NCBI GenBank assembly: GCA_023145515.1
Contig: JAGLDP010000004.1
Coordinates: 1-38,290 of the forward strand
Source of the DNA: Bacteroidales bacterium
GTDB taxonomy: Bacteria; Bacteroidota; Bacteroidia; Bacteroidales; UBA12481
Direction: 5' to 3'
DNA: 38,290 nt
Part shown: in pieces, positions 1 to 38,290 of the stretch
How the letters are laid out: every line of letters begins with the position of its first letter
Position numbering within the stretch: the stretch's first letter is position 1
Notes under the pieces: model-generated
Told to the model about the DNA's origin: nothing
The model's input: only the letters and a program-made list of their open reading frames with translations
Databases searched by the model: none
Position numbers and translations under genes: made by a program

Positions 1-2436
1 CGGCAGAATGAGTTTAATAAGTGGATTGATGATGCTTATTTATTGATGGGTCAGGCTTATTATTATAAGCATGATAAATTTCCGGCGATCACAAATTTTG
101 AATATGTAATTCAGCAGTTTCCGAACGATGGACTAAAACAGGATGCTAATCTCTGGTTGGCCAAATCGCATTCTGCATTAGAAGACTATAATGTTTCAAA
201 GGAAATTCTTGACAGGCTGGAAGCTGATCCGGAATTATCAGATCGGATTAAAGGAGATCTCGCGATCGTGAGGGCTCAATGGCATTTGATGCAGGATGAA
301 TATAGTGAAGCTATTCCTTATTTATCAGAGGCAGTTACATATACGCGAAACAAGAAGAAGCTAATCAGATACACATATATTATTGCTCAGCTCTTAGAGA
401 AGGAAGAGGATTTTGCTCAAGCTTCGTTGAAATATGAGGAGGTAATCAAACTGAATCCTGAGTATCGGATGGCTTTTAATGCAAAAATCAACAGGGCAAA
501 ACTGTATGAAGGGGATGCTGATACTGGCAAGGAGATCAGGAAGCAGCTTGAGAAGATGCTGAATGATGATAAGAATCTTGAGTTTTTAGATCAGATATAC
601 TATGCATTGGCAGAGTTGGATATGAAGGAGGAACTGGTAGAAGTTGCTATCGAGAAATATAAACTCTCAGCACAATCCTCAATTGATAATTATCACCAGA
701 AATCCTTATCCTACCTGGCTCTTGGCAGGATTTTTTATGGACGACCTGAATATATTCCAGCCCAACTGTATTATGATTCTTGTATGCTCACTTTACCAGA
801 AGAGTTTCCTGATCGGGAGTCGGTAGAAAATCTAAGCCTTAGTTTGAATCTTTTGGCTGATAATCTTAATATGATTCACCGTGAAGATAGTTTGCAAGAA
901 ATTGCTGCGATGCCTGAAGATGAAAGAGAAGCTCTTATAAAAATTAAGATGGATGAGGCGAAAGCTGCAGAAGAAGAAAGGATTCGCCTTGAGACGCAAG
1001 AAAGAGTGAATGGACGGTCTTCTTTCAGAAGTGGTGGGAGTGGGTCTGCAGGTAGTCTGGCAATGCGACCCGGTGGTCCGGGAGGAAGTCGCGGAGGTGG
1101 AATGACAGGAGGACTGGATGGTGGTATGTCGGGAAATATTGGAGGAGCTACCAGTCAGTGGTATTTTTATAATCCCACAACGTTGAGTTACGGACAAGCA
1201 GATTTTGCCAAGCGTTTTGGCAGACGAAAACTGGAAGATAACTGGAGACGATCAAATAAGGGCATTTCCTCAAGCATGGGAGACATGTCAACTGAAGGTG
1301 AAGAGGGTGACATTAGTACTCCAACAGTAAAATCAAATGCTGGCCAATACCAACCAACACAGAGAGATTATTACATAGCAGATTTGCCACTAAGCGACAC
1401 TCTGGTTCAAGAATCAAATGACAGGATTCAGACGGCTTTGTTTAATGTGGGAAAGGTGTTTAAAGATGAATTATTAAAAGAAAGCGAGGCAATTGAGTAT
1501 TTTGAAAAATTACTTCATCGTTTTCCTGAAACTGATCGTTTATTATTTGCCTACTACAACCTGTATCAGATTTTCATTGCTCAGGGAGACCCCGATCGCA
1601 TAGAGTATTATAAAGGTCTTATTTTAAGCAGATTTCCGGATAGTCGTTCTGCCAAGATAATTAGTAATCCAAATTATTTCAAAGAAATTGAGGCTGCTAG
1701 AATTAAGGTAGTTGGTTATTATACAGAAACTTATGCGGCTTTTATTGATGAGAATTATGATTTGGTTATCAGCAACTGCGAGTTAGCAGATACTGCCTTC
1801 GGACTAAATCACATGAGGGATAAATTTGGTTTACTGAAGGTGATGTCGATGGGAGCAATTGATCCTGACAATACAGCTCTATTAACAAACAGGCTGAATG
1901 ATCTTCTGTTCAAATATCCTGAAAGCGAAGTAAAAGAAACAGCTAATATCTTGCTTGATTTCCTCAAGGAAGGCCCAAGCGGGTTCGCAGAAGATGATGC
2001 CAGCATAGGTGGTTTGAGTATTGGAAAGATTGATAAGTCGGTTGTTGAGGAGCTTGAGGATTACTCATTTGATAATGAAGACGTTCATTTTTATGTTGCT
2101 GTGGTTTCGCGGAGATCTCAGGATCTGAATCGCTTGAATTTCAATATATCAAATTTCAATGTAGATAACTACGATCAGGATTTTTTCGAAGTGGCTTCTG
2201 TGCCAATGAATGAAGACCTCATGATCATTACTGTTAAGAACTTTAGTGACGCAAAAATTGGCTTGAATTATTATTATGCACTTCTTGCTGATCCTACAGT
2301 GTTCAGTGAGTTTAATGAAACTGATTTCCGCCATTTCATTATTTCGCGCAGTAATTACAGTCTCTTTTACAAAAATAAAAATGTGTTCAGATACATTCGC
2401 TTCTTCAAAGAGAACTACCTGGATAAGGATAATTAA
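1..2436 (+). CDS. porW: T9SS/gliding TPR lipoprotein PorW (SprE), 5' end missing
   Basis: The reading frame is open from base 1, so the N-terminus with the expected lipoprotein signal lies outside the window. About 810 residues remain. The first 290 residues are helical TPR-like repeats. A Gly/Ser-rich, low-complexity linker follows (about 1020-1150), then the WYFYNP...DNWRRSNK segment that I associate with the SprE/PorW family, and a second TPR-like half. In known systems PorW/SprE is an outer-membrane-associated lipoprotein needed for T9SS secretion and, in gliding species, for motility. The gene ends six bases before porX, which supports the call because PorX is the T9SS response regulator. 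The family assignment comes from recall of motifs and from context, not from an alignment. Confidence 0.8.
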   Translation, partial: RQNEFNKWIDDAYLLMGQAYYYKHDKFPAITNFEYVIQQFPNDGLKQDANLWLAKSHSALEDYNVSKEILDRLEADPELSDRIKGDLAIVRAQWHLMQDEYSEAIPYLSEAVTYTRNKKKLIRYTYIIAQLLEKEEDFAQASLKYEEVIKLNPEYRMAFNAKINRAKLYEGDADTGKEIRKQLEKMLNDDKNLEFLDQIYYALAELDMKEELVEVAIEKYKLSAQSSIDNYHQKSLSYLALGRIFYGRPEYIPAQLYYDSCMLTLPEEFPDRESVENLSLSLNLLADNLNMIHREDSLQEIAAMPEDEREALIKIKMDEAKAAEEERIRLETQERVNGRSSFRSGGSGSAGSLAMRPGGPGGSRGGGMTGGLDGGMSGNIGGATSQWYFYNPTTLSYGQADFAKRFGRRKLEDNWRRSNKGISSSMGDMSTEGEEGDISTPTVKSNAGQYQPTQRDYYIADLPLSDTLVQESNDRIQTALFNVGKVFKDELLKESEAIEYFEKLLHRFPETDRLLFAYYNLYQIFIAQGDPDRIEYYKGLILSRFPDSRSAKIISNPNYFKEIEAARIKVVGYYTETYAAFIDENYDLVISNCELADTAFGLNHMRDKFGLLKVMSMGAIDPDNTALLTNRLNDLLFKYPESEVKETANILLDFLKEGPSGFAEDDASIGGLSIGKIDKSVVEELEDYSFDNEDVHFYVAVVSRRSQDLNRLNFNISNFNVDNYDQDFFEVASVPMNEDLMIITVKNFSDAKIGLNYYYALLADPTVFSEFNETDFRHFIISRSNYSLFYKNKNVFRYIRFFKENYLDKDN

Positions 2437-2442
2437 TCAAAT

Positions 2443-3999
2443 ATGGGAAAGAAAATCAGCATATTATGGGCAGATGATGAAATTGATCTGCTTAAACCCC
2501 ACATATTATTTCTTGAGGAAAAAGGATATCAGGTAAGTGAAGCTAACAATGGTGATGATGCAATTGAAGCTGTTGAAAGGGAAGAGTTTGATATCATTTT
2601 TCTTGATGAGAATATGCCAGGTTTAACCGGATTGCAAGTTTTAGCCAAAATCAAAACTATCAGGGCTCATATCCCGGTAGTTATGATAACAAAATCAGAG
2701 GAAGAGGCAATAATGGACGAAGCAATCGGATCAAAAATTGCTGATTACCTCATTAAGCCTGTAAATCCAAATCAAATTCTTTTGACGATAAAGAAGAATG
2801 TGGATACTAAGCGCTTGATTAGTGAGAAAACGACTTCAGCTTACCAGCATGAGTTTAGTAAAATTGCAATGCAGATGAACGACCGTCTGCATTGGTCAGA
2901 GTGGATTGATCTGTATAGAAAACTCATTTATTGGGAACTGGAGTTAGTTGGGTCTGGAGAAAACACGATGGATGAAGTGTTTCAGATGCAGAAGAGAGAA
3001 GCTAATATGAACTTTGCCAGGTATATACGAAATGAATATTCAGGCTGGTTTTCTGCAGATGTTGGTGAGCGACCACTAATTTCACCTGACATTTTTAAAC
3101 ACAGAGTTTTTCCCACCCTGAAGGAAGATAAGCCAGTGGTTGTGATCATAGTAGATAATCTACGCTATGATCAATGGAAGCTCATTGAAGGTTTGATTCA
3201 GGAAGACTATACAGTAAATGAAGAGCTGTACTTTAGTATTCTGCCTACTGCAACACAGTATGCCCGGAATGCTATGTTTGCAGGACTAATGCCTTTAGAG
3301 ATATCTAAAATGTATCCTGAGCTTTGGGTTCATGATCATGAGGATACCGGTAAGAATATACATGAACTGCGGCTTCTCAATTTACAGCTTGAGAGGGCTG
3401 GAATGTCGAAGAAAGTCTATTATGATAAGATAAATAATAACCGGAGTGGGAAGAAGATTGCTGAAAATCCGGCATTTCTTCTGAAGCATGATTTGTCGGT
3501 TTTGGTTTTCAACTTTGTGGATATTCTTTCACATTCACGAACTGAGATGAATATGATCAAGGAGCTTACCGATGATGAAGCTGCATATCGCTCTCTAACC
3601 TTAAGCTGGTTTCAACATTCGCCACTTCTTGATTTGTTCCGCGTACTGGCTACAAGGGATGTTAAGGTAGTATTAACCACAGATCATGGCACAACCAGAG
3701 TTCAGAGTCCGGTTAAAGTCATAGGAGATAAGTTTACCACTACAAATCTTCGTTATAAGCAAGGTAAGAACTTGAGTTATAATCCAAAAGATGTATTTGA
3801 AGTAACAAATCCTGCTGATATTCACCTTCCTTCCAGTAATGTGTCGTCAAGATATATCTTTGCCCAGAGTGATGATTTTTTTGCCTATCCTAACAACTAT
3901 AATCATTATGTTAAGTACTACAGAGATACTTTTCAGCATGGTGGTGTGAGTCTTGATGAGATGATTATCCCAGTGATTGAATTGGATCCAAAAACCTGA
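2443..3999 (+). CDS. porX: T9SS response regulator PorX (receiver + PglZ domain)
   Basis: This 518-residue protein starts with a CheY-like receiver domain. Acidic residues D11/D12, phosphoacceptor D55 in FLDENMPG, T83 and K105 (KP) are all present. A helical linker leads to a PglZ/alkaline-phosphatase-superfamily domain with VDNLRYDQW near residue 238 and a TDHGT motif toward the C-terminus. This architecture and length match PorX, which in Porphyromonas works with the kinase PorY and an ECF sigma factor to control T9SS genes. The PglZ-type domain of PorX has been linked to nucleotide phosphodiesterase activity. It is almost certainly co-transcribed with porW (6-base gap) and tsaE (12-base gap). 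Confidence 0.92.
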   Translation: MGKKISILWADDEIDLLKPHILFLEEKGYQVSEANNGDDAIEAVEREEFDIIFLDENMPGLTGLQVLAKIKTIRAHIPVVMITKSEEEAIMDEAIGSKIADYLIKPVNPNQILLTIKKNVDTKRLISEKTTSAYQHEFSKIAMQMNDRLHWSEWIDLYRKLIYWELELVGSGENTMDEVFQMQKREANMNFARYIRNEYSGWFSADVGERPLISPDIFKHRVFPTLKEDKPVVVIIVDNLRYDQWKLIEGLIQEDYTVNEELYFSILPTATQYARNAMFAGLMPLEISKMYPELWVHDHEDTGKNIHELRLLNLQLERAGMSKKVYYDKINNNRSGKKIAENPAFLLKHDLSVLVFNFVDILSHSRTEMNMIKELTDDEAAYRSLTLSWFQHSPLLDLFRVLATRDVKVVLTTDHGTTRVQSPVKVIGDKFTTTNLRYKQGKNLSYNPKDVFEVTNPADIHLPSSNVSSRYIFAQSDDFFAYPNNYNHYVKYYRDTFQHGGVSLDEMIIPVIELDPKT

Positions 4000-4011
4000 G
4001 ATAGAGAACTA

Positions 4012-4431
4012 ATGGGAGATACTTTTCTTATTAACGGATTAGACGATTTGCAAGATGCTGCCAAGTGGTTGATGGCGCATATTGGCGAACAGCGTCAATT
4101 GGCTTTTGAAGGAGAGATGGGCGCAGGAAAAACCACTTTCATACAGGCTATCTGTCGTGAATTGGGAGTAACACAAGAGGTAACCAGTCCAACATTTGCG
4201 TTAGTTAACGAATATTCCGGGACAGCGGGCCTGGTGATTTATCATTTTGATTTTTACAGACTAAATGATCCTACAGAGGCTCTTGATTTTGGTCTTGAAG
4301 ATTATCTTTCCAGCGAGGCAATGTGTCTTATGGAATGGTCTGAGAAAATAGCTCCCTTCCTTCCTGAAGATATCTTCAGGGTTTACCTTGATGTTATGCC
4401 TGATCAAACCCGTTTGCTCCGGCTATCTTAA
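4012..4431 (+). CDS. tsaE: tRNA threonylcarbamoyladenosine ATPase TsaE
   Basis: A 139-residue P-loop ATPase. The Walker A motif GEMGAGKTTF lies at residues 34-43, followed by the TSPTFALVNEY segment and the HFDFYRL...LGLEDYL-type region with MEWSEK, all typical of TsaE. With TsaB and TsaD it makes the t6A modification at position 37 of ANN-decoding tRNAs in the cytoplasm. Length is normal for the family. It lies between porX and the alanine dehydrogenase gene on the same strand with short gaps, so it probably shares their transcript. The reason for the pairing with T9SS genes is not evident from the sequence. Confidence 0.93.
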   Translation: MGDTFLINGLDDLQDAAKWLMAHIGEQRQLAFEGEMGAGKTTFIQAICRELGVTQEVTSPTFALVNEYSGTAGLVIYHFDFYRLNDPTEALDFGLEDYLSSEAMCLMEWSEKIAPFLPEDIFRVYLDVMPDQTRLLRLS

Positions 4432-4474
4432 ATTTGTAACTTGCCTGTGCCCGAGTGGGCTTAACAGCTAAGCT

Positions 4475-5686
4475 ATGCATGATACAGATAAATCCTTCTC
4501 ACATCTTCAGTCGCTGATGGTTCAGGAAGAGATGTTAGATACGCAGAAAATGGGCAAGCAACTTAAGATTGGAGTTATTGCTGAGTCTGAATCGAGTGAA
4601 ACCCGTATTCCCTTAACGCCTGAAGGCATTGAGCAACTAGTTAAGGCTGGGCATCAGGTTTTTGTTGAAAAAGGTGCCGGAACAGGCAGTCGGTTTAGTT
4701 CACATGACTTTTCAGAATCCGGAGCCTCGGTTATTGATAAAAAGGAAAAGCTTTTTGAAGCTGATATTCTTCTTAAAATATCTCCTTTAAATGAAAGGGA
4801 AATTGCTTTACTAAGAGGGGGACAAACACTGATTTCCAGCTTGTATCTGGCTACCAGAGATGAAGCTTATTTCAGATCTTTGATGCAAAAGAAAACTACT
4901 GCCATTGCCTTTGAGTTATTACAGGATGATAATAATGAGTTTCCAGTTCTCAGGTCGATGTGCGAAATTGCCGGCACTGTTTCTGTTGGCATAGGTAGCA
5001 GGTACCTCAGCACTTATGATCAGGGGAAAGGAATTTTACTTGGAGGGATTACCGGAATAACACCATCTGAGGTTTTAATTCTTGGAGCTGGAACAGCTTC
5101 TGAGTATGCTACTCGTACAGCTCTGGGAATGGGTGCGCTTGTTAAAGTTTTTGATAATGTGATTCCACGTTTGCGTAATCTTAAGCAAAGAGTAGGACAA
5201 GAAGTTTTCACTTCTGTAATGCATCCGCCGGTGTTGAAAAAAGCATTTGAAACTGCTGATTTGGTCATCAGTACTCTGCAACGCCTGCATCACAAGAGTT
5301 TTTATTTGGTGCCTGAAGACCTGATTATGAGCATGAAGAAGGGTTCTGTAGTGCTTGACATGCATATTGATCAAGGATCAAGCTTTGAAACAGGAAGGTT
5401 AACCACTTCGGATAATGCGGTTTATCGTGAGCATGGAGTGATTCATTATATGGTTCCAAATATTACTGCGCAGGTAGGACGTACAGCTTCAATTGCTCTG
5501 AGTAATGTGCTGATTCCCTTATTGATGGATAAGGGGCGTTGCGGAGGAGTACAACAGCAGATACTAACTGATTATGGTGTTCGTCAGGGGGTTTACCTAT
5601 ATAATGGTATTCTGACTCATGAGATGATAGGAAGTTTTTTTAAGATACCTTTTCAGAATATAGACCTGTTGCTTGCAGCTTTTTAA
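4475..5686 (+). CDS. ald: Alanine dehydrogenase (AlaDH/PNT family)
   Basis: A 403-residue protein of the alanine dehydrogenase/transhydrogenase family, which catalyses NAD-dependent interconversion of L-alanine and pyruvate plus ammonia. The substrate domain begins near residue 30 (KIGVIAESESSETRIPLTP). A Rossmann fold follows, with LGAGTASEYATRTALGMGA at about residues 203-221. The first 30 residues (FSHLQSLMVQEEML) form an extension that I recall from Bacteroidota homologues. The nucleotide-binding loop reads GAGTASEYA instead of the commoner GAGVVG type, so cofactor preference and activity deserve a check. Its stop codon overlaps that of the convergent large outer-membrane gene by four bases (TTAA). 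Confidence 0.82.
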   Translation: MHDTDKSFSHLQSLMVQEEMLDTQKMGKQLKIGVIAESESSETRIPLTPEGIEQLVKAGHQVFVEKGAGTGSRFSSHDFSESGASVIDKKEKLFEADILLKISPLNEREIALLRGGQTLISSLYLATRDEAYFRSLMQKKTTAIAFELLQDDNNEFPVLRSMCEIAGTVSVGIGSRYLSTYDQGKGILLGGITGITPSEVLILGAGTASEYATRTALGMGALVKVFDNVIPRLRNLKQRVGQEVFTSVMHPPVLKKAFETADLVISTLQRLHHKSFYLVPEDLIMSMKKGSVVLDMHIDQGSSFETGRLTTSDNAVYREHGVIHYMVPNITAQVGRTASIALSNVLIPLLMDKGRCGGVQQQILTDYGVRQGVYLYNGILTHEMIGSFFKIPFQNIDLLLAAF

Positions 5687-8600
5687 AAGATTGCCCTGAT
5701 AGAAATGTTACCGGTGTGAATTATACTGCTTCCTTGTGATATACGGGCACTATAGAACAGATCCAATTGAATCACCTCATTTAATTTTCTTCGAATACTG
5801 ATGTTGGCCATGCCGTTGTGTCCGGGACGAAAACCCTTAAGCATTACATAGCCAAGAGGTGAGTTTGCTTTCCCGTTAAAATCCAAATGAATGTATTGAA
5901 GATCAACATGAATTAAGCCTTTGTCGGGCATTTGATAATCAGAGCCTAATTCAATGCGATTTTCTGAAAGAGCTTCTGGTCCGTTTAGGCTTTCCTCACT
6001 ACTCCATTTCCAGTTCATATTGAATCGAATCTGGTCTCCGGCTTCAATTATCAAAGAGAAATCATTGCGCCAAAAAGCAAGCTGATAGTTTCTTGATTGA
6101 AAAAAACTGGATTCATATTGGCTGTTTCCCCGTTCGGTTTTATTATTTGCCCAAACAGGATCAAGCGGATGAAATCTCGACACTAAAAGATGAGACTGGT
6201 TTACCCGGTAATCAGTACCATAGCTCATCAGATTTTGGTTTTCAGATTTCTGAAAGATATAGTCAAAGCCTATTTTCTGACTTTCAGCATCAAAAGATAG
6301 CAAATTTCTGATTTGTGACTGTAGGCTTACCAGCAATGAATCTTGCCAGAGGAAAGGATTCATATTGCTGATCAGGTCTGTTCTGCTTGTTCTGCGGTTG
6401 GCGCTTAGAGAGAACTGATTGTTGATAAGCTTAAGAAACTGCCCCTTTACGGTGTCTGACTTCAATAGTCTTCCGGGATTTAGGCTGATAGTTTGAGTAA
6501 ATCTATTTGTATATACCGGAACATATTCATTTCCTGGTCTGAAAACTCTGATAAATCTAGCCTGATCAGAGAATACTGCCGGTTCAAATTCATCCAGTTC
6601 CTTTATGTTATTATTGTTGTAATCTGTCCAGGTGTAGTATCCTTGTCCGGGTGCTACCTCCAAATAGTAAAAATCCTGTTTTCTCTCTAGTCCTGATCCA
6701 ATTTCATAGAAACTTCTTGAGACCAGAGCAGCTCTGGCTAGCTGGAATCTTTTCTCAGCTCTGATAGTCATTGATTGGTCGTTGGATGGATCAGTGTTAC
6801 CGGCTGTTTTATTCTCCAGTGTTCTCAAGTTTACTGATAAGCGCGTTGCCTGTCCTGACTTCCCCCTCAGGTTTAGTCCGGCACTACTTTCCCAGGCCTG
6901 ATTATCAAGCACCAAGCCGGTAGAATCAGGCAAATAATCAGATCTGTTCAGAACTTTGATGAACCATGGAAGGCCTTCAGATTTTGGGTTAAATAGTTCC
7001 ATATGCCATTCCTGGAATCTGAAACTGCCCGGCAGGTATTGGTTCTTTTGATTTTGCGACCATTGATTAGCTTCATGCTTCTCTTTCAGGCTAATGGCCA
7101 CGTGTTTCCATTCTTTGCTCAGGCGAATATTATGCCTGACAAATCGAGTGTCTCTGAATTGGTCTGAGGAATTCAACAGGCTGCCTGTCCAGTTGACAGA
7201 AAATCCTCGTTTTTTTATTTGTCCGGAAGTATTCTGTCTGTAGGCAGAATACCTGCTTGAGTAGTTCAGATATTCAAAATTATATTGGGCATTCAAGCTA
7301 TCCTTTCCGGTAAGCCGCAATCCTGTTTCTATCAGATTTTCGGTTTCCTGAATGATCCCTTCGTGCAGGTTCCAGTCTCGTTCAAATTCTACGGCACGGT
7401 ACTTTTCAAGTGGATCGAATTGCTTCCCAGACCTTCTGTAAGCAACGAAGCTTGTCAGACTGAGGGTATTCTCATTATTCAGCCAATCTTTACGATCGAT
7501 ACGCATATTTATCCCCATACCATTGTCATCTTTCGAATCCAAATTAGAAAAAGTATTCAGGTCATTTGAAGTAAAAGACAGTTCAGCATTCAAAGACATT
7601 TTTTCTCCAATTTTCTGGTGAGTTCCCAGACTATAAACCTGCTTGTTTTGAGGTGTAATTAGCTTGGTTATAGGCTCATAGCTTCCTTGCGGGGTTTCGT
7701 CGACAGGAGGCAGCCATTCATATACTTGTCCATTTGCCCCTGAGCTCACAGGCATGTAGTTTCCTCGGTTTTCACCAACAAATGAGAAGCCAGCCTGAAA
7801 TCGGGCACTATCGGGGTGAGTTGAATAAATTAGGATATTGTGATAGGAGATTCCGTTCACAAGCGTATCTGTTTTTTTATACAGCACGCGGTCATTCATG
7901 AAGTCGGTTTCATAATAATTATTGACTTGGGCCTTGTTTAGCTCATCCCCAATACTGGCCAAAAGACTTTTGTGATCTGCATTTAATTCTTGAAGGAGAG
8001 ATTGATTTTTAGCATCTGATTCAGAATAGATATTGAAATAAATATCGCCGTTATTGCTTGTCCATTTATTATCAGATGCAATCAAAAATCGAGAATAACT
8101 TCTTTCAGTATATTCAAATTGCACTATAATTCTTTTGTCTTTAGTGATCAGATTGCGAGGTGTAAAACTTAGCTCTGCAGTATTGTAGTTGATCACATAG
8201 TCTGCACTTTCGCCACGATTCAGCAGGCTGCCATCGATATAGACTTTTTCACTACCTGCAATAATTTGTATGTACTGTTCTCCTTCTTTGCCAAACAGTC
8301 GGTAAGGTCCTTGATTTCCTTCGATACCTGCCAAAGGCATCCGATAAAACTTTCCTTTGACTACTGCAGCTGTTGTTCGGGTTTTAAGGGAGCTCTTATT
8401 TTTTGTTGCAAGGGGGATGGAGGATTGGATTTGTACGCCCTGAATATTTCTGTTCATTCGCATGAAGTATCCTGTTGGACTATCGAGCACAAAATCGCCT
8501 GCCAGGAGTTGTGTTTCAGGACTAAAAATGCGGATATAGAATCGATCGAAATCCTGGATTTGTTGGGTATTCCCTTCTGGTTGCACAGGAATATTTGAGT

Positions 8601-9150
8601 CGCTAAGCTGAGCTTCGATTTGGAATTGCTGGTTGATTTTACCTGAAAGCTGGAGGTTCAGATTAGAATTCAGAGAGGCATCCTGATTATTGCCAATTTG
8701 AATGCCACGTGATAGATTTCCTGATGTGTTTAGCGATGATTCTCTGGTGTTAAAGGGGTTAATAGTTTCTTTCAGAGTATACAAGCGTGGCTTACTAAGG
8801 GGATCAATAACATTAAACCCTGGATCTTTATGTTGGTAAGGTGTACTTAGATTTATAGAAAAAACTCTGAATTTTACCAGAATCGAATCAGTTAGGCTGA
8901 TTAACTGTGGGGTGGCAAGAAACCATCCTTCAGCATACTTCAATATGAAAAGAGAGTCAGGTACAGGCTGCTTGTTGGGGTAGAAAGCTTCAAATGAATC
9001 AGGAATAACAGACAAGGAATCAAGCTGAACAGAATCGGTTTTTACTGGAATGGTAATGATCCGGTGATTCGAGGTATCCTGCCCTTTGAGGAGGCTGAAG
9101 AAGCCGAGCAAGATCAGTGTAATAGATAATATTTGGAAACCTCGTTTCAT
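5683..9150 (-). CDS. Large predicted outer-membrane beta-barrel protein, unknown function
   Basis: An 1155-residue protein with a clear signal peptide (hydrophobic core SITLILLGFFSLL, cleavage likely after LLKGQ). The rest is rich in aromatic residues and alternating hydrophobic/polar stretches that look like many beta-strands, and it ends in SIRAIF with a terminal Phe, as outer-membrane proteins often do. A region near residues 140-250 (GIQIGNN, LNLQLSGKI, QIEAQLSD, FYIRIF, LLAGDF) resembles the repeated beta-rich segments of large T9SS-phylum surface proteins such as SprA, but I cannot assign a family. It converges with the porX-ald gene group, so a link to secretion or envelope assembly is only suggestive. 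It is preceded by a hairpin repeat. Confidence 0.7.
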   Translation of the reverse strand: MKRGFQILSITLILLGFFSLLKGQDTSNHRIITIPVKTDSVQLDSLSVIPDSFEAFYPNKQPVPDSLFILKYAEGWFLATPQLISLTDSILVKFRVFSINLSTPYQHKDPGFNVIDPLSKPRLYTLKETINPFNTRESSLNTSGNLSRGIQIGNNQDASLNSNLNLQLSGKINQQFQIEAQLSDSNIPVQPEGNTQQIQDFDRFYIRIFSPETQLLAGDFVLDSPTGYFMRMNRNIQGVQIQSSIPLATKNKSSLKTRTTAAVVKGKFYRMPLAGIEGNQGPYRLFGKEGEQYIQIIAGSEKVYIDGSLLNRGESADYVINYNTAELSFTPRNLITKDKRIIVQFEYTERSYSRFLIASDNKWTSNNGDIYFNIYSESDAKNQSLLQELNADHKSLLASIGDELNKAQVNNYYETDFMNDRVLYKKTDTLVNGISYHNILIYSTHPDSARFQAGFSFVGENRGNYMPVSSGANGQVYEWLPPVDETPQGSYEPITKLITPQNKQVYSLGTHQKIGEKMSLNAELSFTSNDLNTFSNLDSKDDNGMGINMRIDRKDWLNNENTLSLTSFVAYRRSGKQFDPLEKYRAVEFERDWNLHEGIIQETENLIETGLRLTGKDSLNAQYNFEYLNYSSRYSAYRQNTSGQIKKRGFSVNWTGSLLNSSDQFRDTRFVRHNIRLSKEWKHVAISLKEKHEANQWSQNQKNQYLPGSFRFQEWHMELFNPKSEGLPWFIKVLNRSDYLPDSTGLVLDNQAWESSAGLNLRGKSGQATRLSVNLRTLENKTAGNTDPSNDQSMTIRAEKRFQLARAALVSRSFYEIGSGLERKQDFYYLEVAPGQGYYTWTDYNNNNIKELDEFEPAVFSDQARFIRVFRPGNEYVPVYTNRFTQTISLNPGRLLKSDTVKGQFLKLINNQFSLSANRRTSRTDLISNMNPFLWQDSLLVSLQSQIRNLLSFDAESQKIGFDYIFQKSENQNLMSYGTDYRVNQSHLLVSRFHPLDPVWANNKTERGNSQYESSFFQSRNYQLAFWRNDFSLIIEAGDQIRFNMNWKWSSEESLNGPEALSENRIELGSDYQMPDKGLIHVDLQYIHLDFNGKANSPLGYVMLKGFRPGHNGMANISIRRKLNEVIQLDLFYSARISQGSSIIHTGNISIRAIF

Positions 9151-9168
9151 TAGTGTAAAGCTAGAAAT

Positions 9169-9201
9169 AAACCTGTCAGGTCTTCAAGGCCTGACAGGTT
9201 T
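9169..9201. repeat. Perfect 12-bp hairpin, CCTGTCAGG/CCTGACAGG family
   Basis: Arms AAACCTGTCAGG and CCTGACAGGTTT pair perfectly around a 9-base loop. A second copy of the same palindrome, with a different loop, lies at 24761-24786. This copy sits between the small membrane protein gene and the outer-membrane gene on the minus strand, so it may act as a terminator, attenuator or mRNA stabiliser. Recurrence in two unrelated gaps suggests an interspersed REP-like repeat. Confidence 0.75.
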
Positions 9202-9212
9202 AGAAACGATCC

Positions 9213-9632
9213 CTACCGCTCTTCCCCTTTCCAACCCAGATAAATTGCTGGCAATACATGAGAAAAATATAAAATAAATGCGGCATGGGTTACGTGTATC
9301 TGCCAGGAAGTTAGGGCAATAACAAAGAGTAGTATTGAAGCTGTAATTGCTAAAGCAGAATATCCAAACCGGATGGCATCATTTGTTACCGCCAGCTCTC
9401 TCTCATCGAGATCTTGTGTTTTGGTATGGGTGAATTTTAGTAGTCCTGTTTTCCTAAAGGAGAAGTAGGAACTTAGTGCACAAATCCCCAGGGAAATAAG
9501 AAATAAATTTTTAGCCCATATCTCAGGTAATGCTTTGGTAAATGGACTAAATACAAGAGTCCAGCCCACAAGACTGATGAGATGAATAACAATACTAATT
9601 TTCTGAAGGGTGTTTTTCTTTTTAGTAGTCAT
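9213..9632 (-). CDS. Small four-TM membrane protein paired with an XRE regulator
   Basis: A 139-residue protein with about four predicted membrane segments (ISIVIHLISLVGWTLVF, IWAKNLFLISLGICALS, YSALAITASILLFVIAL, THAAFILYFSHVLPAIYLG) and a charged loop with TQDLDERELAV between segments two and three. Its ATG overlaps the stop codon of the upstream regulator gene (ATGA), so the two are translationally coupled. Pairs of a short XRE-type regulator with a small polytopic membrane protein carrying a DERE-type loop are widespread (DUF2178-like pairs). I make that comparison from general similarity only. Function unknown. Confidence 0.72.
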   Translation of the reverse strand: MTTKKKNTLQKISIVIHLISLVGWTLVFSPFTKALPEIWAKNLFLISLGICALSSYFSFRKTGLLKFTHTKTQDLDERELAVTNDAIRFGYSALAITASILLFVIALTSWQIHVTHAAFILYFSHVLPAIYLGWKGEER

Positions 9633-9892
9633 GAAGTTTCCTCCTTATTCTTTATGTTTATTAATTCCTGGCTCATTGGGGATAACGGATTTGTGGAAAA
9701 CACGAAATCTATTGGCAGCTCAAACACTTCGCAAATGCGAAATGCCAAATCGAGGCTGGGGTTATATTCTTCGCGTTCAAGGTAGCCAACGGTTTGATAA
9801 TTGACCCCTATTTGATCTGCAAGCTCTTTACGAGAGATTCCTCTTTCTTGCCTGAGGATGGAGATTCGGTTGTGTATTTTTCTAGTATGCAT
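9629..9892 (-). CDS. XRE-family HTH transcriptional regulator
   Basis: An 87-residue protein dominated by one helix-turn-helix domain (ISILRQERGISRKELADQIG...YQTVGYLEREEYNPSLDLAFRICEVF, about residues 8-55), close to the YozG/Cro type of short regulators. I start it at the ATG at 9892. A longer reading to 10000 would run through the AT-rich palindrome and add a non-conserved tail. It overlaps the membrane protein gene by four bases. The inverted repeat at 9921-9938, just upstream, is the obvious candidate operator for autorepression. Confidence 0.85.
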   Translation of the reverse strand: MHTRKIHNRISILRQERGISRKELADQIGVNYQTVGYLEREEYNPSLDLAFRICEVFELPIDFVFSTNPLSPMSQELINIKNKEETS

Positions 9893-9920
9893 AATATTCT
9901 GATGTAAATATAGCAATATA

Positions 9921-9938
9921 TGTTGTAAATATACAACA
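9921..9938. promoter_or_regulatory. Palindromic operator candidate for the XRE regulator
   Basis: The 18-base inverted repeat TGTTGTA-AATA-TACAACA has perfect 7-base arms and a 4-base spacer, 29 bases upstream of the regulator start. On the minus strand a TATATTTA box (a weak match to TAnnTTTG) lies nearer the gene, with a TTGT inside the palindrome about 20 bases before it. Binding here would cover the -33 region. That regulatory reading is inference. Confidence 0.55.
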
Positions 9939-10015
9939 AAAGAAAGTCTATTTCTACTATTACAGTCAAGCTCAGTAAAAACTGTTAATTTTACAGGCAT
10001 AAATACGGACCAGGA

Positions 10016-10768
10016 ATGAGAAAAGGTTTTTTTGCTTTTATGATATTGTTGATTACCGGAAGTGGTTTGAATGCTCAGAGCATATCAGATTCTACGGTTT
10101 TACTGAATATGTTTACGTTTCATGTGGGCGGACACATACCAGGGGGGGATATTGCTAGTCGCTACGGTATGAGTTTGGGTACAGGCGTATCATATATTCT
10201 AAAAACTCAAAATAACTGGATGCTGACTGCTGATTTTACATATTTATCAGGGAACAATTTTAAGGAAGACAGCATTTTTGATGCATTAGAAGATGAATAT
10301 GGTGATTTCATTAATATCTACGGAGAGATTGGTGAGGTAACACTCTATGAAAGAGGATTTTATACAGGAATTGGAGTAGGGAAATTATTCCCGGTTTTTG
10401 GTTCTAATCCGAATTCCGGTTTAATGGTAATGATGTCTGGAGGTATCTTACAGTACAAGACTTTGATTCATCAGGATGGGAATGATATTCCTTCTATCAT
10501 TGATGATTATTCAAAAGGTTATGACAGGCTAACGAATGGGTTTGGATTATCTGAGTTTATTGGATACATGCATTTAGACAGTCACGACCCGGTTAACTTT
10601 TATTTAGGATTTGAATTTCATCAGGCGTGGACACAAAACCGCCGCGATTGGAATTTTGATATTATGGGACCAGATTTGACAAAGAGGAAGGATTTTATGT
10701 ATGGATTCCGTTTTGGATGGATTTTTCCCATCAATAAGCAAACACACGACACTTACATATTTTATTAA
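10016..10768 (+). CDS. Predicted secreted/outer-membrane protein, unknown function
   Basis: A 250-residue protein with a signal peptide (MRKGFFAFMILLITGSGLNAQ, cleavage after NAQ). The mature part alternates short beta-strand-like segments (TFHVGGHIPGGDIASRYGMSLGTGVSYIL, YERGFYTGIGVGKLFPVFG, MYGFRFGWIFPI) and ends in aromatic residues (YIFY), which suggests a small beta-barrel of the OmpW/outer-membrane-protein beta-barrel type. I do not recognise a specific family. It is in the same reading frame as the following waaA gene and separated from it by one TAA and six bases, so co-transcription is very likely. Confidence 0.65.
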   Translation: MRKGFFAFMILLITGSGLNAQSISDSTVLLNMFTFHVGGHIPGGDIASRYGMSLGTGVSYILKTQNNWMLTADFTYLSGNNFKEDSIFDALEDEYGDFINIYGEIGEVTLYERGFYTGIGVGKLFPVFGSNPNSGLMVMMSGGILQYKTLIHQDGNDIPSIIDDYSKGYDRLTNGFGLSEFIGYMHLDSHDPVNFYLGFEFHQAWTQNRRDWNFDIMGPDLTKRKDFMYGFRFGWIFPINKQTHDTYIFY

Positions 10769-10774
10769 AGCAAG

Positions 10775-11983
10775 TTGAGAATTCCGGCCAACATCAGTAA
10801 GGTGCGAAAAATGATCAAAGGCCGTAGGGGTTTATTAAAGAACCTCAGGGTTTCAATTCCGCCTGACCGAACGATAATTTGGTTTCATGCTGCCTCTTTA
10901 GGTGAGTTTGAGCAAGGACGTCCGGTAATTGAGACTTGGAAAGCAAGTCGTTCGGATGATTTCATTCTTCTCACCTTTTTCAGTTCATCGGGTTATGAGA
11001 TGTGTAAGGATTATGAGTATGCAGATTACGTCTGTTATCTTCCCTTTGATTTTCCGATTCAGATTAAGAAGTTCATACAGATTGCTCATCCCCGTTTGGT
11101 TGTTTTGATAAAATACGAGTTTTGGCCCAATCTTTTATTGAAGTTGCAAAAGCATAAGACTCCTGTTTTTCTTATCTCAGCTCTTTTTCGTTCTGAGCAG
11201 CATTTCTTCAAATGGTATGGTTTTTTCTTTCGTCGCTTGCTAAGAGTTTTTGATTTGATTTTTGTACAGAATGAAGAATCAAAAAGTTTACTTGAGGACA
11301 TTGGGATTGTCAAGGTACAGCTTGCAGGCGATACCAGGGTTGACAGGGTGCTGGATATTTCAGAAAAGAATGAGTCGATAGAAGGGATAGAAGAGTTTAA
11401 AGGAGAATCCTTTGTTTTGCTTGCTGGCAGTTCTTGGGAGCCCGAAGAAGAGATGATTGATAAACTCTTGAGAAGATTGGATGAGAAGCAATCTGAAAGA
11501 GCTTTAAAAATCATTTTGGCGCCTCATGATATTGGTGAGGAACACTTGAAAAGGATAGAAATTCAATTTTCTGATCGACTTATCAGGTATAGTGAATGGA
11601 TTAATAGCTCAGGTAATCAAGCAGTTTATTCGGTATTATTAATTGATCAGATTGGCTTACTCAGCCGGCTTTATAAATATGCAGATCTTGCATTCATTGG
11701 GGGAGGGTTTGGACGTGGACTCCATAATGTTCTGGAGCCTGCTGCGTATGGGATTCCGGTGATTTTTGGTCCTGATTTCAGCAAATTTACCGAGGCAAAA
11801 GAGCTTGTGAGAATTGGAGGATCAAAGACTATTACTTCGAGTGAAGAATTTGAAGAAATTGTCTTAAAATATATGTATGACAATAAAAAACTTTCTAATG
11901 ATGGTGCGGTATCCCGAGGGTATGTTGAAAACTCAAAGGGGGCTACTGGCCTAATAGCTAGTCGTTTAATGGAAAACGTTTAA
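10775..11983 (+). CDS. waaA: 3-deoxy-D-manno-octulosonic acid transferase (KdtA/WaaA)
   Basis: A GT30 glycosyltransferase of up to 402 residues that transfers Kdo from CMP-Kdo to lipid A precursor at the inner membrane. The N-domain has IWFHAASLGEFEQGRPVIE with the conserved catalytic Glu, then TFFSSSGYE, YLPFDFP and KYEFWPN. The C-domain has GSSWEPEE, APHDIGEEHL and GGGFGRGLHNVLEPAAYGIPVIFGP. The only start that keeps the family's KxxKGRRG segment is TTG at 10775; the first ATG is at 10811. Either start leaves out the hydrophobic N-terminal anchor that most homologues have, because an in-frame TAA at 10766 closes the frame. Truncated anchor or unusual start should be checked. Confidence 0.9.
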   Translation: MRIPANISKVRKMIKGRRGLLKNLRVSIPPDRTIIWFHAASLGEFEQGRPVIETWKASRSDDFILLTFFSSSGYEMCKDYEYADYVCYLPFDFPIQIKKFIQIAHPRLVVLIKYEFWPNLLLKLQKHKTPVFLISALFRSEQHFFKWYGFFFRRLLRVFDLIFVQNEESKSLLEDIGIVKVQLAGDTRVDRVLDISEKNESIEGIEEFKGESFVLLAGSSWEPEEEMIDKLLRRLDEKQSERALKIILAPHDIGEEHLKRIEIQFSDRLIRYSEWINSSGNQAVYSVLLIDQIGLLSRLYKYADLAFIGGGFGRGLHNVLEPAAYGIPVIFGPDFSKFTEAKELVRIGGSKTITSSEEFEEIVLKYMYDNKKLSNDGAVSRGYVENSKGATGLIASRLMENV

Positions 11984-12076
11984 CATGTAGCTGTTGATAA
12001 GTGGATATCAACGATCTAAAAATCTGTTTACCAAACACCTCACTCCCTTTCCGGAATTTATGTTAATAAAATGGGC

Positions 12077-12107
12077 TTTCAGAATCTGTTCTGAGAATGT
12101 AAATTTG
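12077..12107 (+). promoter_or_regulatory. Candidate Bacteroidetes promoter for nrdJ
   Basis: TTTC at 12077-12080 and TAAATTTG at 12100-12107 are separated by 19 bases. They fit the TTTG/TAnnTTTG promoter of this phylum with one mismatch. The box lies about 70 bases before the first nrdJ ATG in the 195-base gap after waaA. I see no cobalamin riboswitch there. Confidence 0.45.
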
Positions 12108-12178
12108 GTATCGGTAGTTATTTCCCTTTGGGGCTTCCGACCTTTGTCTAATCGTATTAAAATGAGTTACTTGGCCGC

Positions 12179-14737
12179 ATGTATATAGAAGAGATGTCAC
12201 TAAAAACCGGTATTGAAAAGAAAACATACAGCTTTAATGAGGCAGTAGCCGCCTCTAAAGAGTATTTTGGGGGAGATGAATTAGCTGCCACTGTATGGGT
12301 GAATAAATATGCACTGAAAGATTCAGCAGGTAACATATATGAGTGCAATCCTGAGGAAATGCACCACCGTCTTGCGAGTGAAATTGCCAGAGTTGAGAAG
12401 CGTTATGTAAATCCAATGAGCGAGGATGATATTTTCGAAGTACTTGATCGTTTTAAGTACATCGTGCCTCAGGGTGGTCCGATGACTGGTATTGGCAATC
12501 CTTATCAGATAGCATCTCTGTCAAATTGTTTTGTGATTGGTAATGATGGTCCCTCAGATTCATACGGTGGCATCATGAAGGTTGATCAGGAGCAGGTACA
12601 GTTGATGAAAAGAAGAGGTGGAGTTGGACATGACCTATCGCATATCCGTCCGTCTGCTAGTCCGGTTAAAAATTCCGCTTTAACATCAACAGGTGTGGTT
12701 CCATTTATGGAGAGATATTCTAATTCAACACGTGAGGTTGCTCAGGATGGTCGTAGAGGGGCGTTGATGTTGAGTATTTCAATTAAGCATCCGAATGCAG
12801 AGAGTTTTATAGATGCCAAAAATGAAAAAGGCAGAGTAACAGGAGCGAATGTATCTGTTAAGCTGACGGATGATTTTATGAGGGCTGTGATCAATAAAGA
12901 GTCGTTTTTGCAGCAATTCCCGGTTGATTCTGATACTCCAAAAATAACACAAGAGGCAGATGCTGTTCAGCTTTGGAAAAAGATTGTACACAATGCATGG
13001 CAATCTGCAGAGCCTGGTATACTTTTTTGGGATACAGTAATTCGTGAATCTGTTCCTGACTGTTATGCAGATCTTGGTTATAAAACTGTTTCAACTAACC
13101 CTTGTGGTGAGATTCCTCTTTGTCCGTATGACTCTTGTCGTTTATTAGCGATCAATCTGTTCTCTTATGTTGATGAGCCCTTTACTAAAGAGGCTAATTT
13201 TAACTTTGAGAAGTTCAAGAAGCATGTTCATTTAGCTCAGAGAATCATGGATGACATTATTGATCTTGAGCTTGAGAAGATCGATGCTATCCATTCGAAG
13301 ATATCCTCAGATCCTGAAGATTACGATGTTAAGCGGGTTGAGTTGAAGCTTTGGGATAATATTCGCAAAAAGGCTGAAGAAGGTCGCAGAACAGGTATTG
13401 GTATAACAGCTGAGGGAGATATGTTGGCAGCTCTCGGACTACGATATGGAAGTGATAATGCTATTGACTTTTCCACAGAGGTGCATAAGGTTATGGCAGT
13501 TGAGGCTTATCGTTCTTCTGTAAACCTGGCCAAAGACCGTGGAGCATTTGTGATGTATGATTCTTCTCGTGAGGTAGATAATCCTTTTGTTGCCAGAATC
13601 AGGGAAGCTGATCCTGAGTTATACAAGGATATGACAAGATATGGCCGAAGAAATCTGGCATTGTTAACCATAGCGCCAACAGGTTCTACCAGTTTGATGA
13701 CACAGACGACAAGTGGTATAGAGCCGGTTTTTCTTCCGGTATACCGTCGCCGCAGAAAGGTTAACCCTAATGATTCGAAGTCTACAGTATCTTTTGTGGA
13801 TGAGCTTGGAGATTCATGGGAAGAATACAATGTGTTTCACCATAAATTCATCGACTGGTTAAGGATTCATGGTTATGATGCAGATGCTGTACAGGACTAT
13901 AGTGAAGAGCAAATAGATAAACTGGTTAAAAAATCACCTTATTATAAATCTACTTCAAATGACATTGATTGGCTTGCAAAGGTCAGAATGCAGGGTCATA
14001 TTCAGAAGTGGGTTGATCATTCTATTTCTGTAACAGTAAACCTGCCAGAGGATATTGCTGAGAATGTAGTTTCTGACGTTTATAAAACTGCTTGGGAAAG
14101 TGGATGCAAGGGTATTACTGTGTATCGTGATGGTTCTCGTGAGGGAGTATTACTTACCGGTAAGTCAACGAGCAAGAAAGTACGCTCTGAAGCGGCTAAG
14201 CGACCAAGTATTTTGGATGCTGAATTGCTTAGGTTTAAAAATACTAATGAAGACTGGATTGCTTTTGTGGGGATGATGGATGGACGACCGTATGAGATTT
14301 TCACCGGAAAAGTAGAAGAAGATGTGTTGTTGGTTCCCAAATCGATTACTCAAGGTAAGATTATCAAGGTGAGAAATGCAGATGGAAATTCTCGCTATGA
14401 TTTTCAGTATACTGATAAATATGGCAATCCTTGTACTGTTGGTGGCTTATCCTTTATGTTCGACAAAGAATTCTGGAATTATGCCAAATTGATCTCTGGT
14501 GTCATTCGTCATGGTATGCCAATACCTTATGTAGTAACACTAATTGATTCTCTTAGTCTTGATAGTGAGCATATTAACAGTTGGAAGTCTGGTGTTGCAA
14601 GAGCTCTCAAGAAATATATTACTGACGGTACTAAGGCTGCACATGGAGAGGTCTGTGAGGAGTGCGGGGATGATAATTTACAATATCAAGAGGGCTGTTT
14701 GATTTGTACTAAGTGTGGACATAGTAAATGTGGCTAG
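12179..14737 (+). CDS. nrdJ: Adenosylcobalamin-dependent (class II) ribonucleotide reductase
   Basis: An 852-residue class II ribonucleotide reductase, which uses adenosylcobalamin to make deoxynucleotides with or without oxygen. Visible signatures are VPQGGPMTGIGNPYQIASLSN near the N-terminus, RRGGVGHDLSHIRP, the active-site NPCGEIPLCPYDSCRLLAINL, the PTGSTSLMTQTTSGIEPVF loop, and a C-terminal zinc-binding CxxC...CxxC module ending CTKCGHSKCG. Two starts are possible: ATG at 12179, or ATG at 12194, which has a purine-rich GAAGAG just before it; the second better matches homologues I recall. The acpS gene follows ten bases after the stop. Confidence 0.95.
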   Translation: MYIEEMSLKTGIEKKTYSFNEAVAASKEYFGGDELAATVWVNKYALKDSAGNIYECNPEEMHHRLASEIARVEKRYVNPMSEDDIFEVLDRFKYIVPQGGPMTGIGNPYQIASLSNCFVIGNDGPSDSYGGIMKVDQEQVQLMKRRGGVGHDLSHIRPSASPVKNSALTSTGVVPFMERYSNSTREVAQDGRRGALMLSISIKHPNAESFIDAKNEKGRVTGANVSVKLTDDFMRAVINKESFLQQFPVDSDTPKITQEADAVQLWKKIVHNAWQSAEPGILFWDTVIRESVPDCYADLGYKTVSTNPCGEIPLCPYDSCRLLAINLFSYVDEPFTKEANFNFEKFKKHVHLAQRIMDDIIDLELEKIDAIHSKISSDPEDYDVKRVELKLWDNIRKKAEEGRRTGIGITAEGDMLAALGLRYGSDNAIDFSTEVHKVMAVEAYRSSVNLAKDRGAFVMYDSSREVDNPFVARIREADPELYKDMTRYGRRNLALLTIAPTGSTSLMTQTTSGIEPVFLPVYRRRRKVNPNDSKSTVSFVDELGDSWEEYNVFHHKFIDWLRIHGYDADAVQDYSEEQIDKLVKKSPYYKSTSNDIDWLAKVRMQGHIQKWVDHSISVTVNLPEDIAENVVSDVYKTAWESGCKGITVYRDGSREGVLLTGKSTSKKVRSEAAKRPSILDAELLRFKNTNEDWIAFVGMMDGRPYEIFTGKVEEDVLLVPKSITQGKIIKVRNADGNSRYDFQYTDKYGNPCTVGGLSFMFDKEFWNYAKLISGVIRHGMPIPYVVTLIDSLSLDSEHINSWKSGVARALKKYITDGTKAAHGEVCEECGDDNLQYQEGCLICTKCGHSKCG

Positions 14738-14747
14738 GGAAGAACCT

Positions 14748-15143
14748 ATGATTTATGGAGTAGGAACTGATATTATTGAGGTTGATCGGGTTCGTAAGTT
14801 TATTTCGAAGGGTGATGCTTTTAAGCATAGGGTGTGGACGCCTGCAGAGATTGAATATTGTGATTCGCATCGTGATTCAGCACCATTTTATGCAGCAAGG
14901 TTTTCAGCTAAAGAAGCGTTTGTAAAAGCCATGGGTACAGGCTTTATCAAAGGAATCGGATTTAGCCAGATCGAAGTGTATCATGATGAACTCAATAAGC
15001 CCCTGATCAGGCTAAGCGGTAAAGCAAAAGAATTTGCTGAATCCCGGGGCATTACCCACATTCACTTATCTATTTCTCACGTAAAGGATTGGGCAAACGC
15101 AGTGGCTATACTGGAAACCGAAGACCCAAGACCGAAGACCTAA
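14748..15143 (+). CDS. acpS: Holo-[acyl-carrier-protein] synthase
   Basis: A 131-residue AcpS-type phosphopantetheinyl transferase, which attaches the 4'-phosphopantetheine arm of CoA to carrier proteins. The start at 14748 gives the family N-terminus MIYGVGTDIIEVDRV. The metal-binding FSAKEAFVKAMGTG and the LSISHVKDWANAVAI block are intact. The last residues (EDPRPKT) are coded by the heptamer array that begins at 15121, and the TAA stop lies in that array. It follows nrdJ closely and converges on a cluster containing a carrier protein (16470-16718), a plausible substrate. Confidence 0.94.
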   Translation: MIYGVGTDIIEVDRVRKFISKGDAFKHRVWTPAEIEYCDSHRDSAPFYAARFSAKEAFVKAMGTGFIKGIGFSQIEVYHDELNKPLIRLSGKAKEFAESRGITHIHLSISHVKDWANAVAILETEDPRPKT

Positions 15144-15204
15144 GACCGAAATCAGACTTAAGTCTTAAGACTGAAGAAACAAGTCAAGAAACAAGAAACT
15201 GTCT
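15121..15204 (+). repeat. Heptamer array and flanking repeat (AAGACCN family), copy 1
   Basis: Four AAGACCN units are followed by a longer sequence that keeps the same 7-base phase (ACTTAAG, TCTTAAG, ACTGAAG, AAACAAG and so on). The whole block matches 26106-26190 in inverted orientation over about 82 bases, with about eight substitutions and one gap by eye. It overlaps the 3' end of acpS and fills the gap to the convergent synthase gene. Confidence 0.88.
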
Positions 15205-15209
15205 TTTCT

Positions 15210-16457
15210 TTATATCCCATATGCCGCAATAATCTCCTCCTTCGTCTTTCCAAGTATATCGTACTTCTTTCCAACCTTGATGAAAGCTTCGAGGGCTTTA
15301 TCAAGATGGTGGATTTCGTGTCCGGCAGAGATTTGGGTTCTGATCCTTGCTTGTCCGTTTGGAACTACAGGGAAGAAGAATCCGATGGCATAAACGCCCA
15401 GCTCGAATAGATCTGTAGAGACATCCTGCGCCAGCTTTGCATTGAAGAGCATTACCGGAACAATTGGAGTATTTCCATCTTTCAGAACAAAACCGGCTTC
15501 GGTAAGACCTTTGCGCCAGTATGCTGAATTGCTTTCAAGCTTATCTCTTCTTTCTGTGCTTTCAGAGAGAATATCCAGAACTTTCAAAGCACCTGCAACG
15601 ATTACCGGGGCCATGGTGTTGGAGAACAGATAGGGACGTGCTTTTTGGCGACACATTTCCACTATTTCTTTTCTACCTGATACACATCCACCTGATGCTC
15701 CACCAAGTGCTTTTCCGAAGGTAGTAGTGATAATGTCTATTTTACCCATCTGCTCGTAATGCTCATGGGTTCCTCTCCCGGTTTTCCCAATAAATCCAGA
15801 GGAGTGAGACTCATCAATCAGCAGAACGGCATCGTATTTTTCACAGAGGGCTACCAGCTCATCAACCTTTGCCATATCTCCATCCATGGAATAGACTCCG
15901 TCGTTTACCACTAGTTTAATTCGCTTATCAGCATGGAGTTGAAGCTTCTTTTCGAGGTGCTTCATGTTGGAGTGCTTGAAAGTGTCGTGCATAGCTGGCG
16001 ATAGACGGATTCCGTCAACCAGAGAAGCATGCACCAGTCGGTCAGAGATAATTACATCATCGCTTGTCAGGATGGCCTCAAAAACACCTGCATTAGCATC
16101 CATACAGGATGGAAACAGGATAGTCTCTTCAGTGCCAAGAAAATCAGACATTTTGTGCTCAAGCTCACGATGAATATCCTGTGTTCCGCAGATGAAGCGA
16201 ACCGACGACATCCCGTATCCTCTGGTGTCAAGGCCTTCATGTGCAGCCTTCACCACATCGGGATGAGATGATAGTCCGAGATAATTATTGGCGCAGATAT
16301 TTATAGCCTTTTTGACTTCACTACCACTAGGGTATTCCACCTCAATATCAGCTTGTTGTGTTGAGTGGATGAAGCGTTCTTTTTTAAAGAGGCCGGCTCC
16401 TTCTATGGCAGCTAGCTGGTCTTTGTAGATGTTTCTGGTTTTATTGCTGAAGCTCAT
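15210..16457 (-). CDS. Alpha-oxoamine synthase (Kbl-like acyltransferase) beside a dedicated ACP
   Basis: A 415-residue PLP enzyme of the alpha-oxoamine synthase family (Kbl, SPT, BioF, cysteate acyltransferase). PLP-binding residues are clear: the DESHSSG motif at 215-221 and Schiff-base lysine K249 in TTFGKALGGASGG. It closely resembles Kbl (GYGMSSVRFICGTQDIHRELE) but has LVHAS where the paralogue at 18574-19755 has LNHAS, and it carries a C-terminal extension (DILGKTKEEIIAAYGI). It starts 12 bases after the carrier protein gene. The context suggests it condenses an amino acid with an acyl-ACP or acyl-CoA, as in sphingoid or sulfonolipid (capnine) base synthesis. A second Kbl role is the main alternative. 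Substrate is not determined by the sequence. Confidence 0.8.
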   Translation of the reverse strand: MSFSNKTRNIYKDQLAAIEGAGLFKKERFIHSTQQADIEVEYPSGSEVKKAINICANNYLGLSSHPDVVKAAHEGLDTRGYGMSSVRFICGTQDIHRELEHKMSDFLGTEETILFPSCMDANAGVFEAILTSDDVIISDRLVHASLVDGIRLSPAMHDTFKHSNMKHLEKKLQLHADKRIKLVVNDGVYSMDGDMAKVDELVALCEKYDAVLLIDESHSSGFIGKTGRGTHEHYEQMGKIDIITTTFGKALGGASGGCVSGRKEIVEMCRQKARPYLFSNTMAPVIVAGALKVLDILSESTERRDKLESNSAYWRKGLTEAGFVLKDGNTPIVPVMLFNAKLAQDVSTDLFELGVYAIGFFFPVVPNGQARIRTQISAGHEIHHLDKALEAFIKVGKKYDILGKTKEEIIAAYGI

Positions 16458-16469
16458 TTGGGTTTGGTT

Positions 16470-16718
16470 TTATATGAACTCTTTTACTAATTCTACTATT
16501 ATGTTTACGTTGTCGAAAGCTTCTGGTGTAGCTTTTTCGTCGGGGATGGAGATTTTGTACTTTACTTCCAGGAAGCGTTTTAAGGATACCATTGAGAAGC
16601 TGTCTACCAGTCCGCCTGTTATCAGGGGAGTGTCATAAGTTACATCGTCATCGTCCTCAGCATATTCTTCGATTACATACTCAAGGATAGCTTCTTTCAT
16701 TTCTTCTGTGTTTGCCAT
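16470..16718 (-). CDS. Acyl carrier protein (cluster-specific)
   Basis: An 82-residue acidic carrier protein. The phosphopantetheine attachment serine is S40 in GGLVDSFSMVSL. The DSFS context differs from the DSLD of housekeeping fatty-acid ACP, so this is more like the stand-alone carriers of specialised pathways. It lies between the acetyl-CoA-synthetase-like gene (80 bases upstream) and the alpha-oxoamine synthase gene (12 bases downstream), all on the minus strand. The likely job is to hold an acyl group for the synthase. The holo-ACP synthase gene at 14748 is nearby and could activate it. Confidence 0.9.
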   Translation of the reverse strand: MANTEEMKEAILEYVIEEYAEDDDDVTYDTPLITGGLVDSFSMVSLKRFLEVKYKISIPDEKATPEAFDNVNIIVELVKEFI

Positions 16719-16735
16719 TTTATTATTGTTTTTAG

Positions 16736-16759
16736 CCCCTCCTTAATCTTAAGGAGGGG
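16736..16759. repeat. Perfect hairpin with 11-bp arms in the ligase-ACP gap
   Basis: Arms CCCCTCCTTAA and TTAAGGAGGGG pair around a 2-base TC loop. The motif followed by GTTGGGGTGG is one I recall as an interspersed repeat in many Bacteroidota genomes. It lies in the 80-base gap between the ligase and ACP genes, so it may attenuate or process the polycistronic message. It has no T-run that would make a clear terminator. Confidence 0.7.
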
Positions 16760-16798
16760 TTGGGGTGGATTTAATTATTTGCTATTAAATATTATTCC

Positions 16799-18505
16799 TT
16801 AATCATCTTCCAATGTTGAAGTGTCGCCGATTTCTTCGCCCCATTCTTTTGCGTGCAGCAGGCGGCGCATGATTTTTCCACTTCTTGTTTTCGGTAGTTT
16901 ATCCATGTATTCGATCTCCTGAGGCATGGCCAGGGGAGAAAGTTTCTTGCGGATGAAGTTCATGATTTTGAGCTCAAGCATGTCGCTGGCTTCGAATCCT
17001 GGATTAAGCGTGACAAAAGCTTTTACCACCTCCATGTTTACTTCATCTGGTTTAGCAACAACGGCAGATTCTGCTACTGCTTCGTGTTCAAGAAGGGCTG
17101 ATTCTACTTCAAACGGACTAACCAGGTGTCCCCCTGTATTTATCACATCGTCATCCCGACCAATAAACCAAAAGTATCCATCCTTATCGATCGTGGATTT
17201 ATCTCCTGAAAGATACCATCCATCTTTGAATTTCTTTTGGAAAGTCTCTTCATTATTCCAATAAGTACGCATACATGCTGGCCAATCTGGTTTGAAAGCG
17301 ATCAAGCCTGATTTATTGGGTTCTGTTATGGGTTCAAAAGTTTTGTCATCTAGTAGGGCAACAGTAAGTCCGGGGAAGGCTTTGCCCATTGATCCTGGCT
17401 TAACCTTCATGCCAGGGTAGTTAGTGATCATCATAGATCCGGTTTCTGTTTGCCAGTATGTATCGAAGAAAGGCTTTCCGAATACTTTTTCCGACCAGAT
17501 TACAGCTTCGGCGTTTAGTGGCTCACCAACTGATGCCAGATGTCGCAAGCTTGACAAATTGTGGTTTTTGATAATATCATCACCAGCTTTCATGAGTGAT
17601 CTGATGGCAGTTGGGGCAGAGTACCACATGGTAACTTTATGTCTGTCCATAAAAGCATACCAAGCCTCGGCCGAGAACCCTGAATCCATTACACAAAGTG
17701 TTATGCCAAGGCTCCAGGGACCGATTATTCCATAAGAAGTACCAGTAACCCAACCCGGATCAGCGGTGCACCAGTAAATATCATCGGGTTGCAGGTCAAG
17801 AACCCATTTGGTGGTCAGGTATTGAGAGATCAGGGAATAATGAACGTGTTTAACGCCTTTGGGCTGACCAGTGGTGCCTGATGTATAGTGCAATAGTGAG
17901 TGTGATTCGGCTTTAGTTGGAAAGATATCGAACTTCTCAACGGGCTCTGCCTCCAGCATTGAAAAGGCAATTTCCTTTTCACGCAGGGGTTTCTTTCCGT
18001 CGTAATCAATAATAATAATATGCTCAAGATGAGGTAGTCTGTCGAGGATCTTCTGGACTTTTCCAGCATGTTTTTTCTGGGTGATAATTGCTTTGGTTCC
18101 AGCATTATCGAGTCTGACGAAAAGTGATTCGTCGCCAAAAGCCGAAAAGAGAGGTTGGGCTACTGCTCCGATTTTGAGGATTCCTAAGAAGCCGATATAT
18201 AGCTCTGGGGCTTTATCCATAAACAGACACACACGATCGTTGTCTACGATTCCCTGCTTGCGAAGAAAGTCTCCGATAGTATTACTATAGAGCCGGATAT
18301 CGTTAAATGTGAATGTTTTTAAGTTTTCTTTTGTCCGGCCTTCCCAGATCATGGCTGTTTTATCAGCCATCCCTTTGTCACAAATCCGGTCTGAGCAGTA
18401 CCAGCCGATGTTAATTACATCGCCTTTTTTGTATTCTAACTCCTGTTCTGCTAATGACCAGCTGAAGTTTTTGACGCGTTCGTCGTAGGATCCGATATTT
18501 GACAT
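16799..18505 (-). CDS. AMP-forming acetate/acyl-CoA ligase (AcsA-like)
   Basis: A 568-residue ANL-superfamily ligase that activates a carboxylate as acyl-AMP and transfers it to CoA or another thiol. Motifs: LHYTSGTTGQPKGV (P-loop), WCTADPGWVTGTSYGI, FDTYWQTETGSMM, GWYLSGDKSTIDKDGYFWFIGRDDD and the catalytic lysine region LPKTRSGKIMRRLL. Overall it is very like Bacillus AcsA acetyl-CoA synthetase, so acetate or another short acid is the best substrate guess. Its position directly upstream of a carrier protein and an alpha-oxoamine synthase raises the alternative that it loads the carrier, as acyl-ACP synthetases do in bacterial sphingolipid clusters. It follows kbl by 68 bases. Confidence 0.88.
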   Translation of the reverse strand: MSNIGSYDERVKNFSWSLAEQELEYKKGDVINIGWYCSDRICDKGMADKTAMIWEGRTKENLKTFTFNDIRLYSNTIGDFLRKQGIVDNDRVCLFMDKAPELYIGFLGILKIGAVAQPLFSAFGDESLFVRLDNAGTKAIITQKKHAGKVQKILDRLPHLEHIIIIDYDGKKPLREKEIAFSMLEAEPVEKFDIFPTKAESHSLLHYTSGTTGQPKGVKHVHYSLISQYLTTKWVLDLQPDDIYWCTADPGWVTGTSYGIIGPWSLGITLCVMDSGFSAEAWYAFMDRHKVTMWYSAPTAIRSLMKAGDDIIKNHNLSSLRHLASVGEPLNAEAVIWSEKVFGKPFFDTYWQTETGSMMITNYPGMKVKPGSMGKAFPGLTVALLDDKTFEPITEPNKSGLIAFKPDWPACMRTYWNNEETFQKKFKDGWYLSGDKSTIDKDGYFWFIGRDDDVINTGGHLVSPFEVESALLEHEAVAESAVVAKPDEVNMEVVKAFVTLNPGFEASDMLELKIMNFIRKKLSPLAMPQEIEYMDKLPKTRSGKIMRRLLHAKEWGEEIGDTSTLEDD

Positions 18506-18573
18506 ATATGATACATTTATTGATTAGTAGGAAACCAATAAAGATATCAAGTTTTGGGATAAAAAAAAGGGAT

Positions 18574-19755
18574 TTATTTCATGTCGTTTGCGACCTTCTG
18601 GAAGGCTTCTATTGCTTTGTCGAGGTGTTCTTTTTTATGAGCGGCGCTTATTTGGACTCTTATGCGGGCTTCTCCTTGGGGGACTACCGGGAAGTAGAAG
18701 CCTATGACGTAAATGCCTTCTTCTAATAGACGTGCGGCCATTTCCTGGGCTACTTTTGCATCATAGAGCATTACTGCGCAGATGGCAGATTGGGTGGGCT
18801 TGATATCGAAGCCGTTTTCAATCATCTTATCGGTAAAATACCGGGTGTTTTCTCGCAGGGTTGCAAGTCTGTCAGTACCCGCCTCCATCATTTTCATTAC
18901 CTCAACACCGGCTGCTGCAACCATTGGCGGAATGGAATTAGAGAATAGGTAGGGGCGAGAACGCTGGCGTAGCATATCGATAATTTCTTTTTTGCCGGTA
19001 GTAAATCCACCGATGGCGCCACCAAAAGCTTTTCCAAGTGTACCAGAAATGATTTCCACCTTACCCAGAAGGTTGAAGTGCTCAGTTGTTCCTCTTCCGG
19101 TTTCACCGATCACACCAGCTGAATGAGATTCATCAACCATCACCATAGCATCATATTTTTCTGCCAGCTCCATGATTTTGTCAAGTGGTGCCACATTACC
19201 ATCCATTGAGAATACACCGTCGGTTACAATAATCCTGAATCGCTGTGGTTGTGCCTGGATAAGCTGATCTTCAAGGTCTTCCAGGTCGGCATTGGTGTAA
19301 CGGAAGCGTTTTGCCTTACACAGACGTACGCCGTCGATTATAGAGGCATGGTTAAGAGAGTCAGAAATTATTGCATCCTCATTAGTGAGCAAAGGCTCAA
19401 AAACTCCTCCGTTAGCATCGAAGGCAGCTGCATACAGAATGGTATCTTCGGTTCCAAAGAAATCGGATATTCTTTGCTCAAGTTCTTTGTGAATATCAGT
19501 TGTTCCACAGATAAAGCGGACAGACGACATCCCGTAGCCATGTGAGTCGAGGGTTTTCCTGACTACCTCCTTCAATTCAGGACTATTTGATAAGCCCAGG
19601 TAATTATTGGCACAAAAATTCAGTACTTTTTTTCCATCGCTGGTGGTTATTTCAGGACCTTGCGGACTGATCAAAGTCCGTTCGTTTTTATATAAGCCTG
19701 CTGACTCAATGTCGTTTAGCTGGCTTTGTAAGTGTGATTTAAATCTTTTGTACAT
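18574..19755 (-). CDS. kbl: 2-amino-3-ketobutyrate CoA ligase (glycine C-acetyltransferase)
   Basis: A 393-residue alpha-oxoamine synthase that cleaves 2-amino-3-oxobutyrate with CoA into glycine and acetyl-CoA. PLP motifs are VDESHSAG (D208, H211) and K242 in GTLGKAFGG. The length matches E. coli Kbl. I choose the ATG at 19755 because GGAGGAG sits a few bases before it; the ATG at 19773 would only add six residues and overlaps that site. It diverges from an L-threonine dehydrogenase gene at 19942, the enzyme that makes its substrate, so the pair forms the threonine degradation pathway. It may also lead the ligase-ACP-synthase gene group downstream. Confidence 0.92.
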   Translation of the reverse strand: MYKRFKSHLQSQLNDIESAGLYKNERTLISPQGPEITTSDGKKVLNFCANNYLGLSNSPELKEVVRKTLDSHGYGMSSVRFICGTTDIHKELEQRISDFFGTEDTILYAAAFDANGGVFEPLLTNEDAIISDSLNHASIIDGVRLCKAKRFRYTNADLEDLEDQLIQAQPQRFRIIVTDGVFSMDGNVAPLDKIMELAEKYDAMVMVDESHSAGVIGETGRGTTEHFNLLGKVEIISGTLGKAFGGAIGGFTTGKKEIIDMLRQRSRPYLFSNSIPPMVAAAGVEVMKMMEAGTDRLATLRENTRYFTDKMIENGFDIKPTQSAICAVMLYDAKVAQEMAARLLEEGIYVIGFYFPVVPQGEARIRVQISAAHKKEHLDKAIEAFQKVANDMK

Positions 19756-19783
19756 ATCTCCTCCGATTTTCATTTTCAGCCCT

Positions 19784-19791
19784 CAAAAGTA
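19784..19791 (-). promoter_or_regulatory. Candidate -7 box for kbl
   Basis: On the minus strand TACTTTTG matches TAnnTTTG exactly, 29 bases before the chosen kbl ATG. No good TTTG lies 19-21 bases further upstream, so only the -7 element is supported. A start site near 19778 would place the GGAGGAG ribosome-binding site in a short leader. Confidence 0.45.
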
Positions 19792-19866
19792 TCATTTTGG
19801 TCTGAAAGAGGGAGTTTTATCCTCTATATTTTTTAATGATTTTTGTCAATATATATGGATTTAGAA

Positions 19867-19897
19867 ATTGGGAAGTTTGTCTGAAAGTATAACTTTG
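19867..19897 (+). promoter_or_regulatory. Candidate promoter for L-threonine dehydrogenase
   Basis: ATTG at 19867-19870, a 19-base spacer and TAACTTTG at 19890-19897 fit the TTTG/TAnnTTTG promoter with one mismatch. Transcription would begin near 19903, before the ATG at 19942. This argues against the TTG at 19900 as start. Confidence 0.55.
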
Positions 19898-19941
19898 TTT
19901 TGACCTTTGAAGATTGTAAATCTAAACACAAGAAAAATAGC

Positions 19942-20904
19942 ATGAAAAATATACTGATAACGGGTTCCGGAGGACAAATTGGATCAGAGCTTACCCTAGA
20001 ACTGCGTAGCCGCTTAGGAGGCTCTCATGTTGTGGCAAGTGATAAACGTGAAATTACTGAGGGTGCTTTATTTGAAACAGGACCTGTAGAGGTGGCTGAT
20101 GTCACAAATGCTAAAGAGATTGCCGGGTTGGTGAAAAAGTACAATATTGACACTATCTACCATCTAGCTGCTGTTCTTTCTGCCGTTGGTGAGGCCAAGC
20201 CTCAGTTAGCCTGGGATATTGGAGTTAATGGATTATACAATATTCTTGAAGTGGCCCGTGAGCAAAAGTGTGCCGTTTTCTTTCCAAGTTCCATCGGAGC
20301 TTTTGGTCCGAGTACTCCTTTAGATAATACTCCCCAGGATACCATTCAGCGTCCGGTTTCCATGTACGGGGTAACTAAGGTAAGCGGTGAAATGTTGTGT
20401 GATTATTATGCCCAGCGTTTTGATGTAGATGCGAGGGGAGTTCGTTTTCCCGGAATCATTTCCAACGGAACTCTACCTGGAGGAGGGACTACCGATTATG
20501 CCGTTGAAATTTTTTATGCTGCTGTTAAAACCAAGCATTTTGTTTGTCCCTTAGAGGCCGGCACCTTTTTGGATATGATGTATATGCCTGATGCGATCAA
20601 GGCAGCCATCAATGTGATGGAAGCTGATCCCAAGAAGCTAAAGCATCGCAATGCCTTCAATGTTACATCGATGAGTTTTGATCCTGAGATACTTTATGCT
20701 GAGATCAGGAAGCATATTCCTGACTTCAAGATGGAGTATCAGCCTGATCCGGTGAAGATGCGTATTGCAAATTCATGGCCGAACAAGATGGACGATAGTT
20801 GTGCTCGTGAAGAGTGGGGGTGGAATCCTGAGTTTGATCTGGATAAGATGACAAGGGATATGATTCAAGTTATAAGGAAGAAGTTTGAGATGGGGTTGAT
20901 TTAG
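19942..20904 (+). CDS. L-threonine 3-dehydrogenase, SDR/epimerase type
   Basis: A 320-residue extended short-chain dehydrogenase that oxidises L-threonine to 2-amino-3-oxobutyrate with NAD. The Rossmann loop is GSGGQIG (residues 8-14). SSIGAFGP carries the catalytic Ser, and Y145-x3-K149 lies in SMYGVTKVSGE. The segment GVRFPGIISNGTLPGGGTTDYAVEIF matches epimerase-type threonine dehydrogenases known from Bacteroidota (Flavobacterium). This is not the zinc-dependent Tdh of E. coli. The start at 19942 begins directly with MKNILITG. It is divergent from kbl, the next enzyme of the pathway, with a good promoter between them. Confidence 0.9.
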   Translation: MKNILITGSGGQIGSELTLELRSRLGGSHVVASDKREITEGALFETGPVEVADVTNAKEIAGLVKKYNIDTIYHLAAVLSAVGEAKPQLAWDIGVNGLYNILEVAREQKCAVFFPSSIGAFGPSTPLDNTPQDTIQRPVSMYGVTKVSGEMLCDYYAQRFDVDARGVRFPGIISNGTLPGGGTTDYAVEIFYAAVKTKHFVCPLEAGTFLDMMYMPDAIKAAINVMEADPKKLKHRNAFNVTSMSFDPEILYAEIRKHIPDFKMEYQPDPVKMRIANSWPNKMDDSCAREEWGWNPEFDLDKMTRDMIQVIRKKFEMGLI

Positions 20905-20907
20905 TTC

Positions 20908-20970
20908 AGTCAATAGTCAATAGTTTTTCGTCGTTTGTCATTCGTCATTCGTCTTTCGGAAGAGCTCAGA
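20908..20970. repeat. Heptamer array (AGTCAAT, CGTCATT, CGTCTTT units)
   Basis: Nine consecutive 7-base units after the tdh stop: AGTCAAT twice, AGTTTTT, CGTCGTT, TGTCATT, CGTCATT, CGTCTTT, CGGAAGA, GCTCAGA. The last four closely match 23515-23542. A short second run (TTAGGTA, TTGGGTA, TTAGGTG) lies at 21005-21025. The rest of this 153-base gap shows nothing else. Confidence 0.85.
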
Positions 20971-21057
20971 TCCATTTCTTTACAGGGACAAGATTTCTGT
21001 TTTTTTAGGTATTGGGTATTAGGTGCTAGTTTAAAAAGTTGCGTAGATAGTCTCGGC

Positions 21058-22239
21058 TTAAAACTTCACAAATTTATATCTGATAAGTATTGGATTGTCT
21101 TCTTCCGTTATTTGTTCGGATTGCCTGAAGCCTGGGATTTTAGTGCGCAATTTTTTTTTGTCTGATGCGCTAAGGCCATTCAGGTAGCTTACCCATCTGT
21201 AAGCTTCAATGCTTGAGTACCGATACTCTTCATCAGCCCATTGGGGTAGTGGGATGGGCATTTGATGATACAGGCCGATCCCTGTTGAGTCAGCAGGTAA
21301 AATCAGTTTGTTTTTTGATTGGTGGTTGATGATAATGAGGGCCTTAGGGATAAAACTGAAGTCTGCTGAAATGGAGATATCCATTTTTGTATTAGTGATG
21401 TTTCGGAGACTCAGGATTTTATCCTCCAATTGGAAAAACTCTTCAATGTATTCATTACTCAGATATTTGGCGCTGTCAAGGTTGTCTTCTCCAAAATCGA
21501 ATCGGTACAAAATTTCCACCGTATCACCAGCTATTTGGTAGATAGAATAGTCACCCATTTTGGAGTAGTAGACAAAATTTTTGTGATGACTCGGAATAAA
21601 TCCTGCAACCATATCCGTTCCTAGAGCATCCATGTAATGGAAAAGACTATCAGTTACTTCTCCATATTTATTGACCAGCCAAAGTTCAAAATGTTGGTCG
21701 ATAACTCCGATGTAACCCATACGGCCCCCGTGCATTCCGTACAGAGTGTCGTTGATTTTACCAAAGATATGTCCGAAGGCTTTAACTTTAAATTCCTTTG
21801 ATAATGAGCCATCCAAATGATAATGAATTGCAACGTTTCGTCTGGTATCATAAACCAGAATCTCCTTTTCAGGTCTTAGAATTGAAAATCCAAAAGGATA
21901 AATATATTCCCCCGGACCTTTGCCAATATTGCCTATGAAGTGACTAAAGCTACCGTCTATGTTGAAAGCCTTTATTCGCTGGTTGGTCCTTTCGATGATA
22001 ATTAGGTAATCATCGATTTGATCCACTTGTGCAACATAACTGATGAGACTTTTATCAGTGGTTTCCAGAGGCACAATGGAAACATCAGTGATGATATCAT
22101 CCAGATTTAACAGAATATCTGGAACAGTGGATAGGTCAACGATGTAGGTTTTGTCATGTAAGCTTGACTTTTCTGTTGAAATACAAGAATTAGTGAATAG
22201 CAGAAGGAAGGATAGAATGACAAGTATTAGTGTTCTCAT
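21058..22239 (-). CDS. Six-bladed beta-propeller lipoprotein (copy 1 of tandem three)
   Basis: A 393-residue predicted lipoprotein. The signal peptide MRTLILVILSFLLLFTNSC ends in a lipobox with C19. The mature part has the repeats and the signature GNIGKGPGEYIYPFGF of the Bacteroidota six-bladed beta-propeller (DUF5128-like) family, and the characteristic C-terminal EEDNPILIRYKF. Function of the family is not established; propellers of this kind are often found as tandem paralogues near polysaccharide or peptide uptake and turnover genes. It lies 51 bases after its paralogue at 22291-23481 and is probably the last gene of that group. Confidence 0.85.
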   Translation of the reverse strand: MRTLILVILSFLLLFTNSCISTEKSSLHDKTYIVDLSTVPDILLNLDDIITDVSIVPLETTDKSLISYVAQVDQIDDYLIIIERTNQRIKAFNIDGSFSHFIGNIGKGPGEYIYPFGFSILRPEKEILVYDTRRNVAIHYHLDGSLSKEFKVKAFGHIFGKINDTLYGMHGGRMGYIGVIDQHFELWLVNKYGEVTDSLFHYMDALGTDMVAGFIPSHHKNFVYYSKMGDYSIYQIAGDTVEILYRFDFGEDNLDSAKYLSNEYIEEFFQLEDKILSLRNITNTKMDISISADFSFIPKALIIINHQSKNKLILPADSTGIGLYHQMPIPLPQWADEEYRYSSIEAYRWVSYLNGLSASDKKKLRTKIPGFRQSEQITEEDNPILIRYKFVKF

Positions 22240-22259
22240 TTTTTGTTTTGTTTGGTATG

Positions 22260-22278
22260 GGGCGACGGCTATTCGCCC
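22260..22278. repeat. Short hairpin GGGCGA/TCGCCC in the propeller gap
   Basis: Six-base perfect arms around a 7-base loop, between two propeller genes. Similar GGGCGA...TCGCCC palindromes are interspersed in related genomes as far as I recall. Only one copy is in this window, so the repeat status here is weak. Confidence 0.45.
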
Positions 22279-22290
22279 TTACTTTAACCT

Positions 22291-23481
22291 TTAGAAGTCT
22301 TTTACTTTGTAAAGTACTAACACTGGGTTGTCGTCTTCTTTTAAGTTTTTTAGTTTATTGAAGCCTTTTGATTTTGATAAGGCATCTTTTTGGACTTCTG
22401 TCAGAGCCTCGATTGTTTCCAGCATATCAATTGCGTCTTTTCTGTGGTAGAAATATTCTCCTGAGGCGTTTGGTCCAAAACTTATTGGGATACCATGGTA
22501 TTCTCCAATGTTTTGATTTTTATTCCAGAAAATTGATTTTTGGTTTCCGGTTTTCCGGTTAATCATCCTATATCCCCATTCTTTTGAATCAATATTTGGA
22601 GCCCAAAACAAGATTGTGTTGGCATTTACAACGAGGTGATCCAAATCACAAAAACCGTCCAAATTGCTATCAGCATCACTTGATTTCATGAAGCTTTCGT
22701 CACTTAATTTGGTTGTATCGATGGAATGATCCAAATAATCGAAGCTATATTTCTTTTCGAAATGGTTTTCCGGACCAACCTGGTATATATCATATGCATA
22801 GGCCAGGTTGATATAGTATTCCCCGGGATTAGCAGGTCCTGTAAAATCTGTTGCGGTAACTCCTGAAGGGAAGGCATATTTGAATGGCTTATACTGTTCA
22901 ATCTTTTCTCCTTTACTGTTGATTATTACCATTTCAAACAGACTGGAGTCCTGAACATAGGCCCGGTTCATTCTACCCATATAGCAGGCGAATTCTGTGG
23001 AGCTTACGGGTACAACATCCATCATCATGAATTTTACCGGAATCTCAATAGTTGTCTTTCCATTGAAGTCGTAAACCAGGATTTTTCGGCCATTTGGATC
23101 TGAAATCATAAGCTCTTCTGTTTCGGGCATTAGCCTGATTTCATAAATCCGGACATATTCACCCGGTCCTTTACCTTCTCTTTTGAATGAATTAATGTGA
23201 TTTCCTTGTCGATCGAATATATGAACTGTATTGTTTGAGCTAGCCACAATATGATTTTCTGACATGTCGTATTTTGTTCTTGAAGCAAGAAAGCAATCTT
23301 CATTAGTTTCCAACGGTATGAACGTAATTTCGTTTATCCATTCTTCAGCCGAGGATGGGGGATTGACGGATTCATGCAGATTGATTGGGATTACTTCATC
23401 TATTGAGGCTGATTTTTGAGTTTGGCTACAAGCCGAGAGAAGCAGTAGAAAATAGAAAGTAAGGATTAGGTAGGTTTTCAT
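22291..23481 (-). CDS. Six-bladed beta-propeller lipoprotein (copy 2)
   Basis: A 396-residue paralogue of its two neighbours. The signal peptide MKTYLILTFYFLLLLSAC gives lipidation at C18. KREGKGPGEYVRIYEI is the family signature in the first propeller blades, and the C-terminus is LKEDDNPVLVLYKVKDF. No catalytic motif is visible. It is flanked by a heptamer array upstream (23501-23542) and a small hairpin downstream (22260-22278). Divergence between the three copies is large apart from these motifs, so the duplication is old. Confidence 0.85.
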   Translation of the reverse strand: MKTYLILTFYFLLLLSACSQTQKSASIDEVIPINLHESVNPPSSAEEWINEITFIPLETNEDCFLASRTKYDMSENHIVASSNNTVHIFDRQGNHINSFKREGKGPGEYVRIYEIRLMPETEELMISDPNGRKILVYDFNGKTTIEIPVKFMMMDVVPVSSTEFACYMGRMNRAYVQDSSLFEMVIINSKGEKIEQYKPFKYAFPSGVTATDFTGPANPGEYYINLAYAYDIYQVGPENHFEKKYSFDYLDHSIDTTKLSDESFMKSSDADSNLDGFCDLDHLVVNANTILFWAPNIDSKEWGYRMINRKTGNQKSIFWNKNQNIGEYHGIPISFGPNASGEYFYHRKDAIDMLETIEALTEVQKDALSKSKGFNKLKNLKEDDNPVLVLYKVKDF

Positions 23482-23500
23482 GATTCACTTGGTTTAATTT

Positions 23501-23542
23501 CGTCTTTCGTCTTTCGTCATTCGTCATTCGGAAGAGCTCAGT
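23501..23542. repeat. Heptamer array (CGTCTTT, CGTCATT units)
   Basis: Six units: CGTCTTT twice, CGTCATT twice, CGGAAGA, GCTCAGT. It shares the CGTC-type units and the CGGAAGA-GCTCAG end with the array at 20908-20970, in the same orientation. The two arrays bracket propeller copies 1 and 2. Confidence 0.87.
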
Positions 23543-23551
23543 TTTTTGTTT

Positions 23552-24739
23552 TCAGAAGCTTTTGAAATTGTAATAAACCAATACCGGGTTATCGTCTTCT
23601 TTTATGTTTAAGATTTGGTCGAAGCCTTTGATTCGTTTATTGAGTTTATTCTTTTGTTCAGAAGACAATGATTGAATTATTGTATACAGATCAACGGCAT
23701 CATGAATAACTATGAAATTTTCTTTATATGAATCTCTTGGGATATGAATGGGGAAGCTGTGTAAATAGCCCAGGTTTCTGAGGGAGTCTGTTCCGAAGAG
23801 CCTGAGTTGCTGTGTTTTTTTATTTATTAGCATCATACTGGTTTTACGGTCTTTGTAATTTATCAAAGCTAAATCTTTCTTGGTGTTTATCGGATGATCC
23901 ATGTAAGACTTTTTGCCTTGTTTGTTAAGTGCACCGAGGTCTTCTATACCTGGTCCGCTAAGATCGTCAATGCTTGCTGCATGATTACCATAGTCAAGGC
24001 TGAATGCTATTTGGGGCCGACTGGTGTCCTTCAGACTGTATAGGTTGAAGTCGAATTGCATACTGTAGTAAAATGTTCCATCAGGATCAGGCCGTGTGAA
24101 GGGTGCACCAAAAGCAAAGTGCAACCGGGTATTGTGTGGAAATTGTTTGGCAACAATGTTTCCTCCCAAATCCATAAAGATGAGGTCGTGTTTTGTGTCT
24201 ACACTTGTGAAACCGCTCATTTTACTGAGATACAGAGCGATCAGATTGTTGTTTAAAACGACAAAATGACCGGTGGAATTTGGTAATGTAAACTCATTTA
24301 TGAAATTGCCTGCAAAGTTATATTGAATCATTTTCTTTTGCCGGTCATCGGAAATGAGGATGCTCTCTGATCCGGGAACCAGATGCATATTCTTAATCCT
24401 ATTGTATTCTCCGGGCCCTTTACCCTTGTGGCAGAACTTATTTATATATTTCCCTTTCGATGAGAAATGAGAAATGGCCTGATCTTCCCTACTGAGATAG
24501 AAAATGTTTGAATCATCCTGGTCGAGGAGAGAGAATGTACCCAACATGTTTTCCGGAGTGGTTTCCAGCGGGATAACACGGATATCGTTGAGATAACTGC
24601 TTATATCAATTTGCCTGGCTGGCAGTTCATCCAGGTCGATGAAGATTGGTCCGGATATCTGATCTTGTTTTTGGGTGCATGACAGGGAGATGGACAGGAT
24701 AAGGGAAAGGATTGATAGTTGGTTTAGTTTGGTTTTCAT
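23552..24739 (-). CDS. Six-bladed beta-propeller lipoprotein (copy 3)
   Basis: A 395-residue paralogue and the first gene of the tandem group. MKTKLNQLSILSLILSISLSC gives a lipobox at C21. CHKGKGPGEYNRI and the C-terminal IKEDDNPVLVYYNFKSF are the family signatures. A hairpin repeat (24761-24786) sits 21 bases before its ATG in the gap to the divergent acyltransferase-like gene. I find no clear TAnnTTTG box for it. Confidence 0.85.
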   Translation of the reverse strand: MKTKLNQLSILSLILSISLSCTQKQDQISGPIFIDLDELPARQIDISSYLNDIRVIPLETTPENMLGTFSLLDQDDSNIFYLSREDQAISHFSSKGKYINKFCHKGKGPGEYNRIKNMHLVPGSESILISDDRQKKMIQYNFAGNFINEFTLPNSTGHFVVLNNNLIALYLSKMSGFTSVDTKHDLIFMDLGGNIVAKQFPHNTRLHFAFGAPFTRPDPDGTFYYSMQFDFNLYSLKDTSRPQIAFSLDYGNHAASIDDLSGPGIEDLGALNKQGKKSYMDHPINTKKDLALINYKDRKTSMMLINKKTQQLRLFGTDSLRNLGYLHSFPIHIPRDSYKENFIVIHDAVDLYTIIQSLSSEQKNKLNKRIKGFDQILNIKEDDNPVLVYYNFKSF

Positions 24740-24760
24740 TTGTGTTTCCTTTCTTCCAGA

Positions 24761-24786
24761 CCTGTCAGGATTATAGACCTGACAGG
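24761..24786. repeat. Hairpin repeat, second copy of the CCTGTCAGG family
   Basis: Nine-base arms CCTGTCAGG and CCTGACAGG with an 8-base loop. The arms are identical to those at 9169-9201 while the loop differs. It lies in the divergent gap, upstream of propeller copy 3. Confidence 0.75.
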
Positions 24787-24915
24787 ACGCGGGTTAAGTT
24801 TCTGGTTATCAGTACAATAGTTTTGGGGGACAATTTTGACTTCTTGTTATGTAATGATACTCAAAAAAAAGAAATTTATTCACTAATTTACACAGCTTAA
24901 CCAACCATAATTACT

Positions 24916-26028
24916 ATGTCAAATAAAACTCCTGCAACTCGCCTCCTCTCTCTCGATGCCCTTCGTGGCTTCGATATGTTCTGGATTATTGGTGGCGGTG
25001 CCTTTTTTACGGCTCTGATTGATGCTACCGGATGGGGATGGCTGGAGGGAGTGTCGAAACAATTACATCATGTAAAATGGGATGGCTTCAGAGCCTGGGA
25101 TTTGATCTTCCCTCTGTTCATGTTTATTGCGGGTGTTGCTATTCCTTATGCCATTTTAAGTAAGCTCAAAAAGGGACAATCAAAATCGAGCCTGGTTATG
25201 AAGATTATTAAGCGGGGTGTGATTCTGGTTTTTCTGGGCTTCGTCTATAATGGAATATTCAAATTGCAGTTTGGTGATCCTGGTTTTCGCTTTGCGAGTG
25301 TATTAGGACAAATAGGACTGGCATATCTTATTGCAGGATTGATAGTTATCTATACCCGAAATTTCAAATTCAGATTGATGTGGTTGGCCGGAATGTTGTT
25401 GGGAATTGCTATTCTCCAGTTGTTTATTCCGGTTCCTGGGTTCGGGGCCGGCGTTCTTACTCCTGAAGGAAGTATTAATAGTTATATTGATCAGATGCTT
25501 TTACCCGGAAGGTTACACGGAAAAGTTTTTGATCCTGAAGGCCTGTTGTGCATTGTTTCTGCTGCCGGGATCACCCTGATGGGGGTGCTGGCGGGTGAAA
25601 TTCTGAGAAATAAATCCTGGGGAGAGTATAAAAAGGTGCTCTACCTTGCTATTGCAGGTGTGACAGGTATTGTACTGGCATTAATTCTACAACCTTTTTA
25701 TCCTGTGATTAAAGCTGCCTGGACCACCACCTTTAATCTATTGGCAGGTGGAATCAGCTTTCTGCTACTTGCACTGTTTTACTTGGTAATCGATATTTGG
25801 AAAATTCAAAAATGGGCTTTCTTCTTCCGGGTAATCGGACTCAATTCCATTACCATTTATCTGGGAATGCGGATAATCGATTTTTATCATACTTCTCAAT
25901 TCTTTCTGGGAGGGATATCAGAAATCTCAGGCGACTATGGAAGAGTAATCTACTTGGGTGGCGTTATTTTGGCAGAGTGGCTTTTCTTGTACTTTTTGTA
26001 TAAGAAGAAGATCTTTTTACGGGTTTAA
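24916..26028 (+). CDS. Polytopic acyltransferase-like membrane protein (DUF5009/HGSNAT-like)
   Basis: A 370-residue integral membrane protein with about ten hydrophobic segments. The N-terminus RLLSLDALRGFDMFWIIGGGAFF and the following KWDGFRAWDLIFPLFMFIAGVAIPYA are the hallmarks of the DUF5009 family, related to heparan-alpha-glucosaminide N-acetyltransferase, which moves acetyl groups across a membrane to glucosamine. The exact acceptor in bacteria is unknown; acetylation or transport linked to glycan use is an inference supported only by the GH92 gene a few kilobases away. The stop codon TAA overlaps the first unit of the heptamer array at 26027. Confidence 0.83.
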   Translation: MSNKTPATRLLSLDALRGFDMFWIIGGGAFFTALIDATGWGWLEGVSKQLHHVKWDGFRAWDLIFPLFMFIAGVAIPYAILSKLKKGQSKSSLVMKIIKRGVILVFLGFVYNGIFKLQFGDPGFRFASVLGQIGLAYLIAGLIVIYTRNFKFRLMWLAGMLLGIAILQLFIPVPGFGAGVLTPEGSINSYIDQMLLPGRLHGKVFDPEGLLCIVSAAGITLMGVLAGEILRNKSWGEYKKVLYLAIAGVTGIVLALILQPFYPVIKAAWTTTFNLLAGGISFLLLALFYLVIDIWKIQKWAFFFRVIGLNSITIYLGMRIIDFYHTSQFFLGGISEISGDYGRVIYLGGVILAEWLFLYFLYKKKIFLRV

Positions 26029-26089
26029 GACCTAAGACCTAAGACCCAAGACCTAAATTAGACCAAAGAATAAAGACTAAAGAACGAAG
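26027..26089 (+). repeat. Heptamer array (AAGACCN family), left inverted end
   Basis: Nine units in phase: AAGACCT, AAGACCT, AAGACCC, AAGACCT, AAATTAG, ACCAAAG, AATAAAG, ACTAAAG, AACGAAG. Unit for unit it matches the reverse complement of the array at 26611-26680 with about ten differences over 63 bases. It begins on the stop codon of the upstream membrane protein gene. Confidence 0.88.
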
Positions 26090-26105
26090 TTAATACAGAA
26101 TAAAT

Positions 26106-26190
26106 GACACTGTCTTATTTCTTGACTTGTCTCTTCAGTCTTAAGACTTAAGTCTAGTTTGGTCTTAGGTCTTAGGTCTTTGGTCTTAAG
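26106..26190 (-). repeat. Heptamer array and flanking repeat, copy 2
   Basis: Reverse complement of this block matches 15121-15204 at nearly nine of ten positions, including the non-tandem part ACTTAAG-TCTTAAG-ACTGAAG. The array overlaps the 3' end of the four-helix-bundle gene, which reads its last residues (LRPKT) and TAA stop from it. Confidence 0.88.
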
Positions 26191-26543
26191 TTTTGGCTCT
26201 TAAGTTTTAAGTCAGCTTTTTTCGCGATTGTACTAAATATTCGTTTTAGTTCGATTATTTCACATTCAATTTTTTCTGTTTCAATCTTTCCTGTTTTTAT
26301 TTTTGACAAATATTTAATCCAATATTCTGTTTCCTTCAATTCTTTTTGAGCGATCTTTATTTTATTTAAGAAATCACGGTAGGAACTAGATGCTTGTGAC
26401 TCAGAATAGTTTGCACCAACGGAGGTCGAAGATTTTATTATCTGCTTAATAACTGGCTCAATAAATTGATCATTCATGAGCGGTTTAAGGGATTCAAAAA
26501 TCCTAACCGCGAATTCGACCAATCTGTTTTGTAAATCATTCAT
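26172..26543 (-). CDS. Four-helix-bundle protein (23S rRNA intervening-sequence/S23 family)
   Basis: A 123-residue, all-helical protein. Signatures of the family are RIFESLKPL, the central IIKSSTSVGANYSESQASSSYRDFLNKIKIAQKELKETEYWIKYL, and a Lys/Glu-rich last helix. Homologues occur in intervening sequences of 23S rRNA and, more often, as free-standing genes; they are structurally related to the Avd accessory protein of diversity-generating retroelements. Biochemical function is not established, although nucleic-acid binding is suspected. The last residues (NLRPKT) come from a heptamer array. The gene lies between inverted arrays, so it may be part of a mobile or repeat-associated unit. Confidence 0.85.
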   Translation of the reverse strand: MNDLQNRLVEFAVRIFESLKPLMNDQFIEPVIKQIIKSSTSVGANYSESQASSSYRDFLNKIKIAQKELKETEYWIKYLSKIKTGKIETEKIECEIIELKRIFSTIAKKADLKLKSQNLRPKT

Positions 26544-26610
26544 ATTGCATAGAGTTTATTAGTATAGATGAATAAAGTCGAGTGAAATGGAAAATAATCG
26601 TGATCTTTTT

Positions 26611-26680
26611 CAGTCTTAAGTCTTAAGTCTTTCGTCTTCGGTCAAATTTTGGTCTTGGGTCTTCGGTCTTAGGTCTTAAA
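26611..26680 (-). repeat. Heptamer array upstream of gltX, right inverted end
   Basis: Ten 7-base units. Its reverse complement reads AAGACCT, AAGACCG, AAGACCC, AAGACCA, AAATTTG, ACCGAAG, ACGAAAG, ACTTAAG, ACTTAAG, and so on. The first eight units equal the array inside gltX (27065-27120) except for one base. It also pairs with 26027-26089 and runs into the gltX promoter. Confidence 0.92.
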
Positions 26681-26692
26681 AGAGTATTTTTG
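26662..26692 (+). promoter_or_regulatory. Candidate gltX promoter, -33 box within a heptamer array
   Basis: TTCG at 26662-26665 and TATTTTTG at 26685-26692 are 19 bases apart, fitting TTTG/TAnnTTTG with one mismatch in the -33 box. The -33 box is part of the repeat array. Transcription would start near 26698, about 12 bases before the ATG. Confidence 0.55.
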
Positions 26693-26709
26693 CAAAAAAA
26701 AATATTCAT

Positions 26710-28299
26710 ATGTCCACAAGAGTCCGTTTCGCCCCATCACCCACAGGCCCCCTCCACATGGGTGGTGTTAGAACAGCTTTGTTTAATTACCTCTTTGCTA
26801 AGAAGCATGGTGGTACGATGATCCTCCGGATTGAGGATACTGATCAGAATAGGTATGTTGCTGGTGCTGAGGAGTATATCATGGAGTCTTTGGCCTGGAG
26901 TGGGATAAAGATTGATGAGGGTGTTAAAGAAGGTGGTGAGTATGGTCCTTATCGACAGTCTGAGCGGAAGGAAATTTATAAGGAATATGCTGATCGTTTG
27001 ATTGAGAATGGGTGGGCTTATTATGCTTTTGATACTGCGGAGGAACTGAATGCTTGGAGAGAAAAAGACCTAAGACCGAAGACCGAAGACCAAAATTTGA
27101 CCGAAGACGAAAGACTTAAGACCTGGAAGTTTTCTTACGATACAGGCACTAGAAAATATTTGAAAAACTCATTGAGCATGCCGGCCAAGGAAGTGGAGCA
27201 GTTAATGGATGAGGGGGTGCCTTATGTTGTTCGGTTTATGTTTCCTTTGGATGAGGAGATTGTGATGCAGGATCTTATTCGTGGTGAGGTTCGGGTGAAT
27301 ACTGCTGCGCTTGATGATAAGGTGCTGTTTAAGTCTGATGGCATGCCTACTTATCATTTGGCCAATGTGGTTGATGATCATTTGATGAAGATTTCGCACG
27401 TGATTCGTGGTGAGGAATGGTTGCCTTCTATGCCGCTGCATGTGATGCTTTATAAGGCTTTTGGATGGACAGATACTCAGCCTGAGTTTGCGCATTTGCC
27501 CTTGATAATGAAGCCTGTAGGTAAAGGTAAATTGAGTAAACGAGATGGAGATAAATTGGGATTTCCGGTATTTCCGATCAATTGGAAGAATCAGGAAACC
27601 GGCGATGAAGCTTCCGGATATCGTGAAGCAGGGTATTTGCCTGAGGCTTTTGTTAATATGCTGGCTCTTTTGGGATGGAATCCGGGAACTGAGCAAGAAA
27701 TATTCTCAATGAAACAATTGATCAAAGCTTTCAGCCTTGAGAGAGTTGGAAAGTCTGGTAGTCGCTTTGATCCGGAGAAATCAAAGAGCCTGAATCATGC
27801 TTATATTCAGAAGTTGGGTGATGCAGTATTGGGGTGGTTGTTAGTGTCTCAGGGATTCGGGGACTCGAGGATACAGGGATTTGGGGACTCGGGACTTGAG
27901 AGTCAAAGTAAAATGAAACAAGTTGTTGGTTTGGTTAAGGAGCGGATGAATTTTCTAACTGATTTTTGGGATCAGTCTTATTTCTTTTTTGAGGCGCCTA
28001 CTGTATATGATGCTAAGATGGTGAAGAAGGCTTGGAAAGAGGCGACGGGGGAGAGGATGGGGAAGATTATTGAGATTATTCGGGAAGTTGAAGGCTCAGG
28101 GCTCAAGGCTCAGGATTATGAAGATGGTATTAAGGCTTGGATTACTGAGGAGGATATTGGGATGGGCTTGGTTATGAATCCTTTGCGTTTGTCTTTGGTT
28201 GGGGCTCCTAAGGGACCTGGCGTTTTTGATATTATGGAGGTTTTGGGGAAAGAGGAAGTGATCAACAGAATTCAGAAGGCAATTACTATCTTAGGATAA
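26710..28299 (+). CDS. gltX: Glutamyl-tRNA synthetase with repeat-derived insertions
   Basis: A 529-residue class I aminoacyl-tRNA synthetase that charges tRNA-Glu. The HIGH-type motif is PSPTGPLHMGG near the N-terminus and the KMSKS-type motif is GKLSKRDGDK. Sequence follows the Bacteroidota GltX pattern throughout (RIEDTDQNRYVAGAEEYI, HVIRGEEWLPSMPLHV, GYREAGYLPEAFVNMLALLGWNPG). It differs in an insertion after ELNAWREK of about 20 residues (DLRPKTEDQNLTEDERLK) coded by a heptamer array, a second repeat-derived stretch (QGFGDSRIQGFGDSGLES), and a third short one (GSGLKAQ). All keep the frame. The protein is about 20 residues longer than relatives I recall. GH92 follows after 12 bases. Confidence 0.95.
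   Translation: MSTRVRFAPSPTGPLHMGGVRTALFNYLFAKKHGGTMILRIEDTDQNRYVAGAEEYIMESLAWSGIKIDEGVKEGGEYGPYRQSERKEIYKEYADRLIENGWAYYAFDTAEELNAWREKDLRPKTEDQNLTEDERLKTWKFSYDTGTRKYLKNSLSMPAKEVEQLMDEGVPYVVRFMFPLDEEIVMQDLIRGEVRVNTAALDDKVLFKSDGMPTYHLANVVDDHLMKISHVIRGEEWLPSMPLHVMLYKAFGWTDTQPEFAHLPLIMKPVGKGKLSKRDGDKLGFPVFPINWKNQETGDEASGYREAGYLPEAFVNMLALLGWNPGTEQEIFSMKQLIKAFSLERVGKSGSRFDPEKSKSLNHAYIQKLGDAVLGWLLVSQGFGDSRIQGFGDSGLESQSKMKQVVGLVKERMNFLTDFWDQSYFFFEAPTVYDAKMVKKAWKEATGERMGKIIEIIREVEGSGLKAQDYEDGIKAWITEEDIGMGLVMNPLRLSLVGAPKGPGVFDIMEVLGKEEVINRIQKAITILG
27065..27120 (+). repeat. Heptamer array inside gltX
   Basis: Eight units: AAGACCT, AAGACCG, AAGACCG, AAGACCA, AAATTTG, ACCGAAG, ACGAAAG, ACTTAAG. It is identical to the reverse complement of 26625-26680 apart from one base. 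It codes the DLRPKTEDQNLTEDERLK insertion and has no stop in the gltX frame. Confidence 0.93.
27851..27899 (+). repeat. Second heptamer array inside gltX (GGGGACTC type)
   Basis: Seven units in phase (AGGGATT, CGGGGAC, TCGAGGA, TACAGGG, ATTTGGG, GACTCGG, GACTTGA). It codes QGFGDSRIQGFGDSGLE, where the seven-residue period GFGDSRI/GFGDSGL is visible in the protein. Confidence 0.78.
28091..28114 (+). repeat. Third short array inside gltX (AAGGCTC type)
   Basis: AAGGCTC, AGGGCTC, AAGGCTC and a partial unit, coding EGSGLKAQ. The same unit forms the arrays at 31976-32003 and 35948-35975. Confidence 0.7.
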
Positions 28300-28311
28300 C
28301 GTTTTGATCGT

Positions 28312-30648
28312 ATGAAGTTTTCAGTCTTATCTCTAATTTTGGTCTTCGGTCCCCTGATTGGGTCTGGGGCAGGCTTTTGGTCTTCGGTCTTAGCCCAGTC
28401 AAGACCTGTCGATCTGGTCTATCCCCAGCTGGATGCCGCGAATTCGCGGTGGATTTTCTTTAGTTCTGCTTCTCGTCCTTTCGGGATGGTGAATCTATCA
28501 CCTGATACTGAGTTGGATGGAGCCTGGAATAGTGGCTATGTTTATGGCACGGAGGAGATTAAGGGTTTTAGCCATATTCATGCCTGGCAGATGGCTGGTA
28601 TTTCTGTAATGCCAGTAGTTAGTGATAAGTCAATCAATCATATTAAACGCAACTTACGTTCAAATTTTAGTCACGATACTGAGAAAGTAACACCGGGATA
28701 CCATAGTGTGATTCTTGATAGGTTTGGTATTGAAGTAGAACTAACTTCTACTCAGAGGGTTGGTTTTCATCGCTATACATATCCCGAAGGTGCAGAACCA
28801 AAAATTGTTATTAATCTCAGCGATAATCTTGGTCCTTCAAAAATGGCTAAGGCCTGCATAAGAAAGGTAAATAAGCATGAGCTGAAAGGATATGTGGTGA
28901 ATGATCGTACCATTCGTCGTCCACATCAGGTGAAGGTCTATTTTTATATCCGGCTGGATGGAGAGATACTGAAGATGGATGGCTGGAGAGGACTGAAATC
29001 GATGAAGGAAGTCAGGAAAGCCAAGGGTATGAATCCGGGAGCTATCCTAACCTTTACCGAGGAGAGCGGTTCTCAGATACTGATGAAGGTGGGCATTAGT
29101 TATGTGAGTATTAAGCAGGCAAAGAAGAATTTGGATACAGAACTATCGGATTGGGATTTTGATGCGGTGGTAACTGAATCTAAGGAGGAATGGAATGAAC
29201 TGTTATCAGGAATTAAAATTGAAGGAGGAAGCTTGGATGATCAGCGTCGTTTTTATACTGACCTGTGGCATAGTTTATTAGGGCGGCGGATTATAAATGA
29301 TGTGGATGGTAAATATGCTGATTACACTTCGGGCAAAAAGAAAAACCGTAAACTTCCGGTAGATGAAGATGGAGATCCCAAACACAACCATTATAACTCA
29401 GATGCATTCTGGGGAGCTCAATGGACTCTCAATACTCTTTGGTCCTTGGCCTATCCTGAAATCACATCCGAATTTTGTCAGTCCTTTTTGCAATACTATC
29501 GGGATGGGGGATTAATCCCAAGAGGTCCATCCGGAGGAAATTATACTTATGTGATGACAGGGGCGTCAAGTACTCCATTCTTTGTGAGTGCGTATATGAA
29601 GGGGATTCGTGATTGGGATGTTGACCTGGCTTATGAGGGACTTAAGAAGAATCACATGCCGGGTGGATTAATGGGAAAGGCTGGATATGAGCATGGTACA
29701 GTTGTTGGCGGAGGGATAGAAAATTACATCAAACTGGGCTACGTCCCTTATCCTTATACCAAAAAATTGAGGGCTTTTCATTTGCAGGGGGCCGGACAAA
29801 CACTTGAATATTCTTATCAGGATTTTACTCTGGCTCAGTTAGCAAAGGAGCTCAAACATGAAGCCGATTATCAGAATTTCATGAGTCGTTCGCAGAATTA
29901 TCGAAACTTATGGGATGCCCAATCGGGTTTTTTTCATCCTCGTAACAGATCCGGACAATGGGTTGGGCCTTTTGATCCCTACGCTCATGCCAAGGGATTT
30001 GTTGAATGTAATGCTGCACAGGCTACTTGGTTTGTTCCGCATGATTACGACGGACTGGCTGAGCTGATGGGTGGCAAAGACAAGCTGATAGAGCGCCTGA
30101 ATTTATCATTTGAGCAGGCTTCTGTTTTTGGATTTACTGCCGGAAAATCGCACGATCAGGAAACACAAAAAGAGCTTAGTCGGATACCCATCAATTATGG
30201 TAATCAGCCATCAATGCAAACGGCCTTTATTTTCAATGCAGTGGGTGCTCCGTGGCTGACTCAGAAGTGGTCTCGTGCTGTTGTTGATTCTGTGTATTCA
30301 GGACTAAATCCATATACAGGATATAATGGGGATGAAGATCAGGGACAGATGGGTTCACTTGCGGTATTGATGAAAATTGGATTATTTCAATTGGATGGAG
30401 GAACTACCAAAGATCCCATTTATCAAATCGGGAGTCCTGTGTTTGATTACATTGAGATACAGCTGAATACAGATTATTATGATGGTGGTCATTTTGTGAT
30501 CCGCAGCATAAATAATTCAAAAGAAAACGTATATATTCAATCCGTAAAATTGAATGGGGTTATGCTTGATCGCTACTACCTGCACCATAGTGAGATAATC
30601 AGTGGCGGAGAGTTAGAGCTAGAGATGGGGCCTCAAGCAAAATATTAA
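28312..30648 (+). CDS. GH92-like secreted glycosidase (alpha-mannosidase family), divergent
   Basis: A 778-residue secreted enzyme. It shows the GH92 order: an N-terminal beta-sandwich (VYPQLDAANSRWIFFSSASRPFGMVNLSPDTELDGAWNSGY), then an (alpha/alpha)6 domain with SDAFWGAQWTLNTLW, FVECNAAQATWFVPHDYDGL, YGNQPSMQTAFIFN and NGDEDQGQMGSL. GH92 enzymes are calcium-dependent exo-alpha-mannosidases. E565 (in ECN, usually EGN) may be the acid and D674/D676 (usually in GNDD) the base. G-to-C, W-to-A and E-to-Q changes relative to the usual EGNxWQY and GNEPS motifs mark a distant subgroup, so specificity is open. The signal peptide is coded partly by a heptamer array. The S37-like peptidase follows after 24 bases. 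Confidence 0.85.
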   Translation: MKFSVLSLILVFGPLIGSGAGFWSSVLAQSRPVDLVYPQLDAANSRWIFFSSASRPFGMVNLSPDTELDGAWNSGYVYGTEEIKGFSHIHAWQMAGISVMPVVSDKSINHIKRNLRSNFSHDTEKVTPGYHSVILDRFGIEVELTSTQRVGFHRYTYPEGAEPKIVINLSDNLGPSKMAKACIRKVNKHELKGYVVNDRTIRRPHQVKVYFYIRLDGEILKMDGWRGLKSMKEVRKAKGMNPGAILTFTEESGSQILMKVGISYVSIKQAKKNLDTELSDWDFDAVVTESKEEWNELLSGIKIEGGSLDDQRRFYTDLWHSLLGRRIINDVDGKYADYTSGKKKNRKLPVDEDGDPKHNHYNSDAFWGAQWTLNTLWSLAYPEITSEFCQSFLQYYRDGGLIPRGPSGGNYTYVMTGASSTPFFVSAYMKGIRDWDVDLAYEGLKKNHMPGGLMGKAGYEHGTVVGGGIENYIKLGYVPYPYTKKLRAFHLQGAGQTLEYSYQDFTLAQLAKELKHEADYQNFMSRSQNYRNLWDAQSGFFHPRNRSGQWVGPFDPYAHAKGFVECNAAQATWFVPHDYDGLAELMGGKDKLIERLNLSFEQASVFGFTAGKSHDQETQKELSRIPINYGNQPSMQTAFIFNAVGAPWLTQKWSRAVVDSVYSGLNPYTGYNGDEDQGQMGSLAVLMKIGLFQLDGGTTKDPIYQIGSPVFDYIEIQLNTDYYDGGHFVIRSINNSKENVYIQSVKLNGVMLDRYYLHHSEIISGGELELEMGPQAKY
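28321..28397 (-). repeat. Degenerate heptamer array in the GH92 signal peptide
   Basis: TTTTGGTCTTCGGTC occurs near 28337 and TTTTGGTCTTCGGTCTTAG near 28374, both matching the reverse-strand form of the AAGACCN arrays. The stretch codes most of the signal peptide (LILVFGPLIGSGAGFWSSVLAQ). Confidence 0.68.
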
Positions 30649-30672
30649 CTAAAATAGAAATCCAAAATCGAT

Positions 30673-31977
30673 ATGAAGCAACGAATACTCATTTCATTAT
30701 TTCTATTGCTTATTGCTGGTTTTCAGCTTAATGCACAGGAAGAAAAATCTGAATTTTTGAAAACTCTTGAGGCCATTGAGGGTGTTGAAGTTATTGGTTC
30801 TGCCAGATCTGGCAAACAATTTACTGAGGCCTATGAGCTCAAGTTTACTCAGCCTGTAAATCACAATTATCCTACGGGGCTTACTTTTACCCAGCGGATG
30901 TTTATTGGACATGTAGGCTATGATCGACCAATGGTTCTTAGCACCTCTGGGTACCAGGCACGTGGATTGGGTAATGCAGAGCCAGCTCAGTTATTAAAGG
31001 CCAATCTGATTAGGGTTGAGCACCGGTATTTTGGTGAATCTGTACCTGATCCTCTTATCTGGGATAATCTTACCGTTTGGCAAGCTGCCACTGATCATCA
31101 TCGTATTGTTCAGACTTTTAAAAAGTTGTATGAAGGAAAATGGGTCAGTACCGGACATAGTAAGGATGGGCAGACTGCCATAATGTTTAAGGCGATTTAT
31201 CCTGATGATATCGATGTGGCTATTCCGTATGTGGCTCCGTTGAATAAGGGAAAAGTTGATCCGAGGATTTATGATTTTCTGTCTAGTGTTGGAACCGATA
31301 AGGAGCGCCAGAAGGTTTATGAATATCAGATAGCGATGTTTGAAAAAAAGGATCAGATCATGCCAATCATTAAAGAAATGGCTGAGAAGCGAAAATGGAA
31401 TTTCACTATGGGTATCGAAAGAGGATATGATTTGGCCGTATTAGAGTTTCCTTTTGCCATGTGGCAGTATGGCGCTTTCAAGCCTATGAGTCTTCCTGGA
31501 AAAGAAGCTGATCCGGAGGAATTATTAAAGCCATTTTATCAGGTTAATGCTCTCTTTTACTTCAGTGAGCCAGGCATAGTAGGATTTCTTCCACACTATT
31601 ATCAGGCCATGAATGAGATGGGATATTACGGGTATGATGTGAAACCTTTCCAGAAATATTTGCCTGATACTGTCGATATCACCTGGGATTTTACTCTGAC
31701 GCCCTATGGAATAGATACAACTTTCAACCCAAATACTCTAAAATATATGCATGATTTTGTCCAGAATCGGGGCGATAACATGCTATACATTTATGGTGAG
31801 TACGACACCTGGACAGCCACCGGAGTTACCAAAATTACTGGTCTGGCAGATGCTCTTGTTATGATCCAGTCAGGCGGTTATCATGGGTCGCATATTACTG
31901 CTTTTCCTGAGAAGGAACAAAAGAAGATTTTTGCGACACTGAGCAGGTGGCTTGAGATGGAAGTGCCGGTGAAATAG
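30673..31977 (+). CDS. S37-like (PS-10) secreted serine aminopeptidase
   Basis: A 434-residue protein with a signal peptide (LISLFLLLIAGFQLNAQ). It looks like the S37 prolyl tripeptidyl-aminopeptidase family of alpha/beta hydrolases: FTQPVNHNYPTGLTFTQRMFIGHVG, LIRVEHRYFGESVP, WVSTGHSKDGQTA with putative nucleophile S163, GEYDTW with D378, and GGYHGSH with H404. The nucleophile loop is GHSKDG rather than the SKGG form usual in the family. A role in extracellular peptide digestion is likely from the family. It follows the GH92 gene closely, so the two probably share a transcript. Its TAG stop lies at the edge of an array. Confidence 0.8.
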   Translation: MKQRILISLFLLLIAGFQLNAQEEKSEFLKTLEAIEGVEVIGSARSGKQFTEAYELKFTQPVNHNYPTGLTFTQRMFIGHVGYDRPMVLSTSGYQARGLGNAEPAQLLKANLIRVEHRYFGESVPDPLIWDNLTVWQAATDHHRIVQTFKKLYEGKWVSTGHSKDGQTAIMFKAIYPDDIDVAIPYVAPLNKGKVDPRIYDFLSSVGTDKERQKVYEYQIAMFEKKDQIMPIIKEMAEKRKWNFTMGIERGYDLAVLEFPFAMWQYGAFKPMSLPGKEADPEELLKPFYQVNALFYFSEPGIVGFLPHYYQAMNEMGYYGYDVKPFQKYLPDTVDITWDFTLTPYGIDTTFNPNTLKYMHDFVQNRGDNMLYIYGEYDTWTATGVTKITGLADALVMIQSGGYHGSHITAFPEKEQKKIFATLSRWLEMEVPVK

Positions 31978-32003
31978 GGCTCAAGGCTCAAGGCTCAGGG
32001 CAG
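31976..32003. repeat. Heptamer array between convergent genes (AAGGCTC type)
   Basis: AGGGCTC, AAGGCTC, AAGGCTC, AGGGCAG. The array forms the whole 17-base gap between two convergent genes. The TAG of the peptidase gene overlaps its first bases, and the TGA of the DUF4252 gene (31995-31997 on the minus strand) is read from inside it. Confidence 0.8.
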
Positions 32004-32720
32004 AATATCACCAACTGCCTCGAGAATTTCTTCAATTTGGTTAATATGGTTGATGTTAATATCACCCATAATGTTTATCATGGTGTTGCCGGTTAAGAGA
32101 ATGTATTCGGTGTATCCACGTCCGGCATCTCTTTTCATGAAGAGGAGTTTTTCGCCTTCCTTGGTGGATTTCATGAGTTGGGTGAAGAAGGTCAGATTGA
32201 TCTCATTTTTTGCTCTTGTGTAGAGTATGTTTGACCTACTTGATGAAACTCCAGCAACAGATGACGCTACAGCAAAAGTGCTACGACCAGCTATCTTACC
32301 TTTTGTGCTTAAGTTTCTATCGCCAACTTTGATACTATCTCTTGCAGCTATTGGAATATATTGTGTGCCTCGGATACGAACACCATCTACATAAACAATA
32401 TTTCCTCCCCGTTTTCGGCTTATACTTGATGCACCAGCCTCGTGTGAAGCAACAGATATCCTTTGAGATTGCTTATGTTCAAGATATCTGATATATCTCA
32501 AACTGGATAAGAAGTTGATCATTTCCTGATCAAGACCGTCAGTCTTTAGAAACTGCTTGAACATTTGTTCGTTGATTTCGAGGCATTCGTATCCTGGATA
32601 TTCTGAGTATTTGTCGAAGAATTCTTTTACAGTTACTATTGTGGTATACTTTTGCCTTTTTTGTGCTAAAACTATTACCGGGAGGAGGAGGATTAGAGAG
32701 AGAACTAGTAATTTTTTCAT
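31995..32720 (-). CDS. DUF4252-like secreted protein with a TonB-plug-like insert
   Basis: A 241-residue protein with a signal peptide (MKKLLVLSLILLLPVIVLAQ); the start at 32720 is chosen for that. The outer parts fit DUF4252: VKEFFDKYSEYPGYECLEINEQMFKQF, INFLSSLRYIRYLEHK, and after the insert FTQLMKSTKEGEKLLFMKRDAG, YTEYILLTGNTMINIMGDININ. The middle (about residues 90-165) is longer than usual and contains GGNIVYVDGVRIRGT and VASSVAGVSSSRS, which resemble the plug region of TonB-dependent receptors. Its place after an ECF sigma factor and a one-TM protein is the usual Bacteroidota setting for DUF4252 genes. The last codon and stop derive from a repeat array. Confidence 0.75.
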   Translation of the reverse strand: MKKLLVLSLILLLPVIVLAQKRQKYTTIVTVKEFFDKYSEYPGYECLEINEQMFKQFLKTDGLDQEMINFLSSLRYIRYLEHKQSQRISVASHEAGASSISRKRGGNIVYVDGVRIRGTQYIPIAARDSIKVGDRNLSTKGKIAGRSTFAVASSVAGVSSSRSNILYTRAKNEINLTFFTQLMKSTKEGEKLLFMKRDAGRGYTEYILLTGNTMINIMGDININHINQIEEILEAVGDILP

Positions 32721-32790
32721 GATGCTATGATTTTGATTTTGTGTGCGATGGTAAAGGATCTCCGCAGAGAATGATCCTTGTCGGGATACT

Positions 32791-33204
32791 TTATTGGTCA
32801 TCGTTCGGGATTTCTAGTTTGATATTGTTTAAAGGGGTGAAGCTTTTGTTTAGGGATTGTGAGTAGTGTGATAGGATTTTGATGGTGTGCTCGAAGGCTA
32901 ATTCGATCTGGTCTTCTGTGAATTTTGGTGAAGAATCGAAAATTTTATCCTTACTAAGCCAAATAGACAAACCAAGAGCAACAACCAAAACAGCAGCAGC
33001 AATCACTCTAGTCAAAAAAGCTCTGAGCTCTGAGTTCTGAGTTCTGAAAACTGAAAACTTTTGACTTGTATTTCCGAGAGACGAATGACGAAAGACGTCT
33101 TTCTTAGACCTCTGCTTCTGGAAGTTGAGATAAGCCCTCTCTGATATCCTCTTCTCCCCCTCAACCCAATCCCAATATTCCTTATTTATTTCGTCCTTAT
33201 TCAT
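32791..33204 (-). CDS. Single-TM protein paired with the ECF sigma factor (anti-sigma candidate)
   Basis: A 137-residue protein with a short N-terminal cytoplasmic part (INKEYWDWVEGEKRISERAYLNF), one membrane segment (FLTRVIAAAVLVVALGLSIWL) and a short periplasmic tail. Its ATG overlaps the sigma gene by eight bases, so translation is coupled. Topology and context make it the likely anti-sigma factor or sensor, though no recognised anti-sigma domain is evident. About 25 residues just before the membrane segment (KKDVFRHSSLGNTSQKFSVF...SEL) are coded by a heptamer array, so the cytoplasmic linker is repeat-derived. Confidence 0.72.
   Translation of the reverse strand: MNKDEINKEYWDWVEGEKRISERAYLNFQKQRSKKDVFRHSSLGNTSQKFSVFRTQNSELRAFLTRVIAAAVLVVALGLSIWLSKDKIFDSSPKFTEDQIELAFEHTIKILSHYSQSLNKSFTPLNNIKLEIPNDDQ
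33021..33097. repeat. Heptamer array inside the sigma-partner gene
   Basis: Eleven units: CTCTGAG twice, TTCTGAG, TTCTGAA, AACTGAA, AACTTTT, GACTTGT, ATTTCCG, AGAGACG, AATGACG, AAAGACG. The ends match the reverse complement of the arrays at 20908-20970 and 23501-23542. It lies wholly within a coding frame without stops. Confidence 0.85.
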
Positions 33205-33697
33205 AAATCTCCTCCTTTTTGAATTGTGCCTGGATTTTGCTGCGGGCTCTTGATAAGTTCACTCTCACTGCGTTTACTTCCATTTTTAGTATTGTTGCGA
33301 TTTCCTGATGTGAGAATTCCTGGAAATCATGCAGCTCGATTATGGCTTTTTGTTTTTCTGGCAGTTGATCTACTGCTTTTCGGATGTTGGCGATTAACTC
33401 CTGGTGATCTAATGCAACTTCCGGTGATTCTCCATCAGTTCCCGGCTTTCGCCGGGATGACAATTCTTTTACTTTATTATATCTGATATCATCTATGCAG
33501 ATGTTGTGCATCATTTGGAAGCAGTAGGCTGATATGTTTTGGTTTGTGTTCAATTTTTTTCTTCTTTTCCAGAGCCTGTATGTCAATTCCTGCATGGCAT
33601 CTTTTGCGCCTTCCTCGTTGCGGAGCATCCGGTATGCAAAGCCGAAAAGTTTCGGCTGCAAAGGTTCGAGCAGGGCCAGGAATTGTTTTTGATTCAT
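33197..33697 (-). CDS. ECF-type RNA polymerase sigma factor
   Basis: A 166-residue sigma-70 family factor. Region 2 is FGFAYRMLRNEEGAKDAMQELTYRLWKRRKKL...NISAYCFQMMHNICIDDIRYNK, and region 4 is RKAVDQLPEKQKAIIELHDFQEFSHQEIATILKMEVNAVRVNLSRARSKI. The start at 33697 gives MNQKQFLALLEPLQ; a longer reading from 33766 would run through a repeat array. The linker SSRRKPGTDGES between the regions is coded by a palindrome (33439-33463). It is followed by a one-TM partner and a DUF4252 gene, the usual Bacteroidota arrangement. Nothing shows it to be the T9SS factor SigP. Confidence 0.92.
   Translation of the reverse strand: MNQKQFLALLEPLQPKLFGFAYRMLRNEEGAKDAMQELTYRLWKRRKKLNTNQNISAYCFQMMHNICIDDIRYNKVKELSSRRKPGTDGESPEVALDHQELIANIRKAVDQLPEKQKAIIELHDFQEFSHQEIATILKMEVNAVRVNLSRARSKIQAQFKKEEIYE
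33439..33463. repeat. CCCGGC/GCCGGG palindrome inserted in the sigma gene
   Basis: CCCGGC-TTTC-GCCGGG with the flank ATGACAA. TCATCCCGGC-type palindromes are common interspersed repeats in many bacteria. Here the element is in frame and codes RRKPGT in the linker between sigma regions 2 and 4. Confidence 0.75.
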
Positions 33698-33715
33698 GCT
33701 TTTCTGGATGTAATA

Positions 33716-33723
33716 CGAAGATA
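33716..33723 (-). promoter_or_regulatory. Candidate -7 box for the ECF sigma operon
   Basis: On the minus strand TATCTTCG differs from TAnnTTTG at one base. A CTTG about 21 bases upstream belongs to the GGCACAA array at 33741-33771 and could serve as the -33 box. The start codon is 19 bases downstream. Confidence 0.35.
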
Positions 33724-33740
33724 GGGGGAAAACATTACAT

Positions 33741-33824
33741 GGCACAAGGCACAAGGCACAAGGCACAAGGCTTTTTACCGTCTGTCACTTGAGCCCTGAG
33801 CCCTGAGCTTTGAAACCTGAGCCT
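33741..33824. repeat. Two heptamer arrays (GGCACAA and TGAGCCC types)
   Basis: GGCACAA is repeated four times without change at 33741-33768. Then TGAGCCC, TGAGCCC, TGAGCTT, TGAAACC, TGAGCCT occupy 33790-33824. Together they fill most of the gap between the sigma gene and the glnS stop codon. Confidence 0.9.
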
Positions 33825-33825
33825 T

Positions 33826-35514
33826 CTATTTCTTCTGCTTCCAGGTATCCCGAAGCGGTACTGTTCTATTAAATACCGGGTTGGTTTCTGTGCTGTCTTT
33901 GTCGCAGTTGAAGTAGCCTAATCTTTGGAACTGGAAATGATCGGGGTATCGGGCTGAACTTAAGGATGGTTCCATTTTGCAGCCTTTTATTATTGTCAGG
34001 CTGTCGGGATTGAGGAACTCCATGAAATCTTTGTCTTTGTGTCCGTCAGGATCAGAATCCATAAAAAGTCTGTCGTACTGACGAACTTCGGCATCCAGGG
34101 CGTGTTTTGCTGAGACCCAATGGAGGGTGCCTTTTACTTTGCGTGTAACGGTTGCTGATCCACTCTTAGTGTCGGGGTCATAAGTGCAATGGACTACTGT
34201 GATATTCCCGTTTTCGTCTTTTTCAAAGGATTGAGCGGTGACAAAATATGCTGATTTCAATCGTACTTCTCGTCCGGGAGCCAGGCGGAAAAATTTCTTT
34301 GGAGGATCTTCCATGAAATCGTTACGTTCTATATAGATTTCCTTGCAGAAGGGCATGGTTCGAACGCCCATAGATTCATCTTCAGGATTATTGATAGTTT
34401 CCAGCTCTTCAACCAGATCATCAGGGTAATTATCAATAATTAGCTTGATAGGATCCAGAACAGCCATCACTCGGGGTGCTTTCTTGTTCAGATCTTCACG
34501 AACTGCAAACTCGAGAAGAGCTACATCGATAACATTATTCCGTTTGGCAATCCCAATTGTGTTGACAAAATTTTTGATAGAATCAGAGGTGTATCCTCTT
34601 CTTCTGAGTCCTGAAAGAGTAGGCATCCGGGGATCATCCCATCCGCTAACCTGTCCGTTTTCAACTAGTTGCAAAAGCTTACGCTTCGACATTATTGTGT
34701 AGCTAAGATTTAAGCGGGCAAATTCAATTTGTCGTGATGGAAAAATACCAAGTTCAGCAATAAACCACTCATATAGAGGGCGATGCACTTCAAACTCCAA
34801 GGTACAAAGAGAGTGGGTGATACCTTCAATGCTATCACTCTGACCATGGGCCCAGTCGTACATAGGATATATGCACCACTCATTTCCAGTGCGGTGATGT
34901 GCTATGTGTCTGATACGATATAAGATTGGATCGCGCATATGCATGTTTGGCGATGTCATATCCACTTTTGCTCTTAAGGTGCATGTATCATCCTGAAAAT
35001 CTCCGGCTTTCATTTTAGCAAAAAGCTCCAGATTTTCTTCAACGCTTCGGTTTCTGTAGGGACTATCTTTTCCTGGTTCAGTTGGTGTTCCACGATTATC
35101 ACTAATTTCTTTTGCTGAGAGATGGCAGACGTATGCTTTCTCTTTTCGAATCAGTTTTTCTGCATAATGATAAAGCTCACCAAAATAGTCGGAGGCATAA
35201 TACTCCCGATCCTCCCATTCAAATCCCAACCATTGGATATCCTCTTTGATAGCATCTACGTACTCCACATCTTCTCTTGCCGGGTTTGTATCGTCAAAGC
35301 GCAGGTTACATTTTCCGCCATACTGCTCAGCCAGTCCGAAATCCAGACAAAAAGCCTTAGCATGACCAATATGGAGGTATCCGTTTGGTTCTGGTGGGAA
35401 TCGGGTGTGGATACGCCCTTCGTGTTTCCCTTCGCGGATATCTTCTTCAATAATATGTTCTATAAAATTGAGAGATTTTGTATCCTCAGCTTTATTGTTG
35501 GTATTATCTGTCAT
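33826..35514 (-). CDS. glnS: Glutaminyl-tRNA synthetase
   Basis: A 562-residue class I synthetase that charges tRNA-Gln. The HIGH-type motif is in [16 protein letters not shown], followed by [42 protein letters not shown] lies in the dinucleotide fold, and MSKRK is the KMSKS-type motif. The C-terminal anticodon-binding beta-barrels are complete ([39 protein letters not shown]). Having both GltX and GlnS means tRNA-Gln is charged directly. A TATCTTTG box lies 27 bases upstream of the ATG. The gene ends two bases from a repeat array. Confidence 0.97.
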
Positions 35515-35540
35515 GATTACTGCTTTTCCTATATTGGATG

Positions 35541-35548
35541 CAAAGATA
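35541..35548 (-). promoter_or_regulatory. Candidate -7 box for glnS
   Basis: TATCTTTG on the minus strand is a perfect TAnnTTTG match followed by C, 27 bases before the glnS ATG. No convincing TTTG lies 19-21 bases further upstream. Confidence 0.5.
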
Positions 35549-35603
35549 GGTTAGTTGGGGGAAGTTTTTGTAAATTCGGGATTTAAAATTAAGGCTACTA
35601 AGC

Positions 35604-35987
35604 ATGGGTGTTATTCGTATTGAGCAGATGGAATTTTACTCTTATCATGGGCATTATGAGGAGGAGCGGATTGTCGGGAATCGTTTTTTGGTTGATTTGA
35701 TGATGGAGACAGATTGTTCGGCACCTGCTGAATCGGATAAGCTGCAAGATGCTCTTGATTACCAGCGTGCTTATGAGTTGGTTCGTGATGAGATGAAAGA
35801 TAAATCCTTTTTGCTTGAGCATATTGCCAAGAGGATTTTGGATACTTTGTTTACGAATTTTGATAGTTTAGAGAAGGCTGAGGTAAAGGTTGCAAAGCTG
35901 AATCCACCGATGGGCGGGAAGATACGCGCAGTGTCTGTTACGCTGTTAAGGCATAAGGCTCAAGGCTCAAGGCTCAAGAAGAACTAA
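35604..35987 (+). CDS. folB: Dihydroneopterin aldolase
   Basis: A 127-residue FolB, which converts 7,8-dihydroneopterin to 6-hydroxymethyl-dihydropterin in folate synthesis. Motifs are MEFYSYHGHYEEERIVGNRFLVDL, the DALDYQRAYELVRDEM block, FLLEHIAKRILDTL and VKVAKLNPPMGGKIRAVSVTL. The expected end is just after VSVTLLR. The extra tail HKAQGSRLKKN is coded by a heptamer array, so the C-terminus has been extended by the repeat. Divergent from glnS. Confidence 0.93.
   Translation: MGVIRIEQMEFYSYHGHYEEERIVGNRFLVDLMMETDCSAPAESDKLQDALDYQRAYELVRDEMKDKSFLLEHIAKRILDTLFTNFDSLEKAEVKVAKLNPPMGGKIRAVSVTLLRHKAQGSRLKKN
35948..35975 (+). repeat. Heptamer array in the folB 3' end (AAGGCTC type)
   Basis: AAGGCAT, then AAGGCTC three times, coding the KAQGSRLK tail of FolB. 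Confidence 0.82.
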
Positions 35988-36037
35988 GAGAAAAGTCTTA
36001 AGATTGAAGGAATATTTGTATTGTTTAAACTTTACTC

Positions 36038-36068
36038 TTTGGTCTTTGGTCATAGTTTAGTACTTTTG
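36038..36068 (+). promoter_or_regulatory. Promoter of the tRNA-Cys gene
   Basis: TTTG at 36038-36041, exactly 19 bases, then TACTTTTG at 36061-36068: a perfect match to the Bacteroidetes TTTG/TAnnTTTG promoter. The start site would be near 36075, eight bases before the tRNA. The spacer contains GGTCTTTGGTC, similar to the heptamer arrays. Confidence 0.78.
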
Positions 36069-36082
36069 CAACCCGCTCAACT

Positions 36083-36153
36083 GGTCTCGTGGCCGAGCGG
36101 CTAGGCACCGGTCTGCAAAACCGGCTACAGCGGTTCGAATCCGCTCGAGACCT
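36083..36153 (+). tRNA. tRNA-Cys (anticodon GCA)
   Basis: The cloverleaf folds completely: acceptor stem GGTCTCG with CGAGACC, D arm GGCCGAGCGGCTAGGC, anticodon stem CCGGT/ACCGG with loop CTGCAAA (anticodon GCA), and T arm AGCGGTTCGAATCCGCT. The discriminator is T (U) and CCA is not encoded. It has its own promoter upstream and an intrinsic terminator directly after it. Confidence 0.97.
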
Positions 36154-36159
36154 CACTAT

Positions 36160-36199
36160 AAAAACCGAATCTTCTGATAATGAAGGGATTCGGTTTTTT
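36160..36199 (+). terminator. Rho-independent terminator after tRNA-Cys
   Basis: AAAAACCGAATC pairs with GATTCGGTTTTT around a 15-base loop that can pair further (TTC/GAA). A run of six T follows the stem. It starts seven bases after the tRNA. Confidence 0.9.
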
Positions 36200-36335
36200 G
36201 TTTCGTGTTTCTGGCACGTATTTGGCACAAAAGTTTGAAATCTCCTCAGGTTGACTATGCATGACGCTACCAACCAGTTTTTATTTTTTTCTTGATTTTT
36301 TTGAGAGTGCAAACTAAACTCTGTCTACAACCACC

Positions 36336-36791
36336 CTACAGCAATTTCTGCATCCTTTTCAAAACCGACAAAATCAAGCCACTCTCAAACGCCCCAACCA
36401 ACACTCCATCACAAAACCGATTATTTCGAACGATGGCGGTTATAAGTTTACATGATGTTACCAGATCAAGATTCCTTATCTGGGATTGATCCCCAGACGC
36501 CAGCTCCCGACCTTCATCCCATCCAGGCCAATCAAAATCTACTATAATACCCAGTTTGTAACACAGTTCTTCGAACTTTTCCACAACTGGTGATGGGGCA
36601 TAAAACGGGAATGAAAACACATCATCTTCGACCTCATCACCACCTTGTAAGGTTCCAAACGTTGTGCTTTGCTCGATATCAGGGATCAGGTCGAGAAGGG
36701 GCTGCCAGTCGTTAAGAGTTAACGATGATAATAGTTCAGGGAGTTCTGAAAGTTCAATTAGAGATTGTGACATGGCTTTAGATGGTTTCAC
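36336..36791 (-). CDS. DUF6508 domain protein, unknown function
   Basis: A 151-residue cytoplasmic protein. The end SCKLITAIVRNNRFCDGVLVGAFESGLILSVLKRMQKL matches the conserved C-terminal part of the DUF6508 family (LxTAxxRxxRFCxGxL...GxIxxIL), and FDWPGWDEGRELA precedes it. The function of the family is not known. It could start at 36791 or at a second ATG at 36773. It lies alone between the tRNA terminator and a propeller gene on the minus strand, in a stretch that looks more accessory than the rest of the window. Confidence 0.75.
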   Translation of the reverse strand: MKPSKAMSQSLIELSELPELLSSLTLNDWQPLLDLIPDIEQSTTFGTLQGGDEVEDDVFSFPFYAPSPVVEKFEELCYKLGIIVDFDWPGWDEGRELASGDQSQIRNLDLVTSCKLITAIVRNNRFCDGVLVGAFESGLILSVLKRMQKLL

Positions 36792-36861
36792 CCAAAGTTA
36801 AGAAATAACTATTTAATCACCTGATGAAACTTTGTAAAGAGTTTATTATAGAGCATAATTT

Positions 36862-38007
36862 TTACTTTACGTAGAAGATCCTGATTATCGGGTTGTCCTC
36901 AATATCAGACACGGCAAGAAGTTCTTTGAGCTTACCGTAATACTTCGGTGTAGTAAGGTCTTCAACATTCACCGAGCCATCTTCCATAATTTGTTTGGTA
37001 CCAATGACATTTACGTAATCCCAGAAACCTCCATTTTTGACTGGCCAAGCCATTCGGTGCTCATTAATTCCATCTAGGTCGTTTTTGAAGAATGGATATG
37101 TGACAATAACATCCTTTGTTTGTCGATTATACCACACAAGCTCTTCTGCTCCACTATTCGGCTTTGGATTCCTGGCCTTACCTGATAGTTTGATTAGAAA
37201 ATACTGATCAGAAAGATGAATGTATTCCACACAAAGGTACTTTAGTAGAGATTCTTGCCTCGTTGGTTTGAAAGAAGGTAGTTTCATGTCGCCAAGGTTA
37301 ATTATATAAGTGGGTTCAACCGACCCTGTTGTTGTCATCTTATACACTGTGTCGTTGAAAACCTGCCTGAAATACATGTCATCCTCATACGTAATCATTG
37401 CGTCGTTTACATGCATTGCACCTAGTGCAGATTTATCAGGTTTGTGAAACATGAGGCTGTCAATAATTGAGAGGCTTTCATCGTATTTCAGAATCATGTA
37501 GCCGCCCTCATCAGGCAGGTGGAGTTTTTGTTGATATACAAGCAAAGCTCCACTGTGGTCAAAAACCATAGCATCGATAAACTTTGAAGGAACAGTTGTG
37601 CTTCCACGAAAAGTGCCATCAAGATCGTATAAGTAGATCTGATTCCCATTCTGCCTTAAAGCAAGGTATTTCTCGTTTGGGGAGATAATGATTGACGTAG
37701 GAGAGAGACTGTTATATTCACCCGGCCCCTTACCAAAACTACCTATGTCATTGACGTACTTACCTTCTTTGGTGAAAATCATGATTCGCTTTGATGGATA
37801 TTCATAAAGCGCGATGAAGTTTTTCGAGAAGGTAATTCCTTGCACGGATTTAACAAAGCATTCTGGTTTTGTCTCGAGCTTTACGTATTCTATATGCTCA
37901 ACGAATTCACTTAAAGGGTGAGGTTCTATCGGCACCTTGTAAGCAGTTGCAAAATCTATTACAGGAAGCGTTCCGGTATCCACTTTCTCGTTTTTGCATG
38001 AGAACAT
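36862..38007 (-). CDS. Six-bladed beta-propeller lipoprotein (copy 4), non-standard or lost start
   Basis: A fourth propeller paralogue of at least 381 residues. GSFGKGPGEYNSLSPTSI and the C-terminal DIEDNPIIRIFYVK are the family signatures. The first ATG, 38007, lies only three residues before the lipobox cysteine (MFSC), so it cannot give a signal peptide. The frame stays open upstream to a TAA at 38068 and codes RHYRILQDISLILTLSVVM, a good lipoprotein signal sequence, but it holds no ATG, GTG or TTG. The codon at the expected start (38062-38064) is ATC. Either initiation is unusual, the start codon has mutated, or there is a sequence error. Confidence 0.78.
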   Translation of the reverse strand: MFSCKNEKVDTGTLPVIDFATAYKVPIEPHPLSEFVEHIEYVKLETKPECFVKSVQGITFSKNFIALYEYPSKRIMIFTKEGKYVNDIGSFGKGPGEYNSLSPTSIIISPNEKYLALRQNGNQIYLYDLDGTFRGSTTVPSKFIDAMVFDHSGALLVYQQKLHLPDEGGYMILKYDESLSIIDSLMFHKPDKSALGAMHVNDAMITYEDDMYFRQVFNDTVYKMTTTGSVEPTYIINLGDMKLPSFKPTRQESLLKYLCVEYIHLSDQYFLIKLSGKARNPKPNSGAEELVWYNRQTKDVIVTYPFFKNDLDGINEHRMAWPVKNGGFWDYVNVIGTKQIMEDGSVNVEDLTTPKYYGKLKELLAVSDIEDNPIIRIFYVK

Positions 38008-38290
38008 GACAACAGAGAGAGTTAAGATAAGACTTATGTCTTGAAGAATTCTATAATGTCTGATGACTTATTGAGTTTAGATTAGTATTACATGTGCTAA
38101 GTAACAAAATTAGTGCTTGCCACAATAAAAAGTCGTAATTAATTGCCAGGTTCTCATATACGACGGGTGCTGATTAATCATGAATTAGCTACCAGAGTAG
38201 CAATATTAACCACAATCAATAAGAAATAGCTTCTCTAGTAGCACTTATGACGTAAATTTCTTATCTTTGTATTCTAAATTAAGAGTAGTT
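38008..38290. other. Gap at the window edge; weak outward -7 box
   Basis: No gene is visible apart from the upstream extension of the propeller gene (38008-38067). TATCTTTG at 38262-38269 on the plus strand matches the TAnnTTTG box and may serve a gene outside the window, but no -33 box is evident. Confidence 0.35.

Follow-up and report, generated by a model that had tools for sequence, protein, structure and literature searches.

REP/RAYT systems consist of a gene for a RAYT (Y1 HUH) transposase flanked by inverted repeats, with matching repeats dispersed in the genome, and the STRR sequences of cyanobacteria are short tandemly repeated repetitive heptamers. Heptamer arrays have been described with the units GGGAATC in Xanthomonas (PMC4692102, where heptamers in Nostoc and Calothrix are also mentioned) and TAACTGA (PMC4679880), their origin being given in neither paper, and S1, Csp or CsrA have been suggested as heptamer binders (PMC4679880). 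S23 proteins (S23p) have been described in the intervening sequences (IVSs) of rRNA (PMC4990558, PMC11270868), the stems of which are cut by RNase III (PMC4990558), and the crystal structure of one of them, XCC0516, is a pentamer (PMC4990558). S23p has also been described as Avd-like (PMC10053308) and as a CRISPR-linked domain (PMC10910872). No link between S23/IVP proteins and heptamer arrays was found in the literature consulted, mainly open-access papers on the protein family. Two old puzzles meet in the locus described here: heptamer repeats, recorded for decades from cyanobacteria and elsewhere among bacteria but with no known origin or partner, and a protein family, S23/IVP, with a solved structure and no function.

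The S23 locus between NagX and gltX

The window, i.e. the whole stretch of 38,290 nucleotides that was analysed, is a contig of a Bacteroidales genome (G000; 2.58 Mb, 63% complete). The features of the locus, and two related copies elsewhere in the window, are as follows:

24916..26028, + strand: NagX-like membrane acetyltransferase, flanking gene (NF046061, 311.7 bits, under its 480-bit cut-off)
26027..26680, − strand: whole element, filling the NagX-gltX gap of 682 bp (comparison with the sister species G001)
26027..26089, + strand: L arm, the inverted counterpart of R; in the reading direction of the gene, the pyrimidine-rich 3' arm; starts at the NagX stop codon
26132..26213, − strand: M, a third AAGACCN array, oriented like R, covering the 3' end and stop codon of the S23 gene (49/59 identical to inverted L)
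26172..26543, − strand: gene for an S23/23S-rRNA-IVP four-helix-bundle protein of 123 aa (PF05635, TIGR02436, AlphaFold2, Foldseek)
26612..26680, − strand: R arm, an AAGACCN heptamer array; purine-rich 5' arm when read with the gene (aligned to inverted L, see below)
26710..28299, + strand: gltX, glutamate-tRNA ligase, flanking gene (TIGR00464, 457.4 bits)
27065..27122, + strand: gene-less AAGACCN copy, in frame inside gltX (57/58 identical to the reverse complement of R)
15117..15190, + strand: further gene-less copy of the AAGACCN family (62/70 identical to the reverse complement of M)

The original prediction, of outer arrays that form imperfect inverted repeats around a gene of the S23/IVS family and of a third array overlapping the gene end, was borne out: L and the reverse complement of R are identical in 53 of 60 aligned columns, the protein scored over the cut-off in profile searches with PF05635 (54.2 bits, cut-off 33.8) and TIGR02436 (69.6 bits), and M covers the stop codon. 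The AlphaFold2 model of the protein had a mean pLDDT of 94, and its nearest folds according to Foldseek were 2RLD (BT_0352, of the S23 family, TM 0.77), 2GSC (XCC0516) and, more distantly, Avd (4DWL, TM 0.66); as modelled, the window protein shares the Avd fold. The predicted pI of S23 family cores has a median of about 6.9, which speaks against a uniformly basic family. No nuclease and no reverse transcriptase could be recognised in the window element.

Lying between NagX and gltX, the element is outside any rRNA gene, and scanning with Rfam revealed no rRNA either there or at 38 related loci. Neither the window locus nor any of 18 array-bearing loci matched an Rfam family at its gathering score; a match to MIR9563 was sub-threshold (31.6 vs. 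90 bits), merely reflects the hairpin and was rejected. The comparison with sister strains that had been proposed was made with the sister species G001, in which the two flanking genes are separated by 199 bp containing neither an S23 gene nor AAGACCN arrays.

The AAGACCN arrays are a dispersed family in the window genome. A three-unit AAGACCN pattern had 22 exact matches in G000, compared to none for the reversed control, and 11 in total among 60 relatives (six in G001, three in G049 and two in G057). The copy inside gltX is missing from the G001 gene, as revealed by alignment of gltX, and adds the residues ...KDLRPKTEDQNLTEDERLKTW... to the protein; a gene-less array copy is here tolerated in an essential enzyme. 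Seven other arrays of the window (20930-20958, 23498-23530, 31978-32001, 33019-33059, 33737-33771, 33790-33808 and 35947-35978) carry other heptamers (TTCGTCN, GGCTCAA, AGCTCTG, ACAAGGC, GAGCCCT and AAGGCTC), and no S23 partners of these arrays were found in G000, which is 63% complete. Outside the window, G000 contains 20 arrays per Mb.

As AAGACCN copies are dispersed, the window locus on its own could be a coincidence. Comparative data exclude chance, a chance meeting of dispersed AAGACCN repeats with an S23 gene being ruled out by the period-7 test around other S23 genes.

Heptamer arrays and inverted arms at other S23 loci

In this test, any tandem array was searched around 111 other S23 loci of relatives, with the window left out. 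Period-7 arrays covered 8.9% and 9.1% of the 200 bp on each side of the gene, compared to 0.2-0.3% past 500 bp. Period 8 was weaker (about 3.5% near and 0.3% far), periods 6, 9 and 12 reached at most about 1% and period 5 was zero; across sets, periods 5, 6 and 10-13 were near zero. Inverted arms, defined as a 5' flank that aligns to the reverse complement of the 3' flank with a score of at least 20, were present at 45 of 95 loci, and direct alignments at the same score at 10 of 95. The flanks of different loci paired in only 0.5% of cases, and no inverted arms were detected at control loci of the same genomes, either of ParE toxin genes (0/19) or of gltX (0/21). The AAGACCN word itself was found near none of 31 other S23 loci of relatives, because the unit differs from locus to locus: every S23 locus carries its own heptamer unit and AAGACCN is not general.

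The cross-phylum set comprised 79 named loci of one S23 subfamily, mostly from MAGs, labelled as Bacteroidota, Ignavibacteria, Chlorobiota, Clostridia, candidate phyla, Acidobacteria and Gammaproteobacteria; the scan pattern was taken from a closer subfamily alignment, a deep S23 alignment having yielded none. Array coverage was 7.6% near the gene vs. 0.5% far from it, for period 7 only, and inverted arms were detected at 40 of 70 loci and in none of 60 far-flank pairs. Pairing between different loci reaches 9% in this set because the subfamily shares units such as AATTACG. Similar results were obtained with a class-wide sample of Gammaproteobacteria (coverage 11.9% near vs. 0.34% far; inverted arms 12/29). 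When the Bacteroidota relatives, the cross-phylum set and the Gammaproteobacteria were pooled, inverted arms were present at 97 of 194 loci and at none of 167 far-flank controls, and 131 of the 194 had inverted arms or a nearby array. About a third had neither at the thresholds used; therefore, either an element can do without arms or the arms decay. Phage records gave no match. Thus, of the earlier proposal that AAGACCN arrays accompany other four-helix-bundle genes, the arrays stood, as period-7 enrichment and inverted arms, and the AAGACCN word did not.

To what extent the unit follows the protein was assayed by comparing protein similarity with arm 4-mer similarity between different genomes, which gave a Mantel r of 0.66 (permutation maximum 0.16) for 117 loci whose rows are phylogenetically non-independent; inside the two sets separately, the correlation was 0.44 and 0.63. 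The arms of different S23 genes in one genome were no more alike than those between genomes (0.125 vs. 0.168). It follows from this co-variation, and from the lack of a same-genome effect, that the arms descend together with the protein or are matched to it. The arm sequences of each S23 gene also recur scattered in their own genome, and rarely in three others, as determined with 14-mers and blastn; matching with 11-mers was too noisy, and a GGTTGATx3 pattern run across 60 genomes was too strict to inform. At two loci of genome G034 (L368 and L370), decamer-like arrays (GGAATGAGTC) adjoin GGAAGTT heptamers that match an S23 arm, and this genome holds 40 period-10 arrays per Mb.

The proposed tie between gene and repeats was likewise seen between genomes, arrays being scarce where the gene is absent. 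In partial samples of 14 genomes, the 10 relatives that lack an S23 gene yielded none of these arrays (327 kb sampled), whereas the four carriers yielded 72 (993 kb sampled); the difference has p=3e-9 when counted by bases and p=0.001 when counted by genomes (0/10 vs. 4/4).

It could be argued that the S23 gene merely settles in or beside heptamer arrays that already exist and are spread by slippage or by another element, the two sharing intergenic insertion sites. Dispersed arrays do outnumber S23 genes, three carriers having 57-127 arrays of period 7 per Mb (and none of period 5 or 6), and the window holds several arrays away from the gene. Nevertheless, insertion into an array would give direct flanks, whereas inverted ones prevailed over direct ones at the loci of the relatives; within ORF-free DNA of this set, array coverage was 14.8% near the S23 gene vs. 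1.8% farther off; ParE loci have none; empty sites carry no array (see below); and the unit follows the protein across genomes. We consider this explanation very improbable.

A further association was detected with Y1 transposases. Among those of the 60 relatives whose genomes are at least 90% complete, Y1_Tnp was present in 35 of 37 S23 carriers vs. 5 of 14 non-carriers (p=3e-5), so that a Y1 transposase is a candidate helper, and such a helper or a general load of mobile elements could explain part of the spread. This co-occurrence would fit a DNA-level system similar to REP/RAYT, in which the inverted arrays are the ends of a DNA element moved in trans by a host or IS200/IS605-type (Y1) transposase, the hairpin functions as DNA and the S23 protein is an accessory or a passenger; inverted repeats around a gene, with matching dispersed repeats, and the ATG or TTCTA repeated at the junctions described below, also fit it. 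On the other hand, two genomes with an S23 gene, G058 (97% complete) and G012 (99%), have no Y1_Tnp match, G018 and G019 have Y1_Tnp with neither an S23 gene nor arrays in the samples, and the sense bias and arm polarity presented below are unexpected for a purely DNA-level element. We regard this possibility as unlikely.

Empty and filled sites, orientation and predicted hairpin

Fourteen plasmid-borne S23 genes of cyanobacteria (Nostoc, Calothrix, Trichormus, Anabaena, Pseudanabaena and others) were inspected, and most of them lie between inverted heptamer arrays, with arm pairs that include TCAGGAG/CTCCTGA, GGGAACA/TGTTCCC and GGGTGTA/TACACCC. These arms presumably resemble the STRR heptamers of cyanobacteria.

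In plasmids of Nostoc and Picosynechococcus, the element is either inserted or missing precisely at stop/start junctions. In a conjugative operon of Nostoc, the junction between hyp2 and hyp3 reads TAG-GTT-ATG or TAG-ATT-ATG in five plasmids, whereas three others have an insertion of 420 bp (602 bp in one) there, comprising TCAGGAG-type arms and an S23 gene. The next junction (TAATG) is filled in pNsp_c only, by a different element with GGGAAAA arms. Similarly, Picosynechococcus PCC 7003 carries an element between cas10 and cmr3, a site that is empty in PCC 7002. No arrays were found at the empty counterparts of the filled Nostoc and Picosynechococcus sites. Insertion sequences and MITEs are marked by terminal inverted repeats and a target-site duplication; at the Nostoc junctions ATG or TTCTA is repeated, without a fixed length, and inverted arms are present. 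The claim that the protein is spread with the repeats is supported by these empty and filled sites together with the unit-protein co-variation.

At a third Nostoc junction, TCAGGAG-type arms occur without an S23 gene and two plasmids have different loops (L442:363-652 and L446:363-605), as if the loop content within the same arms were exchangeable. S23 elements were also seen within CRISPR operons (cas6-cas4 and cas10-cmr3; L380, L382 and L383), which may explain the CRISPR-linked PF05635 scores in surveys.

Where the S23 gene lies between co-directional neighbours, it is in sense orientation at 138 loci and antisense at 15 (p=4e-26), and at 91 of 114 loci purines predominate in the coding-strand sequence of the 5' arm. 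Sense bias and arm polarity point to transcription. In the predicted RNA fold of the minus strand at 26020-26690, R and L pair end to end around the gene, with z = -6.96 vs. shuffles; the z values of the predicted hairpins were -7.0 and -6.0. Bias, polarity and predicted hairpin lend indirect support to the suggestion, made from the window alone, of a possible RNA-plus-protein system.

The sense orientation within operons, flush with stop and start codons, would also be compatible with an autoregulatory or operon-tuning module, in which the hairpin and the S23 protein control the host operon and selection maintains them, mobility being secondary; intergenic heptamers have indeed been proposed to act in translation (PMC4679880). 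However, the elements occur among host genes that have nothing in common (CRISPR, conjugation, tRNA synthetase) and are absent from the corresponding sites of sister genomes, and the copy in the window runs antisense to both its neighbours, i.e. in the minority orientation of its family. Such a module is improbable as the main explanation.

Proposed element and comparison with known systems

The observed architecture, its generality, the co-variation of unit and protein, the dispersal within the own genome, the lack of arrays in the sampled relatives without the gene, the sense bias and the precise presence or absence of arms plus gene are probably, although by no means certainly, accounted for by a free-standing, mobile IVS-like element, whose S23 protein recognises its own heptamers and whose gene-less remains are the scattered arrays. 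The purine-rich 5' arm and the pyrimidine-rich 3' arm would pair into a long hairpin, as the predicted folds suggest, with the gene in the loop; the element usually lies inside a host operon, in the sense direction. The S23 protein would bind its own heptamer family, and protein and unit may co-vary because of this recognition. By analogy with rRNA IVSs, action may take place at the RNA level, with processing by RNase III. The element moves as a unit between intergenic sites, as the empty and filled sites show, and copies without the gene, or arms alone, could persist as scattered heptamer arrays, including those of the classical cyanobacterial type. A broader version, on which our doubts slightly outweigh our belief, is that S23/IVP proteins plus heptamer arrays form a widespread and hitherto unrecognised class of mobile RNA hairpins with a clade-specific 7-base word, which would be the source of STRR-type repeats and of which rRNA IVSs would be a special case.

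These data suggest that the S23 family is the missing partner of the 7-base repeats scattered in many bacterial genomes. If the S23 protein recognises its own heptamer, both puzzles can be tested directly, with repeats exchanged among purified proteins. The proposed element would further explain the presence of PF05635 near CRISPR and other unrelated genes, through insertion into those operons, and would provide a family of small proteins whose repeat specificities appear to be diverse and readable; it also predicts GGGAATC arms at the XCC0516 locus of Xanthomonas.

Regarding known systems, the diversity-generating retroelements share with the locus the fold of their Avd accessory protein (PDB 4DWL, 8UB7; PMC10053308), but the window S23 gene is flanked by NagX and gltX, with no reverse transcriptase beside it. 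An RVT_1 reverse transcriptase had no Pfam match in G000, which is incomplete, nor in G031 and G047; as the latter two bear arrays, a reverse transcriptase as an obligatory partner is not supported at the sensitivity of this profile. Compared to REP/RAYT, the S23 gene is likewise flanked by inverted repeats, with matching repeats dispersed in the same genome, but it encodes a four-helix bundle instead of a Y1 HUH transposase, and its repeats are tandem heptamers instead of short palindromes; Y1_Tnp had no match in G000 (63% complete). With STRR and other bacterial heptamers the arrays have in common tandem 7-base units that are intergenic, dispersed and many per genome, whereas here they make up S23 element arms and are lacking in the gene-less relatives sampled, and no protein partner is given in the earlier descriptions (PMC4692102, PMC4679880). 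As in the rRNA IVSs, an S23p gene is bordered by complementary, stem-forming sequences, with a sporadic, horizontally acquired distribution (PMC4990558, PMC11270868); in contrast to them, elements of the window type lie between protein genes and not in rRNA, and each arm is a tandem array of heptamers, the unit being specific to the locus and also dispersed through the genome. Thus, the S23-heptamer element is IVS-like, and the pairing of S23 protein with heptamers appears to be new.
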